Shown piece by piece: positions 1 through 64,000 of a stretch of DNA of 64,000 nucleotides. The stretch lies in NCBI RefSeq assembly GCF_002897035.1, contig NZ_BAUX01000001.1, forward strand, positions 310,001 through 374,000, in the 5' to 3' direction. The position numbers and the translations under genes were made by a program. Position 1 is the stretch's first letter; every line of letters starts with the position of its first letter. The notes beneath the pieces were generated by a model that was not told where the DNA came from, did not search any database, and saw nothing but the letters and a program-made list of their open reading frames with translations. Source of the DNA: Methylopila sp. Yamaguchi (lineage in GTDB: Bacteria > Pseudomonadota > Alphaproteobacteria > Rhizobiales > Methylopilaceae).

Positions 1-525
1 GGCCTTGGCGCGCTCGATGGCGTCGAGGATCATCTGGCGCGCTTCTTCCGCGCCGCCCCAGCCCAGCGCCTTCACCCACTTGTCGCCTTCGAGATCCTTG
101 TAGTGCTCGAAGAAGTGGCTGATCTGGTCGAGCGTGATGCCCGGCAGGTCGGAGTAGTTCTCGACCTTCTCATAGCGCCGGGTGAGCTTCGGCGTCGGGA
201 CGGCGATGATCTTCTCGTCGAGGCCCTTCTCGTCCTCCATCTTGAAGACGCCGACCGGGCGGCAGCTGATCACGGCGCCCGGCACGATGGCGCGGGTGTT
301 CGCCACCAGCACGTCGATCGGATCGCCGTCGTCCGACAGAGTGTGCGGGATGAAGCCGTAGTTTCCGGGATAGCGCATCGAGGTGTAGAGGAAGCGGTCG
401 ACGACCAGCGTGCCCGACTCCTTGTCGAGCTCGTACTTGATCGGCTCGCCGCCGATCGGCACCTCGATGATCACGTTGACGTCGAAGGGCGGGTTGTTCC
501 CGATCGAGATGGCGTCGATGCGCAT
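1..525 (-). CDS. ppa: Inorganic pyrophosphatase (C-terminus beyond window)
   Basis: Hydrolyses pyrophosphate to two phosphates in the cytoplasm and so pulls biosynthetic reactions forward. The protein begins [20 protein letters not shown] and shows the family I pyrophosphatase path: a KYE segment ([12 protein letters not shown]), then [18 protein letters not shown], then DGDPIDVLV with the metal-binding aspartates, then [10 protein letters not shown]. 175 codons are visible and the family is usually about 175-180 residues, so only a few C-terminal residues lie outside the window. The start ATG at 525 is fixed by the conserved N-terminus. Confidence 0.96.
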
Positions 526-641
526 GGCGTCGTGTCGTCCTTGGGTGTCGCGGGCGAGGGTCGCGCTTGAATAGCGGAGCGGCCCGCCGCGGCGCAAGCG
601 CGCCGGCCGACGCCGCTTGGGAAAGCCGGAACGGTCGGGAC

Positions 642-1172
642 CTAGCGCCAGACGAAGGCGAACTTCTCGAGCGTGACGTCGCCGAAGGTCTCGACCCCGC
701 GGGCGGAGAGCTTGCCGCCGAGGCGCGCGTAGAAGGCGCAGGCGGGGTCGTTGGCTGCGAGCGACCAGGTCGCGGCGCCGGAGAGCCCCCGGGCGGCAAG
801 ATCGCCACGCGCCGCCGCGAACAGCCGTCTGCCCAGGCCGACGCCTTGGTACTCCGGCTTCATGTAGAGCTCGTAGATCTCGCCGCCGACCGCGAGCATG
901 GAGGCGCGGTTGCGGCCCGAGCTGGCGTAGCCCACCGCCTCGCCGCCGAACATGAGGAGGCTGACTCGCGTGCCGCGCTTGAGGGCCGAGGTCCACCAGG
1001 CGGGTCCGCGCCGCTCGATCATCCGCTCGAGCTCCCGGCCGGGAATGAGGCCGCGGTAGGCGTTGCGCCACGCTTGGTCGTGCACGTTCGCGATGGCCGG
1101 GGCGTCGGCCGCACGCGCAGGTCGGATCTCGATCGCGACGGTGCTCACCCCTTGAGAGTAAGCCCCGTTCAT
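642..1172 (-). CDS. GNAT family N-acetyltransferase
   Basis: A 176-residue protein, the normal size for a single-domain GCN5-related acetyltransferase. It starts with the typical first strand ([20 protein letters not shown]), has a [10 protein letters not shown] segment common in the RimI-like group, and carries the acetyl-CoA pyrophosphate loop [10 protein letters not shown]. Substrate cannot be told. The start is uncertain: ATG at 1172 is used here, but GTG at 1148 directly precedes the conserved domain. It is divergent from trmD. Confidence 0.8.
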
Positions 1173-1301
1173 CGCGCCGGACAAGGGGTGAATGGCGTCT
1201 TCGCGCTGCGCGGCGCCCAGCGCGGTGGACGCCGGGGGCCGGGCGGGCGATAGGAGGCGTTCAACCCCTTCCCGGATCGCCATGGAGCGTCCGTCCAGCC
1301 G

Positions 1302-2021
1302 ATGTGGCGCGCGACCGTCCTCACCCTCTACCCCGCCATGTTCCCGGGTCATCTCGGCCATGCGCTCGCCGGCCGCGCGCTGGGCGGGGCCTGGTCGCTG
1401 GACGCGCGCGACATCCGCGACCACGCGCACGACCGCCACCGCTCGGTCGACGCGACGCCGGCCGGGGGCGGCCCAGGGATGGTTCTGCGGGCCGACGTCG
1501 TCGGCGAGGCGCTCGACGCGCTTCCCGGGGACGATCGCCCGCGCATCCTGCTCACGCCCCGCGGGGCGCCGCTCACTCAGGCCCGCGTCCGCCGACTCGC
1601 GGCGGGACCGGGGGCGGTGCTGCTCTGCGGGCGCTTCGAAGGCGTCGACCAGCGCGTGATCGAAAGCCGGGCGCTGGAGGAGATCGCGGTGGGCGACGTG
1701 GTGCTGTCGGGCGGCGAGGCGGCCGCGCTGCTGCTGCTGGACGCCTGCGTCCGCCTGCTCCCAGGCGTGATGGGCGACGCGGCTTCGGGCGACGACGAGA
1801 GTTTTGAGGGCGATCTGCTGGAGCACCCGCACTACACCCGGCCCCGCGCGTTCGAAGGCCGCATGATTCCCGACGCATTATTGTCAGGCGATCATAAAGC
1901 GGTGGAACGCTGGCGGAAGCTCCGCGCGCGCGCGGACACGCGCAAGCGACGACCCGACCTCTGGGCGAAATATGTCGCACGCACGACAGGGGGCGTCGAC
2001 AAGCCCGATAAAGTCGAGTAG
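1302..2021 (+). CDS. trmD: tRNA (guanine-N1-)-methyltransferase TrmD
   Basis: Methylates G37 at N1 in tRNAs, which prevents +1 frameshifting; SAM-dependent trefoil-knot (SPOUT) enzyme. The 239-residue product has the family length and landmarks: N-terminal [11 protein letters not shown], the [12 protein letters not shown] stretch, [15 protein letters not shown] and [12 protein letters not shown] of the knot, then [13 protein letters not shown] and [13 protein letters not shown] near the C-terminus. It lies 73 bp upstream of rplS, the conserved trmD-rplS pair; rimM and rpsP, often just upstream, are not present here. An out-of-frame ATG at about 1284 is not the start. Confidence 0.95.
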
Positions 2022-2094
2022 TAGACCGGCCACTCACGAGATTCCCTGAAACTTCTCGTGCGCCTCGCGATGCGAGAGACGCGGAGACGACGCC

Positions 2095-2514
2095 ATGAAC
2101 ATTATCGAACAGCTCGACAAGGAGCAGATGGAGGCCGTTTCGGCCAAGCGCGAGATCCCCGATTTCGCGCCGGGCGACACGGTCATCGTCAATGTGAAGG
2201 TCAAGGAAGGCGAGCGCGTGCGCGTTCAGGCCTACGAAGGCGTGGTGATCGCGCGTTCGGGCGGCGGCCTCAACCAGAACTTCACCGTGCGGAAGATCTC
2301 GTACGGCGAGGGCGTGGAGCGCGTGTTCCCGCTGTTCTCGCCGCTGATCGACAGCGTGAAGCTGGTCCGTCGCGGCAAGGTGCGCCGTGCTAAGCTCTAT
2401 TACCTGCGCGATCGTCGCGGCAAGTCGGCGCGTATCGCCGAGAAGACCGACCGCAGCCCTAAGGGCTCGGTGAAGGGCGGCAAGGCCAAGACGGCGGTCG
2501 CCGCCGCCGAGTGA
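2095..2514 (+). CDS. rplS: 50S ribosomal protein L19
   Basis: Large-subunit ribosomal protein at the 30S-50S interface. The 139-residue product begins [19 protein letters not shown], followed by the conserved [33 protein letters not shown]-type core and [18 protein letters not shown], all diagnostic of L19. The basic, alanine-rich C-terminal tail (from about residue 110) is the usual alphaproteobacterial extension. It follows trmD and is closed by an intrinsic terminator. Confidence 0.97.
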
Positions 2515-2554
2515 TCTGCAGGCGGGCTTAGCCCCGTCGGCGTTGGAACTGAAG

Positions 2555-2585
2555 ACGGCGCGTTCCTCAAGGGCGCGCCGTTTTC
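2555..2585 (+). terminator. Intrinsic terminator of trmD-rplS
   Basis: An 8-bp perfect stem (ACGGCGCG at 2555-2562 with CGCGCCGT at 2574-2581), an 11-nt loop, and a T tract (TTTTC) beginning at 2581. It lies 41 bp after the rplS stop. Confidence 0.8.
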
Positions 2586-2753
2586 GTTTGTGCGTTCGTC
2601 ACGTGATGCGCAGGTCTCGTATTCGGCGACCGAGTTTCGGACCGCTAAGACCAACGCGCGCAGCACGGCGCAAGCGTCAACCAGTCATCGTATCTCTGGA
2701 AGGCCGCGCTTGAGGCCGTCCCCCACTTGCTCACAGGAGCGGTAGGCGGATCT

Positions 2754-3221
2754 TCAGTGCGGGGGCTGGGAAGGCGGCGCTGGCTCCGGCTCCACCACGC
2801 CCGCGGAACGACCGGCCACAAGCCAATGGACGAGGCCGCCGACAAAGCCGCAGGCCAGCACCTGCACGGGCTGGAACAGCGGGCCGTCGACGCCCGATGG
2901 CAGCAACGCCCAGGGAAGAGCTGCGGTGAGAGCCCCGACGACGGCGTAATAGGTCCAGGTGCGGATTGCGAACATCTCGCCGATGATGACCGCGACCATC
3001 GCCGGCGCGCCGACCAACGGGGCGAACAGAAACGCCATCGTCCACGCGCCGACGGCGAAGTCCATCCCAAGCAGAGCCACCTCGTCCGGAAACAGGGCGA
3101 CGTCGCCGAGGGCGCTCGCGGAGATCGCGGCGAGCGTCGCGAACCCTGCGAGGAGGCCGCAGACGAAGCCGACGGGCGCGAGCAACAGACGCAGGGCGAT
3201 TTGGGCGAGCATCGCCCTCAA
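2754..3221 (-). CDS. Small integral membrane protein of unknown function
   Basis: I do not recognise a named family. The 155-residue protein has about four hydrophobic segments (roughly residues 9-36, 55-85, 90-110 and 118-140) and a short proline-rich C-terminus (EPEPAPPSQPPH). It ends far from rplS on the opposite strand and begins 22 bp downstream of the rlmN stop, so it is probably co-transcribed after rlmN. The hydrophobic pattern and coherent reading frame make it a likely real gene rather than a shadow. Confidence 0.65.
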   Translation of the reverse strand: MRAMLAQIALRLLLAPVGFVCGLLAGFATLAAISASALGDVALFPDEVALLGMDFAVGAWTMAFLFAPLVGAPAMVAVIIGEMFAIRTWTYYAVVGALTAALPWALLPSGVDGPLFQPVQVLACGFVGGLVHWLVAGRSAGVVEPEPAPPSQPPH

Positions 3222-3243
3222 CGCTCCGAGACGTCGGAAAGTC

Positions 3244-4473
3244 TCACTCCGCCGCCTCGAGAGCCAAACGCTCCTTCGCCCGCAGCCGCTTCGTTTCGGA
3301 CTTCAACTGGCCGCAGGCCGCCGAGATGTCGCGGCCGCGCGGCGTGCGCACGGGGCTGGCGTAGCCCGCGCGAAACACAATCTCCGAGAACCGCTCGATC
3401 GTCTCCCAGTCCGAACACTCGTAGGGGCTGCCGGGCCAGGGATTGAACGGAATCAGGTTGATCTTCGCCGGCACGCCCTTGAGCAAGCGCACCAGTTCGC
3501 GCGCCTCGGCCGGGCTGTCGTTGATCCCCTTCAGCATCACATATTCAAACGTGATGCGCCGAGCGTTCGAAGCGCCGGGATAGGCGCGGCAGGCGTCCAT
3601 CAGCTGGGCGATCGGGTACTTCTTGTTGATCGGCACCAGCACGTCGCGGAGGTCGTCGCGCACTGCATGGAGCGAGATCGCAAGCTGGGAGCCGGTCTCT
3701 TCGCCAAGCCGCCGCATCTCGGGAACGACCCCCGAGGTCGACACCGTGATCCGGCGGCGGCCGAGGCCCAGCCCCTCCCCGTCGGCAATGACCTCGATCG
3801 CGTCGCGCACGCCGTCGAGATTGTAGAGCGGCTCGCCCATGCCCATGAAGACGATGTTGGTGACGAAGCGCCCGCCGTCTTCCGGGACGACCGCGCCGTC
3901 CGGGGCCGCGCCTAACCAGTCCCCCAAGCGGTCGCGCGCGACGACGACCTGCGCGACGATCTCGGCCGCGGTCAGGTTGCGCACCATCGTTTGGGTGCCG
4001 GTGTGGCAGAACGAACAGGTCAGCGTGCAGCCGACCTGGCTCGACACGCAGAGCGTCCCGCGGCCTTCCTCAGGGATGTAGACCGTTTCAATCTCGGCGC
4101 CGCGGTCGTGGCGGCCGGTCGAGGGCATCCGCAGAAGCCATTTGCGGGTGCCGTCCACCGAGATCTGCTCGGTGACGATCTCCGGCCGCGCGAGGGTATA
4201 AGCCTCCGCCAGCACCGCGCGAAGATCCTTGGACACGTTGGTCATGGCGGCGAAATCCGCCACGCCTCGGTTGTGCAGCCAGTGGTTAAGCTGCGTCGCA
4301 CGCATCTTGAGCTGCCGTTCGGGGACGCCGGCGTCCGCCAGCGCCGCCATCAGCCGGGCGCGCGTAAGGCCCACGAGCGAGGGCTTCCCGGCGGCGGGCG
4401 CGACGGCCGACGCGGCGCCGGCGCCGACGGGCGCTGCGTTGGGATTGCCACGGGTGAGGTCGAGCGCGGTCAT
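3244..4473 (-). CDS. rlmN: Dual-specificity 23S rRNA (A2503-C2) / tRNA A37 methyltransferase RlmN
   Basis: Radical SAM enzyme that adds a C2 methyl group to A2503 of 23S rRNA and A37 of some tRNAs. The 409-residue product shows the CX3CX2C iron-sulfur motif in [15 protein letters not shown] (Cys149, 153, 156), the [10 protein letters not shown] motif, [11 protein letters not shown], and the C-terminal [20 protein letters not shown] with the methyl-carrying cysteine. ATG at 4473 is chosen because longer readings run into the upstream gap. The first 30 residues are an alanine-rich, non-conserved extension. Confidence 0.95.
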
Positions 4474-4564
4474 GATGAGGCTGTCGGCGACGGCTTGATG
4501 TTCTGAAGAGGCGGGAGCCCTAGCACGAAACGGCCCGCGACGCGACCCGTCGGGCCGCGCGCGC

Positions 4565-5227
4565 TCACGCGCCCTGTTTCGGTCCGTACGCGGCGAGAAA
4601 CACCTCGACCGCCCGCCCGACGACATAGCTCACCCGCTCCGGCGGCGGAGGCGCCTCGCCCCCGATCAGCACCGGCATCATCACTGAACTGTGGCACATC
4701 GTGAGGAACTGCCAGGCGGCGAGTTCCGGGTCCGAGACTGTGAGATCGCCCTGCGCGTTCTTGGCCTCGAGCCAGGCCGCCAACCGCGCCGCGCCACGCC
4801 GCGGACCTGCGCCCAAAAAGAGCTGGCCGATGTCCGGCTGCCGGTCCGCCGCGCCGATCACCATGCGCACGGTGGAGACATGCGACGGCTCGACCATCGC
4901 CTCGATGAAGCTCAGCCCGAGACGCCGCAGAACCTCCCGCACGTCGTGATTGTCAGCGTCGAGCTCGAAAAGGCGCTCGGCGGTCAGCGCGCATTGCGCC
5001 TTCACCAGCGCGGCGAACAGGTCCTCTTTGCTCTCGAAGTAGACGTAGAGCGTGCCCTTCGACACGCCCGCCGCCTTGGCGATTTCGCCCATGGAGGCCC
5101 CGTCGAAGCCCTGCGCCAAGAACACGCTGCGCGCCCCGTCGAGGATCTGGCGCCGTTTGGCGCTGTCGAGATGGTCGGGAACCAGAGCGGCGTCCGTCAC
5201 GGTGTCTCTCAATTCTCCCGGCGGCAC
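4565..5227 (-). CDS. TetR family regulator, likely repressor of emrAB
   Basis: An N-terminal TetR helix-turn-helix is clear: [19 protein letters not shown], then [19 protein letters not shown], then [11 protein letters not shown]. The remainder is an effector-binding domain of normal length (about 220 residues in total). It is divergent from the EmrAB-type pump, and the gap between holds three copies of a 19-bp palindrome, so self-control and pump control are likely. GTG at 5227 gives the longest reading, but GTG at 5200 has a better ribosome-binding site (GAGAG), so the start is unsure. Confidence 0.88.
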
Positions 5228-5413
5228 GCGCCGGCTCGTGCTTGATTGAATCCGCGCTCAGACTCAAAGCGAGCCAAAGCCGTGTGGAGCGCTAGTCTGT
5301 CGCCGCCGATGGGGCGGGGGCGACTTAATTGCTCCGTTGCGATCGACGCCTCAGCTCTGAGCAATCAGTGGCGCAATCCAACTGTGGTGAGGGCATGAGA
5401 CGCCGTTTCGTTG

Positions 5414-5448
5414 GCCTAAATTGACCGAACCGTTCGGTCAACTTAGGC
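5414..5448. promoter_or_regulatory. Extended TetR operator palindrome O1
   Basis: The core TGACCGAAC-C-GTTCGGTCA at 5422-5440 has perfect 9-bp arms around a single base. Symmetry continues outward through TT/AA and CCTAA/TTAGG to 5414-5448 with only one mismatched pair, giving a 35-bp inverted repeat. It is the copy nearest the tetR gene. Confidence 0.8.
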
Positions 5449-5904
5449 GTCCTACGCGCTCGCGTCCAGTTTCGGTTCTGATGGTCGCGGCTTTCGGGCT
5501 CATCCTGACGCATCCGAATGCCCCCAACGCGCCGCTTAAGCTTTCCGCGATCCCTCGCGCGATCATCCGCGCGGGCCCCAAAGCACCTCGCTCCAGACTG
5601 CCGTCCTCCGACATCTGCTCCTTGCGTGGCCCGCAAGGCAGCACCGCATTTTATGCAACCCTTGGTCCGCCGGTCAGCCTCCTCACCCCGCGGCGTTCGG
5701 GGGCGGAGGGATCCGAGCGGACGTAATCGGCAACACCCGAAAACACACGGGGTTGAGCCCCACTCCCCCAGTCCGGCTAAGGACTTCGCCGCTTCCATCC
5801 AGACGCGCTTGGGAGCCCATGAGGCCCTGAACGTCGCCGCACCAGCGGCAGCACCGCTCACGCCGGAACAGAGTTGTGCGCACGTCACACGAGCCCGCCC
5901 GAAA

Positions 5905-5923
5905 TGACCGAACGGTTCGGTCA
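5905..5923. promoter_or_regulatory. TetR operator O2
   Basis: Perfect palindrome TGACCGAAC-G-GTTCGGTCA. It ends 3 bp before the -35 box of the predicted emrA promoter. Confidence 0.85.
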
Positions 5924-5926
5924 ATG

Positions 5927-5955
5927 TTGCCAAGCCGCATCGCGGGCGCTAGCTT
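5927..5955 (+). promoter_or_regulatory. Predicted sigma70 promoter of emrAB
   Basis: -35 TTGCCA at 5927-5932, a 17-bp spacer, and -10 TAGCTT at 5950-5955. It is flanked by O2 immediately upstream and O3 over the predicted start of transcription (about 5962). Confidence 0.65.
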
Positions 5956-5959
5956 GTGT

Positions 5960-5978
5960 TGACTGAACGGTTCGGTCA
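5960..5978. promoter_or_regulatory. TetR operator O3
   Basis: TGACTGAAC-G-GTTCGGTCA, one mismatch from the O2 palindrome. Centre-to-centre distance from O2 is 55 bp, about five helical turns, so the two dimers could sit on the same face and clamp the promoter. Confidence 0.8.
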
Positions 5979-6069
5979 TCCGCCTCCGCCTCCCTCTCGG
6001 GGTGATCCGGGCCGTTCAGTCATCTTTGTCGCTCCCTCGGGAGCCTTGATCGCCCCGGAAACCAACCTG

Positions 6070-7326
6070 ATGGCGACTTCCCGGCCTGACGTTTCCCGCT
6101 CCGCTACTCCGTCGCGCCCCCGGCTGGTCGCAGGCGCGCAGCAGGAGGTCGCACGCCGGGACGTCGGCACGACGGTGGGCGAGCAGCCGCGGGCGGAAGC
6201 GCCGGCGAACCCGGAGCAGGCCGCCACCAAGGTGCCGTCCGCGTCCGGTCCTCCGAAGCGTTCGCGCAAGACCCTGATCTTCGGCGCGGTCGCGGTCGTC
6301 GCGGTGGTTGCGGGCCTCTGGTACGGCTACGACTGGTGGACGACCGGCCGCTTTATGGTCGAGACCGACGATGCCTACGTGGGCGCCGACATGGCCGTGA
6401 TGGCGCCCAAGATCTCCGGCTATGTCGCGACCGTGTCCGTCGAAGACAACGCGCGGGTCAAAGCCGGGGAGCCTCTCGTCACGCTCGACCCGGGCGATTA
6501 CAAACTTTCGCTCGACGCTGCGAACGCCAAGATCGCCACCCAGCAGGCCTCGATCCTGCGGTTTGACAGCCAGATCGCGGCCTCCGCCGCGCAGATCGAT
6601 CAGGCTCAGGCGCAGGTCGACAGCGCCTCCGCCGCGCGCGACCGCACGGTCGCGGACTTCGGGCGCGCCCAGGCGCTGGTGAACTCGAGCTACGGCAGCC
6701 GGCAGAACCTGGACCAGGCGCGCGCGGCCCGGGACCAGGCGGTGGCGTCCTACGCGTCCGCGGAAGCGGGCGTGACCGCGGCCAAGGCGAACCGCGACGT
6801 GCTTGTGGCGCAGAAGGCGGAGGCGAGGCGAACGCTTGGTGAACTCGAGGTTAACCGCGCGCAGCGGCAGCGCGACTACGACGCGACCGTCATCCGCGCG
6901 CCGTTCGACGGCGTCGTCGGCAACAAGGGCGTTCAGACCGGCGACTACGTGACGCCGGGCAAGCGCCTGCTGGCGGTGGTGCCGCTCGACCGCGTCTACG
7001 TCGACGCGAACTTCAAAGAAACCCAGCTCGTGGACCTCGCGCCCGGCCAGACGGCCCGGCTCGCGGTCGACGCCTATCCCGAGCACGACGCGACCGGCGT
7101 GGTCGACAGCCTGGCGCCGGCCGCAGGCGCCGTGTTCAGCCTGCTGCCGCCGGAGAACGCCACCGGCAACTTCACCAAGATCGTGCAGCGCGTACCCGTG
7201 CGCATCCGCGTTTCGGCCGAGGACGTCGCGAAGGGCCGGCTGCGGCCGGGACTCTCCGTCGTCGCGACCGTCGACATCCGCACCACGCCCGCCACCCCAT
7301 CCAGCGCGTCCGCAGGGACGCGCTGA
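6070..7326 (+). CDS. emrA: EmrA/HlyD-family membrane fusion protein
   Basis: Periplasmic adaptor of a three-part drug efflux system, linking an inner-membrane MFS pump to an outer-membrane channel. After a proline/alanine-rich cytoplasmic tail (residues 1-66) comes one membrane helix (about 68-88). Then follow the lipoyl-like half (TDDAYVGADMAVMAPKISGYV), a long alanine/glutamine-rich coiled coil (about 135-265), and the second lipoyl half (DYDATVIRAPFDGVVGNKGVQTGDYV). ATG at 6070 is chosen because the upstream frame runs through operator O3. It is followed 29 bp later by emrB. Confidence 0.9.
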   Translation: MATSRPDVSRSATPSRPRLVAGAQQEVARRDVGTTVGEQPRAEAPANPEQAATKVPSASGPPKRSRKTLIFGAVAVVAVVAGLWYGYDWWTTGRFMVETDDAYVGADMAVMAPKISGYVATVSVEDNARVKAGEPLVTLDPGDYKLSLDAANAKIATQQASILRFDSQIAASAAQIDQAQAQVDSASAARDRTVADFGRAQALVNSSYGSRQNLDQARAARDQAVASYASAEAGVTAAKANRDVLVAQKAEARRTLGELEVNRAQRQRDYDATVIRAPFDGVVGNKGVQTGDYVTPGKRLLAVVPLDRVYVDANFKETQLVDLAPGQTARLAVDAYPEHDATGVVDSLAPAAGAVFSLLPPENATGNFTKIVQRVPVRIRVSAEDVAKGRLRPGLSVVATVDIRTTPATPSSASAGTR

Positions 7327-7355
7327 CGAGACCCCGCGCCGGGGAGCTCTGAGTC

Positions 7356-9023
7356 ATGAGCGACGACGTCCTTCCCCCAGGCGGCGGAAGGCCTGCAGGC
7401 GAGACCCGCGTCCCCCACGCGTCCGCAGGCCGCGCTCATGGAGCCCCCGGCGCGGGACCCCCTTCCGGGGGCGCCCCGGCCGAACCGATCGTCACCCCGC
7501 GCCGACTGATCGCCTTCCTCGCCCTCGTCTTCGGCATGTTCATGGCGATCCTGGACATCCAGATCGTCTCGTCGTCGCTGGCCGAGATCCAGGCGGGGCT
7601 GTCGGCGAGCCCGGACGAGATATCCTGGGTGCAGACGAGCTACCTGATCGCCGAAGTCATCATGATTCCGCTGTCGGGCTACCTCGGTCGGGCGCTTTCG
7701 ACGCGCGTGCTGTTCTCAATCTCCGCCGCCGGATTCACGCTTGCGAGCGTTCTCTGCGCGACGGCCACGACCCTGCCGGAAATGATCGTCTACCGCGCGC
7801 TCCAAGGGTTCATCGGCGGCGGCATGATCCCTACCGCCTTCGCCGCCGCCTACACCATCTTCCCGAAGCGCCATCAGCCGGCGATCATGGCGCTGGTCGG
7901 GCTGACCGTGACGCTCGCGCCCACCGTCGGACCGACCATCGGCGGCTATCTCACCGAGCTGTTCTCCTGGCACTGGCTGTTCCTGATCAACGTCGTGCCG
8001 GGCGCTGTGGCGACCCTCATCGCCTGGACGATGGTGGACTTCGACGAGCCCGACCTCGGCCTGCTCAAGAACTTCGACTACGCCGCGCTGGCGGCGCTCG
8101 CGGCCTTTCTGGGCAGTCTCGAATACGTGCTGGAGGAAGGCGCTCGCGACGACTGGTTTCAGGATGAGACGATCCGGGTCCTGACTGTGGTCTCGGTCGT
8201 CGGCGGGATCGCGTTCTTCTGGCGCTGCTTCGCGGCGAAAGACCCGCTGGTCGACCTTCGGGCCTACGCCGACCGCAACTTCGCCGTCGGCTCCCTGCTG
8301 ACCTTCGCCATGGGCGTCGGCCTCTACGGCATGACCTACCTCTATCCCGTCTTCCTTGGCCGAGTGCGAGGTTACGACTCGCTCCAGATCGGCGAGACGG
8401 TGTTCGTCACGGGCATGTTCATGTTCATGACCGCGCCGGTCGTCGGCGTGCTCTCCCGCAAGGTCGACCCGCGCTGGCTCATCGGCGCGGGCTTTCTGGG
8501 CTTCGGCGTGTCCTGCCTCGACCTGACGTACATCACCAAGGACTGGGCCTTCTGGGACCTGTTCGTTCCCCAAGCGCTCCGCGGCGTCTCGCTGATGATG
8601 TGCATGGTGCCGATCAACGTGGTGTCGCTCGCCACCCTGCCGCCGCAGAAGCTCAAGAACGCGAGCGGGCTGTTCAACCTCATGCGCAACCTTGGGGGTG
8701 CCTTTGGGCTCGCCTTCATCAACACGTTCCTGAACGAGCGGCAGGACCTGCACATGCTGCGGCTGCGCGAGAACGTGACCTGGGGCCGCGCCGTCGCCGA
8801 GGAACAGCTCTCGGCCATGACCAACGCGTTCAGCGCCCGCCTCGGCTCCGACGCTGAGCTTGCGGCGGTGAAGCAGGTGTCGAACATGGTGCGGCAACAG
8901 GGCTTGGTGCTGGCCTTCGCCGACCTGTTCTGGGCGCTCGCGATCCTGTTCGCGGCGCTCGTCGTGCTCGTCCCGCTGGTCCGGAGACCCAATCCGAACA
9001 GCCCGGCTGCGCCGGCGCATTGA
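7356..9023 (+). CDS. emrB: EmrB-type MFS multidrug efflux transporter (DHA2, 14 TM)
   Basis: Proton-driven exporter of the major facilitator superfamily. The 555-residue product has a variable, proline/glycine-rich N-terminus (about 45 residues) and then the DHA2 start LIAFLALVFGMFMAILDIQIVSSSL with the conserved D in TM1. ISWVQTSYLIAEVIMIPLSGYL follows, and the family length fits 14 membrane helices. It forms one operon with emrA. The stop is followed by a CCGCC/GGCGG hairpin with a short T run (9024-9048) that also covers the end of the convergent gene. Confidence 0.93.
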   Translation: MSDDVLPPGGGRPAGETRVPHASAGRAHGAPGAGPPSGGAPAEPIVTPRRLIAFLALVFGMFMAILDIQIVSSSLAEIQAGLSASPDEISWVQTSYLIAEVIMIPLSGYLGRALSTRVLFSISAAGFTLASVLCATATTLPEMIVYRALQGFIGGGMIPTAFAAAYTIFPKRHQPAIMALVGLTVTLAPTVGPTIGGYLTELFSWHWLFLINVVPGAVATLIAWTMVDFDEPDLGLLKNFDYAALAALAAFLGSLEYVLEEGARDDWFQDETIRVLTVVSVVGGIAFFWRCFAAKDPLVDLRAYADRNFAVGSLLTFAMGVGLYGMTYLYPVFLGRVRGYDSLQIGETVFVTGMFMFMTAPVVGVLSRKVDPRWLIGAGFLGFGVSCLDLTYITKDWAFWDLFVPQALRGVSLMMCMVPINVVSLATLPPQKLKNASGLFNLMRNLGGAFGLAFINTFLNERQDLHMLRLRENVTWGRAVAEEQLSAMTNAFSARLGSDAELAAVKQVSNMVRQQGLVLAFADLFWALAILFAALVVLVPLVRRPNPNSPAAPAH

Positions 9024-9030
9024 CCGCCAC

Positions 9031-9567
9031 TCACTCGGGCGGCGTTTTCGTCTCGGCCCGCCTGATGGACCACGCCAACCAGGCCCAGTAGACGAGAAAA
9101 CCGCCGATCCCGAACGTCACGGCGACGCCTCCGAGCGTGATCCGGCCGGCCCACCACAGGGCGACGCCCGCGCAGCCGAGCGCAATCCCCGACAGCAACA
9201 TGAAGAGCGTGGGTCCTGGCGCGTCGAACGGGACGCTGGCCTCACCCCGCCATTCGACGCCGTCGACCGCCCAGGCCTCGGCGCGCAAGGCTTCGGGATC
9301 CGCGGCCGCTCCGACAGAGGTCGTTCGACCACGCCGCGAGACGCCGAGGATTGGTCCGGCCCGCGCGGCGAGGGCGAGCGCCGCCACAACCGACACGCAG
9401 GCCCAGGCGGCGCCGCCCATCACCGCGATCATGTCGTAAGCGCCGTCGCGGAACGCGAGCCAGTAACCGGCGATCGAACCGAAGACCAACGCGACGGTCA
9501 GGAACACCGCGGCGGCGATTAGGGCTACAGAGCGCCCTTGATCTCGCGAGGGCTCAGAGTCGGTCAC
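9031..9567 (-). CDS. Small four-helix membrane protein, unknown function
   Basis: I do not recognise a family. The 178-residue protein has two N-terminal membrane helices (about 13-35 and 44-68), a soluble loop (about 70-113) and two more helices (about 115-138 and 144-166), ending in a charged tail. Its ATG at 9567 overlaps the end of the upstream oxidoreductase gene by 14 bp, so the two are translationally coupled and it is probably expressed with the putrescine genes. Confidence 0.7.
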   Translation of the reverse strand: MTDSEPSRDQGRSVALIAAAVFLTVALVFGSIAGYWLAFRDGAYDMIAVMGGAAWACVSVVAALALAARAGPILGVSRRGRTTSVGAAADPEALRAEAWAVDGVEWRGEASVPFDAPGPTLFMLLSGIALGCAGVALWWAGRITLGGVAVTFGIGGFLVYWAWLAWSIRRAETKTPPE

Positions 9568-10834
9568 GGAGCGCGAAATAGCTCATGGCGGCCACGAGGA
9601 TGGGCTTCCGGAGCCAGGTTCCGCCTGGGAACGCCGGAACAGGGAGCCGGCCCAAGAGGTCGAAGCTTCCGAGCTGGCCGGCGACGGCGTCCGCCAGGAT
9701 CGTCCCGAACATCGGGCCGAGCAGCACACCCTGCCCCGAATAGCCTGCAGCCACCAGTACGTTCGGCGCGACCTGTCGCACGAAGGGATGCCGCGTCGGC
9801 GTCACGCCCAGCACGCCGCCCCAGGCATGGTCGAGCCGCACGCCCTTCAACTGCGGGAACACCTTCTCCAAGTGGCCGCGGACGATCGGGGCCACGTCCT
9901 TTGGAAGCGTGGTGGAATAGGTTTCGCCGCCTCCGAAAAGCAACCGGCCGTCCGGCGTCGGGCGGAAGTAATAGACGACGAAACGACTGTCGGAGACCGC
10001 GGCGCGGCTGGTCAGCGCGTCCTGCAGGCGCTCGCCGAGCGGCTCCGTCGTCGCGATGTGGTTCGCGATCGGCATGACGTGGGATTCGACCGCCGGCTGC
10101 ACCCCGTCCAGCAGGCCGTCGGTGCAGATCAGCGCGTGATCGGCGATGACCGTGCCTTCGGCGGTCTCCAGCACCACGCGGCCGTTTGGCTTCAGACTAA
10201 GAACGCGGGAGCCCTCGTGCACTGTGGCTCCCGCCGTCTCCGCCGCGCGGGCGAGGCCGAACGTCAGCGCCAGAGGATCGAGATGGCCGCCGCCGTGGTC
10301 GATCGAGCCGCCGTGGTACTGGTCGCTTTTCACCAGCGCCCGCAAGCGGTCGCGGTCCAGCGGCTCGACATGGGGATAGTCATAGTCGCGCGCGAGCTTC
10401 TCGGCGTAGCGATGGGTTTCGCGGACGTAAGCCGGCTTATGATCGGCGTGGATCAGGCCTTGCTCATAAGAGCAGGCGATGTCATGGCGGTTGATCAGCT
10501 CCTTTAGGAGCGCCTTTGCGTCTTCGGCCATGTCCCACAGCTTGCGGGCGTCGTCGCGGCCGACGACCCGTTCGAGCTCGTCCTGCTCGTGGCGCTGCCC
10601 GGTGTGAACCTGACCGCCGTTCCGCCCCGAGGCGCCCCAGCCGACCCGCGCCTGCTCGAGCACGACGACCCGCGCGCCGCGCGTCGCCAGACGCAGCGCG
10701 GCGGACAGCCCCGTGAAGCCGGCGCCGACGATCGCGACGTCGGCCCGGTTCTCGCCCCGCAAAGGCGGACGCGGTCGAGGCGCCGGGTTGACCGCGGCGT
10801 AGTAGGAGGCCGCAGGCGGGAAGACGCCCGTCAC
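9554..10834 (-). CDS. puuB: FAD-dependent oxidoreductase, gamma-glutamylputrescine oxidase type
   Basis: Probable second step of the Puu putrescine route: oxidation of gamma-glutamylputrescine to the aldehyde with release of ammonia and H2O2. The 426-residue DAO-family protein has the Rossmann dinucleotide motif VAIVGAGFTGLSAA (about 33-46), the GASGRNGGQ segment typical of PuuB/OrdL, and the C-terminal AAGYSGQGVLLGPMFG FAD-contact motif. It lies 10 bp downstream of puuA, which supports the assignment over a generic amino-acid oxidase. Confidence 0.88.
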   Translation of the reverse strand: MTGVFPPAASYYAAVNPAPRPRPPLRGENRADVAIVGAGFTGLSAALRLATRGARVVVLEQARVGWGASGRNGGQVHTGQRHEQDELERVVGRDDARKLWDMAEDAKALLKELINRHDIACSYEQGLIHADHKPAYVRETHRYAEKLARDYDYPHVEPLDRDRLRALVKSDQYHGGSIDHGGGHLDPLALTFGLARAAETAGATVHEGSRVLSLKPNGRVVLETAEGTVIADHALICTDGLLDGVQPAVESHVMPIANHIATTEPLGERLQDALTSRAAVSDSRFVVYYFRPTPDGRLLFGGGETYSTTLPKDVAPIVRGHLEKVFPQLKGVRLDHAWGGVLGVTPTRHPFVRQVAPNVLVAAGYSGQGVLLGPMFGTILADAVAGQLGSFDLLGRLPVPAFPGGTWLRKPILVAAMSYFALRDRL

Positions 10835-10844
10835 AATGTGGCCC

Positions 10845-12245
10845 TCACACGTTCAGCAGCAGGTACTCCCGCTCCCACGGGCTGATGACGCGCATGAAGG
10901 TCTCGAACTCGGCGCGCTTGATCGCCGCGTAGGTGGCGGTGAAGGTCTTGCCGAACACGTTCTGCAGCGCCTCGCACTGCTCGAAGGTGGCGACCGCCTC
11001 CAGCAGGCCGCGCGGCAGGTCGTAGTCGAGGCCGTGGGCCGAGCCGTCGATCGGCTCGGACGGGGTGAGGCCCTCCATCATCCCGAGATAGCCGCAGGCG
11101 AGCGATGCGGCGATAGCGAGATAGGGGTTGGCGTCGGACGACGGCACCCGGTTCTCGACGCGCCGCGCCGAGGGCCCCGAGGGCGGCACGCGGATCCCGG
11201 TCGTGCGGTTGTCGTAGCCCCACTGCACGTTGATGGGGGCCGAGGACTGCCGCGTCAGCCGGCGGTAGGAGTTCACGTAGGGAGCCATCACGCACATCAC
11301 GGTCGGCAGATACTTCTGCGTGCCGCCGAGGAAGGAGAAGAATTCGGACGAAGGCTTGCCGTGCTTGTCGGAGAACAGGTTGGCGCCGTCCGCGTCCACC
11401 ACCGACTGGTGGATGTGCATGGCCGAACCCGGCTCGTTCGCGATCGGCTTAGCCATGAAGGTGGCGTAGATGTTGTGCTTGAGCGCCGCCTCGCGGATCG
11501 TGCGCTTGAACATGAAGACCTGGTCGGCCAGAGCGAGGGGGTGCCCGTGCCGCAGGTTGATCTCCATCTGCGCCGCGCCCTCCTCGTGGATGAGCGTGTC
11601 GATCTCAAGCCCCTGGGCCTCGGAGAAGTCGTAGATGTCCTCGAACAGCTCGTCGAACTCGTTCACAGCCGAGATCGAGTAGGACTGCCGCCCGGTCTCC
11701 GGGCGTCCCGACCGGCCGATCGGCGGCTCCAGGGGATAGTCGGGATCGGTGTTCGGCTTGACGAGGTAGAATTCGATCTCCGGCGCGATCACCGGGGTCC
11801 ACCCCTTGTTGGCGTAGAGGTCCACCACACGCTTCAGCAGCTGGCGCGGCGAGACCTCGACGGGGCGGCCGTCGCGGTGGAAGGCGTCGTGGATGATCTG
11901 CGCCGTCGGGTCGGAGGCCCAGGGCACCACCGCGAGCGTGGAGAAGTCCGGCTCGAGCACCAGGTCGCTGTCCGCCGGGTCGCCGCCGCCGGGCTCGTCG
12001 TCGGCCGCGTAGCCGCCGGAAATGGTCTGGTGAAAGATCGAGGACGGCATGTTCATGGTGGGCGAGGCGAAGAACTTCGCCGCCGGCATGATCTTGCCCC
12101 GCGCGACGCCGGCTTGGTCCGGCACGACGCATTCGAGCTCCTCGATGCCCCGGTCGAGCACCCACTGGCGCGCGTCCTCGGCCGACGCCGCGCCCCTACG
12201 GTCGGCGATCGCCTCCTTGAGGCCGCTGCGCTTTTTCTTGCTCAT
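10845..12245 (-). CDS. puuA: Gamma-glutamylputrescine synthetase (glutamine synthetase family)
   Basis: ATP-dependent ligation of glutamate to putrescine, first step of the Puu pathway. The 466-residue glutamine-synthetase-fold protein has the N-terminal beta-grasp part (ELECVVPDQAGVARGKIMPA), the catalytic domain with EIEFYLV, HEEGAAQMEINLRHG, KPIANEPGSAMHIHQS, and NRTTGIRVPPSGPSARRVENRVPSSDANPYLA-type ATP and metal sites. ATG at 12245 follows an AAGGTG ribosome-binding site. The partner genes puuB and potFGHI make putrescine more likely than another amine, although ordinary GS-III-like roles exist in relatives. Confidence 0.88.
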   Translation of the reverse strand: MSKKKRSGLKEAIADRRGAASAEDARQWVLDRGIEELECVVPDQAGVARGKIMPAAKFFASPTMNMPSSIFHQTISGGYAADDEPGGGDPADSDLVLEPDFSTLAVVPWASDPTAQIIHDAFHRDGRPVEVSPRQLLKRVVDLYANKGWTPVIAPEIEFYLVKPNTDPDYPLEPPIGRSGRPETGRQSYSISAVNEFDELFEDIYDFSEAQGLEIDTLIHEEGAAQMEINLRHGHPLALADQVFMFKRTIREAALKHNIYATFMAKPIANEPGSAMHIHQSVVDADGANLFSDKHGKPSSEFFSFLGGTQKYLPTVMCVMAPYVNSYRRLTRQSSAPINVQWGYDNRTTGIRVPPSGPSARRVENRVPSSDANPYLAIAASLACGYLGMMEGLTPSEPIDGSAHGLDYDLPRGLLEAVATFEQCEALQNVFGKTFTATYAAIKRAEFETFMRVISPWEREYLLLNV

Positions 12246-12497
12246 CAAGCACCTTCGAGATGGCGCCGCACGGCCCCCGTCCCGCTCGACGAACGGAAGA
12301 GGCCGTCTCACGGCTTGACCCGAGCCAGCGGACAAAGCGACGGCGCGCAAGGCCCGGAAGGGCCTGTCGCTGCTTGCGGCGCGCTCCGGATCGGGTCGAT
12401 CGCAGGAGGTCGAGGAGCGCTCGCGAGGCGGTGCGGATCCGCCCGACGCCGGATCCTCCGACGCGCCTCAAGCCTGCCTGAGGGCGCGGACCAAATC

Positions 12498-12521
12498 AAT
12501 CGCTGCGGCGCCGCATCGATT
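12498..12521. promoter_or_regulatory. Palindrome in the puuA-potF divergent gap
   Basis: Two 12-bp arms (AATCGCTGCGGC and GCCGCATCGATT) form a 24-bp inverted repeat with one mismatched pair. It sits in the 392-bp gap between divergent puuA and potF, 34 bp upstream of the predicted potF -35 box, so it is a candidate operator. No regulator gene is adjacent. The rest of the gap (12246-12637) holds nothing else I can support apart from the potF promoter. Confidence 0.5.
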
Positions 12522-12554
12522 CGAGGCATGGCGCGCGAGCGGGCAGAGAATGTG

Positions 12555-12583
12555 TTGTGCGCGTCACGCGCCAAGGCTAGCGT
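12555..12583 (+). promoter_or_regulatory. Possible sigma70 promoter of potFGHI
   Basis: TTGTGC at 12555-12560, a 17-bp spacer and TAGCGT at 12578-12583, about 55 bp before the potF ATG. Match to consensus is only moderate. Confidence 0.4.
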
Positions 12584-12637
12584 TGCCGTCGACGGCCGTC
12601 GCGGGGCGGTCCATCCGGGGATTTGGAGAAGCGACGA

Positions 12638-13744
12638 ATGACGTCGAAACGTTTGGCGCGATCGCTCATCGCGGCGTGCGGCTTCGCTCTGGCGTTGACA
12701 GGGCAGGCGCTGGCGCAGGCGAAGGAAGTGCGGATCTACAACTGGTCGGACTACATCGACGAGCAGATCCTGAAGGACTTCGAGGCGGAGACCGGCATCA
12801 AGGTCGTCTACGACGTCTTCGACTCCAACGAAATTCTCGAAACCAAGCTTCTCGCCGGCAAGACCGGCTACGACGTGGTGGTGCCGACCGCGACCTTCCT
12901 GTCGCGTCAGATCAAAGCCGGAGTTTTCCAGAAGCTCGACAAGTCCAAACTTCCGAACATTTCAAACGCTTGGCCTGAGATCTATCAGCGCATCGCGAAG
13001 TACGATCCGGACAACGCCTACTCCATCAACTACATGTGGGGCACGACCGGCATCGGCTACAACGTCGACAAGGTGAAGAAGGCGTTCCCCAACGCGCCGA
13101 CCGACAGCTGGAAGCTGGTCTACGACCCTGAGAACCTGAAAAAGCTGAAGGGCTGCGGGGTCATGTTCCTCGACAGCCCCGAGGACCTTCTGCCGTCGGT
13201 CATGACCTATCTCGGCCTGCCGCCGGACTGGTCGGACGTGAAGAACGTGGAGAAGGCGGCGGAGCACCTCGCCAAGCTGAAGCCCTACGTCACCAAGTTC
13301 CATTCCTCGGAGTACATCAACTCCCTGGCCAACGGGAACATCTGCGTGGCCGTCGGCTATTCCGGCGACATCTTCCAGGCCAAGAGCCGCGCGGAAGAAG
13401 CGAAGAAGAACGTCAACGTCGAGTATTCGCTTCCGAAGGAGGGCGCCCAGCTCTGGTTCGACCAGATGGCGATCCCCGCGGACGCGCCGCACGTGGAAGA
13501 GGCTCACGCCTTCCTGAACTACGTCCTCCAGCCGGAGGTGGCGGCCAAGGCGACGAACTTCGTCTCCTACGCCAACGGCAATCTGAAGTCGCAAGAGTTC
13601 ATCGACGAGAGCGTGAAGACCAACCCAGCGATCTATCCGACGCCGGAGGTGTTCGCGCGGCTCTACACCGTGCCGACGATCGAGGACAGCAAGACCCAGC
13701 GCGCCCTCACCCGCGCCTGGACGAAGGCGAAGAGCGGGCGCTAG
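12638..13744 (+). CDS. potF: Periplasmic putrescine-binding protein PotF
   Basis: Binds putrescine in the periplasm and delivers it to PotGHI. The 368-residue product has a cleavable signal peptide (residues 1 to about 28, ending ALAQA) and the PotD/PotF signature KEVRIYNWSDYIDEQILKDFEAETG directly after it. NYMWGTTGIGYN and the C-terminal INYVLQPEVAA-like segment follow the family. ATG at 12638 is preceded by GGAGAAG with good spacing; the frame also has an upstream TTG at 12623 that is less likely. Followed by a REP-like element and then potG. Confidence 0.93.
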   Translation: MTSKRLARSLIAACGFALALTGQALAQAKEVRIYNWSDYIDEQILKDFEAETGIKVVYDVFDSNEILETKLLAGKTGYDVVVPTATFLSRQIKAGVFQKLDKSKLPNISNAWPEIYQRIAKYDPDNAYSINYMWGTTGIGYNVDKVKKAFPNAPTDSWKLVYDPENLKKLKGCGVMFLDSPEDLLPSVMTYLGLPPDWSDVKNVEKAAEHLAKLKPYVTKFHSSEYINSLANGNICVAVGYSGDIFQAKSRAEEAKKNVNVEYSLPKEGAQLWFDQMAIPADAPHVEEAHAFLNYVLQPEVAAKATNFVSYANGNLKSQEFIDESVKTNPAIYPTPEVFARLYTVPTIEDSKTQRALTRAWTKAKSGR

Positions 13745-13773
13745 GCCTAGCGCCGCCAATTGACGCGCGTCCT

Positions 13774-13853
13774 CCTCCGGCTTGACCGGAGGATTTATCC
13801 CATCCGTCAAGCGCCGCGTCGGGCGTGGATGGTCCGGTCGAGCCGGACCATCC
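13774..13853. repeat. REP-like double hairpin between potF and potG
   Basis: Two perfect hairpins with 5-nt loops: 13774-13792 (CCTCCGG / CCGGAGG, loop CTTGA) and 13827-13853 (GGATGGTCCGG / CCGGACCATCC, loop TCGAG). The pair resembles repetitive extragenic palindromes of rhizobial genomes, from memory of such sequences. Lying directly after the binding-protein gene, it may stabilise the potF message and so raise PotF above the membrane components. No second copy was noticed in this window. Confidence 0.7.
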
Positions 13854-13951
13854 TGCGGCGGAGACGCATCCTGCGCATGATCCCGGCTCCGCGTCGCTGC
13901 GACCGCGACGCCCTCAAGCATCTCCCTCTCCTCCCGCGGCTGGATGACCTC

Positions 13952-15112
13952 ATGGCGCTGAAGCCCGCCCAGAAAGCCCTCGGTCCCATCCGGCGCTCCT
14001 TCGCGCCCTGGCTCGATCCGTCCGCGGTCCCGCTCATCCGCTTCGAGAACGTCGTGAAGCGGTTCGGCGACTTTACCGCCGTCGACGACGTGTCGATCGA
14101 CATCCACGGCCGCGAGTTCTTCGCCCTGCTCGGCCCCTCCGGCTGCGGCAAGACCACGCTGATGCGCATGCTCGCGGGCTTTGAGGAGCCGACGTCAGGC
14201 CGGATCACGCTCGCAGGGCAGGACCTTGTCGGCGTGCCGCCCTACCGGCGGCCCGTGAACATGATGTTCCAGTCCTACGCGCTGTTCCCGCACATGTCGG
14301 TGGAGCAGAACATCGCCTTCGGCCTCAAGCAGGACAAGCTGCCGAAGGCCGAGATCGAGGCGCGGGTGAAGGAGATGCTACGGCTCGTCAAGCTCGAGCC
14401 CTTCGCGAGCCGCAAGCCGCACCAGCTTTCCGGCGGGCAGCGGCAGCGCGTGGCGCTCGCGCGCTCGCTCGCGAAACGACCCAAGGTGCTGCTGCTGGAC
14501 GAACCGCTCGGCGCGCTCGACAAGAAGCTGCGCGAGGAAACCCAGTTCGAGCTGATGGACCTCCAGATGGAGCTCGGGCTCACCTTCCTGATCGTGACCC
14601 ACGACCAGGAGGAGGCGATGACGGTCGCGGACCGGATCGCGGTCATGAACCACGGCAAGCTGGTGCAGGTCGCGACCCCTGGCGAAATCTACGAGCAGCC
14701 GAGCTGCCGCTATGTCGCCGGCTTCATCGGCGACATCAACCTGTTCGAGGCCGAGGTCGCCGCAAGCGCCGGCGGCCTCGTGACGCTGAAGAGCGCGGAG
14801 GTCGGCGCGACGTTCAGCGCCGCCGGCGAAGCCGCCCCCGGCGCCAGCGTGGCGCTCGCGGTGCGGCCCGAGAAGGTGCGGATATCGATCGATCCGCCGC
14901 CAGCGGACGCGGCCAACGTGCTCAAGGGCGAGGTCTGGGACATCGCCTACCTCGGCGATTGGACCGTGTTTTTGGTGAAGGCCGAAAACTCCGAAAAGAT
15001 CGTCCGCGTCAGCCGCGCCAACGTCATGCGCAGCGAGACACAGCCGGTCGCCTGGGACGACAAGGTCCATGTCTGGTTCGCGCCGGACGCGGGCGTCCTG
15101 CTGTCGAGCTGA
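13952..15112 (+). CDS. potG: Putrescine ABC transporter ATP-binding protein PotG
   Basis: Energises putrescine import. The 386-residue protein has Walker A GPSGCGKTT (61-69), Q-loop MMFQSYALFPHMSV, signature LSGGQRQRVALARS, Walker B VLLLDEPLGALD and H-loop VTHDQEEA, followed by a TOBE-type C-terminal domain (about 290-386). ATG at 13952 gives the normal N-terminal lead of PotG; an upstream reading would cross the REP-like hairpins. Part of potFGHI. Confidence 0.94.
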   Translation: MALKPAQKALGPIRRSFAPWLDPSAVPLIRFENVVKRFGDFTAVDDVSIDIHGREFFALLGPSGCGKTTLMRMLAGFEEPTSGRITLAGQDLVGVPPYRRPVNMMFQSYALFPHMSVEQNIAFGLKQDKLPKAEIEARVKEMLRLVKLEPFASRKPHQLSGGQRQRVALARSLAKRPKVLLLDEPLGALDKKLREETQFELMDLQMELGLTFLIVTHDQEEAMTVADRIAVMNHGKLVQVATPGEIYEQPSCRYVAGFIGDINLFEAEVAASAGGLVTLKSAEVGATFSAAGEAAPGASVALAVRPEKVRISIDPPPADAANVLKGEVWDIAYLGDWTVFLVKAENSEKIVRVSRANVMRSETQPVAWDDKVHVWFAPDAGVLLSS

Positions 15113-15122
15113 GGGAGCGGCC

Positions 15123-16055
15123 ATGACCGACGCGTCCGCGCCCACGCCCGCCGGAGCCAGCCCCTGGGGGCGGCGGCTCGTCATCGCCATTCCCTATCTC
15201 TGGCTGCTGGTCTTCTTCCTCGCGCCGTTCTTCATCGTCCTCAAAATCTCGTTCTCCGACACGGTGATCGCGCAGCCGCCCTATACGCCGCTGCTCGACC
15301 TCGCGCAGGGTTGGCAGGGGATCAAGGACTGGTGGGCCGGGCTCGACGCCGAGAACTACGGCATCCTGTTCGAGGACGAGCTCTACGTCGCCTCCTATGT
15401 CTCGAGCCTGCGCATCGCCACCATCGCGACGCTGCTGACGCTGCTAATCGCCTATCCCATGGCCTACGGCATGGCCCGCGCGCCCAAGGGCTGGCGCCCG
15501 ATGCTGCTGATGGCGGTCATCCTGCCGTTCTGGACCTCGCTGCTGATCCGCGTCTACGCGTGGATCGGGATCCTGAGCCCTGAGGGCCTGCTGAACGCCT
15601 TCCTGCTCGGAACCGGGATCATCTCCGAGCCGCTCTACATCATGAACACCGAGACCGCGGTCTTCATCGGCATCGTCTACTCCTACCTGCCATTCATGGT
15701 GCTGCCCCTCTACGCCAGCCTCGAGAAGCTCGACGACACGCTGCTGGAGGCGGCGGCGGACCTCGGCTCGCCGCCGTGGAAGGCGTTCTGGCAGATCACC
15801 GTGCCGCTCTCGCTGCCGGGCGTGATCGCGGGCTGCTTCCTCGTCTTTATTCCCGCGGTCGGCGAGTTCGTCATCCCTGACCTGCTCGGCGGCTCCGAGA
15901 CGCTGATGATCGGCAAGACGCTCTACAACGAGTTCTTCATGAACCGCGACTGGCCGGTCTCCTCGGCGATCGCCGTGCTGCTGCTGTTGGTGCTCGTGCT
16001 GCCGATCGCGATCTACAACAACGTGCAGGCCCGCGAAGTGGGGGCGAAGACGTGA
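15123..16055 (+). CDS. potH: Putrescine ABC transporter permease PotH
   Basis: Inner-membrane permease, 310 residues, six predicted helices, with the coupling EAA loop EAAADLGSPPWKAFWQITVPLSLPG contacting PotG. The periplasmic stretch after TM1 (about 50-85, DTVIAQPPYTPLLDLAQGW) is typical of PotH/PotB. ATG at 15123 is 10 bp after the potG stop. Confidence 0.94.
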   Translation: MTDASAPTPAGASPWGRRLVIAIPYLWLLVFFLAPFFIVLKISFSDTVIAQPPYTPLLDLAQGWQGIKDWWAGLDAENYGILFEDELYVASYVSSLRIATIATLLTLLIAYPMAYGMARAPKGWRPMLLMAVILPFWTSLLIRVYAWIGILSPEGLLNAFLLGTGIISEPLYIMNTETAVFIGIVYSYLPFMVLPLYASLEKLDDTLLEAAADLGSPPWKAFWQITVPLSLPGVIAGCFLVFIPAVGEFVIPDLLGGSETLMIGKTLYNEFFMNRDWPVSSAIAVLLLLVLVLPIAIYNNVQAREVGAKT

Positions 16056-16873
16056 GAAAGGGGCTCTCCTCCGTCAACATCGTCGCGCTCACGCTGGGGT
16101 TCGCGTTCCTCTATCTGCCGATCGTGCTGCTGGTGATCTACTCGTTCAACGACAGCCAGCTGGTGACCGTCTGGGGCGGGTTCTCGACGCGCTGGTACGC
16201 GGCGCTGCTCCACAACGAGCAGCTGCTCGAGGCCGCCTGGGTCACGGTGCGGCTTGGGCTGATCTCGGCGACGCTCGCGACCGTGCTCGGCACGCTCGCC
16301 GCCGTCACGCTTACCCGCATGACCCGGTTTCCCGGCCGCACCCTGTTCTCAGGGATGGTCTATGCGCCCCTCGTGATGCCGGAGGTGATCACCGGCCTGT
16401 CGCTGCTGCTGCTGTTCGTGGCGATCGGCCTCGACCGCGGCTTCCTAACGTTGGTGCTGGCGCACGTCACGTTCTCGATGTGCTTTGTGGCGGTGGTGGT
16501 GCAGTCGCGGCTGATCACCTTCGACAAGAGCCTCGAAGAGGCGGCGATGGACCTTGGCTGCCCGCCGTTCAAGACTTTCCTGGTGGTGACGCTGCCCATC
16601 ATCCTGCCGGCGATCGTCTCGGGCTGGATGCTGGCCTTCACGCTCTCGATCGACGACCTGGTGATCTCCCAGTTCACCACCGGCCCGAGCGCGACCACGC
16701 TGCCGATGCGGATCTACTCGTCGGTGCGGCTCGGCGTGAAGCCTGAGATCAACGCGGTCTGCACCATCATGATCGCCATCGTCACCATCGGCGTCATCGC
16801 CGCGTCGATCGCCACGAAGCGGGCGGAATCCGAGCGGGTGAAGGCCGAGCGCGCCGCCGCCGCGGGGCGGTGA
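16052..16873 (+). CDS. potI: Putrescine ABC transporter permease PotI
   Basis: Second permease of the PotFGHI importer, 273 residues, six helices, EAA loop EAAMDLGCPPFKTFLVVTLPIIL. It begins with GTG at 16052, overlapping the potH stop (GTGA), a sign of translational coupling. The C-terminal tail is charged and alanine-rich. Confidence 0.93.
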   Translation: MRKGLSSVNIVALTLGFAFLYLPIVLLVIYSFNDSQLVTVWGGFSTRWYAALLHNEQLLEAAWVTVRLGLISATLATVLGTLAAVTLTRMTRFPGRTLFSGMVYAPLVMPEVITGLSLLLLFVAIGLDRGFLTLVLAHVTFSMCFVAVVVQSRLITFDKSLEEAAMDLGCPPFKTFLVVTLPIILPAIVSGWMLAFTLSIDDLVISQFTTGPSATTLPMRIYSSVRLGVKPEINAVCTIMIAIVTIGVIAASIATKRAESERVKAERAAAAGR

Positions 16874-17156
16874 TGACTGGAGGCCAGGACGCGAACGAGG
16901 GGAAGAGAGCTTGAACCGCGCGGCGCCGTTTGGAGGCTGTCTGGGTGCCGTATTCATGATCGGGCGGGCGTTCCGACGCACGGCGCGCCCGCGGTCATGA
17001 CTCAAATATAGCGTGCCGGCCAGTTCCGCTTGGACTTCAGCGCGTCGAGCTCGGGGAGCGCTCACGCATCCGATATTCCCCGTAAATCGACACCCGCAAT
17101 CATCTTGCTGCTGTATTCGCGTTCATCTCCTACAACACATTGAAGGATCTTTCCGC

Positions 17157-18254
17157 ATGGCGATGGCTGAAAATCTTGACTCCGACTCGGGGTCGGCGTC
17201 GACCCACGTTATGCCGTTCGAGATCAGGCGTCTGGCCAGCCGCCTCAATCCTGCGACGAACCCCCAGGACGTGGTCGCCGCGACCGTCGCCGAGATCCTG
17301 ACGCTTGATCTCACGGACTACGAAGAGGTCGTCTATCTGGCGTCCGCCGCCATGAAGAACGAACATCATGACGCGACGGCCCACCTTCTAGAGAACGCCG
17401 TGCGGGTCCGCCCAGAGGGATCCATTCTGTCACGGGCCGGCTATACGGCGCGCGAGCACGCGCTGCGCTTCCGCCTGGCCCAGAAGAGCAGCGACTCCAT
17501 CGTCGAGGCTGGACTGACGACGCTCCGTTCGCCCGAGCCGAGACACTTCACGCATCTCCCTCATGTCGGCTTCGATTTCATGCGCGAGGTCAGCGAGCAT
17601 GGCGGCCGTGAGATCCCGCGCACGATCCACCAGATCTGGATCGGCGGAAGGGCGGCGCCGCAGCAGCCCCAGGACGAATGGGGCGAGTGGTGCGAAAAGT
17701 ACGGCTATAGGTACCGCCTGTGGGATGAGGACGCCTGCAGGACGCTGAGCTGCTACTCAGGAGCGCCGTTCCGGAGCTTCTACGGCCAGAAGAGGTTTGC
17801 CGGCGCGGCCGACATCCTGCGGGCGGAGATCCTGGCGCTGCACGGCGGGCTCTACCTGGACATGGACATGTTCCCGGTGGACACGGGCTATTCCCTCCAC
17901 GAGGTGCTGCCCATGCGCGGCATGCTCTGCCTCGCCTCGAAGTCCTATCGGAAGATGACGGCGGGCGGCCTCTACGTCACCAACTCCGTGCTCGGCGGCA
18001 CGGCCGGGCACCCCGTGATGAGGCGCTATTTCGACGCCATGGAGCCGTCCTGGCGGCGGATGCCGCAGGAATCGGCCTGGTGGAGCGTCGGCGCCTGCCT
18101 GCTGACGGCCTCGTTGGTCGGCGCCTGCAACACGATCTCGCCCGACCACGTCGGCAGCCTTGGCAAAGCCGATTTCGATGATCGTCACAAAGCCCTGCGG
18201 GACATCAACAAGAAGAGAACGATGCTCTTCTTCAGCGCGAAGCCCTGGCGTTAG
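17157..18254 (+). CDS. DXD-motif glycosyltransferase (GT32-like)
   Basis: Probable retaining sugar transferase for a surface glycan. The C-terminal two thirds match the capsular/OCH1-like DXD family: IPRTIHQIWIGG, WGEWCEKYGYRYRLWDEDA, then AADILRAEILALHGGLYLDMDMFPV, where Asp235-X-Asp237 would bind the nucleotide-sugar metal. The first about 155 residues are a helical extension I do not recognise. ATG at 17157 follows GAAGGA at a 9-bp spacing. It converges on a pyruvyltransferase-like gene with a shared hairpin between them; donor and acceptor cannot be told. Confidence 0.85.
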   Translation: MAMAENLDSDSGSASTHVMPFEIRRLASRLNPATNPQDVVAATVAEILTLDLTDYEEVVYLASAAMKNEHHDATAHLLENAVRVRPEGSILSRAGYTAREHALRFRLAQKSSDSIVEAGLTTLRSPEPRHFTHLPHVGFDFMREVSEHGGREIPRTIHQIWIGGRAAPQQPQDEWGEWCEKYGYRYRLWDEDACRTLSCYSGAPFRSFYGQKRFAGAADILRAEILALHGGLYLDMDMFPVDTGYSLHEVLPMRGMLCLASKSYRKMTAGGLYVTNSVLGGTAGHPVMRRYFDAMEPSWRRMPQESAWWSVGACLLTASLVGACNTISPDHVGSLGKADFDDRHKALRDINKKRTMLFFSAKPWR

Positions 18255-18284
18255 AGACCAAGCGGGCGTCGCCCGCTCGTCTAA
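18251..18284. terminator. Hairpin between convergent glycan genes
   Basis: A perfect 7-bp stem with a 3-nt loop (AGCGGGC at 18261-18267, GCCCGCT at 18271-18277) nested in a TTAGA/TCTAA outer pair. There is no U tract, so termination is a guess from position between two convergent genes. Confidence 0.45.
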
Positions 18285-18328
18285 GGCCTCCCGGTCGCCG
18301 CCCGGCGCGGGGCGACGACCGGCCCAGG

Positions 18329-19426
18329 TCAGTGGGCGTGCATCAGCGTCTGGATGCGCTTGCCGAGATCCGCGAGCATCGTTGGATAGTTGGCGAAGGG
18401 CTTCTTCTTCATCTTCGCCTGCAGCCGCGACAACCGCGCGCCGAGCTTGTCGGCCGTGAAGTCGTCCAGCAGTCCGCGATGATAGATGCCCTCCTCCATC
18501 CCGTCCTCGCGCAGGAGAAGGGTTGTCTTATGGCCGGTCTCCCGCGCGAACCAGAAGTCCACCGCGAAGGCGGGCACGTGCTCCGCCAGGGCGAACACGA
18601 CGGGATGAAACCGGCCGAAGGACACCACAGCGCGGGCCCCGGCAATGACGTGTTTCGCCTTTTCGGGCTCGAAGTAGAGATCCTTGATCGTCTGGTCGCC
18701 GAAGCCCAGCTTCGCGGCGAGCTTGGCGTCGCCGGCGTCGAAGGGCACGATGACGATCTCGCACCCGAGGGAAGACGCGAAATCCCGAACGCCCTGAAGC
18801 CAAGGCGTGATGAGCTCGACGTCGTCCGGCGGCCGGGCGCGGAACGTGACCACGATGTAGTCGGAGCTGGGCAATGGCGCGGCCCAGGGTTCGGCCTTCA
18901 GGCCGAAGGCCCAGTCCGGGGCCCACTCGCCCGGCACGTCGTAGTGCGTCAGCACGTCGATCGAGAGCCGGTCGCGAACGGTGGTGACGTGCGCGAGCTT
19001 GAGCATGGCCCGGCTCGCCTCCACCATCACCGGGTCCTTCTTCGAGAAGAAGTCCTCGTGAATGTGCACGCCTGAGTGCACGATGGCTTTCCCGGCCCGC
19101 CGGGCGCAGATCATCTGGTTGTAGCCGAAGCCCAGCCCCAGGCCGCCGCCGCCCAGGAAAAACCCGCAGACATCCGGCTTCATGACCTCCCCGCGATTAA
19201 GGGAGTCGATGCACTTGGCCCCCTTGTACGGCCAGTGTGTGGTCGTCGCGTCGAGCGCCGGCGAGTTCAGTGCGAACTTGTACGAAAACTCGGGCCCGAT
19301 GTGGCGGATGATGGAGTGCGAGAGCGCCTCGTCCCCCATATTGCCTTTCGCGAAGAACCCGCGAAGGACCACCTGCTTGGGCGACGACTTCGGATCGACT
19401 TTGGCGGCGGAAGTGGGTTTCGGCAA
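18329..19426 (-). CDS. Polysaccharide pyruvyl transferase family protein, copy 1
   Basis: A 365-residue protein with the family pattern: RGFFAKGNMGDEALSHSI at the N-terminus (the N-x-GDEA motif), FFLGGGGLGLGFGYNQM, VVTFRARPP in the second half and VSFGRFHPVVFA near the C-terminus. Members attach ketal pyruvate to surface sugars, or act in related glycan steps. It starts with TTG at 19426, well placed after AGGAG (7 bp); no good ATG lies near. It is a paralogue of the gene just upstream. Confidence 0.85.
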   Translation of the reverse strand: MPKPTSAAKVDPKSSPKQVVLRGFFAKGNMGDEALSHSIIRHIGPEFSYKFALNSPALDATTTHWPYKGAKCIDSLNRGEVMKPDVCGFFLGGGGLGLGFGYNQMICARRAGKAIVHSGVHIHEDFFSKKDPVMVEASRAMLKLAHVTTVRDRLSIDVLTHYDVPGEWAPDWAFGLKAEPWAAPLPSSDYIVVTFRARPPDDVELITPWLQGVRDFASSLGCEIVIVPFDAGDAKLAAKLGFGDQTIKDLYFEPEKAKHVIAGARAVVSFGRFHPVVFALAEHVPAFAVDFWFARETGHKTTLLLREDGMEEGIYHRGLLDDFTADKLGARLSRLQAKMKKKPFANYPTMLADLGKRIQTLMHAH

Positions 19427-19548
19427 TGTTCGGCTCCTGTCGCCGCGTAAGGATGTTCGAAAGCGATTCCTGAAAGCAAGCGCATTCCCGCAGCGGCGCC
19501 CTGAGCTTCAAGCGCTCGTTCGGGCGGGTCCAGACGCTCGGCGCGACG

Positions 19549-20613
19549 TTACGATTTCAGCACCTGGAGAATGTCGGCGGCCGCTTGGTCGACCGCGGCC
19601 TTGTGCCCGAGGAAGGGCTTCGAAAGGCCGCCGTCGCGATAGAGGCGGACGAGGCGAGCGATCTCCGCCGGCGTGAACTCGTCAATCCGGTCTGTGGGGA
19701 AATGGAAGTCCTCGAGGCCGTCCTCGACCAGCTGGAGGCAGGTCTTGTCGTCGGACCGCCCGGGCCGGACGGTGTCCAGGCTGAAGGTCGGAACGTCGTT
19801 CGACATTCCGAACACGAGCGGATGATAACGGCCGAGCGAAAACACCGCTTTCGCCTGCCCCAGCAGATACTTGACGTAGGTCGGCTTGCTGAAGAGGTTG
19901 CCCATCATCTCGCCCTTGATGTTCAAGGTGCGGGTGAGATTCTGGTCGCTCGCGTCGAAGGGAACGAGCGCCACGCCAAGCCCTTCGCCCGCGGCGTAAT
20001 CCATGATGCTCTTCAGAAAAACCGCGGTCCGGGGATTGTTGCGGTTCGTGTCGGCCCGGACCGTGACGACGATGTAGTCGCCCTTGGGCTTGGGCCCCTC
20101 GGTCTGATTGAGGCCGAACGCCCAATCCGGAACGTACTTCGGATGCACGCCCAGCTTTTCCGCCACGACGATCGACCGGCGATGGCGCACGCTGAAGAAA
20201 TTCGCGGCGCGCAGGAATGTCGACGTCACGTTGTTGAAGTCTGCAGAGTTCTCCGAGATAAACTCTTCCGTGATGTGAACGCCGGTGTGGATGATCTTCT
20301 TTCCGTACCGCCAGGCGAACATGTACTGATCCCAGCCAAAACCGAGGCCCAGACCGCCGCCGCCCAGGAGCAGGCCGGCAACGTCAGGCGCCGCCAAGGC
20401 CCCCCGGTTCAAGCTCCAGATCACTTTCAGCTTGTCGTACGGCGGTATCTTCGGCGTTATGAGTTTTTCTTTGACGTAAACAAGATTATTTGCAGATATA
20501 ATTATTCTGTAATCCTGGGAAAAATACTGGATCATTGTAGCGAGCAGAGCTTCATCGCCACAGTTGTTGTTTCCGTAAAAACCGCGAACCACCAACCCAG
20601 GCAATTCATCCAT
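19549..20613 (-). CDS. Polysaccharide pyruvyl transferase family protein, copy 2
   Basis: A 354-residue paralogue of the adjacent gene: LVVRGFYGNNNCGDEALLATM, LLLGGGGLGLGFGWDQYM, IVVTVRADTN and FSLGRYHPLVFGM align with copy 1. ATG at 20613 has a strong AAAGGAGG site. The stretch 20455-20560, near its 5' end, is strikingly AT-rich for this genome and encodes unusual codons (ATT, AAT, TAT, TTT, AAA), a sign of acquisition from another background. It lies upstream of copy 1, 122 bp apart, on the same strand. Confidence 0.85.
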   Translation of the reverse strand: MDELPGLVVRGFYGNNNCGDEALLATMIQYFSQDYRIIISANNLVYVKEKLITPKIPPYDKLKVIWSLNRGALAAPDVAGLLLGGGGLGLGFGWDQYMFAWRYGKKIIHTGVHITEEFISENSADFNNVTSTFLRAANFFSVRHRRSIVVAEKLGVHPKYVPDWAFGLNQTEGPKPKGDYIVVTVRADTNRNNPRTAVFLKSIMDYAAGEGLGVALVPFDASDQNLTRTLNIKGEMMGNLFSKPTYVKYLLGQAKAVFSLGRYHPLVFGMSNDVPTFSLDTVRPGRSDDKTCLQLVEDGLEDFHFPTDRIDEFTPAEIARLVRLYRDGGLSKPFLGHKAAVDQAAADILQVLKS

Positions 20614-20907
20614 CAGAGCAACGCCTCCTTTATGACAACACCGTAGTGACGGCGGCACTCCCCCTAGGAGACCGTCCTCAGAGCTATCATGATTGGCGGA
20701 CCAGATAAACGGAACGCGGCCGTATTTTGCTGCATCGCAGCGCCGGTGTGTCCGCGCGGCGCCTTGGTCGCCGCTCGCCCATGACATGACGTGGGACCTT
20801 CCGCCGGAGAACGCGTGTCGTGGCCGAGCGAGCCGAGGCGGCTGCGCCTTCACCTTCGGCTCGTTCGGCGCGGACGAATATGAGGGGTTCCGCAGGCGAA
20901 CGGAGGG

Positions 20908-23900
20908 TTACGCCATGCTTGGCGCCGCCGCTTGCGGCGCCGGGCTTGCGCCTGTCTCGGGTCGGATGCGGAACCAGATCGCGTAGAGCGCCGGCAGGAA
21001 GAGCAGGATGAGGACTGTGCCCGCCGCGGTCCCGCCGATCAGGGTGTAGGCGAGCGAACCCCAGAACACCGAGGTGGTCAGCGGCACGAAGGCGAAGACG
21101 GCCGCGAGCGCCGTCAGCACGACCGGACGCGCCCGCTGGACGGTCGCCTCCACCACCGCCTGATAGGGGTTCATACCCTCCTCCTTGTTGGTGTGGATCT
21201 GGCCAATCAGGATGAGCGTGTTGCGCATCAGGATGCCCGACAGGCCGATCAGTCCGAGGATGCCGTTGAACCCGAACGGCACGCCAAACAGCAGCAAGGT
21301 GGGCACGACCCCGACGAGGCCAAGCGGCGCGGTAAGGAACACCATGAACATCGCCGCGAAGCTGCGAACCTGAACGATCAACACCAGCAGAATGAAACCG
21401 ATCATGACCGGGAAGATCGGAGCGAGAGCCGCGTTGGCCTTGTCCGACTCCTCGGCGTTGCCGCCGATCTCGATGCGGTAACCCGGAGGAAGCGCTGCTA
21501 TCGTGGGCGCCAACGCCTTGAACACCTCAGCGGTGACCTGCGGCGGCTGTAGGCTCTCGTCGATGTCGCTCTGGACGGTGATGGTCGGGATCCGGTTTCG
21601 CCGCCGCGTCACCGGATCCTCGGGCCGCGTCTCCACGCGCCCGATCTGGGCGAGCGGCACCATCTGCCCACCGCTGTTGATGACGGTGAGGTCGCCTAGC
21701 CGGTCGAGGTCCGGCGCGGCGCCGAGGTCGCTGCGCACCACCAGCGCGACGGTCCGTATGTCCTCGCGGATCTGGCTGACGGTGGCGCCGCGCAGCAGAA
21801 CCTGGAGTTGCTGCGAGACGTCCGCCGTGGTCAGCCCGATCGACTGCAGCCGGTCCTGGTCGAGCACGAAACGGGCCGTCGGCGCCCGTTCGCCCCAGTC
21901 CTGGTTGACGGTGCGGGTGTGAGGATTGGCCTGCATGACGGCCTGCACCTGGTTCGCGACGTCGCGCAGGACCGTGAGATCCGGCCCCATGACGCGAAAC
22001 GCGACGGGGAAGCGGGCGTAGGGGCCGAAGACGAGCTGGGTGACGCGGACGCGACCTTCCGGCGCGAGGCCGTCGGCGACCGCTTGCCGTGCCCGGCGCT
22101 TCAGCGCCTCGCGCTGCTCTTCGCTCCCCGTCAGCACGATGATCTTGGCGAAGGAGGGATCGGGCAGTTCAGGGTTGTAGGCGAGGAAGAAGCGGGGCGC
22201 CCCCGCGCCCACGTAGGCCGTCACCACCTTGGCCTCCGGCTGCTTGAGCAGCCAGTCCTCGACGCGACGGGTGATCGCGCTCGTGACGTTGATCCCCGTG
22301 CCTTCGGGCATCTGGACTTCGATCAGCACCTCGGGACGATCGGAGGTCGGGAAGAACTGCTGCTTCACCGCGCCCATGCCGACGATCGCGGCGACGAACG
22401 TCGCCGCCACCATGCCCGCGACGACGAACTTGCGCCGGATCGACCAGCCGACGAGCCGGCGGAAGCGCTCGAACATGGGAGTCGCGTAGATCTGGTGGTG
22501 GGCGTCGCCTGGCATCTTCTTGATGTCCGGCAGCAGCTTCACGCCGAGGTACGGCGTGAAGGCGACCGCCACGACCCAGGAGGCGATCAGGGCGAAGCCG
22601 GTGACCCAGAAGATGTTTCCAGCGTATTCGCCCGCGCTCGACTTCGCGAAGCCCACCGGCAGGAAGCCGATCACGGTGACGAGCGTGCCGGCAAGCATCG
22701 GCGCGGCCGTGTGGGACCAGGCGTAGGTCGCGGCTTCGACCCGGTTCAGCCCCTCCTCGAGCTTCACCACCATGATCTCGATCGCGACGATGGCGTCGTC
22801 GACCAGGAGACCGAGGGAGAGGATCAGGGCGCCAAGCGTGATGCGGTCCAGCATCCGGCCCGTGACCATCATGACGACCAGCACGATCGCGAGCGTAAGC
22901 GGCACGGCCGCCGCGACCACGATGCCGACCCGCCAGCCCAGGCTGATGAGGCACACGATCATCACCACGGCGAGCGCCACATAGAACTTCAGCGTGAACT
23001 CGCCGATGGCCTCCTCGATGTTCACGGCCTGGTCGGTGACTTTCGAGATCGTCACGCCGACCGGCAGGTCCGCGCCAAGCGTCGTCTCGGCTTGAGCGAG
23101 CGCAGCGCCAAGGTCGAGGCCGTTCCAGCGCTCCTTCATGACGACGTTGAGGATCAACGCCTCCTCGCCGCCGTTGCGGACCAGCAGCGTCGGCGGATCT
23201 TCGTAGCCGCGCTCGACAGTGGCGATGTCGGAGAGCTTGAGAATGCGTCCGTTCGAGACGATCGGCGTCTCGCGGATGCGATCGAGACTGTCGAGCGCTC
23301 CGTCCAGACGCACGACCACCTCGGGGCCCGATGTCGTGACCGAACCGGCGGGCGTCACGGCGTTCTGCCGCTGGAGGGCGGCGAAAACGTCGCCGGGGCT
23401 GACGCCGAGCGTCGAAAGCCGCGCATAGGAGAAGTTGACGAAGATCTGCTCCGGGCGTTCGCCCACGATGTCGACCTTCTTCACCCCGGGCAGGTGCAGC
23501 AAGCGCTGGCGCACGGTCTCGGCGTGTCGCACCAGCTGCCGTTCCGGCAGTCCGTGACCCTTCAGCGCGTAAACCGCGAAAACGACGTCGGAATATTCGT
23601 CGTTGACGAAGGGTCCCAACGTTCCTTGCGGCAGCCGGGTCTTGAGGTCGCCGAGCTCGAGCTTCTTTCGCGCCTCGTAGAACTGCCCGGGCACGGCTTC
23701 GGGCGGCGTGGCGTCCAGAAACGTGACGGTCGACAGCGAGAGCCCCGGCCGCGCCAGGGTCTCGACCCGGTCGTAATACTGCAGCTCCTGGAGCTTCTTC
23801 TCGATCGGATCGGCGACGAGGGCCTGCATTTCCTGGGCGGTCGCGCCGGGCCAGACGGCCGTGACCGTCATCACCTTCACGGTGAACAGCGGGTCTTCCG

Positions 23901-24012
23901 CACGCCCGAGCTTGAGGTAGGCGACCAGGCCGGACACGATGATCGCAAGAATGAGGAAGAGCGTGATTCCGCGCTCGCGGACAGCGAGCGCGGACAGGTT
24001 CCAGCCGCTCAT
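20908..24012 (-). CDS. RND family efflux pump, inner-membrane transporter
   Basis: Proton-driven AcrB-type exporter, 1034 residues, the standard RND length, with two repeats of one TM helix, a large periplasmic domain and five or more TM helices. The proton-relay motif GLLVDDAIVAIE is present in TM4, and the N-terminus (SALAVRERGITLFLILAIIVSGLVAYLKLGRAEDP-type) resembles the NodG/CusA-like HAE1 subgroup of alphaproteobacteria. ATG at 24012 overlaps the adaptor stop (ATGA), so both are one unit. Substrate unknown. No outer-membrane factor is nearby. Confidence 0.93.
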   Translation of the reverse strand: MSGWNLSALAVRERGITLFLILAIIVSGLVAYLKLGRAEDPLFTVKVMTVTAVWPGATAQEMQALVADPIEKKLQELQYYDRVETLARPGLSLSTVTFLDATPPEAVPGQFYEARKKLELGDLKTRLPQGTLGPFVNDEYSDVVFAVYALKGHGLPERQLVRHAETVRQRLLHLPGVKKVDIVGERPEQIFVNFSYARLSTLGVSPGDVFAALQRQNAVTPAGSVTTSGPEVVVRLDGALDSLDRIRETPIVSNGRILKLSDIATVERGYEDPPTLLVRNGGEEALILNVVMKERWNGLDLGAALAQAETTLGADLPVGVTISKVTDQAVNIEEAIGEFTLKFYVALAVVMIVCLISLGWRVGIVVAAAVPLTLAIVLVVMMVTGRMLDRITLGALILSLGLLVDDAIVAIEIMVVKLEEGLNRVEAATYAWSHTAAPMLAGTLVTVIGFLPVGFAKSSAGEYAGNIFWVTGFALIASWVVAVAFTPYLGVKLLPDIKKMPGDAHHQIYATPMFERFRRLVGWSIRRKFVVAGMVAATFVAAIVGMGAVKQQFFPTSDRPEVLIEVQMPEGTGINVTSAITRRVEDWLLKQPEAKVVTAYVGAGAPRFFLAYNPELPDPSFAKIIVLTGSEEQREALKRRARQAVADGLAPEGRVRVTQLVFGPYARFPVAFRVMGPDLTVLRDVANQVQAVMQANPHTRTVNQDWGERAPTARFVLDQDRLQSIGLTTADVSQQLQVLLRGATVSQIREDIRTVALVVRSDLGAAPDLDRLGDLTVINSGGQMVPLAQIGRVETRPEDPVTRRRNRIPTITVQSDIDESLQPPQVTAEVFKALAPTIAALPPGYRIEIGGNAEESDKANAALAPIFPVMIGFILLVLIVQVRSFAAMFMVFLTAPLGLVGVVPTLLLFGVPFGFNGILGLIGLSGILMRNTLILIGQIHTNKEEGMNPYQAVVEATVQRARPVVLTALAAVFAFVPLTTSVFWGSLAYTLIGGTAAGTVLILLFLPALYAIWFRIRPETGASPAPQAAAPSMA

Positions 24013-25094
24013 TGCATCGCGGCCTTCTGCTCGGCGATGCGGATCGGGTCGCCTTCGCGCAGGAACCGGCCGCCGGTGGCGACCACCGCCTCGCCGGGCG
24101 CGACCCCGCCGCTGAGCGTCGCGACGTCGGCCCCCAGGCGCTCGACCCTGACAGGTCTCCGCTGAAGTCGTGGCCCGTCCTCGATCGCCCAGACAAAAAA
24201 GCCGAAGCCGTCGTCGTTCAACGCCGCCAAGGGCACGCGCGCGGACGCCCCGTCTGGGGCCATGCTGAGCGTCACGGAGACGGTCGCGCCGAGCGGCGCC
24301 CGGGCGGCGTCACCGCCAAGCACGTAGCGCGCCTCGTAGGTCCGGGTGCGGGGATCGGCCGCGTCGGACAGCTGGCGCAGCTTCGCGGGCCCCTTCACCT
24401 CTCCGCCGTAGAGACTGGCCGCGGCCTCGGACCCGATGTCCGGCCTCACCGACTCCGGCAGGCTGATCGAAGCCTCCCGCGAACCGCTGTGGGCGACCCG
24501 CAGGACGGCTTGCCCGGCCGAGACGACCTGGCCCGGCTCCGCCAGCGTCTCGACGACGACGCCGTCTTCATCGGCCAAGAGGATGGAGTAGGCGCTCTCG
24601 TTCCGCGCCACCTGGGCCTGCGCCCGCGCCGCCTCGAGCTGCGCGTTGGCTGTGTCCAGCGCCGCCTTGGCTTGCTCGTAGCGCTGCTGGGTCGACCATC
24701 CCGCCTTGCGGAGCTCGCGGTACCGGACCTCATCGGCCGCGGCCTGCTTCTGAACGGCCTCCGCCGACGCCACCGCGCGCTCGCGTGACGTGATCGCGAG
24801 GTCGAGGTCGGTGCGGTCGATGCGCATCAGCGGCTGACCCGCCCGGACGCTCACGCCGGTGTCGACCAGGCGTTCGACGATCTTGCCGGGCACCCGGAAG
24901 CCGAGGTTGCTCTGGACGCGCGCCGCGACCACGCCGGTGAAGACCCGGCGCTGGGCCGCGGCTGGCTCCACCGGCGCCACCTGCACGATGCGAGGCGCCT
25001 GACGCGGGTCCGCCTGCGCCTCCGGCTTACAGGCGGCTAGCGCGAGCGCCGCGGTCGCAACGCTGATCAGGCAGGCAATGCGGACGCTCGGCAT
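24009..25094 (-). CDS. RND pump periplasmic adaptor lipoprotein
   Basis: HlyD/AcrA-type membrane fusion protein, 361 residues. It has a lipoprotein signal with lipobox LAAC (Cys about 21), first lipoyl half VSVRAGQPLMRIDRTDLDL, an alpha hairpin rich in Ala/Gln/Glu (about 95-165), second lipoyl half LLADEDGVVVETLAEPGQVVSAGQ, then beta-barrel and membrane-proximal parts ending GVAPGEAVVATGGRFLREGD. Co-transcribed with the RND transporter (4-bp overlap). Confidence 0.92.
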   Translation of the reverse strand: MPSVRIACLISVATAALALAACKPEAQADPRQAPRIVQVAPVEPAAAQRRVFTGVVAARVQSNLGFRVPGKIVERLVDTGVSVRAGQPLMRIDRTDLDLAITSRERAVASAEAVQKQAAADEVRYRELRKAGWSTQQRYEQAKAALDTANAQLEAARAQAQVARNESAYSILLADEDGVVVETLAEPGQVVSAGQAVLRVAHSGSREASISLPESVRPDIGSEAAASLYGGEVKGPAKLRQLSDAADPRTRTYEARYVLGGDAARAPLGATVSVTLSMAPDGASARVPLAALNDDGFGFFVWAIEDGPRLQRRPVRVERLGADVATLSGGVAPGEAVVATGGRFLREGDPIRIAEQKAAMQ

Positions 25095-25603
25095 CGGTTC
25101 GTCCCCCTGAGACTTTACAAATTACGATCATCATATAAAAAGGCACGGCGTCGCACGCAAGCGGATTCTCGGCGACCTCCTCCGCGAGCCGTGGTCCGCG
25201 CGCTGCGCCGCTGCTGCGGTCGGCCTTCGGCCTGGGCGTGTCATGCGACCCAACGGTCCACGTCGGAGGCCGGCCGTGGCGCTTTTCCCAGCGCAAGCCC
25301 TTAGGCTGCGCGGCGGGACCATCCAGCGTGGGTCATCGCCGCGCTTAGCTGGCGCAATCGGCGGGGGGCGTCTGCTCGGGCGGCAGGCGGGGAGCGACGG
25401 CATGTTCGCGATCCTCCGCCGCGGGACGGGATCGTCCCGCAGCCTGCAGGTCTCGAACATCGTTGGCATACGCGGCTCCGGGCCGCCGCGGGTCAGCGCA
25501 TTAGGCCGCCCGCCATAAAGCCTGCGACGGCGGCCGCCGGAGCGTGGGCCGGTCGCGCGGATCGCGGCTCATCGCCCCGATTGGCGCACGGCCGCCGCGG
25601 CGG
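25095..25603. other. Gap between RND adaptor gene and tetR (509 bp)
   Basis: No convincing gene. The short frames at 25131-25469 and 25243-25518 have arginine/proline-rich, shadow-like products. The left edge carries the candidate promoter and operator half-site of the pump operon (about 25120-25165); I see nothing else in the rest. Confidence 0.6.
25122..25134 (-). promoter_or_regulatory. Candidate operator element of the RND operon
   Basis: TTACGATCATCAT on the plus strand matches 12 of 13 positions of TTATGATCATCAT (26260-26272) in the tetR promoter. It lies about 30 bp before the adaptor ATG, just downstream of an AT-rich -10-like TTTATATG. Confidence 0.5.
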
Positions 25604-26188
25604 TCAGGTCGGAAAGCTCATCTTCAGGCGCTCGCGGCAGACGTCGAGGACGCGCTCGGACAGCGCCTTGTCGTCCCCGCAGGCGCGCGCCAGCACGATT
25701 GCGCCGATCATCCCGGCGTAGAGCGCGAGCACCTCGTCGCTCGCCGTGTCGCCAAGGCCGAGCGCTTTGCTCAGGCGCTCGAAGGAGTCCCGGGCGCCAT
25801 CGGCCATGGCCCGCTGGACCAGCGCGTCCCCGCGCGACGTTTCAGCCCCCAGCGCCGCGACGGCGCAGCCGCTCTCCGGACGATCGCGGTGCCCCGGCGC
25901 CACGTATTCGTCGATCACGGCCGCCACGCGTTCTTTCCCGCCGTCGCCAGACCGTTCGGCCGCGGCGACCAGGTGATCGGCCGTCTCGTGGAGCGAGCGA
26001 CGCACAGCCTCGGCGATCAGCGCGTCCTTCGAGGGGAAGTGCGCGTAGAAGCCGCCGTGGGTGAGCCCGGCCTCCTTCATGAGGGCGGGCACGCTGACGC
26101 CGTCGACTCCGTCGCGCCGAAACAGGGCCGCAGCCTGCGACAGGATCCGCTCCCGCGTCGCGGCCTTGTGCTCCTTGCTGAGCGGCAT
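25604..26188 (-). CDS. TetR family regulator, likely of the RND pump
   Basis: A 194-residue regulator with helix-turn-helix RERILSQAAALFRRDGVDG, VSVPALMKEAGLTHGGFYAHF, PSKDALIAEAV; the GGFYAHF form is typical of the NemR/AcrR-like group with a TetR_C-type ligand domain. A GGGAG site precedes ATG 26188. Same strand as, and upstream of, the RND operon, but separated by 509 bp, so the pump has its own promoter. A repeated sequence element links the two promoters. Confidence 0.88.
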   Translation of the reverse strand: MPLSKEHKAATRERILSQAAALFRRDGVDGVSVPALMKEAGLTHGGFYAHFPSKDALIAEAVRRSLHETADHLVAAAERSGDGGKERVAAVIDEYVAPGHRDRPESGCAVAALGAETSRGDALVQRAMADGARDSFERLSKALGLGDTASDEVLALYAGMIGAIVLARACGDDKALSERVLDVCRERLKMSFPT

Positions 26189-26248
26189 CCGGCTGTCTCC
26201 CTTTCCGCGCGATCAGCAGAACAGGATCGCGCCTCATGCAGGGCGATT

Positions 26249-26277
26249 ACAATATCATGTTATGATCATCATCTCAA
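26249..26277 (-). promoter_or_regulatory. tetR promoter with operator in the spacer
   Basis: On the minus strand: -35 TTGAGA (26272-26277), 17-bp spacer, -10 TATTGT (26249-26254). The palindrome ATCAT-N3-ATGAT (26254-26266) lies in the spacer, ideal for autorepression. Confidence 0.6.
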
Positions 26278-26307
26278 AACTCTGGAAGGGGTGACCTCCA
26301 ACCAGCG

Positions 26308-27531
26308 TCAGTCGGCAGTCTGCGCTAGGAAAAGCTCCGCGCTCAGTTCGAGCGCGTCGACAAGGGAGCGGAGCTCCTCCAAGCTGACATGCTCGTCCGC
26401 CGCGCCCATGTTGTTCGGCGTCAGCCCGCAGGTCACCGTCGGTACGCCCGCATAGCGGTAATGGCGCGCGTCCGAGGCTCCGACCCGCATGGTCCGGACA
26501 GGCCGCTCGCCAAGCACGGTCTCGCAGGCGGCGCTCACCGCCGCGACGATCGGGTGGTCCGGCGGGGTCCAGTTCGGCTCGTAGCGCCGCGTGATCTCCA
26601 CCGTAACGCCGGGGATCGCCTCCGTGCGGCGGAGGATCTCGGCTTCGACGTCGGCGACCGTCACGCCGACCGGCAGCCGGACGTCGGCTGTCGCCTCGGC
26701 CTCGTCGGCGATCAGGTTGCTGAGGCGGCCGCCCCGGATGGTGCCGAAGGTCACGGTGACATGGCCGAGCGTGTGGCTCTCGCCGGCGCCTGACAGCGCT
26801 TCCGAGACCGGCGCGCTCGCGGCGATCGCGCGAGTGACCTCCTCCGGCGCCTGCACGGCGATGTCGCGCAACGCCTTGAGGCTTTGGATCGCGTCGACCA
26901 GCCGTTCGATCGCGCTCTCGCCGCGGTGGACATGGGCGGCGTGGGCGGCCTTGCCGGTCGCCTTGAGGGTCAACCAGATCATGCCCTTTTCGCCGAACCT
27001 CAGTACGCCCGGCGAGCCCACGTCGGCCGAGATCATCGCGTCGCCCTGCGCATAGGGAACCGTGTCGAGCATCAACTTCGTGCCGAGCACGCCCATGGTC
27101 TCTTCGTCGCCCGCGAAGGTCGCCACGACCTCGCCGCAGAGCGTCTTGCGCTTCGCGGCGAGCCGGGAGAGCGCGACCACGATCGCCGCGACCCCGCCCT
27201 TCATGTCGGAGACGCCGAGCCCGTAAAGCTTGCCGTCGCGCTCCTCGCCGTCCGGGTCCGCGTTCCAACCGGCGCCCAGGGGATAGGTGTCGAGATGGCC
27301 GTTGAAGACGAGCCGCTTGCCTCGCCGCCCGCCGCGGACGCGCAGCACGACGTTCGCGACGTGATCCGCGCTCTGGACGCGCTCCGCCTCGATCCCGTCG
27401 ACGCCCCAGACCGCGGCGAGGATGACGTCCGCCGGGCCGTTGGTGTCGCCGGGGGGCGTCTCGCTGCGGGCGCGCAGCAGAAGCTTGGTGAGCTCGACGA
27501 CGTCGATCCTATCCGGGCCGGTTGCGCCCAT
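26308..27531 (-). CDS. M20 family metallopeptidase (ArgE/DapE type)
   Basis: Zinc-dependent amidohydrolase, 407 residues. Metal-site motifs are visible: VFNGHLDTYP (His and the bridging Asp), GLGVSDMKGGVAAIV, FAGDEETMG (catalytic and metal Glu) and near the C-terminus RVGASDARHYRYAGVPTVTCG. The substrate is probably an N-carbamoyl or N-acyl amino acid: it is third in the hyuA-hyuB operon, starting 2 bp after the hyuB stop, where a carbamoylase or deacylase would finish the pathway. Deacetylase function is an alternative. Confidence 0.85.
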   Translation of the reverse strand: MGATGPDRIDVVELTKLLLRARSETPPGDTNGPADVILAAVWGVDGIEAERVQSADHVANVVLRVRGGRRGKRLVFNGHLDTYPLGAGWNADPDGEERDGKLYGLGVSDMKGGVAAIVVALSRLAAKRKTLCGEVVATFAGDEETMGVLGTKLMLDTVPYAQGDAMISADVGSPGVLRFGEKGMIWLTLKATGKAAHAAHVHRGESAIERLVDAIQSLKALRDIAVQAPEEVTRAIAASAPVSEALSGAGESHTLGHVTVTFGTIRGGRLSNLIADEAEATADVRLPVGVTVADVEAEILRRTEAIPGVTVEITRRYEPNWTPPDHPIVAAVSAACETVLGERPVRTMRVGASDARHYRYAGVPTVTCGLTPNNMGAADEHVSLEELRSLVDALELSAELFLAQTAD

Positions 27532-27533
27532 GG

Positions 27534-29306
27534 TCAGGCGGCCCTCAGAGCGGCCGTCGCCGCCGCGTCGATCGAAAAGTCCGCCGTCAGCGCGACCTTG
27601 TAGACCGCCTCGGCGCGCTCGCGGCTGACCAGCCCTTCGACGACGTCCCCGCGCACGCGTTCGGGATCGCGGGCCGCAGGGTCGCCATAGCCGCCGCCGC
27701 CGTTCGAGATCGAGACGACCTTCTGGTCCGCGCGGACCACGACCTGCTCCGCGGTGCCCAGCACGGAGACCGCGCCGTCGTCGGATTCGAGGTACTGTCT
27801 GGCCGAGAGCGACGGCAGGCCCCCGCAGGCGCCTTGCGCCGGATTCACCGTGCCGTCGCTGACGAAGCCGAGTTCAAAGTCGCAGTCCACCGGGCGGAAC
27901 TCGGTGCGGATGCCGGGCGCTCCACGGAACGCGCCCGCCCCCTCGCTGTCCCGCGCGATCGAACGGCGCTCGACCAGCATCGGATGCAGCATCTCGTCGA
28001 TCTCGACGCTGTCGTAGAACGGCATCCCGGCGTTCCCCATGCAGAACAGCGACAGCCAACCGTCCTGCACGGGCGTCCCAGGCCCGCCGCCGGCCGCGAG
28101 GATGACCTCGTTGATGAAGGCGTGGCCGTTGCGCGGATCCGTGCCCGAGATGACGCCGGCGGCGGGCGGCAGGCCTGCGCCGCCCTCCGCCATGCCGACG
28201 TTCGGGTCGATCTGGGCAAGCGCGCGCTGGACCGCGTTGGTGACGCGATCGCCGAGGTTGGTGGTGGCGACGGAGGTCGAGACCGGATGGCGAGGTATGC
28301 CCACGCAGCAGTTCTCGCGCAGGGTCACATCGATGCGGCGGAGCGTTCCGGCGTTCGGGATCACCGGGATCGGCAGACTGTTCAGCACGCCGACGAGAGC
28401 CGCGGTGCGGGCGCAGGCGTGGCTGAGGTTCACGCCGACCGGCACGCAGTCGATGTTGTCGGTCATGTCGACGAAGATGCGGCCGCCTTGCGCGTCCACC
28501 ACCACGTCGGCCGTCGCCGGGATGCCGCCCTCGGGGGTGCCCGGAAGCGGGTCGTGCACGCAGGTCGCGCGGGCGCTACCCGAGTTCATCGTCCCGATGA
28601 CCTCGACCATCCGGCGCTCGGACAGATCGAACCAGTCGCGGGCGTGGGCGGTGAGCGCGTCCCAGCCGAGTTCGCGCGCCATCTTGATGATCTCACGTTC
28701 GCCGATGCGCGCCGCGCCGACCATGGCGAGGTAGTCGCCGCGCCACTGGTCGGGCACGCGGATGCGCATCAGGCACATGTTGATGATGTCGGCGACGTCC
28801 TTGTAGCCGGTCTGCACCTTCACCGCCGGAAAGATCAGCGCCCCTTCCGCGTAGACGTCGCGCGCGAGGCCCATATAGGTGGTCGGCAAAGAATTCCCGC
28901 AATCGGCCTGGTGCGCCTTGGCCAGCACGGTGAAGCGGTGGACGCCCTCGTCGTCGAACACCGGCACGAGGATGGTGTGGTCGGCCGCGTGGCTGTTCCC
29001 GTGATAGGGCGAGTTGTGAAGAAAGGCGTCGCCGGGCTTCAACTCCGGATGAAGGTCGAGCATCGACCGCGCCATCAAGTCGGCGCCGCCGATCACGTGG
29101 ATCGGGTAGCTGTCGGCCGCCGTCAGCAGTTCGCAGTCGGCGGTGACGAGCGCGCAGGAGAAGTCGCGCGCGGTGTTTATGACGCCTGAGCGTGCGGTGC
29201 GCAGCAGCGTGTTGGCCATCTTGCGCGTCACGCCGTCGAAGCGCTTCTGCATGATGGCGAGCTTGACGCCGTCGAAGCCGGCGGCTGGGGCGACGGAAGC
29301 GGTCAC
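27534..29306 (-). CDS. hyuB: Hydantoinase B/oxoprolinase family protein
   Basis: Beta-type subunit of an ATP-dependent hydantoinase/5-oxoprolinase-like enzyme, 590 residues. Landmarks include ARDFSCALVTADCELL, HVIGGADLMARSM, GDAFLHNSPYHGNSHAADHTILVPVF and the glycine-rich GGGGYGDPAARDPERV C-terminus. It overlaps hyuA by 4 bp (ATGA). With HyuA it would open a cyclic amide ring (hydantoin, N-methylhydantoin or oxoproline type); the exact substrate cannot be read from sequence. Confidence 0.9.
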   Translation of the reverse strand: MTASVAPAAGFDGVKLAIMQKRFDGVTRKMANTLLRTARSGVINTARDFSCALVTADCELLTAADSYPIHVIGGADLMARSMLDLHPELKPGDAFLHNSPYHGNSHAADHTILVPVFDDEGVHRFTVLAKAHQADCGNSLPTTYMGLARDVYAEGALIFPAVKVQTGYKDVADIINMCLMRIRVPDQWRGDYLAMVGAARIGEREIIKMARELGWDALTAHARDWFDLSERRMVEVIGTMNSGSARATCVHDPLPGTPEGGIPATADVVVDAQGGRIFVDMTDNIDCVPVGVNLSHACARTAALVGVLNSLPIPVIPNAGTLRRIDVTLRENCCVGIPRHPVSTSVATTNLGDRVTNAVQRALAQIDPNVGMAEGGAGLPPAAGVISGTDPRNGHAFINEVILAAGGGPGTPVQDGWLSLFCMGNAGMPFYDSVEIDEMLHPMLVERRSIARDSEGAGAFRGAPGIRTEFRPVDCDFELGFVSDGTVNPAQGACGGLPSLSARQYLESDDGAVSVLGTAEQVVVRADQKVVSISNGGGGYGDPAARDPERVRGDVVEGLVSRERAEAVYKVALTADFSIDAAATAALRAA

Positions 29307-31396
29307 GCGGCGAACTCCCGGAGGCGGACGGCGGGCTGGACGAGGGGCTCGACCATGAGACCGCCGTCGGCGGTCTTTCGGGCGCGCGAGCCTGGCGCGA
29401 GCACGACCGTCGTGAAATTGCTTTCGACGACGGCCGGCCCGAGGACCGTGGTAGCCCGGTCCAGCGTCTCGAGCCGGTACGCGGGCGCGTCGACCCGGCC
29501 GGTCTCACGGAACGTCATCGGGCGCGACGCGGCGCCGTCGGAACCCTGGCCCGCCGGCAGGCGGATGGCGCCCTCGTCGGCGAGGCGGCAGCGCGCGAGC
29601 GCTCGCCAGCCCATGATCTCGACGTCGTCCCCGTCGTCGCGGAAGCCGAAGAGCTCTTCGTGGCGCGCGTGGAAGGCGACGACGAGGCGCGCCGCGGCGT
29701 CCGGCGCCTCGAGCAGGGCCTCGTCGAACGCGACGTCGATCTCCCAGACTTGGCTGGGATAGCGCGCCTCGATCGCGAGATCGACTTGTCGCTCGCGGGC
29801 CCGTTCGCCAGCGGACGCGAAGAAGGCCTCCGCCCTGCCGTTGAGCCCGGCGACGATCGCCTTCGCAACCTCGGCGTCGAAGGTTCCGGTCTTCATGAAG
29901 GCCACCTGCGAAAACTCCGACGTCAGCTCCGACATCATGGCGCCGGCGGCGCTCAGCGCGGCGCCGACGTCGGGGAAGATGATCGAGCGGCAGCCGAGCC
30001 GGCGCGCGATCAGCACCGCGTTGATGCCGGCCGCGCCGCCGCCGCCGATCATCACGGCGTCCTCGGGGTCGACGCCCTGCTTGACCGTGATGTCCTCGAT
30101 CGCGTGGACCATGCTTTCGGTCGCAAGATCGACGATCGCGAGGGCGGCGTCCTCGACGCTCAATCCCAGCGGCGTCGCGACGTCGCGCTCGATCGCCGAC
30201 CGGGCGGCGTCCACGGCGAGGCCCATCTGGCCACCCAGGAAGAAGGCCGGGTCGATGTAGCCGAGCGCGACGGCCGCGTCGGTGACGGTCGGCCGCGTTC
30301 CCCCACGGCCGTAGCAGACGGGCCCGGGATCGGAACGCGCGCTTTCGGGACCCACGCGCAGCAGGCCGCCTTCCACGATCGCAATCGAGCCGCCGCCTGC
30401 GCCGACGCTCTTCACGTCGACCGAAGGGAAGCCGGTGAGGTGGCCCTGGTAGATCGGCCCGAGCCAGGTCTCGCGGGTGCGCGGCAGCGTTCCGTCGCGC
30501 ACGAGGCTGACGTCATAGGTGGTGCCCCCGGCGTCGGTGACGATCGCAGTCGTCGCGCCCTCGAGCGCCGCGAAGTAGCGGCCCGCGACAGGCGCCATCG
30601 AGGGGCCGGAGTTGAGCGCGAGGATCGGCCGCTCAGCGAGTTCCTCGACGTCCACGAGTCCTCCTTGGGACGTGACGGCGAAGATCTGGCCGGCCATTCC
30701 GCGCTTACCGAGCCGCTGCTTCAACGCCCGCAGATACGCGCTCATGATGGGTTTCAGCGAAGCGTCGATCGCGCAGGAGGAGGTGCGGCGATACTCGCGC
30801 ACCGTCGGGTTCAGCCGATGCGCGAGCGTGAACGGGATTCCCGGCAGGCGTTCGGACAGAAGCTCCCCGACGCGCAGCTCGTGCGCCGGATTCACGATCG
30901 ACCACAGCAGCGAGACCGCCACCGCCTCCACCTTCTCCTCCCTGAGCCGCTCGATGACGGCGAGCACGGCTGTTTCGTCGAGCTCGGCGTGCTCGCGGGC
31001 GTCGGCGAGGATGCGGCCGGGGATTTCGAAGGTGAGCGCGCGCGGGATGTAGGGGGCGGGATAACCGATCCGGTAGTTGAACGGATCGGTGCGCCCCCCC
31101 TCGCGGATGAGCAGGATGTCAGGGTGCCCCTCGGTCGCGAGCAGCGCCGTGCGGGCCGCCTGTCCCGTGATCACCGCGTTGATGGCGCGGGTCGTGGAGT
31201 GGAACAGCACCTCAACCCCGCCGAGGAACGCCTCGACGCCGGCCCCCTGCGCCTCCGCGGCCAAGGCGACCGCGGCGATGATGCCGTCGATCGGGTCGGG
31301 ATAGGTGGTCGGGGCCTTGAAGATCTCGGCGGCGCCGGTGGAGCGGTCGACGACGAGGTCGGTGAAGGTGCCGCCGACGTCAATGGACAAGCGCAT
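29303..31396 (-). CDS. hyuA: Hydantoinase A/oxoprolinase family protein
   Basis: ATP-binding subunit, 697 residues, ASKHA fold. The N-terminus MRLSIDVGGTFTDLVV is the phosphate-1 loop; HSTTRAINAVITG, DAGGTTYDVSLVRDG (phosphate-2), SVGAGGGSIAIVEGG and GGGGAAGINAVLIARRLG follow the family. ATG at 31396 is chosen because it starts exactly at the conserved domain. First gene of hyuA-hyuB-M20; the divergent XRE-cupin regulator and a 28-bp operator lie directly upstream. Confidence 0.92.
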   Translation of the reverse strand: MRLSIDVGGTFTDLVVDRSTGAAEIFKAPTTYPDPIDGIIAAVALAAEAQGAGVEAFLGGVEVLFHSTTRAINAVITGQAARTALLATEGHPDILLIREGGRTDPFNYRIGYPAPYIPRALTFEIPGRILADAREHAELDETAVLAVIERLREEKVEAVAVSLLWSIVNPAHELRVGELLSERLPGIPFTLAHRLNPTVREYRRTSSCAIDASLKPIMSAYLRALKQRLGKRGMAGQIFAVTSQGGLVDVEELAERPILALNSGPSMAPVAGRYFAALEGATTAIVTDAGGTTYDVSLVRDGTLPRTRETWLGPIYQGHLTGFPSVDVKSVGAGGGSIAIVEGGLLRVGPESARSDPGPVCYGRGGTRPTVTDAAVALGYIDPAFFLGGQMGLAVDAARSAIERDVATPLGLSVEDAALAIVDLATESMVHAIEDITVKQGVDPEDAVMIGGGGAAGINAVLIARRLGCRSIIFPDVGAALSAAGAMMSELTSEFSQVAFMKTGTFDAEVAKAIVAGLNGRAEAFFASAGERARERQVDLAIEARYPSQVWEIDVAFDEALLEAPDAAARLVVAFHARHEELFGFRDDGDDVEIMGWRALARCRLADEGAIRLPAGQGSDGAASRPMTFRETGRVDAPAYRLETLDRATTVLGPAVVESNFTTVVLAPGSRARKTADGGLMVEPLVQPAVRLREFAA

Positions 31397-31424
31397 GCGG
31401 GTCCGCCCTTCGCATCCTGGGGTC

Positions 31425-31452
31425 GATGCAAGCCGCTTGCGCCATGCGCAAG
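31425..31452. promoter_or_regulatory. XRE-cupin operator between hyuA and its regulator
   Basis: GATGCAAG-N3-CTTGC-N5-GCGCAAG: three GCAAG-type half-sites, the first two inverted. The identical arrangement with identical spacing recurs at 34862-34889 before the ABC transporter. Confidence 0.8.
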
Positions 31453-31502
31453 CCGGCTGGTTTAAGTGGTTGGTCGTCGAATCTGAGGAGAACGGGAGCC
31501 GC

Positions 31503-32111
31503 ATGGCCGGAACGAGCGTCGAGCGCAGCGCGTCGGGTCCTTCCCAGGAGAAGCCGATCCCGATCGGCCCCCGGGTGCGACACCTGCGCCAGCTTCAGGG
31601 CCTGCGGCTGAAGGATCTCGCGGGCCTCGCCGGCTGCTCCGAGAGCTTGGTGTCGCGGATCGAGAACGATCTCGTCACGCCCTCGCTCAGCACCATCCAC
31701 CGCATCTGCAAGGCGCTCGGAGTGAACGTCTCCGCGCTGGTCGATCCCGTCGAGCAGCGTGTCTGCACCACCTACGGTCCGCATGACCGGCCGCGCACCT
31801 CGCATGGACCGGCCGGCGAAGGCGACGGCAGCATGTGCGAGACGCTGACGCCCTTCGGCGCGGAGCGGATGCTTGAGGGACTGCTGCTCGACCTGCCCGG
31901 CGGGGGGCCGCTGTGCGGACCGTTCGAGCATGCGGGCGAAGAGGTCGGCTACGTGCTGGAGGGCGAGCTCGAGCTCATCGTCGAGGGCGAGCGGCACCAG
32001 TTGCCGGTCGGGCACAGCTTCTTCTTCAGCTCGTCGCGCGTGCACAGCTATCGGGCCTTCGGAGCGAAGACCTGCCGCGTGCTCTGGATCAACACGCCGC
32101 CGACGTTCTGA
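31503..32111 (+). CDS. XRE-cupin transcriptional regulator
   Basis: A 202-residue regulator: N-terminal XRE helix-turn-helix (VRHLRQLQGLRLKDLAGLAGCSESLVSRIENDLVTPSLSTI-type, about residues 24-66) and a C-terminal cupin barrel (GEEVGYVLEGELELIVEGE, about 145-195) that would bind a small ligand. It is divergent from hyuA, and the ABC transporter converges on it from the right. ATG at 31503 follows GAGGAGAACGG. I infer control of hyuABM20 and of the ABC transporter through the shared operator. Confidence 0.92.
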   Translation: MAGTSVERSASGPSQEKPIPIGPRVRHLRQLQGLRLKDLAGLAGCSESLVSRIENDLVTPSLSTIHRICKALGVNVSALVDPVEQRVCTTYGPHDRPRTSHGPAGEGDGSMCETLTPFGAERMLEGLLLDLPGGGPLCGPFEHAGEEVGYVLEGELELIVEGERHQLPVGHSFFFSSSRVHSYRAFGAKTCRVLWINTPPTF

Positions 32112-32128
32112 GAGGGCGGGGACGCGGC

Positions 32129-33886
32129 TCACGACGCCGTCTCCGAGCGTTCAACGACCCGCAAGAACCGCTTGGTGCGCTCCTGACTCGGGTTGTCGAT
32201 CACGTCCGAGGGCGGCCCCTGCTCGACCACTACCCCCTCGTCCATGAAGACGACGCGGTCGGCGACCTCGCGCGCGAAGCGGATTTCGTGGGTGACGACG
32301 ATCATCGTCATGCCGGCGTCGGCGAGCTTGCGCATGACCTGCAGGACTTCGCCGACGAGCTCCGGATCGAGCGCTGAGGTCGGCTCATCGAACAGCATCA
32401 GCTTCGGTGAGATCGCGAGCGCGCGGGCGATGGCGACGCGCTGCTGCTGGCCGCCTGAAAGCCGGTGCGGAAGGTGGTCGGCGTGCCGTGCGAGGCCGAC
32501 TTCGGCGAGCAGCCTCAGGCCGAGTTCGCGCGCCGCGTCGGGCTTCATGCCGAACACGCGGACCGGCGCCTCGATGACGTTTTCGAGGGCGCTCAGATGG
32601 TTGAACAGGTTGAAGTGCTGGAACACCATGCCGATGCGCGCGTCCGCCCGCGCTTTGGCGAGACGGCCCGTCGGCCTCAGTCCGCCCCCAGGACCGCGTT
32701 CGTAGCCGACATGGGCCCCATCGACGGTGATCTCGCCCCAGTCGACGGGCTCGAGGTGATTGATGGCGCGCAGGAACGTGCTCTTGCCGGAGCCGCTGGG
32801 GCCCAGGAGCACTACCACCTCGCCCCGCGCGACCGTCATGTCGATGCCGTTGAGCACGACGCGCCCGCCATAGGACTTCTGAATGTTGCGGCAGACCACG
32901 AAGGGCTCGCCGCGCTGCGCCGTCCCGCCCGCGGAGGTCGCCAGGCTTCGAAAGACGTCGTCGCCGGGCGCCGCCGGCTCGGCGGTCCCCGGGATCGCGG
33001 CGGACGCCGGCGGAGTGGCTTCCGACGGCTTTTCGTTCAGCCGGAACCCGAACATGCGCCGCAGCGTCTCGCCGCGCGGGCGGCGCTCCCGCTCAAGGTC
33101 GAAGCGCGCCTCGGCCCAGCCTTGAGCGATCGAGATCGCGCTCGTCAGGATGAGGTAGATGAGCCCGGCGGCTGCGAAGACCGTGAAGAACTTGAAGTTC
33201 TGGCCGACGATCTGCTGCGCTTTGAACGTCAGCTCGTTGACGAAGATGATCGAGGCGATGGACGTCAGCTTGAGCATGCTGATCGTGTCGTTGCCGACGC
33301 CCGGCAGGATGGCGCGCATCGCCTGCGGCAGCACGATGCGGCGCAGCGTCAGCACCGGCCCCATGCCGAGGGCTGTGGCCGCGGTCGACTGCGCCTTGTT
33401 CACCGACAGGATGCCGCCGCGGATGATCTCCGCGCTGAACGCAGCCTGATTGAGCGAGAAGCCGATGACGGCGGTGGTGAAGCTGTCGAACTTCAGTCCG
33501 ATGTAGGGAAGCGCGTCATAGATGAAGACGAGCTGCAGCAGCTGCGGCGTGCCGCGCACGATCCAGATGTAGAACCAGGCGAGCGCGCGCACGGCGAAGA
33601 GGTTCGAGAGCCGCATCAGCGCGAGGCCAAGGCCCAGGACGAGGCCGATCGTCATGGCGAGCGCGGTGATCTTCACCGCGGTCCATGCCCCAGACCACAG
33701 GAATTCGGACGCCGCGTAGGAGAAGAACTCCCAGATCCAGTGCTGCTCCGGCGCCACGGGCGCGTCGTCGGCGAACAGGGATTGCCCGGCGGTCGTCGCC
33801 GGGGCCTGAGCCCATGCGGCGACCGCCATGAAGGCGCTCGCGGCGACGAATGTCGCCGCGACGCGCAGAGCGATGCCGATCGTCAT
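32129..33886 (-). CDS. Fused amino-acid ABC permease and ATP-binding protein
   Basis: One 585-residue protein carries both parts of a polar amino acid importer. Residues 1-30 look like a signal or first TM segment; a HisM/GlnP-type permease with TM helices follows (about 55-250, with [18 protein letters not shown] and the EAA-like [23 protein letters not shown]). A linker of about 60 residues (rich in Pro/Ala) leads to a GlnQ-type ATPase: [48 protein letters not shown]. Such fusions are known. The operon starts with the binding-protein gene 28 bp upstream. Confidence 0.93.
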
Positions 33887-33914
33887 GCGGGCGCGCCTGT
33901 CCGACCTCGCCCGA

Positions 33915-34781
33915 TCAGTCGCGCTTCACTTCGGCCGCGACCTCGAGCGAGGGATCGACGCCGTACTTCTTGAAGATGGCGGCCTGCTCGCCCTTGGCCT
34001 GCAGCACCTTCAGTCCGTCGTCGATCGCCTCGATGAGGTCGGCGTTGCCCTTGGCGGTCGCTGCACCCATCGTGAAGCCGCTGATGATCGCGAAGGCGCG
34101 GGCGTATTTCTCCGGCGCGTCCTTCACGGTGGCGTCGGCGAAGCCGAGGTCCCACAGCAGGATGTCGGACCGGCCGCTCTCCAGCTGGCGCATGCCGGCC
34201 GCAAGATCCTGGAACGGCATCATGGTGACCGGGTCCTTGCCGCCGGCCTTGCAGGCCTCGTCTTGCTTCTTGGTCGCCTGCTCCTCGACGCTGCCGAGGC
34301 CGAACGCGACGGTCTTTCCGCAGAAGTCCTCGATCGCCGAGACTTTCTTCGGGTTGCCGGCCGGGACGAGCGCGCCGGTGCCGGCCTTCATGTAGAGCAC
34401 GAAGTCGACGGTTTTGGCGCGGGCGGGCTTGTAGTAGAGGTTGTCCCACATGACGTCGATCTGCCCGGCCATCACCGCCGGCAGCAGGCCTGACCAGCCG
34501 CCGAGCACGAACTCGGTCTTGAGCCCCGCGCAGTCGAACACGGCGCGCGCGAGATCGGCGTCGACGCCTACGACCTTGTCGAAGTTCGCCTTGTCTCGCA
34601 TGACGTAAGGCGGCGTCTGCGGATCCGCGCCGACCTTGATCGTCTTGCCGGCGAGCGACGGATATTTCTCCGCGACCTTGGCCGGCTCGCAGGCGGCCTG
34701 CGCGCGCGCGGCGCCCGTGACGGCGACAAGCGCTCCGAGGGAGGCCGCCGCGATCGCCATGCTCATTTTTATGGATGCCAC
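33915..34781 (-). CDS. Amino-acid-type ABC substrate-binding protein
   Basis: Family 3 periplasmic binding protein, 288 residues, signal peptide 1 to about 28 (ending AARAQA). [34 protein letters not shown] and [26 protein letters not shown] match the polar amino acid group. Substrate unknown; the shared operator with the hyu operon suggests it imports the hyu substrate or its hydrolysis product. An internal ATG (34766) is an alternative start. Confidence 0.9.
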
Positions 34782-34861
34782 AGTCTGAACTCCCCGATTG
34801 CGTCATGGTGTGAGGGGGCCGTCGGCGGAGCGCCGTCCGGGCGTCGCAGGCGTAATCAGTC

Positions 34862-34889
34862 GATGCAAGTTACTTGCATGTTGCGCAAG
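34862..34889. promoter_or_regulatory. Second XRE-cupin operator, before the ABC transporter
   Basis: GATGCAAG-N3-CTTGC-N5-GCGCAAG, same order and spacing as 31425-31452; here the inverted pair is a perfect ATGCAAG-TTA-CTTGCAT. It lies 81 bp upstream of the binding-protein ATG. Confidence 0.8.
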
Positions 34890-35000
34890 TCAAGCAAGCG
34901 ATGTGCCACATCGAGGTCCGCCCGGTTTTTCGAGATTTCCTTGGCGAGACGCAGCGTCGCCCGCCGGCCGTCGCCGCTTTGCGCGGCGCCTGCACTCAGC

Positions 35001-35531
35001 CTAGGCGCCGACGAGCGCAGCTGGCGCTTGCGAGGGCGCGCTCAGCGTCGCGAACGCGCCGGCGTGGAAGAGCAGCGGTCGGCGGGAGGGCGCCGAGGTC
35101 AGCTTCAACACGCGGCCGATCAGGATGTGATGGTCGCCCCCGTCATGCATGGCGTAGCGCGCGCATTCGAAGGTCGCGATCGCGTCCCTGATCAGAGGGG
35201 CGCCGCACACCCCGGCGGCGCTCGGCGTCCCCGCCCATTTGTCCGCCCCGCGCGAGGCGAAGCGCATCGCGCAGTCCGCCTGCTCCTCGCCGAGCACGCT
35301 GATGCCGAAGTGGCTCGCGCGCTCGAACGCCGGCATGCTGGAGAGCGAGCGCGCGAGCGCCACTGAAATGAGCGGCGGGTCGAGCGAGACGGAGACGAAG
35401 GAATTGGCCGTGACGCCGACCCTTCGGCCCAGCTCGTCCTTGGCCGCGACGATCGAGACGCCGGTCGCGAAGCATCCCGCCGCCCGGCGGAACGCTCTGG
35501 GGTCTATTGGGTCCTCGCCGGCCTCGCTCAC
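35001..35531 (-). CDS. Flavin reductase (HpaC-like)
   Basis: NAD(P)H:flavin oxidoreductase that would feed reduced flavin to the neighbouring HpaB-type monooxygenase. The 176-residue product has FRRAAGCFATGVSIVAA, VGVTANSFVSVSLDPPLISVAL, and the C-terminal GGDHHILIGRVL typical of the flavin reductase-like domain. GTG start at 35531 overlaps the previous stop (GTGA), so it is third in the unit hpaB, hydrolase, reductase. Confidence 0.9.
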   Translation of the reverse strand: MSEAGEDPIDPRAFRRAAGCFATGVSIVAAKDELGRRVGVTANSFVSVSLDPPLISVALARSLSSMPAFERASHFGISVLGEEQADCAMRFASRGADKWAGTPSAAGVCGAPLIRDAIATFECARYAMHDGGDHHILIGRVLKLTSAPSRRPLLFHAGAFATLSAPSQAPAALVGA

Positions 35532-36526
35532 AGCAATCCGAGCGTCGCGACGCGCTCCCCCTTGGACACGCTGCCGAGGGTGGTGGTGCGTACCAGCAAA
35601 CCGTCCTCGGGCGCGCTCACGACCTCGACCTCATCACCATAGACGTTGAAGATGCGGCAGAGCACGTCGCCGGCCTTCACCGCCTCGCCCAGCGCGCGCT
35701 CGGTGATCAGCAGGCCGCCCCGATTGGCGCGCAGGCCCAGGAAGTCGCGCATGACGTGGGTCTCCGCTGGCGGCACTTGATCGCCCTCGATCATCCCGAG
35801 CCCGATCAGCAGGTTGGCGACGCACTGCGCGCCGATGGCGACCTGATCCTCCTCGAGCCGGCCGCCCTCGCCGATCTCAAAGGTGAAGCCGGGAATCCCG
35901 GCCTTCGTCGCTTCGACGCACAGGATGCCGTCGGAGACATACATCCCCTTGTCGCCGCGCATGATCCAGCCGGTGCCTAGCAGTTGCGCCATGCGCTCGG
36001 CTTCGCGCGCGGGCTCGCCGAGGTTCATGTGCGGCAGGATCGCGATCGGCACATAGCGCCCGCCGCGGGTCGGGGTGTGGACGTCGAGCGCCGCGTCGCA
36101 CTGGCTGATGAGGCGGAAAAGCGTCGCGGCCATGACCTGCGCGATGTTGCCCTGGGGGTCGCCCGGGAAGCAGGTCCAGGCGTCGGTCGGCGCCTGATCG
36201 AGCGGCGACTTCAGATACTGCGAGATCGGCAGGCGATGGTCGGCCAGCAGCGCGAGCGGCTGCTGCACCGGGCAGCAGACGATCGAGCCCGACAGCGTCT
36301 TCGGGTCGATCGCCGCGAGCGCCCGGTTGACCAGCGCGATTCCGTTCACCTCGTCGCCATGGATGCCGGCGCCGATGTAGATGCGGGGTCCCGGCTTCGC
36401 GCCGTTGATCAGCACGAGCGGCAGTTGCACGCTGGAGCCGTCCGCGAGCTCGAGCGCCGAAATCTGACCGCGCGCCCGCTCGCCGGCGGGAACGGAAAAG
36501 CCTTCGATCGTCAGGTCTTGCATCAT
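35528..36526 (-). CDS. Succinylglutamate desuccinylase/aspartoacylase family protein
   Basis: M14-like zinc carboxypeptidase-fold hydrolase, 332 residues. The zinc site GAGIHGDEVNG (His-x-x-Glu) is intact, followed by DVHTPTRGGRYVPIAI with the later ligand and a beta C-terminal domain. Members deacylate N-acyl amino acids or related amides. It lies 9 bp downstream of the hpaB-type gene and overlaps the flavin reductase, so the three enzymes probably act on one compound: an acyl-aromatic amine or amino acid conjugate is a guess. Confidence 0.85.
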   Translation of the reverse strand: MMQDLTIEGFSVPAGERARGQISALELADGSSVQLPLVLINGAKPGPRIYIGAGIHGDEVNGIALVNRALAAIDPKTLSGSIVCCPVQQPLALLADHRLPISQYLKSPLDQAPTDAWTCFPGDPQGNIAQVMAATLFRLISQCDAALDVHTPTRGGRYVPIAILPHMNLGEPAREAERMAQLLGTGWIMRGDKGMYVSDGILCVEATKAGIPGFTFEIGEGGRLEEDQVAIGAQCVANLLIGLGMIEGDQVPPAETHVMRDFLGLRANRGGLLITERALGEAVKAGDVLCRIFNVYGDEVEVVSAPEDGLLVRTTTLGSVSKGERVATLGLL

Positions 36527-36535
36527 GCGCTCGTA

Positions 36536-38020
36536 TCAGCCGGCGACCGCTCTGAGCGGAGCGTCGGACTCCGGCTCGGGCAGGCCGTAGGAGGTGAAAA
36601 GGCCCTCGACCGCGCCCTTGGCGCCGGCCCAGTCGAAGGTGCGATAGGCCATGCCCGCCACGACGTGGCGCGGGCCGGAATAGAAGGTCTCGTACTGGAC
36701 GTGCCGCGAGGCGAACTCCGACCCCATCGCGTCCCAGGCGAGCTTGAACAGCTGCACGCGCTCTTCCGGCGAAAAAGCCGGCGAATGCTGGGTGCGGCAA
36801 ATGAGATCGGCGATTTCGGGATTGGCGAAATCCCCGACCGAGGACGGCAGCATGATCACGCCTCCGCCGGAGAGTTCGCGCAGCGTCTGAATCACCCGCG
36901 GATAGAGCGCCTGACCCTTCACCTGCGCGGCGTAGAGCAGGCCGCGGTCGGGGAGGAAGTAGGAGCCATAGAACGACCCCTTGGCTTCCATGCCGTAGAC
37001 GAAGGCCTCGATCATCCCGACGTCGGCCGCCAGTTCTCCGAGCGTCTGGCGCACGTTCGGCATGGCGGAGGTGCCGATGGTGTCGGCGATCTTGTGGGCG
37101 AGGCCGACAAGGAAGCGCAGCTTCACCATCAGACGGATCTCGGCCTGATAGTTCTGGAACGCGTGCACCGGCGCCTCGTGCCACTGGGCCAGCTGCGCCG
37201 CGATCCCGCGATGGACGAAGATGCGGTCCCAAGGAATTTTGACGTCGTCGAAGTAGATCAGCGCGTCGTTCTCGTCGAAGCGCGACGACAGCGGGTAGTC
37301 GAACGCCGAGGTGGCAGCCTGCTCATAGGAGCGCCGCGACATCAGCTTCACGCCCTTGGCGGCGATCGGCAGCATCGCGGTCAGGGCGTAGCGCTCCTCG
37401 GTGGGCCCGAGCGGCCGCAGCGTCGTGACCATGACCTCGTCGGACAGCGCCGCGCCCGTGCCGAGCATCTTTGCGCCGCGGATGGTGACGCCGCCCTCGT
37501 CCTCGTCGACGATCCGGACCGCGACGTCGGCGTTGCCGCCCTCGCCCGCCCCCTTCGAGCGGTCGCCCTGCGGATCGATGATCACATAGGAGAGGTAGAG
37601 GTCGCGGTCGCGGGCGTAGGCGTAATAGTCCAGCACCGCGCCGGCCCGTCCGCCCTCCAGCCGGCGATAGACGTCGGCGCCCGCCGCCATGCAGGCGATC
37701 GTGGAGGCGACGTGATCGGGCGAGCGGCCCATGAAGCCATGATGCAGCTCCGCCCAGGCGACCAGCGCCTCCCGCCGGCGGACCAGCTCCTCGTAGGACG
37801 TCGGCATCTGCCAGGCGCGGCTGACGCGGACGCCCGTCGGCGTCTCGAAGGTCGAGCGCTCGATGTTCTCAGGGCGGGCCTGAAAGTCGTAGAGGCCCGC
37901 GACCGATGCGGCCGCGCCCTTAAAGGCCGCATGTCGCCCGACGTCCGGAACGCGCTCGCCGTTCAGGAAGACGCAGCGGCCGTCGTTCAGGCCCTGGACG
38001 TAGTCGGCTCCGGATCTCAT
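36536..38020 (-). CDS. hpaB: 4-hydroxyphenylacetate 3-monooxygenase family oxygenase
   Basis: FADH2-dependent oxygenase component, 494 residues, acyl-CoA-dehydrogenase-like fold. Family features: MRSGADYVQGLNDGRCVFLNGERV N-terminus, AKMLGTGAALSDEVMV, FDENDALIYFDDVKIPWDRIFVHR and FNYQAEIR-like VHAFQNYQAEIRL, plus GGGVIMLPSSVGDF near the C-terminus. ATG at 38020 follows GGAGGG. The true aromatic substrate is not certain; other members act on chlorophenols or on pyoverdine-type intermediates. Divergent from a MarR regulator. Confidence 0.88.
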   Translation of the reverse strand: MRSGADYVQGLNDGRCVFLNGERVPDVGRHAAFKGAAASVAGLYDFQARPENIERSTFETPTGVRVSRAWQMPTSYEELVRRREALVAWAELHHGFMGRSPDHVASTIACMAAGADVYRRLEGGRAGAVLDYYAYARDRDLYLSYVIIDPQGDRSKGAGEGGNADVAVRIVDEDEGGVTIRGAKMLGTGAALSDEVMVTTLRPLGPTEERYALTAMLPIAAKGVKLMSRRSYEQAATSAFDYPLSSRFDENDALIYFDDVKIPWDRIFVHRGIAAQLAQWHEAPVHAFQNYQAEIRLMVKLRFLVGLAHKIADTIGTSAMPNVRQTLGELAADVGMIEAFVYGMEAKGSFYGSYFLPDRGLLYAAQVKGQALYPRVIQTLRELSGGGVIMLPSSVGDFANPEIADLICRTQHSPAFSPEERVQLFKLAWDAMGSEFASRHVQYETFYSGPRHVVAGMAYRTFDWAGAKGAVEGLFTSYGLPEPESDAPLRAVAG

Positions 38021-38072
38021 TGCGCCCTCCACGGCCCCAGCTTCTTCGCAGGCCGATATTTCACTTTGCGAC

Positions 38073-38107
38073 TTAGCTTTGTCAAGAAGCTAAAATGGCT
38101 TTATATT
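38073..38107. promoter_or_regulatory. Divergent promoters with shared MarR operator
   Basis: Palindrome TTAGCTT-N7-AAGCTAA (38073-38093). Plus strand: -35 TTGTCA (38079-38084), 17 bp, -10 TATATT (38102-38107). Minus strand: -35 TTGACA (complement of 38080-38085) toward hpaB. Both -35 boxes sit inside the palindrome, so one bound dimer would block both directions. Confidence 0.75.
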
Positions 38108-38178
38108 GGGATCCCTCGCGGTTGCGGTTCGTCGCGAGCTATGGGCATCTCGCCACGCAGACCTCCGCGGACGTTCCG

Positions 38179-38688
38179 ATGACCTCATTTCCTCCAAAGA
38201 CCGTCAGCCGCCGGGAACTGCTCGTCGACGGTTCCGACGCGGCGTTCCGGACCCTGGTCGACGACCTCTCGCACTTCGCGTCGCGCCTTCAGCAGATCCG
38301 GGACGGGCTGGCGCGGCGGATGGGGGTGACGACGCCGCAATATTCCATCCTGATGGCGCTCGCCCGCAGACCCGAGGAGGGCGCGCTCGGCATCAAGGCT
38401 CTGGCGGAGAGCCTGCGGATCAGCGTGCCCTTCGTGGTCAACGAGACCAAGAAGCTCGAGCGGCTCGGACTGATCGGCAAGCTCCCCGTCGCCGAGGACA
38501 AGCGGAAGGTCGACCTCGTCCTGACGGACGAGGGCCGGCGCGCGATCGCGGCGGTCGGCGCCATCCAGAGGGAGGTCAACGACGTGCTCTTCAGCAGCGT
38601 GGACGAGGCGTCGTTTCACGAGCTGTCCAAGCTGACCCGCGATCTCCTGGTCTCGGCGGGCCAAGCCCTGACCCTTTCGGACGAATGA
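38179..38688 (+). CDS. MarR family regulator (HpaR-like)
   Basis: A 169-residue winged-helix regulator: LRISVPFVVNETKKLERLGLIGKLPVAEDKRKVDLVLTDEGR-type recognition helix and wing (about residues 70-115). The frame is open from 38095, but that ATG would lie upstream of the predicted transcription start (about 38114), so ATG at 38179 is used. Divergent from the hpaB unit, whose promoter carries the palindrome; it probably derepresses on an aromatic ligand. Confidence 0.9.
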   Translation: MTSFPPKTVSRRELLVDGSDAAFRTLVDDLSHFASRLQQIRDGLARRMGVTTPQYSILMALARRPEEGALGIKALAESLRISVPFVVNETKKLERLGLIGKLPVAEDKRKVDLVLTDEGRRAIAAVGAIQREVNDVLFSSVDEASFHELSKLTRDLLVSAGQALTLSDE

Positions 38689-38721
38689 GCCTCGCGTGAA
38701 GCCCTCGCAAGACATTCCTGT

Positions 38722-38750
38722 CCTCGCGTGGCAAGCATCGGCTCGCGAGG
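38722..38750. terminator. Hairpin after the MarR gene
   Basis: A 7-bp stem (CCTCGCG at 38722-38728, CGCGAGG at 38744-38750) with a 15-nt loop and no U tract, 34 bp after the MarR stop. A weak terminator or a regulatory hairpin for the following globin gene. Confidence 0.4.
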
Positions 38751-38783
38751 AACGCCTGCAGACACCAGCCCGCTGGAGCTTCG

Positions 38784-39251
38784 ATGACCGCGCCGACGCC
38801 TCCTGCACCCTCGACGGCCCTACCCCGCGCCGTGACCCACGGAATCGACGAGCCTCTCATCCGCAGGGTCGTCGACCGCTTCTATGCGCAGGCGCGGGAG
38901 GACGCGGTCATCGGACCGGTCTTCAGGACCGCCGTGCCGGACGAGCGATGGCGCGCGCACCTCGACACGATCGTCGACTTCTGGAGCTCGATGCTGCTCG
39001 GAACCCGTCGCTACGACGGCCGTCCGCTACGCAAGCACCTCATGCTGCCGGAGCTGGGGGACGAGCACTTCAGGCGCTGGCTCGCGTTGTTCCGGAAGAC
39101 GGTCGAGGAGCTCTGCCAACCGGACGTCGCGGCTTTCTGGGCCGACCGCTCGGAGCGCATCGGGAACTCATTCCGCATCAACGTTCGGATGCATCGCGGG
39201 GATGACGTTCTCCACATCAAGCCGCTCGAGCGCGAGGTCCTGCCCGAGTAG
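38784..39251 (+). CDS. Group III truncated haemoglobin
   Basis: Haem protein of 155 residues that may handle O2, NO or peroxides. The group III pattern is clear: IDEPLIRRVVDRFYAQAREDAVIGPVFRTAV, HLDTIVDFWSSMLLGTRRYDG, then LPELGDEHFRRWLALF with the proximal histidine, and the C-terminal ERIGNSFRINV. GGAG precedes ATG 38784. It is in the same direction as the MarR gene but 95 bp away with a hairpin between, so its link with the oxygenase cluster is only positional. Confidence 0.88.
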   Translation: MTAPTPPAPSTALPRAVTHGIDEPLIRRVVDRFYAQAREDAVIGPVFRTAVPDERWRAHLDTIVDFWSSMLLGTRRYDGRPLRKHLMLPELGDEHFRRWLALFRKTVEELCQPDVAAFWADRSERIGNSFRINVRMHRGDDVLHIKPLEREVLPE

Positions 39252-39293
39252 AGACATCCGGCATACGCCGGATCGCGCCGCGTCGAGCGCGGG

Positions 39294-40205
39294 CTAGGAG
39301 ACCGAGCGACGCGCGCGAGTGAGGGCGATGATCCCCGCCATGACCACGATCGTCGATCCGACGAGGGTGAGAAGGTCGGGCCGCTCGTTAAAGACGATCA
39401 CCCCCGTAAGGATGGCGAACACCAACCGCGTGTAGCGGAAGGGCGTCACGGCGCTGATCTCTCCCGTCCGCATCGCCGTCGTCAGGGCCCCGTAGGCGAC
39501 GATCCCAGCGCAGGACGCGACCCCCAAGCTCAGGGCCGCGCCCGCATCCGGAAGTTCCGGCGCCGCGCCGAACGGAAGCGCCACGAGCCCGGCGAACACC
39601 AGAGACGCGAAGCCAAGCACGCCGAGTTGGTTCTGTGACAGGCTGGGCGGGGCGGCGCGCGTCGCGAGGTCCCGTCCCGCGAAGCCGAGCGTCGCGATCA
39701 CGGCGAAGACGGACAGCAGGCTAAAGCCATCGGCGCCCGGCCGCAGGATCAGCAACACCCCGCCGAGCCCGACGAGGACCGCGAGCCAGCGGCGAACGCC
39801 GACGCTCTCGTTGAAGAACGCCGCAGCGCCGGCGATCACGACGAGGGGGGTCGACTGAAGGATCGCGGACGCGGTCGAGAGCGGCGTCAGCGCGATGGCC
39901 AGCATGAAAAACAGCCGCCCCGTGACCTCGAACAGAGACCGGACGAGCACGACGCGCGACAGGACCGCCCGCGACACGGGCCTCTCTCCCGCGGCGATCG
40001 CCATCGCGGAGAACGCCGCGAGCCCCACGGCGCCGAACGACATCAACACCTGCCCGATCGGCAACGACTGGGCCGCAAGCTTGAGGAAGGTGTCCTCGAC
40101 CGCGAAGCCCAGCATGGCGAGGACCATGAATGCGGCCCCGCGCGCATTCCACGCCCCGTGGCGCCGGTCAGAACCGCGGTGAGGGGCGACACTTTTAATG
40201 CTCAT
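39294..40205 (-). CDS. EamA/DMT family transporter
   Basis: A 303-residue inner-membrane protein with about ten TM helices in two EamA repeats (AAFMVLAMLGFAVEDTFLKLAAQSL in the first, ATLGFAGRDLATRAAPPSLS in the second). Probable exporter of a metabolite; substrate unknown. ATG at 40205 is chosen because TM1 follows after a short basic tail; the longer frame adds 33 shadow-like residues. No obvious partner gene. Confidence 0.85.
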   Translation of the reverse strand: MSIKSVAPHRGSDRRHGAWNARGAAFMVLAMLGFAVEDTFLKLAAQSLPIGQVLMSFGAVGLAAFSAMAIAAGERPVSRAVLSRVVLVRSLFEVTGRLFFMLAIALTPLSTASAILQSTPLVVIAGAAAFFNESVGVRRWLAVLVGLGGVLLILRPGADGFSLLSVFAVIATLGFAGRDLATRAAPPSLSQNQLGVLGFASLVFAGLVALPFGAAPELPDAGAALSLGVASCAGIVAYGALTTAMRTGEISAVTPFRYTRLVFAILTGVIVFNERPDLLTLVGSTIVVMAGIIALTRARRSVS

Positions 40206-40483
40206 GGCCACGCATGTGAGATGCGCCGTGGAGAGGCTGGCTACGGGGGGATGTCGCGCGTCGTGGCGCACGCGAGGGCCGCCGCCAACGCGCCGCACGG
40301 GCATACGCTATGACGGCTCGCCACGCGAACCTGATCGGACGCCGGCGACCATGTCGCTCCCTCGCCGGTCCATCTGCGGACATGAACAAGCGGGCGCGTT
40401 CGTTCGATTGCTGCTGGGCGCGGTCATGACCCCAGCCGCAGGAGGCGCGCCCTACGCCGATCTTGGCCCCATCCCGATCAAGG

Positions 40484-41089
40484 TCATGCGCCGTCGGGAG
40501 CCTGGCCAGACGCGGGCCTCACGCGTCGCCGGTCCGGCCGCTCATTGAGCGACCGCAAGCTCCACCTCCGGCCGTCGCTCACAAGCCTGGAGACAGAAAG
40601 CGGGTCCACGTCGATCCGGTAGAACGCCGTCGCGGGAGCGCCGAGCGATACGATCGCGCAGGCCTTCACGACCGCGGCCGGCGCGATGGCGACGCTATGC
40701 CCGCGATCGGACAGGCGCTCCGCGAGCCAGTCCCCGACGCGCGACGCGAGATCGGCGAGGGATTCGCCGCCATGAGGCTTCGCCAGTGGATCGCCGGCCC
40801 ACTCCGCGAACGCACCGGGCTCATCTTTCGCCACGTCGTCCAGGTCGCGGCCGCTCCAGGCGCCATAGTCGATTTCGGCGAGCTTTTCCGAAGCGGCCGC
40901 ATCCACGCCGAGCCATTCGGCCGTGAGGCGCGCCAAAGCATCTGGAGCGCGCCAGTACCTGTCGGCACGCGGAACGAGCCGACCGCGCCTGACCTCGATC
41001 GCGTGCGAGACATCGTCCGCGTCCTCGCGCTTCGGAAAGCCGGGGCGCCTCCGGCGGTCGGCGCAGATGAGAGTCAGGCGATGCGTCAT
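40484..41089 (-). CDS. Histidine-phosphatase-fold protein lacking catalytic histidines
   Basis: A 201-residue protein of the phosphoglycerate mutase-like fold found beside CbtAB cobalt genes. The later motif EIDYGAWSGRDLDDVAKDEPGAFAEWAGDPLAKPHGGESLADL is well kept. But where the family has the catalytic RHG (or CHA) there is LICADRRRRPGFP, and the second catalytic histidine is replaced in VAIAPAAVVKA. It is either an inactive relative with another role or a decaying gene; the frame itself is intact. Last gene of the nitrile hydratase operon, 28 bp after the previous one. Confidence 0.75.
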   Translation of the reverse strand: MTHRLTLICADRRRRPGFPKREDADDVSHAIEVRRGRLVPRADRYWRAPDALARLTAEWLGVDAAASEKLAEIDYGAWSGRDLDDVAKDEPGAFAEWAGDPLAKPHGGESLADLASRVGDWLAERLSDRGHSVAIAPAAVVKACAIVSLGAPATAFYRIDVDPLSVSRLVSDGRRWSLRSLNERPDRRRVRPASGQAPDGA

Positions 41090-41117
41090 CGCGCTCGGCC
41101 GGCTGCGCCGACCGCCC

Positions 41118-41774
41118 TCACTGATCGCCGGTCGGCTTCTGGCTGGCGCCGGCCGCGCGACGTCGGCCCGCCATCGCTGCGACGCCGCCGCCGACGGCGA
41201 AGAAGACCAGACCGAGGCCGGCCGACGCCGTCGCGGGATCGCTCAGGACATCGGTCAACCGCGGCCTGACGATCGCGGCGGTGTTGAACGGGCTTGCGCT
41301 CGAGGAGCAGATCGCGGCGGCCTCGGGCGAGGCGGCCCGTCGGGCCTCGATGCTCTCCAGGATCGCGTTCGCGCGCAGCCGGCTCGAAGGCGCGCGCGCC
41401 ATGGCGTGCAGCAGTTCCTTGGCGGCCGCGAGATAGGCGTGGGCGCAAGGGTTGAACGGGCTGGCCTCGCGCGAGACGCCGCCGGGCGCCAAACCCCAGC
41501 CGCAGTAGGCGAACTGGACGCCGAAGTGGTTCACGAGCCGTCGCACCGGCCCGTCGGTCGCCGCCTGAGCCTCCGCGAGCGCGACGATCTCATCGAGATG
41601 CTCGTCGATGATGGCCATCTCGCCATGAGAGATCGGCGCGATCGGCAGGCCGCCGCCGTCCGTCGACGGCCCGCCCGAATGGGCGAGCGCGGCGGCGGGG
41701 GCGAAGACCCCAGCCGCGAGTGCGGCGGCCCGGACCAGGCGCCCGAGCCGTCCCGCAGAGGCGCCCGGCGTCAT
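41118..41774 (-). CDS. Secreted or membrane-anchored protein of unknown function, cobalt locus
   Basis: Unrecognised 218-residue protein. It has a signal peptide (about 1-31, ending ALAHSG), an exported domain with two cysteines in FAYCGWGLAPGG and NPCAHAYLAAAKELLHAM plus a third in AAICSSSASPF, and one C-terminal TM helix (about 185-205) followed by a basic tail. The start overlaps the cbtA stop by 4 bp, so it is co-translated with CbtA. The topology (periplasmic domain with His and Cys, one TM anchor) would suit a metal-handling partner of CbtAB; that is inference. Confidence 0.7.
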   Translation of the reverse strand: MTPGASAGRLGRLVRAAALAAGVFAPAAALAHSGGPSTDGGGLPIAPISHGEMAIIDEHLDEIVALAEAQAATDGPVRRLVNHFGVQFAYCGWGLAPGGVSREASPFNPCAHAYLAAAKELLHAMARAPSSRLRANAILESIEARRAASPEAAAICSSSASPFNTAAIVRPRLTDVLSDPATASAGLGLVFFAVGGGVAAMAGRRRAAGASQKPTGDQ

Positions 41775-42529
41775 CGCGACGCCGCCGCGTGCGCCGCCCG
41801 GGCCGGCGGGCGCGCGCTTCGGGCGGCGTATTCCGTTGCGGCCCCGAAGCCGAGACCGACGGCCGCCCAGAGCACGGCCTGCACGCCGATCGACGCCATG
41901 CGGAAGTTCCAGAGCGCGGCCGGAGAGAACGAGGCGGGAATCTCCTCGATGTTCGGGAGCGCCGCGAACATGACCGCGACGACCGCAAGATAAAGGAGGC
42001 CCGCGGCCGTCGCGCCGTTCCAGTCGCCGAACCGCTCGGCGAGGCGCCGGGCCGCCATCACGCTCGCGGCCATCAGCGCGATCGAGAACGCCAGCATCGC
42101 GAAGAACAGCTCCGTGCGCGCCCCGATCGTGTCCGCGCTGCCGACGGCCGGAGGGTTCGCGGGATACTTGAGCTGCGGGATGAGCACGACCGTCACGAAA
42201 CCGAGCGCCGCGAGAAGCGCGGCCGTCGAGCGGGGGCTCATGGACCCCAGGCGTCCGTTCGCGAAGGCGAAGGCCAGCGCGAACAGGCCGCCCGCCGCGG
42301 CGCCGTAGACGACGAGGCCCGTGAAAAGCCCAGCGCCGGCCTGTGTGGAGCGGCTCACGATCTCCGGCTCTTCGGCCTCGCCGTGAGCCCCGGAAGCATG
42401 GCTCGCGCTTTCCTCGAACGCGATCGCGTACTCAACCCATGGCTCGCCGAAGACCTTGGCGAAGCCGAAGGCGAGAAGGCCGGCGAGCACGCCGACCATC
42501 ATGCCCCTCAGCAGAAGGTTGCCGACCAT
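41771..42529 (-). CDS. cbtA: CbtA family cobalt transporter subunit
   Basis: Membrane protein of 252 residues proposed as the main subunit of the CbtAB cobalt transporter. It starts LLLRGMMVGVLAGLLAFGFAKVFGEPWVEYAIAFEE, the family N-terminus, then has a short His/Glu loop (ASHASGAHGEAEEPEIVSRSTQAGAGLF) and further TM helices, including the LPNIEEIPASF segment before the last one. It follows cbtB by 11 bp. In this operon it would supply Co to the nitrile hydratase rather than to B12 synthesis. Confidence 0.92.
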   Translation of the reverse strand: MVGNLLLRGMMVGVLAGLLAFGFAKVFGEPWVEYAIAFEESASHASGAHGEAEEPEIVSRSTQAGAGLFTGLVVYGAAAGGLFALAFAFANGRLGSMSPRSTAALLAALGFVTVVLIPQLKYPANPPAVGSADTIGARTELFFAMLAFSIALMAASVMAARRLAERFGDWNGATAAGLLYLAVVAVMFAALPNIEEIPASFSPAALWNFRMASIGVQAVLWAAVGLGFGAATEYAARSARPPARAAHAAASR

Positions 42530-42540
42530 CTCGCCCTCCC

Positions 42541-42756
42541 TCAGTGGCAGGGGAAGCCGAGCAGGTGGCGGCCGTCGTGCACGAACTCATGCACGAAGGA
42601 GCCCCCGATCAGCGAGGTCGCGCCCTCTTCCGCTCCCACGAAGTAAACCGTGAGAAGGAGCATCAGGCCCGCGAAGACCGCCCAGGGCAGGATCGCCGCG
42701 ACGGGAATCGGCTCGACGTGCGTCGACGTGGGGGTTGCGAATGCGGCATTGGTCAT
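42541..42756 (-). CDS. cbtB: CbtB family small cobalt transporter subunit
   Basis: A 71-residue protein with one TM helix (about 20-42) and the histidine-rich C-terminal motif SFVHEFVHDGRHLLGFPCH, characteristic of CbtB; the five histidines and the cysteine probably bind cobalt. It precedes cbtA. CbtAB genes are often under a cobalamin riboswitch, but only 69 bp separate this gene from the one upstream, so it depends on the operon promoter. Confidence 0.92.
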   Translation of the reverse strand: MTNAAFATPTSTHVEPIPVAAILPWAVFAGLMLLLTVYFVGAEEGATSLIGGSFVHEFVHDGRHLLGFPCH

Positions 42757-42825
42757 CAGGATCTCCCGAGTTCGACCGATGGAAGGAGAGACGCCGCGCG
42801 TGGGCCGCGCGACGGAAGGCGCGGC

Positions 42826-43347
42826 TCAGGACGCGCTTGGGGATTGCTTCAGCGCGACGTCGTGGATCCAGCCTGCGAGCTTTGCCGAAGCGAAGGCGAA
42901 GCAAGCCCCGATGATCATCGAGAACGGCACGATCAGCAGCGCGTTGCGCCCCGAAGCCGACAGCATGGCGGCGGGCGTGAAGGCGTCCGCGTTCTGCGTC
43001 AGGAATGAAAACGTGCAGGCGTAGCCGTAGGTGACCGCCGGGATCGACGAGAAGGCGGGGATGTGGGCGGCGAGAACGTAAACCGCGATCGAGGCCGCCA
43101 CGATCGTCGCGCCGAGGACGGGCCCCGGAGCGAGGAGCGCGAGCGCGAGGCCTGCGGTCCAGGCGATGACGACTCCGAAGATGTTGGAGACGACGGTCGT
43201 CCGGAACGCCGCGGCGTCGCCGCCGCAGTGGTAGAAGCAGGCCCATGCCGCGAACGCCGCCCAGATCAGGAAGGCGTTGGTGGCGAGGAACGCCCAGGTG
43301 CAGATGCCCCCGAGGAGTCCCACGCTGATGGCGAGAGGGATGATCAT
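42826..43347 (-). CDS. DUF1097-like membrane protein in the nitrile hydratase operon
   Basis: A 173-residue protein with five or six TM helices; GICTWAFLATNAFLIWAAFAAWACFYHCGGDAAAFRTT and the later TYGYACTFSFLTQ resemble the DUF1097 family, whose function is not known. The position in the operon, between the hydratase genes and cobalt genes, suggests a channel for substrate, product or metal. In amidase operons a small six-helix channel (AmiS) occupies a similar place, but this is not that family. Confidence 0.75.
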   Translation of the reverse strand: MIIPLAISVGLLGGICTWAFLATNAFLIWAAFAAWACFYHCGGDAAAFRTTVVSNIFGVVIAWTAGLALALLAPGPVLGATIVAASIAVYVLAAHIPAFSSIPAVTYGYACTFSFLTQNADAFTPAAMLSASGRNALLIVPFSMIIGACFAFASAKLAGWIHDVALKQSPSAS

Positions 43348-43449
43348 GGCTTGCGCCTTTCGAGACGCGTGAGGACAAGACTTTCCCTTCCGGCGCGAAG
43401 CGATTCTCGCGCCGGTCGGCGAAACGCCGGTTCGGATGCGACTAGAGGG

Positions 43450-43788
43450 TCAGATGACCTCGTCGCGGGTGCGGTGGAGGAACTCTTCCGTGCGCCTGTC
43501 AAGCTCCTCGTGATTGATCAGCCCCTTGTCGAGCGCGAGCCTTTCGAAGGCTGCGAGCCACTGCTCGTAGTAGCTCCACGTTTCGTCGCCCGGCTCGTGG
43601 GTCTTGTCCCACTCGCCGATCGTGCTGATCAGGCTCTTGCGGAAGTCCTCGTAGGGGTAGGACTTCGCCTCCGCGAGCGCGAGAACCATGCCGAAGGCGC
43701 GTCCCTGCCAGGGCTCGTCGAACTTCAGGCTCTCGCAGTTCCGCGGGATGGCCTCGCGTCCGGTGAGGTCGTCGACATAGGCGTCCAT
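43450..43788 (-). CDS. Nitrile hydratase accessory protein
   Basis: A 112-residue protein resembling the N-terminal half of the beta subunit, as do the P14K/NhlE-type activators that help insert cobalt into the alpha subunit. Typical stretches are FDEPWQGRAFGMVLAL and YPYEDFRKSLISTIGEW, then YYEQWLAAFERLALDKGLI. It starts 13 bp after nthA, the usual order beta-alpha-activator. Confidence 0.88.
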   Translation of the reverse strand: MDAYVDDLTGREAIPRNCESLKFDEPWQGRAFGMVLALAEAKSYPYEDFRKSLISTIGEWDKTHEPGDETWSYYEQWLAAFERLALDKGLINHEELDRRTEEFLHRTRDEVI

Positions 43789-43801
43789 CGTCCGCGCCTC
43801 C

Positions 43802-44428
43802 TCAGGCCGTCGCCAGACCGAGGCCCTGCATGGCCTCGGTGGAGACGAGCGCCGCGAGCTTCTCCTCGCTCCAGCCGTCCGTGCCGGCGGGCCGCTCGGG
43901 AATGACGAAGTAGCGGACCTGCGCGCTCGAATCCCAGATCTCGATCTTGGACTCGTCCGGCAGGGTCACGCCGAAGTCGGAGAGCACGCCGCGCGGCTCA
44001 CGCACGACGCGGGCGCGGAACACCGGGTCCTTGAACCAGTAGGGCGGCAGACCGAGCAGCGGCCACGGCCAGCAGGAGCACAGCGTGCAGCAGACGACAT
44101 TGTGGGTGCCGGGCACGTTCTCGACGACCTTGAGATTCTCGCCCTCGATGCCGTCGCGCATCCCGAGCTCGGCGATCGCCTTGTTGGCGTCGGCGAGGAG
44201 GCGTTCCTTGAAGGCCGGGTCGGTCCAGGCCTTGGCCACGACCTTGGCGCCGTTGAACGGCCCCATCTCGTGCTCAAAGAAGTTGATGACGCGGTCGACC
44301 GTGTCGGTGCCGATCAGGCCCTTCTCGCGGAACAGGGACTCCAGAGCCTTGGTGCGCGCGGCGTAGTAGGTCTCGCTTTCGCGCAAATGATGATGATGTT
44401 CGTGATCGTGATCGTGATCGTCGCTCAT
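43802..44428 (-). CDS. nthA: Cobalt-type nitrile hydratase alpha subunit
   Basis: Catalytic subunit: hydrates nitriles to amides in the cytoplasm. The metal claw C-T-L-C-S-C is at residues 114-119; threonine at the second position marks the cobalt type (iron enzymes have serine). WPWPLLGLPPYWFKDPVFRARVVREPR follows the family. The N-terminus MSDDHDHDHEHHHHLRESE is an unusually strong Asp/His-rich tail that may help in metal loading. Length 208 residues, normal. It lies 65 bp after nthB. Confidence 0.96.
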   Translation of the reverse strand: MSDDHDHDHEHHHHLRESETYYAARTKALESLFREKGLIGTDTVDRVINFFEHEMGPFNGAKVVAKAWTDPAFKERLLADANKAIAELGMRDGIEGENLKVVENVPGTHNVVCCTLCSCWPWPLLGLPPYWFKDPVFRARVVREPRGVLSDFGVTLPDESKIEIWDSSAQVRYFVIPERPAGTDGWSEEKLAALVSTEAMQGLGLATA

Positions 44429-44493
44429 TGAACTCGCCTTCTCTTGGCGGGCGCGCCGCCGCTATTCGTCGCGTATCGGGAGGAGTATCTGGG

Positions 44494-45168
44494 TCACGCC
44501 GCCTCGAGGTAGGCCTCGAAGCAGTCGTTGTAGAGCACGTCGCCCTTGTCCGGGATGTCGTCCCAAAGATCCCGCGTCTTAAACTTCACGAGATATACAG
44601 GCTGGGCGGTGCAGATGCCGTCGGTCGGCACGTTGTCGGCGTAGAGATACGCGCCCTTGTAGACGGTCTCCACGACGCCGATCCGATTGCGGAGGTAGCC
44701 CGGGAGACGGGTATGGGCCGCCGGCGGCATATCCTTCACCCGCACCGTGTCTCCGGCTTTGAAGAGCGGGTCGACCGCCACGTCGCGATACGGATTTGCG
44801 CCGGTGTAGAAGTAGTCGATGACCTTGGCGGTGACGTCGTTATCCCCGGCGTTCGGCTGCGCGGCGTCGGGATGTTCGAGGTAGTACTTGGTCTTGGCCT
44901 CGAGCTCTTTCTCCGAGATATAATTCTTGGAGATCAGGAACTTGCACATTCCGCCGAGCCACTTGATGTAGTAGCGGTACTTGAAGTAATCGAGCGGGTT
45001 CATGGACTCGGCGAGAACCCGCAGGTCGGGCCAGGCCCAGATGCCGGTGCCCATCATCGTCGTGTGAACTGCGAAAAGCTGGGCCTCCCACGGCTCGACG
45101 AAGACGCGCTTCTCGACGTTGACGGGGCCGAGATTCTCTATGCCCCCGAGATAATGCTGTATCTTCAT
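44494..45168 (-). CDS. nthB: Nitrile hydratase beta subunit
   Basis: A 224-residue partner of NthA. MKIQHYLGGIENLGPVNVEKRVFVEPWEAQLFAVHTTM is close to the classic beta-subunit start, and the C-terminal SH3-like part KAGDTVRVKDMPPAAHTRLPGYLRNRIGVVE is diagnostic. ATG at 45168 has a GGAGG site at 7 bp. First gene of an operon of eight (nthB, nthA, accessory, DUF1097-like, cbtB, cbtA, unknown, phosphatase fold). A leader of about 250 nt with terminator and ANTAR hairpins precedes it. Confidence 0.96.
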   Translation of the reverse strand: MKIQHYLGGIENLGPVNVEKRVFVEPWEAQLFAVHTTMMGTGIWAWPDLRVLAESMNPLDYFKYRYYIKWLGGMCKFLISKNYISEKELEAKTKYYLEHPDAAQPNAGDNDVTAKVIDYFYTGANPYRDVAVDPLFKAGDTVRVKDMPPAAHTRLPGYLRNRIGVVETVYKGAYLYADNVPTDGICTAQPVYLVKFKTRDLWDDIPDKGDVLYNDCFEAYLEAA

Positions 45169-45327
45169 GCTTGAGCCTCCGCATCGATCGGCGCTGAACG
45201 ACCCCCTCGGGATCGGCGCCTCGCTTGAATCAGGTCTGCGCGGCCGCGCTTCCGCGGCGTCGTCGCAGGCGAGTAATTCCTCAGATGCGCGACCTTTTTG
45301 CGAAGCAGGCCTCAAAGCCAAAAACGC

Positions 45328-45357
45328 AAAAAAGCCCGTCAGCATCTTGCTGCGGGC
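45328..45357 (-). terminator. Leader terminator of the nitrile hydratase operon
   Basis: On the minus strand GCCCG pairs with CGGGC and inner AGCA with TGCT around an AGA loop, followed at once by six U (45333-45328) and another U run soon after. It lies 160 nt before nthB and after the predicted promoter, so transcription should stop here unless antiterminated. Confidence 0.85.
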
Positions 45358-45420
45358 GACTGTGCCGAGTTCTGTTTAAGTGCGTGGCTTGCGTCTACAT
45401 GGGCAGCACTGCCCGACGCA
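45353..45420 (-). ncRNA. ANTAR antitermination leader of nthB operon (hairpins P1 and P2)
   Basis: P1 (45420-45390): lower stem TGCGTC/GACGCA, 5-nt bulge on the 3' side, upper stem GGGC/GCCC, hexaloop AGTGCT. P2 (45366-45355): stem GGC/GCC, hexaloop ACAGTC, extended by one C-G pair across a bulge. Both hexaloops have A at position 1 and G at position 4, the recognised ANTAR-protein target. The 3' arm of P2 is part of the 5' arm of the terminator, so P2 and the terminator exclude each other. The AmiR-like ANTAR protein is encoded next door. Confidence 0.82.
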
Positions 45421-45424
45421 TGCC

Positions 45425-45456
45425 ATTAGAGTGAGGCTGGCATAAACGACAGTCAA
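45425..45456 (-). promoter_or_regulatory. Possible promoter of the nitrile hydratase operon
   Basis: Minus-strand -35 TTGACT (45451-45456) and -10 TCTAAT (45425-45430), each 5 of 6 to consensus but 20 bp apart, longer than ideal. Transcription would begin right at the foot of hairpin P1. Confidence 0.45.
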
Positions 45457-45561
45457 GCACAATTTTTGATCTGATGGCGCACGCTTTTTACTCGCCTTCA
45501 GCGGGCAGGCGGTCCGATCGCCGCTTGACAACCCGTCTCGGCGGATGGAGCCTGAACATCA

Positions 45562-45647
45562 GGCGCTGGGCAAAGATGCCCGTTCGAGCGTCACGCATTT
45601 CGAGACACATCACGGCGCGGGACATCACCGCGCCTGGCAGCGACGCC
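45562..45647 (+). ncRNA. ANTAR antitermination leader of the amiC-amiR operon (hairpins P1 and P2)
   Basis: P1 (45562-45592): lower stem GGCGCT/AGCGTC (one wobble), 5-nt bulge GTTCG on the 3' side, upper stem GGGC/GCCC, hexaloop AAAGAT. P2 (45636-45647): stem GGC/GCC, hexaloop AGCGAC. Both loops have A1 and G4. A separate 7-bp hairpin (45614-45634) fills the linker. The 3' arm of P2 (45645-45647) is the beginning of the terminator stem. A TTGACA at 45525-45530 may be the -35 box, but I see no good -10. Confidence 0.8.
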
Positions 45648-45676
45648 CTCAAGCCTCACGGCTCGAGGGCTTTTTT
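45645..45676 (+). terminator. Leader terminator of the amiC-amiR operon
   Basis: 11-bp stem with one mismatch (45645-45655 with 45660-45670, GCCCTC/GAGGGC outer and AGCC/GGCT inner), 4-nt loop, six T at 45671-45676. It ends 13 bp before the amiC ATG. Confidence 0.85.
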
Positions 45677-45689
45677 GTTTGGCGATCCG

Positions 45690-46844
45690 ATGACGACCTG
45701 CACCTTCCGCATCGGCCTGATGTTTTCCTCGACCGGGCCCTACAGCTCAGTCGCGGAGCCCATGCTGAACGGCGCACTGCTCGCCGTGTCGGAAGTCAAC
45801 GCGTCGGGGCGGGTTCGTCTCGAGCCCGTCGTGGTAAACCCCGGCGGCGACCTTGCCCGCTACGCTCCCCTCAGCTCCCAACTGTTGTCGAGCGGGGTCC
45901 GACAGGTCGTCGGCTGCTACACCTCCTCAAGCCGGAAGGAAGTCATCCCGGTCTTCGAGAAGCACGACGCGATGCTCTGGTATCCCTCGCACTACGAAGG
46001 GTTCGAGAGCTCCGACAACGTCGTCTACACGGGGGCCGCGCCCAACCAGCACATCCTTCCCCTCATCGATTACCTGATGTCGTCTTACGGCGACCGCGCC
46101 TTCTGCGTCGGCTCCAACTACATCTGGGCCTGGGAGAACAACCGGATCCTGCGCGAGGTCGTGGTGGCGCGCGGCGGCTCGGTGGTCGCCGAGCGCTATC
46201 TCCCGGTGGGAGAGACCGACTTCGACAAGACCATTGAGGCGATCCTGTTGGCGCGGCCAAGTTTTGTGTTCTCGTCGCTGATCGGCGTCAGCGGATACGG
46301 CTTTATCCGACGTCTGCGCGAGATTTGTGTGGCCCGCGGCATAGACCAGCCGGCGAATCTCCCTGTCGCGAGCTGCAATCTGAACGAACCCGACCTGATC
46401 GACATCGGAGGCGATGCGATGGATGGCCATATCAGTTCAAGCGTCTACTTCTCGTCTCTCGCAACGCCCGAGAACGACGCCTTCGTGGCGAACTACGCCG
46501 CAGCCTATCCTCACAAACCCGCCACGTCCGCAGATGCGGAAGCGTCCTACATCGCGGTCAAGCTGCTCGCCGCGGCGCTCGCCGAGGCCGGCGTCGACGA
46601 GATCGTGCCGGTCCGCCGCGCGCTCGCCTGCCAGCGACTGAAAGCGCCCCAGGGCGAAGTCGCCGTCGACGCCGACACCATGCACCTTCATCTCACGCCG
46701 CGGATCGGCCGATCCCAGTCCGACGCGACCTTCGTGGTGATCCGGCAGGAGCCGGTGGCCGTCCGGCCCGACCCCTATCTCGTGCGCTTCTCCGCGACGG
46801 ACCCCTGGTCGTCATCGACGGCGCAGCTTCGGGTGGTGAGCTGA
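45690..46844 (+). CDS. amiC: AmiC-like amide-sensing regulator (NhhC type)
   Basis: A cytoplasmic periplasmic-binding-protein-fold sensor, 384 residues, no signal peptide. FRIGLMFSSTGPYSSVAEPMLNGALLAVSEVN, then VVGCYTSSSRKEVIPVFEKHDAMLWYPSHYEGFESSDNVVYTGAAPNQH match AmiC/UrtA-like proteins. In Pseudomonas amidase control AmiC holds the antiterminator AmiR until an amide binds. ATG at 45690 has no strong ribosome-binding site; it lies just after a leader terminator. amiR overlaps its stop by 1 bp. Confidence 0.9.
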   Translation: MTTCTFRIGLMFSSTGPYSSVAEPMLNGALLAVSEVNASGRVRLEPVVVNPGGDLARYAPLSSQLLSSGVRQVVGCYTSSSRKEVIPVFEKHDAMLWYPSHYEGFESSDNVVYTGAAPNQHILPLIDYLMSSYGDRAFCVGSNYIWAWENNRILREVVVARGGSVVAERYLPVGETDFDKTIEAILLARPSFVFSSLIGVSGYGFIRRLREICVARGIDQPANLPVASCNLNEPDLIDIGGDAMDGHISSSVYFSSLATPENDAFVANYAAAYPHKPATSADAEASYIAVKLLAAALAEAGVDEIVPVRRALACQRLKAPQGEVAVDADTMHLHLTPRIGRSQSDATFVVIRQEPVAVRPDPYLVRFSATDPWSSSTAQLRVVS

Positions 46845-47491
46845 TGACCGAGGTTCATCTCCAGAATTTTCGAGGCATGCGCGCCGTGATCTTCGCGGCG
46901 GGCGAAGGCGGCATCGACACCTTGGCCTCGGTGCTCACGAAACTTGGTCTTGCTGTCGAGAGACCCGCGGCGCTCGACGGGCCCGTGGTCGACATGGCGG
47001 CGTTCAGTTCGGGACGCGACGTGCTGTTTATCGACGGCGATCTCGAAGGCGTGCTCTCGTCCGCGGCGTTTTCGAACGGCCTGCCGCCCGCGGCGGTGAT
47101 CGGTCTCGTGGGCGTGGAGGCGCCGAGCCGGCTGAAGGGGCTGATGCACCAGGGCGCGACCGCGTTCCTGCGGAAGCCGGTTTATGCGGGAGCGGTCTAC
47201 ACGACGCTCTTCCTCGGCGTGAACCAGCACCTGCAACGGAAGGCGATCGTCGATCAGCTCGCCGAGCACCAGGATCGTCGCCGGCGACGGCGGCTCGTCA
47301 TCAAGACCATCGTCCGGATCATGGAGCGCCACGGAGTCGACGACGACGAGGCCTACTCCATCCTGCGGCGCGACAGCATGCGTGGCAGGATCAGCCTCGA
47401 AGACTACTGCGAACAGTATCTCGCCTGCCGGTCAGAGCCGACCGGATCCACCGACGACGAAGCCGCCGACTTCACGCTCATCCGGCGCTGA
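46844..47491 (+). CDS. amiR: AmiR-like ANTAR antiterminator (NhhD type)
   Basis: RNA-binding antitermination protein of 215 residues. N-terminal pseudo-receiver domain (about 1-125; no phosphorylatable Asp/Lys pattern is evident), a coiled linker (NQHLQRKAIVDQLAEHQDRRRRRRLV) and the C-terminal ANTAR three-helix domain (MERHGVDDDEAYSILRRDSMRGRISLEDYCEQYL). The start ATG overlaps the amiC stop (TGATG), as in the amiC-amiR pair of other species. Its probable RNA targets lie at 45353-45420 and 45562-45647. Confidence 0.9.
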   Translation: MTEVHLQNFRGMRAVIFAAGEGGIDTLASVLTKLGLAVERPAALDGPVVDMAAFSSGRDVLFIDGDLEGVLSSAAFSNGLPPAAVIGLVGVEAPSRLKGLMHQGATAFLRKPVYAGAVYTTLFLGVNQHLQRKAIVDQLAEHQDRRRRRRLVIKTIVRIMERHGVDDDEAYSILRRDSMRGRISLEDYCEQYLACRSEPTGSTDDEAADFTLIRR

Positions 47492-47518
47492 CCTGATCTC
47501 TCGACGACGCAGTCGACC

Positions 47519-47540
47519 GCCGCCCCGCACGTCGGGCGGC
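47519..47540. other. Hairpin between amiR and the amidase gene
   Basis: Perfect 7-bp stem (GCCGCCC / GGGCGGC) with an 8-nt loop and no U tract. It may slow read-through or protect RNA ends. It does not have the ANTAR hexaloop. Confidence 0.45.
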
Positions 47541-47611
47541 GAGCCGCCTCGCGCTTCCCCGGACGCCGGCTGCCATCGACGCCAGCCCGTCCTCCCCAGG
47601 AGAACGGCACA

Positions 47612-48601
47612 ATGAACTGGCTCGACACGTCGATCATGGCGGCGCGCGGCGAAGCGAAGGGGCGCCCCGGGCGGACCTTCTCGATCACAGAAGAGTCTCA
47701 GGGCAAGTATCACTACGTTTACGGCCCCTACGCAGAGCCGAAGCTCCGGGTCGATCCCGGAGCGGTGGTTTCGGCCGAGACCCACGACGCGATGGAAGGG
47801 CAGATCAAAACCGAGAGCGACAGCCCGAGCGAGATCCTGAACTTCCCGTTCCTCAATCCGCAGAACGGGCCGATCTACGTCAACGGCGCCGAAAAGGGCG
47901 ATTGCCTCGCGGTCTATATTCACAAGATCGTCCCGCGCGGTCCCCAGCCGGTCGGCACGACCTGCATCATGCCGGAGTTCGGCGGCCTCGTGGGCACGGG
48001 CGACACCGCGATCCTCAATCCGCCGCTGCCCGAGATCGTCAAGAAGCTCGAGGTGACGCCCGAAAAGGGCGTGGTCTGGAACGACAAGATCACGCTGCCC
48101 TATGAGCCCTTCATCGGCACGATCGGGACCTCGCCCGAAATCGAGGCGATCTCCTCGCTCGTCCCCGACTACTACGGCGGCAACATGGACCTCCCGGACG
48201 TCGGCCCGGGCGCCGTGATCTACCTGCCGGTGCATGCGCCCGGCGGTCTGCTCTATCTCGGCGACTGCCACGCCACCCAGGGCGACGGCGAGCTCTGCGG
48301 CTTCGCGATCGAGCATCCGACGGTCACGACGATCCAGATCGACCTGATCAAGAACTGGACCTTCCGCTGGCCGCGGCTCGAGACGAAGGACCTCATCATG
48401 ACGATCGGCTCCGGCCGTCCGATGGAGGACGCCGCACGCATCGCCTATCGCGAACTCGTTCGCTGGATGGCGGCTGATTACGGCTACGACGAACTCGAGG
48501 CTTACATGCTGCTGACCCAGGCCGGAAAGCTCAGGGTCGGGAACATGGTCGACCCGAAATACACGCTCGGCGCCTCGATCTCCAAGACGCTGCTGATCTG
48601 A
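47612..48601 (+). CDS. Acetamidase/formamidase family amidase
   Basis: Hydrolyses short amides to acid and ammonia; 329 residues of the FmdA/AmdA family. Features include VDPGAVVSAETHDAMEGQI, NPQNGPIYVNGAEKGDCLAVYI, the GTTCIMPEFGG loop and LYLGDCHATQGDGELCGFAIE with the metal/active-site cluster. ATG at 47612 follows AGGAG. It follows amiC-amiR on the same strand, 120 bp later. It completes the nitrile to amide to acid route started by NthAB. Confidence 0.9.
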   Translation: MNWLDTSIMAARGEAKGRPGRTFSITEESQGKYHYVYGPYAEPKLRVDPGAVVSAETHDAMEGQIKTESDSPSEILNFPFLNPQNGPIYVNGAEKGDCLAVYIHKIVPRGPQPVGTTCIMPEFGGLVGTGDTAILNPPLPEIVKKLEVTPEKGVVWNDKITLPYEPFIGTIGTSPEIEAISSLVPDYYGGNMDLPDVGPGAVIYLPVHAPGGLLYLGDCHATQGDGELCGFAIEHPTVTTIQIDLIKNWTFRWPRLETKDLIMTIGSGRPMEDAARIAYRELVRWMAADYGYDELEAYMLLTQAGKLRVGNMVDPKYTLGASISKTLLI

Positions 48602-48629
48602 CGGAGCCTCCCCCGTCGCTCCGGCCAGG

Positions 48630-48661
48630 CAAGGACGCGACCGGGTTCTTCGGCGTCCTTG
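48630..48661. terminator. Hairpin after the amidase gene
   Basis: Perfect 9-bp stem (CAAGGACGC at 48630-48638, GCGTCCTTG at 48653-48661), 14-nt loop, no U tract; 29 bp after the amidase stop and facing the convergent dadA. Confidence 0.5.
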
Positions 48662-48847
48662 GCGCCGGTGAAAGACTGAGCCTCGGGGTGGCGTGCGCGT
48701 AACGCCGCTTCGTGCTTCGAAGCGGAACGTCCCGAGATCCCCAGCAGGCGCCTTGGACTGCTGGGAACTTATGAGCTGCGGCTTGCCGGCCTTCGCAAAG
48801 CAGGAAGGCTCGCTCTCAAGCGCCAACGCCCGCCGGCGGAAGACCCG

Positions 48848-50092
48848 TTACGCCCTCGTCGGCGAGAAGGCCTCGATGGGGATTGTGGGCGCTCGGTCAG
48901 CGAGCAGGTCCGCCACCACCTCTCCGGTCCTCGCGCCCGAGGCCAGGCCGATGTGCCCATGGCCGAAGGCGTAGACGACGTCGCGCGAGCGGCTCGCGCG
49001 GCCGATCACCGGCAAGGAGTCCGGCATGCTGGGCCGGAAGCCCATCCACTGGGTAAGGCGTTCTTCCGGATAGTCGCGCCTCAACCCCGGAAAAAGCCGC
49101 TGGCCGAGATTGAGCAGGATCCGGGCGCGACGCCAGTCGGGCTTCGCGGCGAGTCCGGCGAACTCCACGGTGCCGGCCAGGCGAAGGCCCGTCTCCATCG
49201 ACGTGGCGACGAACTTGCCGGTCGCGTCGAGGATCGATGAGCGCGGCGCGATCTCCGGATCCTTGATGACGATGTGATAGCCGCGCTCCGTGTCGAGGGG
49301 CACGTCGTCGCCGAGTTGCTTCGCGAGCGGCTTGGACCACGCGCCGGCCGCGACCACCGCACGGTCAGCCTCCAGGCGGCCGCCAGCCGTGCGCACCGCC
49401 TGCAGTCGGTCTCCCTCAAGATCGAACCCGACCGCACGCGTGCGCTCGATCGTGCCGCCGTCGCGAACGAACGCCTCGGCGAGCCGGGAGATCAGACGGT
49501 TGGGGTTCACCGTATGCCCGTTGTCGGGCACGAAGACGCCAATGCGGTACTCGCGGGAGAGGCTGGGCTCCTGCTGCCAGAGAGCGTCGCGGGTCAGCAC
49601 CTCGAAAGCGATCCCGTTGTCGCGCCGCAGGCGCCAGCCGAGAGCGTCGCCGTCAAAATCCTCCTGGGAGCGGTAGACGACCAGATGACCCTGGCGCCTC
49701 AACAGCGCTTCCGCGCCGGCGTTCGTCACCAGCGGCCGATAGGACCCATAGCTGTCGCGCAACAGGCCGGCGAGCGCGGCGGCTTGGGCCGCGACACGAT
49801 CGGGGGAGCCTGCCTTGAGGAAACGGTAGATCCACGGCGCGACCTTCGGCGCGTAAGCCCAGCGGATCGACAGCGGTCCAAGCGGGTCGAGCAGCCAGCC
49901 GGGAATCTTGGACAAGTTGCCCGGCATCGACATCGGCACGACCGAGGAGGCGTTGAGGCAGCCGGCGTTGCCGAAGCTCGCGCCCTCGGCGATGCCTCCC
50001 GGCTCGATCAGCGTGACCTCATGGCCGTCTCTCAGCGCGAAGCTTGCGGACGCCACCCCGACGGCGCCGCCGCCGATGACCACGACCTTCAT
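48848..50092 (-). CDS. dadA: D-amino acid dehydrogenase-like FAD oxidoreductase
   Basis: A 414-residue DAO-family flavoprotein. KVVVIGGGAVGVASASFALRDGHEVTLIEP is the Rossmann motif, ASFGNAGCLNASSVVPMSMPG and IRWAYAPKVAPWIYRFL are typical of DadA, and WMGFRPSMPDSLPVIG with AFGHGHIGLASGARTGEVVADL marks the C-terminus. It would oxidise a D-amino acid or a related secondary amine to an imino acid. Ribosome-binding site GAAGGAG at 8 bp. It starts 25 bp after the flavin reductase stop, so it shares the sigma54-driven transcript. Confidence 0.87.
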   Translation of the reverse strand: MKVVVIGGGAVGVASASFALRDGHEVTLIEPGGIAEGASFGNAGCLNASSVVPMSMPGNLSKIPGWLLDPLGPLSIRWAYAPKVAPWIYRFLKAGSPDRVAAQAAALAGLLRDSYGSYRPLVTNAGAEALLRRQGHLVVYRSQEDFDGDALGWRLRRDNGIAFEVLTRDALWQQEPSLSREYRIGVFVPDNGHTVNPNRLISRLAEAFVRDGGTIERTRAVGFDLEGDRLQAVRTAGGRLEADRAVVAAGAWSKPLAKQLGDDVPLDTERGYHIVIKDPEIAPRSSILDATGKFVATSMETGLRLAGTVEFAGLAAKPDWRRARILLNLGQRLFPGLRRDYPEERLTQWMGFRPSMPDSLPVIGRASRSRDVVYAFGHGHIGLASGARTGEVVADLLADRAPTIPIEAFSPTRA

Positions 50093-50117
50093 GATTGCTC
50101 TCCTTCGATGCGGCCGC

Positions 50118-50618
50118 TCATGCCGGCGCCGCCGCGGAGCGCAGCGCGTCGAAGCGGCCGCCCGCGTAGAGCAGCGGGCGGGCTTCGTCGCCGCCCATCG
50201 TCATGTCCACGACGGTCGCGATGAAGAGGGTGTGGCTCTCGACAGGCATGGCCTCGGCGATCGCGCAATCGAAGCTCGCGAGGGCGCCTGCGAGCGCCGG
50301 CGCGCCCGTCGTCAGCGGTCGCCACGCGGTCTCGACGAAGCGCCGGTGACGGTGCTCCGAGGCGCTGAAGAGCCGCGCGGTGTCGACGTCGTCTTCGGCG
50401 AGCAGGTTCACGCAGAACACTCCGGCGCGGCCGATCACGTCGTGGCAGGAGACCTGGCGGTTCACGCAGATCAGCAGCGTCGGCCGTGGTTCGGCCGCCA
50501 CCGAGGTCACGGCCGTCGCCGCGAAGCCGTGCGGAACGCCGCCTTCTATCGTTGTGATGACGGACACGCCCGAGGCGAGCCGCCGCATGCCGCGTTTGAA
50601 CTCTGAGGGATCGGTCAT
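50118..50618 (-). CDS. Flavin reductase, partner of the luciferase-like monooxygenase
   Basis: A 166-residue flavin reductase-like protein: FKRGMRRLASGVSVITTIEGGVPHGFAATAVTSVAAEPRPTLLICVN, and a short C-terminus. It would reduce FMN for the divergently transcribed LLM monooxygenase. AGGAG precedes ATG 50618. A consensus sigma54 promoter starts transcription about 20 nt upstream. It heads the unit reductase-dadA. Confidence 0.9.
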   Translation of the reverse strand: MTDPSEFKRGMRRLASGVSVITTIEGGVPHGFAATAVTSVAAEPRPTLLICVNRQVSCHDVIGRAGVFCVNLLAEDDVDTARLFSASEHRHRRFVETAWRPLTTGAPALAGALASFDCAIAEAMPVESHTLFIATVVDMTMGGDEARPLLYAGGRFDALRSAAAPA

Positions 50619-50649
50619 CGAAGGCTCCTGTGCCGCAGCCGCTCCGTCG

Positions 50650-50664
50650 GCAAACGCCGTGCCA
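50650..50664 (-). promoter_or_regulatory. Sigma54 promoter of flavin reductase-dadA
   Basis: Minus strand TGGCACG-GCGT-TTGC, a full match to TGGCACG-N4-TTGC; the predicted start site is near 50638, 20 nt from the ATG. Confidence 0.85.
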
Positions 50665-50866
50665 TCGCAGCCCTCCGCCGCCGCTGAAGCGTGGGAGCGC
50701 GCTTCGTCTCGACGCTGAGGCGAGCGCTGTCGCTGATCTGAGACGTCGCGCGGTTGGGCCGCGCTCGTTCCGCTTCATCCCCGGCGCGGCCTTGGAGCAC
50801 GCGCGGCCGGTCCCTCAGGAAAAGCAACGGGTTGGACCGCGTCGGAGGGGACGCCGCGGTCCCGCT

Positions 50867-50881
50867 GGCATGGCTCTTGCG
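50867..50881 (+). promoter_or_regulatory. Sigma54 promoter of the LLM monooxygenase operon
   Basis: TGGCATG-GCTC-TTGC, one base from consensus in the -24 box, with the correct GG-N10-GC spacing. The start site should be near 50892, about 30 nt before the gene. Confidence 0.85.
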
Positions 50882-50921
50882 GCCGGCGGTCGGACCACCT
50901 CCTAAGCAATGAGGCGCCGCC

Positions 50922-52043
50922 TTGAAGCTCTCACTGTTCATGATGCCGATGCACGCGATGAACCGGGACTATCCGGAAACGCTCGATGAAGACATCGAGG
51001 CCTTCAAGCTCGCCGATGAACTCGGCTTCGAGGAGGGCTGGATCGGCGAGCATTACTCGTCAGAGATCGAGCAGATCTCTTCGCCGCTCATCTTTCTTGC
51101 GCATATCGCTGCGCAGACGAAGAACATGAAGCTCGGCACGGGCGTGGTCTCGCTTCCAATCTATCATCCCGCGCAACTCTCGTCCCATGTCGCCCTGCTC
51201 GACCATCTGACGAAGGGCCGGCTGATCCTTGGCGTTGGGACCGGCGGCCTCGGGTCGGACTTCGAGATCTTCGATCTCGTGAAGGCCGACCGCACTGCGA
51301 TGATGCTGGACTCGCTCTCCATCATGAAACGGATCTGGGCGTCCGACCCGCCCTACGACGTCCAGGGCACGTTCTGGAAGGTTCAGCTCAAGGATATGCT
51401 CTGGCCGGATCTCGGCGTCGGGCCGCTTCCGAAGACGCTGCAGAAGCCGCACCCGAAGCTCGCCGTCTCCGTCAGCAGTCCGAACTCCGGATCGATCCGG
51501 GTGGCGGCTCGGGAGGACCTGATGCCGATCTCGGCGAACTTCGTCGCCTCCTGGGTCGTGAAGACCCACTGGGACACCTACTGCGACGAGATGGCCAAGC
51601 TCGGCAAGACGCCGGACGGCGCAGACTGGCGGGTGGCGCGCAGCATCTTCGTCGCGCCGACCGACGCGGAGGCTGAAGCTTACGTCAAGACGCCGGGCGG
51701 AGCCTATGACTGGTACTACGACTACATGTTCCAGGTTTACGCCCGCATGGGCTCGGCGGCCCTGCTCGCGCCCTTCGTCGACACGCCGCCGGAGACGATC
51801 ACCCATGAATTGGTTCGGGACAACTTCGTGATCTACGGAAGCCCGGAGACCGTCGCGGGCAAGATCTTGGCGCTGCGCGAAGAGGTCGGACCGTTCGAAA
51901 CTCTGATGATGACGTCGCATGACTGGAGCGACAAAGCCGTGATGCGGCGCTCGATGGAGCTCCTCGCCAGGGAGGTCATGCCGCGGGTGAATGCGACGCT
52001 CGAGGCGGAGCCCGTCGAACTGAAGCGCGCCGCGGGGGCCTGA
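50922..52043 (+). CDS. LLM-class flavin-dependent monooxygenase
   Basis: A 373-residue bacterial luciferase-like enzyme that uses reduced flavin and O2. MKLSLFMMPMHAMNRDYPETLDEDIEAFKLADELGFEEGWIGEH, then the LGTGVVSLPIYHPAQLSSHVALLDHLTKGRLILGVGTGG stretch match the terpene/limonene-type LLM group. The start is TTG at 50922 (MKLSLF), preceded by GAGG; an ATG at 50909 is in another frame. It is first in an operon with an FAD oxidase and an aldehyde dehydrogenase. Substrate unknown. Confidence 0.9.
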   Translation: MKLSLFMMPMHAMNRDYPETLDEDIEAFKLADELGFEEGWIGEHYSSEIEQISSPLIFLAHIAAQTKNMKLGTGVVSLPIYHPAQLSSHVALLDHLTKGRLILGVGTGGLGSDFEIFDLVKADRTAMMLDSLSIMKRIWASDPPYDVQGTFWKVQLKDMLWPDLGVGPLPKTLQKPHPKLAVSVSSPNSGSIRVAAREDLMPISANFVASWVVKTHWDTYCDEMAKLGKTPDGADWRVARSIFVAPTDAEAEAYVKTPGGAYDWYYDYMFQVYARMGSAALLAPFVDTPPETITHELVRDNFVIYGSPETVAGKILALREEVGPFETLMMTSHDWSDKAVMRRSMELLAREVMPRVNATLEAEPVELKRAAGA

Positions 52044-52045
52044 GC

Positions 52046-53314
52046 ATGCTGAGCACGGATACGGGTCTGCTCCAGCCGGGCAAGCTCTGGGTCAACTGGT
52101 TCGGCGAGCAGTATTTCGTGCCCGCCTACACCGCGCGGCCGCGGTCGGAGGAGGACGTCCGCGCGATCGTGCTCGCCGCGCGCAAGCTCGGCCTGCCCAT
52201 CCGCGCGAGCGGCGCCGGGCACTCCAATCCGGCCGTCGTGCCGACGCCGGGCGTCCATGTCGACTTCGACGCCTTCAACCAGGTCGTCGCCGTGGACCGG
52301 GACAAGCTCCAAGTCACGGTCCAGCCGGGCATCCGCGTCGGGGACTTGAGCCGGTACCTCCGCACGGTCGGCATGTCGCTCAACAATCAGGGCGACATCG
52401 ACACGCAGAGCGTGACCGGCGCGATCATGACCGCGACGCACGGGGCGGGAGTCACCTTGCCCTGCATGTCCATGCAGATGATCGCCGCGCGGATCGTCAC
52501 GGCGGACGGCGAGTTCCTCGATCTGTCCCAGGAAAAGGACGGGGAGTTGTTCAAGGCGTTCCGCGCCTCGATCGGCATGTTCGGGCTGATCGTGTCGCTC
52601 ACCATCCAGGCCGTCCCGTCCTACAACATCCACAAGCGATCCTGGAACACGGACGTCGAAGACTGCCTCGAGGGTTTGCACCAGCGGCTCGCCGACAACC
52701 GGACGTTCTGGTTCTTCTGGCTCCCCCGCAAAGCGTCGGCGGAGCTCTATGTGCTGCCGGGCGGGGTGGTGCCGTCGCAGGCGACGCGGGACCACGACAT
52801 CTGCCACATGCGCACCTACAACGCCGTGCCCGTGGACGAGCCCGCGCCCGAGCTGCAGCCGGGGGAACAGTTCGGCCACAGCTCGATGATCTTCCCCAAC
52901 CCCTACATCCCGAACTTCCGGGAAATCGAATACGCCGTGCCGTTCGAACGCTTCGAGGAGGCCTTCGCGGAGGTCCGCGAGCGCTTCATCGCGAAGTATC
53001 CGCAGGCGATCTACCCGGTGGAGTGCCGCCCGGTGAAGGCCGACGACAGCTATCTCAGCGCCTACGCGGACCGCGCCGGCTACGCGCTGTCGATCTCCGG
53101 GCCGCTGGAGCACTGGAGCTGGGGCATGCTCAAGGAGATGGACGAAATCCTCGACCGGTACGATGCCCGTCCGCACTGGGGCAAGCATCACTTCATGTCC
53201 CCGCAGCGGCTCGAGCGGCTCTACCCGCGCTACGACGCCTTCAAGAAGATCCGTCGCGAGATCGACCCCGACGGCATGTTCCTGAACGACCACCTCCGGG
53301 CTCTCTTCGCCTGA
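52046..53314 (+). CDS. FAD-linked oxidase, lactone-oxidase (GulO/ALO) type
   Basis: A 422-residue VAO-fold flavoprotein. N-terminal FAD-binding domain (PRSEEDVRAIVLAARKLGLPIRASGAGHSNPA, then VTGAIMTATHGAGV) and the C-terminal arabinono-lactone oxidase-like domain ending HWGKHHFMSPQRLERLYPRYDAFKKIRREIDPDGMFLNDHL. Relatives oxidise sugar lactones or alditols at a C-OH. Its ATG lies 2 bp after the LLM stop, so the two are tightly coupled. Activity on a hydroxylated product of the LLM enzyme is inferred. Confidence 0.9.
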   Translation: MLSTDTGLLQPGKLWVNWFGEQYFVPAYTARPRSEEDVRAIVLAARKLGLPIRASGAGHSNPAVVPTPGVHVDFDAFNQVVAVDRDKLQVTVQPGIRVGDLSRYLRTVGMSLNNQGDIDTQSVTGAIMTATHGAGVTLPCMSMQMIAARIVTADGEFLDLSQEKDGELFKAFRASIGMFGLIVSLTIQAVPSYNIHKRSWNTDVEDCLEGLHQRLADNRTFWFFWLPRKASAELYVLPGGVVPSQATRDHDICHMRTYNAVPVDEPAPELQPGEQFGHSSMIFPNPYIPNFREIEYAVPFERFEEAFAEVRERFIAKYPQAIYPVECRPVKADDSYLSAYADRAGYALSISGPLEHWSWGMLKEMDEILDRYDARPHWGKHHFMSPQRLERLYPRYDAFKKIRREIDPDGMFLNDHLRALFA

Positions 53315-53365
53315 TCAGGGCCGTCGCTTGAACGACGACGCGCGCCCGAACCGACTGGAACAATC

Positions 53366-54856
53366 ATGACCATGAGCCTCAGCGTCGCGGCGGCCGAGCC
53401 CGCCGGCGTCCCGACAAAGCAGTTGATCATCGACGGCAAGCATGTGGACGCGCAGGCCGGCCGCACCTTCGAGACCCGCAACCCAGCGACCGGCGAACTT
53501 CTCGCGGACGTCGCCGAGGGCGACGCGGCGGACATCGAGATCGCCGTCGCCGCCGCGCGCCGCGCCTTCGAGGGCCCGTGGAGCCGCTTCACGCCCTTCC
53601 AGCGGCAGGAGTGCCTGCTGAAGTTCGCCGACCTCGTAGACAAGCATTTCGAGGAGCTGACGCGCACCGACGTGCTCGACATGGGCGCGCCGATCACCTT
53701 CGCGCGCGCGCGCAAGACCCGCGCTCTCGGCATGATCCGGTTCTACGCCGGCATGTGCACCACCATCCACGGCGAGACGCTGCCAAACTCGTTCCCCGGC
53801 GAAGTCTTCAGCTACACGCTGAAGGAGCCGATCGGCGTGGTGGGCGCGATCACGCCCTGGAACGCGCCGCTGACCTCGACGATCTGGAAGCTCGGCCCGG
53901 TTCTCGCGACCGGCTGCACGATGGTGCTGAAGCCGGCGGAGGACGCGCCGCTGACGGCGCTGCGGCTGGGCGAGCTGCTGCTGGAGGCCGGCGTGCCCTC
54001 AGGCGTCGTCAACGTGGTCCCCGGCTTCGGCCACACGGCAGGCGCGGCGCTGGCGGCGCATATGGACGTCGACAAGGTCGCCTTCACGGGCTCCGACGTC
54101 ACCGGCCGCAAAATCATCGAAGCCTCCAAGAGCAACATCAAGCGCGTGACGCTGGAGCTCGGCGGCAAGTCGCCGGACGTGATCTTCGCGGATTGCGACA
54201 TGGAGGCGGCGGTCGCCGGCGCCGGCATGGGCGTCTTCGCCAACACCGGCCAGATCTGCTGCGCCGGCACGCGGCTGCTGATCGAACGCCCGATCTACGA
54301 GGAGTTCGTCGCGCGCGTCTCGGCCTACGCCAAGTCCCTCAAGGTCGGCGACGGAATGGACCCTGCGACGCAGATTGGCCCGGTGGTCAACGCAAAGCAG
54401 CTCGACCGCGTGACCGACTACATCGGCATCGGCCTTGAAGAAGGCGCCGTGGCGTCCGCCGGCGGGGCGCGTCTGACGGAGGGCAAACTCAAGGACGGTT
54501 TCTTCGTCGAGCCCACGGTGCTCTCCGGCGTCCACAATGACATGCGGGTGGCGCAGGAGGAGATCTTCGGTCCGGTCGCCTCCGCGATCCCCTTCGACAC
54601 GATCGAGGAGGCGGCCCGGATCTCGAACGCCACGCCCTTCGGTCTCGGCGGCGGCGTATGGACGCAGAATGTCGCGACGGCGCACCGCATGGCGAAGTCC
54701 ATTCGCTCCGGCACCGTCTGGGTCAACACCTATGGCGGCTTGGATCCGGTGGTCCCGTTCGGTGGCTACAAGGCGAGCGGGTACGGCCGGGAGTCCGGCC
54801 TCCACCATGTGGACGAATACCTCCAGACAAAGTCAGTGGTGATGAAGCTCGCCTAA
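53366..54856 (+). CDS. Aldehyde dehydrogenase family protein
   Basis: NAD(P)-dependent oxidation of an aldehyde to the acid; 496 residues, standard length. Glu264 in VTLELGGKSPD and Cys298 in NTGQICCAGTRL are the general base and nucleophile; TPWNAPLT and the C-terminal PFGGYKASGYGRESG are conserved. Third gene of the sigma54-driven operon, 51 bp after the oxidase. It probably ends the oxidation of the compound imported by the downstream transporter. Confidence 0.93.
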   Translation: MTMSLSVAAAEPAGVPTKQLIIDGKHVDAQAGRTFETRNPATGELLADVAEGDAADIEIAVAAARRAFEGPWSRFTPFQRQECLLKFADLVDKHFEELTRTDVLDMGAPITFARARKTRALGMIRFYAGMCTTIHGETLPNSFPGEVFSYTLKEPIGVVGAITPWNAPLTSTIWKLGPVLATGCTMVLKPAEDAPLTALRLGELLLEAGVPSGVVNVVPGFGHTAGAALAAHMDVDKVAFTGSDVTGRKIIEASKSNIKRVTLELGGKSPDVIFADCDMEAAVAGAGMGVFANTGQICCAGTRLLIERPIYEEFVARVSAYAKSLKVGDGMDPATQIGPVVNAKQLDRVTDYIGIGLEEGAVASAGGARLTEGKLKDGFFVEPTVLSGVHNDMRVAQEEIFGPVASAIPFDTIEEAARISNATPFGLGGGVWTQNVATAHRMAKSIRSGTVWVNTYGGLDPVVPFGGYKASGYGRESGLHHVDEYLQTKSVVMKLA

Positions 54857-54927
54857 GGCGACCTGGCGCAGCTGCTCAACTTGACGGCGCCGACAGGCGG
54901 AGCCCAAAATAGTCGCATCTCAGCGCT

Positions 54928-56868
54928 ATGAGGGCTCCGATGGCTGACACGCTTGGCTATGCCGCGTCGCGCGCGGTCCGGACCGCCGCTTCGGCCGCCG
55001 TCGCCCTGCCTGCGGACAGCTATGACGTCGCCGCCTCATGGCGGCGCTGCGTCGACCGTTACCGCCTCGACCCGCTTTCGGGCCAGCCGGTGACGACGCT
55101 AACAGGACCCGAGCTGACGCAGCACCGTGAACCCTTCGAGGAAGTGCTGGCGATCGTCGAGGAGGAGATCTACCAGGTCGCCGAGCCGCTCTCGGCGGCG
55201 AGCTTCAGCGTCAGCTTCGCCGACATGGTGGGGCTCATCCTCTACTATCGGTCGGACCGCTCCCTCGGAAACTACCACGAGGTCGAGCGGGCGGGGACCC
55301 TGTGGGCTGAGGGCGTCGCGGGGACCAACGGCGTCGGCACCTGCGTCGTCGAACGTCGCCCGGTCCAGGTCTTCAAGGATCAGCATTTCTTTCGCCACTT
55401 TGCCCATCTCTCCTGCTGCGCCGCGCCGGTGATGGCGCCCGACGGCGAGATGATGGGTGTGCTGAACTTCACCACCGGAAACCCGGATGTCTCGGAAGGC
55501 GCGTTCCGGCTTGCCTGCGGGTTGGTGTCGAAAGTAGCCGAGCGTCTCGGCAACCAGCTGTTCCGGCGGCAGTTTCGCAGCAACGCGTTGCTGGCGTCGT
55601 TTGGGGCCTCGGGGTCTCTGCTGCTCGCCGTCGACGACGAGCACAACCTCGTCGGCGCGAACGCCTCGGCGCGGCGCTGGCTTCAACTCTCCGAGGGCGC
55701 GCTCCGGCCGCGGAAGCTTTGGGATCTCTTCGACGGCGACGGGGCCGCCTTGGCGGGCGAGGCCGGCCGCATCCGTCTTCGGCGCAACGACGAGGAGACC
55801 GAGTTCAGCTTCCAGGGGCGGCGGCCCGGCGCGGCCGTGGCGAGGGCGGCGACGCCGAAACCTACGAAGCCGTTCAAGCGGCCCGAGCCGGCCGATGTCG
55901 CCGTGGAACCGACCGTCGAGGCATGCCTTGGCGCCGACCCGCGCATGGCCGGCCAGCTCCGCCTTCTGCGGCGGGTCGTCGGCAGTCGTTTGCCCATCTT
56001 GGTCTTAGGCGAGACAGGCGTCGGCAAGGACACGCTCGCCCGCGCCCTGCACCGCGAGGGCGACCGGCGGGACAAGCCCTTCGTCGCCTTCAACTGCGCC
56101 GCGGTTCCGGAGAGCCTGATCGACAGCGAACTGTTCGGCTACGGCTCCGGCGCCTTCACGGGCGCGCGGCGCGAGGGCAATCCCGGCCGCCTCGTGGACG
56201 CCGACGGCGGCACGCTGTTTCTCGACGAGATCGGAGACATGCCGCTTGCGCTCCAGACACGGCTTCTCAGGGTTCTGGAGACGGGCGAGGTCACGCCGCT
56301 CGGCTCCGGCAAGCCGAGACAGATCGACCTGCAGGTGATCGCCGCAACCAACCACGACGTGAAGAGCCGGATCGCCGAAGGCGCGTTCCGGGCCGACCTC
56401 TATCACCGCCTTGCGGCGGTCGTGGTGACGCTCCCCCCGCTGCGCGAGCGCACGGACGCCGCGGCGCTCATACGCAGGCTCTTCGCGCTGGCGCGCGCCG
56501 ACCGCCCGCTCGACCTCTCGTGCGAGGCTCTGACTGCGCTCCTGGCTCATCCCTGGCCCGGCAACGTACGCGAGTTGCGCTACGTGCTCCAGCGCGCCGC
56601 GCTTGTGGCGGAGGGCCCCGAGGTGACGGTGGACGATCTGATGCTCGACGCCGCCGTCGGATGCGCTCAGCCAGCCTCTCCCGGCAGCGAGACCCCCGAC
56701 ACAGCCCGCGGGGCCGTGGCGCTCGCCGAGCGGCGGGTCATCGAAGAGGCGCTCGTGGCGCATGACGGCGACGTCACGCGGTCCGCGCGCGCGTTGAAGA
56801 TCAGCCGGGCGACCCTCTACCGAAAGCTCCGGCAGCACCAGCTCGAGGTCCCTGGGCGTCAGCGTTGA
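54928..56868 (+). CDS. AcoR-type sigma54-dependent activator
   Basis: A 646-residue enhancer-binding protein. N-terminal GAF-like sensor (about 60-210: SFADMVGLILYYRSDRSLGNYHEVERAGTLWAEGVAGTNGVGTC is the AcoR hallmark), a PAS-like part, then the AAA+ domain with Walker A GETGVGKD (361-368), the sigma54-contact loop GAFTGA (408-413), Walker B GGTLFLDEIGDM, and a Fis-type helix-turn-helix at the C-terminus (GDVTRSARALKISRATLYRKL). The ATG at 54940 is an alternative start. It is flanked by the three sigma54 promoters listed here, which it probably activates. Confidence 0.93.
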   Translation: MRAPMADTLGYAASRAVRTAASAAVALPADSYDVAASWRRCVDRYRLDPLSGQPVTTLTGPELTQHREPFEEVLAIVEEEIYQVAEPLSAASFSVSFADMVGLILYYRSDRSLGNYHEVERAGTLWAEGVAGTNGVGTCVVERRPVQVFKDQHFFRHFAHLSCCAAPVMAPDGEMMGVLNFTTGNPDVSEGAFRLACGLVSKVAERLGNQLFRRQFRSNALLASFGASGSLLLAVDDEHNLVGANASARRWLQLSEGALRPRKLWDLFDGDGAALAGEAGRIRLRRNDEETEFSFQGRRPGAAVARAATPKPTKPFKRPEPADVAVEPTVEACLGADPRMAGQLRLLRRVVGSRLPILVLGETGVGKDTLARALHREGDRRDKPFVAFNCAAVPESLIDSELFGYGSGAFTGARREGNPGRLVDADGGTLFLDEIGDMPLALQTRLLRVLETGEVTPLGSGKPRQIDLQVIAATNHDVKSRIAEGAFRADLYHRLAAVVVTLPPLRERTDAAALIRRLFALARADRPLDLSCEALTALLAHPWPGNVRELRYVLQRAALVAEGPEVTVDDLMLDAAVGCAQPASPGSETPDTARGAVALAERRVIEEALVAHDGDVTRSARALKISRATLYRKLRQHQLEVPGRQR

Positions 56869-57015
56869 ACGCTCATCAGGCGATCTCGGTGTCGCACCCG
56901 CGAGACTCCTCGTCCGATCCTGAAACGTCGGCGGCGGACGCGCTTGCGGGATCCGGCTAGCGAAGCCGCCTCAATCTTCACCGCGCTCAAGATCTGCTCA
57001 GCTGCACAGGAGGCG

Positions 57016-57030
57016 TGGCACGGGGTTTGC
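57016..57030 (+). promoter_or_regulatory. Sigma54 promoter of the polyamine-type ABC operon
   Basis: TGGCACG-GGGT-TTGC, a perfect -24/-12 match; start site near 57041, about 30 nt before the binding-protein gene. Confidence 0.9.
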
Positions 57031-57071
57031 GCACGCTCCCAACGTCCACCCTTGAAAGCTGAGAGGCGCCG

Positions 57072-58178
57072 ATGTCAGACAGCATTGCCCAACCGAGGCT
57101 CGACCGCCGATCGGTCCTGAAGGCGGGCGCCGCGGGCGCCGCCGTCGCGCTTGCGATGCCCTCCATCATCCGCCCGGCGATGGCGGACGACACGATCGTG
57201 CTGCTCACCTGGGAAACCTATCACGACGATCCGTGGCTCGAGGAGTGGGGCCGGGCCAACAACGCCAAGGTCCAGGCGATCCGGATCGGCTCCGAGGACG
57301 AACTCTTCCAGCAGCCGTTCTCCGGCGCGGTTCACCCGGACGTCATGTACATCGAGACCGGTTCGCTCGCCCGCTTCAAAGCCGGCGGCCTGATCGTCGA
57401 TTTCGACGTTTCGCAGGTCCCGAACGCGAAGAACATCACGCCGAAGCTCGACTGGAAGAAGTACGCGAGCATCGACGGCAAGGTGCAGGCTGTTCCTTAC
57501 AATTGGGGCACCCAGCCGCTGATGTACGACGCCGACGTGGTGAAGGCGACCGATAGCTGGTCCGTCCTCTGGGACCCTGCCTACGAGGGCAAGGTCAACC
57601 TGTTCGACGATTGCTCGCTGACCTTCCCGATGATCGCGCTGCATGTCGGGGCCAAAGACCCGTTCAATCTGACCGACGACGAATTCAAGAAGTGCGAAGA
57701 CGCGCTGCGCTCGCTCCGCAAGCAGATCCGCGTGATCGCGCGCGGCTTCGACGACGCCTCCACCATCTACGCCGCCGGCGACGCCGTCATCGGCTACTGC
57801 CAGAACGTCGCCGTGGTGACGTCGCTGCAGCAAAAAGGCAAGAACTTCAAGTACTCGCTGCCGAAGGAAGGCACGCCCACCTGGATCGACTGCGCCGGCG
57901 TCTCGGCAAAGGGCAATCGCCCGATCGTCTATAAGTTCCTCAACGACAATCTGACGCCGGAATGGCAATCACGCTTCATCACGAGCTCGACCAACAACGG
58001 CGTGCTCAGCGCGGACGTCGCCCGGACCGCGGGCGTGAAGGACGAAACGATCAAGATCACCAACCTGCTCGACGCCGAAGACCCCTCGTTCTGGGAGAAA
58101 CTTGTCGTCTTCCAGAAGAACGAGGATCTCGATCGGCGGCTCCAGATCTGGAACGACTTCAAGTCCGGCACTCTCTGA
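57072..58178 (+). CDS. Polyamine-type ABC substrate-binding protein (Tat signal)
   Basis: A 368-residue PotD-like binding protein with a twin-arginine leader (DRRSVLKAGAAGAAVALA, Arg12-Arg13; cleavage near residue 36). IVLLTWETYHDDPWLEEW, NYLP-like YNWGTQPLMYD and the C-terminal WNDFKSGTL resemble spermidine/putrescine binders, but the ligand residues differ enough that a related amine or other compound is as likely. First gene of a three-gene importer under sigma54 control. Confidence 0.9.
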   Translation: MSDSIAQPRLDRRSVLKAGAAGAAVALAMPSIIRPAMADDTIVLLTWETYHDDPWLEEWGRANNAKVQAIRIGSEDELFQQPFSGAVHPDVMYIETGSLARFKAGGLIVDFDVSQVPNAKNITPKLDWKKYASIDGKVQAVPYNWGTQPLMYDADVVKATDSWSVLWDPAYEGKVNLFDDCSLTFPMIALHVGAKDPFNLTDDEFKKCEDALRSLRKQIRVIARGFDDASTIYAAGDAVIGYCQNVAVVTSLQQKGKNFKYSLPKEGTPTWIDCAGVSAKGNRPIVYKFLNDNLTPEWQSRFITSSTNNGVLSADVARTAGVKDETIKITNLLDAEDPSFWEKLVVFQKNEDLDRRLQIWNDFKSGTL

Positions 58179-58200
58179 AGGCCGGCGGCGGGAGAGCGAG

Positions 58201-59271
58201 ATGAGCCTGGCGGAACCGCCGTTGCTGGCGCTCGATGGGGTCGACAAGACCTACGAGAGCGGGAAGAAACCCGCTCTCGACCGTGTGTCGTTCCAGGTCG
58301 CGAGGGGGGAATTCTTCTCCATCCTAGGTCCGAGCGGCTCAGGCAAGACGACGCTGCTGCGGATGATCGCGGGCTTCGAGACCCCCGACAGGGGCCGGGT
58401 GGTGATGGACGGCGAGCCCATCACCCACGTGCCGCCGTTCAAGCGCGACGTTCGCACCGTCTTCCAGAGCTACGCCCTGTTCCCGCACCTCACTGTTCGG
58501 GGCAACGTCGAATATCCGCTGCGGATGGCCCGTATGGACCGTCCGCAGCGCGCCGCCAAAGCGGTGGACGCGCTCTCTCTGGTCGACATGGCGGACTACG
58601 CCGACCGGCTGCCGCATCAGCTGTCCGGCGGCCAGAGGCAGCGCGTAGCGCTCGCGCGCGCGATCGTCTGCCGGCCACGGATTCTCCTGCTCGACGAACC
58701 GCTTGGCGCCCTCGACCTGCGGCTCCGCCAGCAGATGCAGCACACGCTGGTTTCGCTGCAGAAGGATCTCGGGATCGCCTTCGTCTACGTGACGCACGAC
58801 CAGGGCGAGGCGCTGTCTATGTCCAACCGGGTCGCCGTGATGAAGGAGGGCAGGATCGCCCAACTCGGCACGCCGGAAGAGCTCTATTTCGAGCCGGCCT
58901 CCGAGTTCGTCGCCCAGTTCGTCGGTCGCTCCAATCTCATCCCCGTGACCTTCCAGTCGGACGACGACGGTCCGGTCGCGGTGATCGGCGGCTCGCGGTT
59001 CCCGCGGTTGAGGTCCCCGAAGGCCGGGCCCGCCCGTCTCGCCCTGCGCTTCGAGGCCATTCGCGTCGCCCCCGTCGCCGCAGGCGCGGGGGACCTCCCA
59101 GGGGTGGTGGAGGACGTCCTGTTTCTGGGCACCAACCTCGAGATCAACGTCCGCTGCGAAGGGCTCAACCTCATCGCGAGCGTCCCCGCGGCGCGGACGA
59201 ACGGGCTGTCACGCGGCCAACCGGTCAGCGTGACGATGGACCTCAGCAACGCGCGGGTCTTCCATGGTTGA
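58201..59271 (+). CDS. ABC transporter ATP-binding protein (PotA type)
   Basis: A 356-residue ATPase: Walker [24 protein letters not shown], signature LSGGQRQRVALARAI, Walker B ILLLDEPLGALD, and a C-terminal TOBE domain (about 240-356). It starts 22 bp after the binding-protein stop and overlaps the permease start by 8 bp. Confidence 0.93.
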   Translation: MSLAEPPLLALDGVDKTYESGKKPALDRVSFQVARGEFFSILGPSGSGKTTLLRMIAGFETPDRGRVVMDGEPITHVPPFKRDVRTVFQSYALFPHLTVRGNVEYPLRMARMDRPQRAAKAVDALSLVDMADYADRLPHQLSGGQRQRVALARAIVCRPRILLLDEPLGALDLRLRQQMQHTLVSLQKDLGIAFVYVTHDQGEALSMSNRVAVMKEGRIAQLGTPEELYFEPASEFVAQFVGRSNLIPVTFQSDDDGPVAVIGGSRFPRLRSPKAGPARLALRFEAIRVAPVAAGAGDLPGVVEDVLFLGTNLEINVRCEGLNLIASVPAARTNGLSRGQPVSVTMDLSNARVFHG

Positions 59272-60991
59272 TCAGTCGGCCGCGGCGACCGGCATGAGCA
59301 CGCCCGCGCTTCCGCGACCGCGCATCGCGCGCCTCGTCAATCTGCCGGTCTGGGTCTGGCTCGCGGTGATCGTGCTGCTGCCGAACGCGCTGCTGATCGG
59401 ATGCAGCCTCATGCGCATCTCGAACGGCTTCATCGCGTTCGATCCGTCGCTGGTGAACTACCAACGGCTCTGGGGCTCGTCCGGGTTCTGGACCCTGCTC
59501 GGGCGCACCCTGAAGCTCAGCCTCCTCGCGAGCGCGATCGCGGCCCTGATCGCCTATCCCCTCGCCTTTTTCGTCGGCCGGGTCGTCAGGCGCAACAAGG
59601 CGCTGATCGTCACTCTCATCCTTGTGCCGCTGTGGATCAGTCTGCTGATGCGCGTTTTCGCGTGGCGGCTGATCCTCGGCCAGTCCGGCCTGCTCAACAG
59701 CTTCCTGGTCTCGAGCGGCGTCCTCGACCGGCCGTCCGAGGCGTTTCTCTACACCTCCGTGTCCGTCATCCTGGTCTTCACCTACATCGCCATCCCCTAC
59801 ATCTTCATCGCCACGTTGAACGCTTTCGAGAAGCTGCCCCAGTCGCTGCTCGAAGCCTCGGAGGATTCCGGCGCGTCGAGCCTGCAAACCTTTCTGCACG
59901 TGGTCTGGCCGCTCACCCGCCGCAGCCTCGCGATCGGCGTGTCGCTCGCCTTTCTGATCACCGTCGGCGATTTCGTGACCCCCTCGATGATCGGCGGCGT
60001 CGACGGAACCACGATCGGCGTTCTGATCTCCTCGCAGTTCGGGATGGCGAACAACTGGCCCTACGGCGCCGCCGTCGCGATCGTGCTCATGCTGTGCTGC
60101 GGCGCGATCGTCGGGCTCCTGATGGCGGCCTGTCCGCAGCGCGGGGTGGTGCTGGGCGACGAAGGCCCGCGGCCGCCCTCTCGCGCCGCCTCGCCTCGCG
60201 CCCGCTGGCTCAAGATCGCGGGGACGATCGGCGTCGCCGCGGTCGTACTCTTCCTTTACGCCCCGATCGCGCTCATGGCGTTCTTCTCCTTCAACGACAG
60301 CAAGATGCAGCTCTTCCCGCTCGCCGGCTTGAGTCTGCGTTGGTACTTCGACCTCCTCGCCAACGCGCCCCTGATCGCTTCCGCCCAGCGCTCGCTGATC
60401 GTCGCCGTCTGCGTGATCACGGTCTCCACCACCGTCGGCACGGCGTTTGCGCTGCTGCTGCACTATGGCCGGGTGGCCGGCGCGCGGATCTGCGAATTCG
60501 CGATCGCCCTGCCCATCGCCATGCCCGGGGTCGTGCTCGGCATAGTCATGGTGCTTGGCACCGAGATGCTGCGCATCCCGTCCGGCCTCGTTCGCACCGT
60601 CGTCGGGCAGTCGAGCTTCGTGCTGCCCGTCACGATGATGCTGGTGCTCGCGCGTCTGCGGCGGCTGGACCCGTCGCTGCTGGAAGCCTCGCTCGATCTC
60701 GGCGCGGACAGGCTGCGCAGTTTCGTTTTCGTGCTGCTGCCGCTGATCCGCGGCGCCGTCGCCAGCGGCGCGCTGCTCGGCCTGACGCTGTCCGCCGACG
60801 ACGTCATGGTCACCCTGTTCCTGGCAGGGCCGTCGCAAACGCTGCCGATCTGGGTGTTCAACCAGATGCGTTTCGGCTTCACCCCGACTGTGAACGCCGT
60901 CTTCACCCTGCTCGCCGTCGCCTGCCTGCTGATCGTCGTCGCCGCATCGCGGATCGGCGGCCGGCTGGGCCGCCCAACCGATCCGTCGTGA
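59264..60991 (+). CDS. Fused two-domain ABC permease (PotB-PotC type)
   Basis: A 575-residue protein holding both permease domains: first repeat about residues 30-285 with EAA loop EASEDSGASSLQTFLHVVWPL, second about 325-565 with EASLDLGADRLRSFVFVLLPLIRG; about twelve TM helices. A hydrophilic link (about 288-320) joins them. Such fusions occur in this transporter class. GC content and codon use match the neighbours. It completes the sigma54-driven importer. Confidence 0.9.
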   Translation: MVDQSAAATGMSTPALPRPRIARLVNLPVWVWLAVIVLLPNALLIGCSLMRISNGFIAFDPSLVNYQRLWGSSGFWTLLGRTLKLSLLASAIAALIAYPLAFFVGRVVRRNKALIVTLILVPLWISLLMRVFAWRLILGQSGLLNSFLVSSGVLDRPSEAFLYTSVSVILVFTYIAIPYIFIATLNAFEKLPQSLLEASEDSGASSLQTFLHVVWPLTRRSLAIGVSLAFLITVGDFVTPSMIGGVDGTTIGVLISSQFGMANNWPYGAAVAIVLMLCCGAIVGLLMAACPQRGVVLGDEGPRPPSRAASPRARWLKIAGTIGVAAVVLFLYAPIALMAFFSFNDSKMQLFPLAGLSLRWYFDLLANAPLIASAQRSLIVAVCVITVSTTVGTAFALLLHYGRVAGARICEFAIALPIAMPGVVLGIVMVLGTEMLRIPSGLVRTVVGQSSFVLPVTMMLVLARLRRLDPSLLEASLDLGADRLRSFVFVLLPLIRGAVASGALLGLTLSADDVMVTLFLAGPSQTLPIWVFNQMRFGFTPTVNAVFTLLAVACLLIVVAASRIGGRLGRPTDPS

Positions 60992-61004
60992 GCGGCGACC
61001 TGCA

Positions 61005-61307
61005 TCAGAGCGGAATGCTGACGCTGCGCGACACGGTGGCGTCCGTAAAATGAGGGACGTCCGACATGACCGCTTCCGTCTCGGCGGATGCGAGCGCCGC
61101 GTGCATCGCGGCCTCGTCACGAAACCGGTAGATCCCGACCGAGACGACATCCGGAGCGTCGACGTCGCGGGGAAAGAAGGCGGCTGCGCTCTCCAGGCCG
61201 TGCCGCCGCCAGCACGCGAGCGCCAACGCCAGGTGAACATCCACATAATAATCGCGGTCGAAATAGGTGCCGCCGCTGCAGGTCACTATCATCGTCGCCT
61301 TCGTCAT
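61005..61307 (-). CDS. EthD family protein
   Basis: A 100-residue ferredoxin-fold (dimeric alpha-beta barrel) protein: MIVTCSGGTYFDRDYYVDVHLALALACWRRHG and VSVGIYRFRDEAAMHAAL match the EthD family, whose role is obscure (some members assist a monooxygenase system, others decarboxylate). ATG at 61307 is chosen from the conserved start. It is convergent with the ABC permease and has a palindrome upstream. Confidence 0.78.
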   Translation of the reverse strand: MTKATMIVTCSGGTYFDRDYYVDVHLALALACWRRHGLESAAAFFPRDVDAPDVVSVGIYRFRDEAAMHAALASAETEAVMSDVPHFTDATVSRSVSIPL

Positions 61308-61353
61308 GGGGCGGCATTTGCAACGACTGGCCTTCGCCCGCAACTGACAGAAC

Positions 61354-61370
61354 TGAACGGTCGTCGTTCA
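61354..61370. promoter_or_regulatory. Palindrome upstream of the EthD gene
   Basis: TGAACG-GTCGT-CGTTCA, perfect 6-bp arms around 5 bp, 46 bp upstream of the EthD ATG. Candidate operator; no regulator gene is next to it. Confidence 0.4.
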
Positions 61371-61596
61371 ATTGTGAGGGCGGATGCGGAGCTCACCCCG
61401 TCGGGAGCTCCGGCGACGATTTGGCATGACTTCTTTGTCCGCCGAGGACGAGCGCGATCACGGGCGCGAGGCGCTTACGGCCGCCCCGAAACGACCGCGA
61501 AGTCCGTTTCGAATGGGATCTGAAGCCGGGCGGCGCCGTCAATGCACGTCCGCTTATCCCTTTGCCGCCGCCCTCACGAGCGATCTGACGCCAACC

Positions 61597-62118
61597 ATGC
61601 AAATCAACATCGCCTCCGAGACGGACATCGCTTCGGTGGTCTCATTGCTGAACCGTGCTTACAGGGCGACCGGCGGCGAAACAGGGTGGACCACCGAGAT
61701 CGGGCTGCTTGCAGGGGATCGCATCAGCGAAGCGACGCTCCGCGACGAGATCGCGACGAAGCCGCAGGCGTTCTTGCTGGTCTACAAGAGCGAGGACGAG
61801 GTTCTAGGCTGCGTTTGGGTCGAGCCCGGCGCCGATGGGGACGTCTGGTATCTCGGCTTGCTGGCCGTCGATCCGAAGCTGCAGAACAACCAGCTCGGCC
61901 GTCGGCTCCTCGGCGCCGCGGAAGACTGGATCAGAGAAAGAGGCGGGCGGGCGATCAAGATGACGGTCATCGACGCGCGCAAAGCCCTGCTCGACTGGTA
62001 CGAACGGCGCGGTTACGTCCGAACCGGCCAGACGGAGCCCTTCCCGTCGGCTGACACCCGGTTCGGGGTCCCGATCGCGCCAAACCTCCGGTTTGAAGTT
62101 TTAGCCAAGGCGCTTTGA
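61597..62118 (+). CDS. GNAT family N-acetyltransferase
   Basis: A 173-residue single-domain acetyltransferase: IASETDIASVVSLLNRAYRATGGETGWTTE, LGLLAVDPKLQNNQLGRRLLGAAEDWI with the acetyl-CoA loop, and ARKALLDWYERRGYVRTGQTEPFP at the C-terminus. Substrate unknown. ATG at 61597 is chosen because the family N-terminus starts there; the open frame continues upstream without conserved sequence. The 289 bp before it hold nothing but a palindrome near the EthD gene. Confidence 0.85.
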   Translation: MQINIASETDIASVVSLLNRAYRATGGETGWTTEIGLLAGDRISEATLRDEIATKPQAFLLVYKSEDEVLGCVWVEPGADGDVWYLGLLAVDPKLQNNQLGRRLLGAAEDWIRERGGRAIKMTVIDARKALLDWYERRGYVRTGQTEPFPSADTRFGVPIAPNLRFEVLAKAL

Positions 62119-62263
62119 CTTGAGGCCGCCGCTTCAGCGATCTCGCCGCACGTCTGATCGGACATCCGTCCGTCCGACGTAACTGGACCGTATCGGGCGC
62201 CGCAGGCTCTTCTCGTCTCGCGGACGCCGCCCTGCGCACAGGCTTCGGTCGCCGACGGCGCAA

Positions 62264-63130
62264 TCACGGCTGCTGCGTCGTCCTCGCAACATGATCGGTC
62301 ACCACGCTTATGAAGGCCCGCAGCCGCTGAAGGCGCCGAATGTCCCGGTGGTACCCCATCCAGATGTCCCGTGAGGGCGGCTCCACGGGCAAATCAAGCT
62401 TGCGAAGACCGGCTATCTGGCTTCCGACCACCTGCGGCAGGACGGCGACGCCGATGCCCTGGCGGCTCATCCGCCCCTGCACGTTCCGATTGTTCGACCG
62501 GAGGAGCGGCTTCGCGTTCGGGAAGCTCTCGGTGAGCCAGGCGATGTCCGGGAACTGCCCGGTCGAGGTGTCGTGGGTGATGAGCCGGAAACCGGCTCCA
62601 TCTCCATACGCCGGCTCAGGCGAGCCTGCAGCGACGTAGACGCCATAGGGCAGACGGACCAGCCGGCGCTGCACCACGTCGGGGCTGTCGAACGGAACGA
62701 TCCGGAACGCGATGTCGGCCTCCCGCTGCGCGAGGCTGAAGAGGCGGGTGCCCGTGAGAACTTCCAGATCAACGTGCGGGTAGGCCTTGGCGTAATCGTC
62801 GATGATGGGCGGCAGGACGTAGGCGCCGAACCAGTCGGCCGAAGATATGCGCAAAGTCCCCTGGAGATTTTGCTCCTGGCCGGCGAGCCGTCGTTGAATG
62901 GTCAGGGCGCTTTCCTCCATCTGCTCCGCCAGAGCGATGACGGCGGTTCCCTCCTCCGTCGGAACGAAACCGTCGGCGGTCCTCTGGAAGAGCGTCTGGC
63001 CAGTAGCCTCTTCGAGCGCCCGGAGCCGGCGCCCGACCGTGGGATGGCTCAGATGAAGCGCCCGGGCGGCGGCGCCCAGCGTGCCGGCGCGGGCTATGGC
63101 CAGAAAGATCCTGACGTCGCTCCATTCCAT
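62264..63130 (-). CDS. LysR family transcriptional regulator
   Basis: A 288-residue LTTR: helix-turn-helix FLAIARAGTLGAAARALHLSHPTVGRRLRALEEATGQTLFQRT (about 9-50) and a co-inducer-binding domain from about residue 90. It is divergent from a short-chain dehydrogenase gene and likely controls it, the usual LysR arrangement. ATG at 63130 is the conserved start. Confidence 0.92.
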   Translation of the reverse strand: MEWSDVRIFLAIARAGTLGAAARALHLSHPTVGRRLRALEEATGQTLFQRTADGFVPTEEGTAVIALAEQMEESALTIQRRLAGQEQNLQGTLRISSADWFGAYVLPPIIDDYAKAYPHVDLEVLTGTRLFSLAQREADIAFRIVPFDSPDVVQRRLVRLPYGVYVAAGSPEPAYGDGAGFRLITHDTSTGQFPDIAWLTESFPNAKPLLRSNNRNVQGRMSRQGIGVAVLPQVVGSQIAGLRKLDLPVEPPSRDIWMGYHRDIRRLQRLRAFISVVTDHVARTTQQP

Positions 63131-63164
63131 CGCACACCCGCCTGACCCACAGAAATGAACAGGG

Positions 63165-63174
63165 ATCGTACGAT
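63165..63174. promoter_or_regulatory. Palindrome in the LysR-SDR divergent gap
   Basis: ATCGTACGAT, a perfect 10-bp palindrome, with a related ATCGAACGAAT 20 bp further on. Two sites at this distance fit LysR binding; low certainty. Confidence 0.4.
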
Positions 63175-63298
63175 ACTGTCAGTTATCGAACGAATCCATG
63201 CGCCTACATGCGCCTCATCCCCGCTGGGCTAGGCGGCGCGCAGGCCGCTGTCGCGTCGGCTTACGCCGCGCCCGGCGCCAGCGCTGAAGGAGAGCATG

Positions 63299-64000
63299 AT
63301 GAAAACTTGGCTGATCACGGGATGCTCGTCGGGTCTCGGCCGGCAGCTTGCCGAAGCCGTCGCCGCGCGAGGCGATCGCCTCGTCGCCACCGCCCGTTCG
63401 ACCGACAGCTCGAAAACGCTGTGCGAACGCTATCCGGAGACGGTGCGAGCGATTTCGGTGGACGTCACCCGCGCCGGCGACGCCGCAAAGGCCGTAGCCC
63501 TGGCTGAAAGCGCGTTTGGCGGCCTCGACGTCCTCGTCAACAACGCCGGCTTCGGCTTCATCGGCGCGATCGAAGAGGGCGAGCCCGGCGAATACCGCCC
63601 GATGTTCGAAGTGAACCTCTTCGGCCTGATCGAGACGACCCGGGCCGCGCTGCCGGCGCTGCGCAAACGCGCCGGCGCCCGCATCGTCAATCTCTCCTCC
63701 GGCGCCGGGATCGCCGGGTCCGCGGGGTTCGGCTTCTACAACGCGAGCAAGTTCGCGGTCGAAGGACTGTCCGAAGCGCTTGCGCAGGAACTTCGTCCGC
63801 TCGGCGTGCGCGTGATCATCGTCGAGCCCGGCCCCTTCCGCACCGCGTTTCTCGGTCGGTCGATGGTCACCGCGGCGCGGGAGATCTCCGCCTACGCCGA
63901 GACGGTGCCGGCGAGACGCCAGTACCGTCAGACCAATGACGGCCGGCAGGCGGGCGACCCGGCGAAAGCCGTCGCCGTGATGCTCCAGGCGGTCGATGCG
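63299..64000 (+). CDS. Short-chain dehydrogenase/reductase (C-terminus beyond window)
   Basis: NAD(P)-dependent oxidoreductase with a classical SDR fold; 234 residues are visible and the frame is open at the window end. MKTWLITGCSSGLGRQLAEAV gives the TGxxxGxG cofactor motif, NNAGFG the structural motif, and SSGAGIAGSAGFGFYNASKFA the catalytic Ser-Tyr-Lys (YxxxK is YNASK). ATG at 63299 (or 63296) follows GAAGGAGAG. Divergent from the LysR regulator. Confidence 0.9.
   Translation, partial: MKTWLITGCSSGLGRQLAEAVAARGDRLVATARSTDSSKTLCERYPETVRAISVDVTRAGDAAKAVALAESAFGGLDVLVNNAGFGFIGAIEEGEPGEYRPMFEVNLFGLIETTRAALPALRKRAGARIVNLSSGAGIAGSAGFGFYNASKFAVEGLSEALAQELRPLGVRVIIVEPGPFRTAFLGRSMVTAAREISAYAETVPARRQYRQTNDGRQAGDPAKAVAVMLQAVDA

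Follow-up and report, generated by a model that had tools for sequence, protein, structure and literature searches.

The gap between amiC and nthB in a 64-kb window of the Methylopila sp. Yamaguchi genome (the window being the whole stretch of DNA analyzed, 64,000 nucleotides) contains, as judged from sequence, a real pair of ANTAR antitermination leaders, with AmiR as their putative effector and an amide as their putative inducer. In our best explanation, which we regard as very likely to be correct, the two divergent leaders serve one regulon in which AmiC senses amide and frees AmiR, and AmiR holds the second hairpin (P2) of each leader against the terminator of that leader. The data behind this explanation are the anatomy of the leaders, their conservation, covariation in the first hairpin (P1), the loop signature, the bases common to P2 and terminator, and the link to the AmiR locus. 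The original prediction had proposed an ANTAR leader in front of the nthB operon, and this proposal is supported; however, it was too narrow because the amiCR genes and the amidase gene have a like leader of their own, at 45562-45676 on the plus strand, which had been overlooked. Since the amiC leader is of equal design, the operon for the sensor, the antiterminator and the amidase-family enzyme would have its own switch.

The nthB operon on the minus strand and the amiC-amiR-amidase genes on the plus strand are divergent, and both leaders lie in their common gap. The genes around this gap are:

41771-42529, minus strand: CbtA cobalt transporter subunit, predicted (PF09490, 253.1 bits)
42541-42756, minus strand: CbtB cobalt transporter subunit, predicted (PF09489, 39.0 bits)
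42826-43347, minus strand: DUF1097 membrane protein, a conserved neighbor (PF06496)
43450-43788, minus strand: nitrile hydratase accessory/activator protein (TIGR03889, 74.4 bits)
43802-44428, minus strand: nthA, nitrile hydratase alpha subunit (TIGR01323, 285.1 bits), containing CTLCSC
44494-45168, minus strand: nthB, nitrile hydratase beta subunit (TIGR03888, 205.6 bits; PF21006 and PF02211)
45690-46844, plus strand: amiC, amide-sensor-like periplasmic-binding-fold protein (PF13433, 411.1 bits)
46844-47491, plus strand: amiR, ANTAR antiterminator (PF03861, 40.6 bits; cut-off 27.3)
47612-48601, plus strand: acetamidase/formamidase family gene (PF03069, 120.8 bits)

We take the CTLCSC sequence of nthA to be the motif of a cobalt-type nitrile hydratase. 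The leader upstream of nthB consists of the following elements:

45451-45456, minus strand: -35 box TTGACT of the proposed nthB promoter (TTGAC in 11 of 11 aligned loci, by eye)
45428-45433, minus strand: -10 box CACTCT of the proposed nthB promoter (CANTNT in 11 of 11 aligned loci, by eye)
45391-45419, minus strand: P1, with outer stem GCGTC/GACGC and inner stem GGGC/GCCC
45367-45390, minus strand: P1-P2 linker of 24 nt, without a stable fold
45355-45366, minus strand: P2, GGC-ACAGTC-GCC (-2.8 kcal/mol)
45328-45357, minus strand: intrinsic terminator (hairpin 45357-45334, T6 45333-45328; -15.8 kcal/mol)

The two hairpins with 6-nt loops (AGTGCT and ACAGTC), each with A as the first and G as the fourth loop base (A1/G4), that had been predicted before nthB can be read directly on the minus strand. 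The same is true of the proposed sharing between the 5′ arm of the terminator and the 3′ arm of the second hairpin: GCC at 45357-45355 doubles as the 3′ arm of P2 and as the first three bases of the terminator, whose sequence is GCCCGCAGCAAGATGCTGACGGGC-T6. The P1 hexaloop AGTGCT occupies 45410-45405 and the hairpin carries a 5-nt bulge on its 3′ side; according to energy folding, A1 and U6 of this loop can pair in the free RNA to leave a tetraloop. The proposed -10 box is a weak match to consensus that, with a spacer of 17 nt, would put +1 a few nucleotides upstream of P1. The leader element as a whole lies about 160 nt upstream of the nthB start codon, distant from the ribosome site. Pairing probabilities for the free leader RNA are 0.998 for the terminator and 0.0017 for P2. 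Because P2 is weak and the terminator strong, free nthB leader RNA should terminate, and in the folding model this terminator-dominated RNA is the state that would require a protein for read-through.

The amiC leader has the same elements and one more, a hairpin in the spacer between P1 and P2:

45525-45530, plus strand: -35 box TTGACA of the proposed amiC promoter (TGTCAA on the other strand in 11 of 11 aligned loci, by eye)
45548-45553, plus strand: -10 box GAGCCT of the proposed amiC promoter (by eye)
45562-45592, plus strand: P1, with outer stem GGCGC/GCGTC, inner stem GGGC/GCCC and loop AAAGAT at 45572-45577
45614-45634, plus strand: spacer hairpin between P1 and P2 (-14.7 kcal/mol), 1 nt before P2
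45636-45647, plus strand: P2, GGC-AGCGAC-GCC (from alignment, reading and energy folding)
45645-45676, plus strand: intrinsic terminator (hairpin 45645-45670, T6 45671-45676; -17.9 kcal/mol)

This terminator likewise shares GCC with P2, and it ends 13 nt upstream of the amiC ATG. None of 100 shuffles of the linker folded as well as the spacer hairpin. A1/G4 is present in all four loops of the two leaders. As in other ANTAR targets, each hairpin has a stem of 3 bp or more that closes a 6-nt loop, and P2 overlaps an intrinsic terminator.

To gauge chance occurrence, we scanned both strands of the 64-kb window with a script that required a terminator overlapped by the 3′ arm of an A1/G4 hairpin, together with a further A1/G4 hairpin upstream with a stem of at least 4 pairs. 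The full architecture was found at two places, both within the amiC-nthB gap. One hundred dinucleotide shuffles of the window gave a mean of 0.04 full architectures, with one in 4 of the 100 and two in none. Folding energy alone is unexceptional for the nthB leader (z = -1.48; equaled or bettered by 18 of 200 shuffles) and gives z = -3.15 on the amiC side. A simple scanner reported neither terminators nor sigma-70 promoters within 44800-46000, no Rfam family reached its gathering score anywhere in the window, and a search of 43000-50000 returned two irrelevant Rfam matches up to E 10, with the leaders unmatched. On sequence grounds, the decisive support for the leaders is comparative. Elsewhere in the window, one terminator, at 14921-14966 on the plus strand, is overlapped at its 5′ arm by an A1/G4 hairpin, CTC-AAGGGC-GAG, but lacks a P1. 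Such single hairpin-terminator overlaps without a P1 arise in shuffled sequence too, at a mean of 0.49 per shuffle.

A scan of a genome collection with NthB yielded 18 loci, ten of which (L006-L013, L016 and L021) have the divergent layout in common, and both leaders align across these ten relatives with few exceptions. The original prediction was to be given up if the A1/G4 loops or the overlap of P2 and terminator were lost in homologous loci; the ten same-layout relatives retain both features. Among the 11 nthB leaders (ten relatives plus the window, giving 10 distinct rows), P2 reads GGC-ANNGNN-GCC in all 11, its 3′ arm forming the base of the terminator hairpin, and the P1 loop has G4 in 11 and A1 in 9, the exceptions being G1 in L006 and L021. 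The T run and the first terminator pair are lost in the nthB leader of L013. Exceptions in the amiC P2 of the relatives are G1 in L010 and L011 and U4 in L021.

The covariance check that accompanied the original prediction came out in favor of the P1 stems, which covary, but not of the P2 stem or the terminators, which do not. In the nthB P1, 96.7% of cells are paired, and five double changes in two pairs (GGGC/GCCC to GAGC/GCTC and GTC/GAC to GCC/GGC) give a score that 0 of 500 shuffles reach. In the amiC P1, 96.3% of cells are paired and the score of four double changes in three pairs is reached by 8 of 500 shuffles. For both scores, kinship alone can lift the value above shuffles without structure; slid controls for P1 had at most 62.5% of cells paired. 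The outermost nthB P1 pair is lost in 4 of the 10 distinct rows. The P2 stem shows no covariation of its own in either leader set because it never varies. Terminators pair in 98.7% of cells for nthB (10 distinct rows) and 95.6% for amiC (9 loci), and covariation beyond shuffles is absent from both. The 5′ GGC of P2 lies outside the terminator yet is invariant within a variable linker.

Taking 67 loops from nthB and amiC leaders together, we counted A1 in 31 and G4 in 32 of 36 distinct loops. Positions 1 and 4 hold 1.42 and 1.41 bits of information, respectively, and the other four hold 0.01-0.40 bits. The nthB and near amiC loops in this set were located by gene position. The model that placed the distant amiC loops was itself derived from loops of this kind, so that those are not fully independent.

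We further asked whether each leader could be found from the other, using model R1, built from nthB leaders alone, and model R2, built from amiC leaders alone. In the 4.4-Mb genome of the organism itself, the amiC leader is the second-best place for R1 (25.7 bits, E 7e-4), and the next best, at E 0.04, is inside a coding region. R1 also recovers the amiC leader in 9 of 9 relatives searched, most weakly in L013 (E 0.019) and L021 (E 0.029), the latter being unlisted in a second search. Conversely, R2 recovers the window's own nthB leader (E 1.3e-4 when searching the 64 kb) and that of 9 of 10 relatives, missing L013; when R2 was run against the whole genome of the organism, the nthB leader was not listed. 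Across 397 genomes of the order, all nine R1 places at E ≤1e-6 adjoin amiC-amiR. Six of these are nthB leaders in or near the training set, and the other three, in G218, G058 and G198, are new and lie directly upstream of amiC-amiR. Weaker R1 matches only were found in 42 of the 397 genomes.

We then chose 19 regions of other genera by AmiR similarity alone (ranks 7-25). In 16 of the 19, R1 has a match at E ≤0.026 immediately upstream of amiC and in its orientation, and the first R1 match elsewhere in these regions has E 0.2. Thirteen of the 16 matched loci were unlisted in the genome-wide R1 run, which applied stricter filters. No R1 match was found before amiC in L107-L109: by reading, L107 and L108 have both A1/G4 hairpins with different P1 stems, and the stretch for L109 stops inside amiC, short of any leader. 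In L093 and L104 the R1 match spans P1 and ends before P2.

Several R1 matches were rejected as leaders. The match in L056 is inside a coding region, and those in L070-L090 and L057-L059 have none of eight window proteins nearby. L072-L075 proved to be plain GC-rich terminators, picked up through the terminator segment of R1; L070 and L071 are not of this kind. Since four of six inspected weak matches were thus plain terminators, R1 matches of E 1e-6 to 0.01 from the 397-genome search were not taken as leaders.

The two-hairpin signature in both leaders suggests that read-through of two terminators lets the amide product switch the entire pathway on. We infer binding, the inducer, the transcription start, the operon extent and the direction of the response in the following scheme. 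Without inducer, AmiC would hold AmiR, and transcripts starting at P1 would be halted when RNA polymerase reaches the terminator some 95-115 nt further on. When an amide, either imported or produced by nitrile hydratase, binds AmiC, AmiR would be released to dock on the emerging P1 and then on the weak 3-bp P2 hairpin, keeping the 3′ arm of P2 out of the terminator and thereby allowing read-through. On the minus strand this would yield nitrile hydratase and its activator, and probably the DUF1097 protein and the CbtBA cobalt transporter; on the plus strand it would yield AmiC, AmiR and the amide hydrolase. Overall, the arrangement would constitute a product-induced, self-reinforcing switch, and it would explain in concrete RNA terms how an amide induces nitrile hydratase, an industrially used enzyme, in a proteobacterium.

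Other assignments of the same elements can be weighed against these data. The genome contains five ANTAR genes above cut-off, and three of the other four adjoin an AmiC-like gene (L002, L003 and L004, on other contigs), such that the leaders could be targets of an ANTAR protein other than the adjacent AmiR. We consider this unlikely given that all nine R1 places at E ≤1e-6 in the 397 genomes adjoin orthologs of the adjacent AmiR, that 16 of 19 loci of AmiR orthologs have an R1 match before amiC, and that, in the stretches examined around the other four ANTAR loci, R1 matches have E of at least 1.8 (L001-L003) or are absent (L004). AmiR might also bind the hairpins and repress, favoring termination or blocking translation until amide relieves it, and in the available text of PMC3369931 ANTAR targets without terminators are indeed considered as possibly acting on translation. 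This reading is very unlikely in our judgment, since the bases common to P2 and terminator mean that P2 binding opposes the terminator, the element stands far from the nthB ribosome site, and AmiR and EutV are both described as positive regulators (PMC8934654, available text).

Even less probable is that the hairpins are mere attenuators, or back-to-back insulating terminators, with no protein switch. Two strong terminators before two divergent genes, a terminator that dominates in free RNA, and the plain terminators that made up four of six inspected weak model matches are what such an arrangement would predict; the invariant 5′ GGC of P2 outside the terminator, loops whose conservation is largely confined to positions 1 and 4, and the covarying P1 are not. 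Finally, the position of P1 at the predicted start of each transcript (promoters by eye) might be taken to mean that the inverted repeats act at the DNA level, as operators bound by a repressor, and not as RNA signals. We give this scarcely any credence, because the conserved loop letters are those of ANTAR recognition, the stems change in pairs, and the elements lie downstream of the proposed promoters, each tied to a terminator on the transcribed strand.

The proposed antitermination by AmiR at both leaders has parallels in known systems. The closest in its components is AmiR-AmiC/amiE of Pseudomonas aeruginosa, where, in the available text of PMC3369931, an AmiC-like sensor and an ANTAR antiterminator govern a short-chain amide pathway and the amiE leader has a hexaloop hairpin upstream of an intrinsic terminator. 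The present case differs in its putative targets: one leader belongs to a cobalt nitrile hydratase operon and the other to the amiCR operon itself, and the two are divergent. The AmiR of the window is only distantly related to that of P. aeruginosa (28 bits to 1qo0). The AmiR_N domain PF21332 scores 22.1 bits in the window AmiR, under the cut-off of 27. Nonetheless, a profile of 20 AmiR relatives matches AmiR 1qo0 with E 1.1e-16 (profile positions 8-193) and EutV 6wsh with E 6.3e-11. Several of the EutV RNA-contact residues reported in the available text of PMC8934654 are found at matching AmiR positions: Y164, R168, M172, R175, R142 and K147 align with the identical AmiR residues Y171, R175, M179, R182, R149 and K154, and the non-identical contacts, by alignment position, are K143 (R150 in AmiR), E160 (D167), N173 (R180), K149 (I156) and R177 (S184). 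The EutV elements of Enterococcus faecalis eut, as far as the accessible descriptions go, likewise have two A1/G4 hexaloops and a P2 overlapping a terminator. In contrast to those elements, P1 here has an outer helix beyond the 3′ bulge, many amiC leaders have a third, spacer hairpin, the nthB linker is 24 nt rather than 5-12 nt, and the signal would come via an AmiC-like protein, not a kinase.

The predicted ANTAR targets of Ramesh 2012, which precede urea transporters and other nitrogen genes, and those of the actinobacterial study are, in the portions of both that were available, of an element type equal to the present leaders. The word "nitrile" has no occurrence in the main text of either paper, supplementary tables aside. 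Urea transporters are named among the predicted targets in the available text of Ramesh 2012 (PMC3369931), and these may include amiC-amiR-urea-type transporter loci like those we found in L097 and L101, the two loci with downstream genes typed, where amiCR lies upstream of a urea-type ABC transporter. Judging by the gene order in L097 and L101, the amiC leader may be the older of the two and the nthB leader a later copy or recruit.

Rhodococcus rhodochrous J1 (nhh/nhl clusters) also has amide-induced nitrile hydratases with an AmiC-like regulator gene, and an ANTAR leader RNA is not known to have been described there. In the searchable literature, mostly without subscription papers, we found no paper that brings ANTAR and nitrile hydratase together, in agreement with the earlier view that the target RNA for AmiR-type control of a nitrile hydratase was not known to have been described in this form. 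The terms "nitrile hydratase" and "antitermination" co-occurred there only in a paper on a glycerol-inducible expression system. The ANTAR mechanism is known; the nitrile hydratase target is new within that literature, and the twin divergent leaders and the spacing are unusual.

The spacing between P1 and P2 departs from that of the eut leaders, whose linkers are 5-12 nt and in which lengthening reduced or abolished EutV action (PMC3369931 and PMC8934654, available text). Linkers of the curated actinobacterial ANTAR targets range from 2 to 25 nt in the accessible part of that source. The 24-nt nthB linker fits the latter range and exceeds the former, and the 44-nt amiC linker exceeds both unless the spacer hairpin is excluded, which leaves 23 nt. 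Across loci, 9 of 10 nthB leaders have a linker of 22-24 nt; that of L021 has 44 nt, of which 23 nt lie outside a hairpin that ends 18 nt before P2. Among amiC leaders, linkers are 20-27 nt in L101, L103 and L105, and 18 further linkers of 33-56 nt each fold a last hairpin that ends 0-4 nt before P2 and retain 17-25 nt outside it; the L021 amiC leader (85 nt, inner stem to P2) was kept outside the spacing set. Of 19 long linkers, 18 form a helix of at least 4 pairs whose end is no more than 4 nt from P2; so do 1009 of 1900 shuffles, indicating that spacer-type hairpins are common by chance in such GC-rich stretches. Because shuffles often form the hairpin and the leaders are related, support for the spacer hairpin is moderate. 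A CCAAC/GTTGG helix is common to nine linkers by our count.

From sequence comparison, we offer a spacing rule of 17-27 nt as a suggestion, not a result. More tentatively, and in our estimate somewhat short of an even chance, the leaders might represent a distinct ANTAR sub-architecture with a bipartite P1 at +1, an effective P1-P2 spacing of about 17-27 nt and, in longer linkers, a looped-out spacer hairpin immediately ahead of P2 that restores the spacing, with the two divergent copies coupled into a bistable switch that the product drives and that governs nitrile use as well as the supply of cobalt. If this is true, element searches that limit the linker to 25 nt would miss many such leaders. 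The EutV data, in which a short linker is needed, and the present leaders disagree on spacing, and the leaders therefore form a natural set for asking what hexaloop distance is tolerated and whether a spacer hairpin can stand in lieu of a short linker.

Departures from the loop signature are found among the distant loci. The amiC leaders of L092, L093, L097, L098 and L100 break A1/G4 in P1, P2 or both, through C4, U4 or a 7-nt loop in P1 and G1 in P2, and that of L106 has a P2 without a 6-nt loop. In the former five, the P2 loops, where read, are GAGGGC or GAAGGC, and the P1 loops are mostly degenerate with the layout kept; these loci are possibly a clade with altered RNA recognition. Seven distant nthB loci (L014, L015, L017-L020 and L022) have a P2 and terminator immediately upstream of nthB. 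The P2 loop is A1/U4 in L017 and L019 and A1/G4 in the other five, and a search for a canonical P1 in these seven found none. L014, L015 and L017-L020 carry amiC-amiR on the nthB strand and an AmiR of about 30% identity; in L022, nthB was the only gene identified in the stretch examined. In L014, L015, L018, L020 and L022, a GGC-ANNGNN-GCC hairpin is fused to the terminator and preceded by a GCGC hairpin.

Within the Methylopila genome itself, the ANTAR loci L002, L003 and L004 raise the possibility of several antitermination systems for amides or urea. No cobalamin riboswitch scored above the Rfam threshold in the 64-kb window, where the CbtB and CbtA genes lie downstream of the cobalt-type nitrile hydratase genes on the minus strand. 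The DUF1097 gene is part of the nitrile hydratase cluster in 16 of the 18 loci from the NthB scan, in both gene layouts, and its product could be a nitrile or amide carrier that replaces AmiS.
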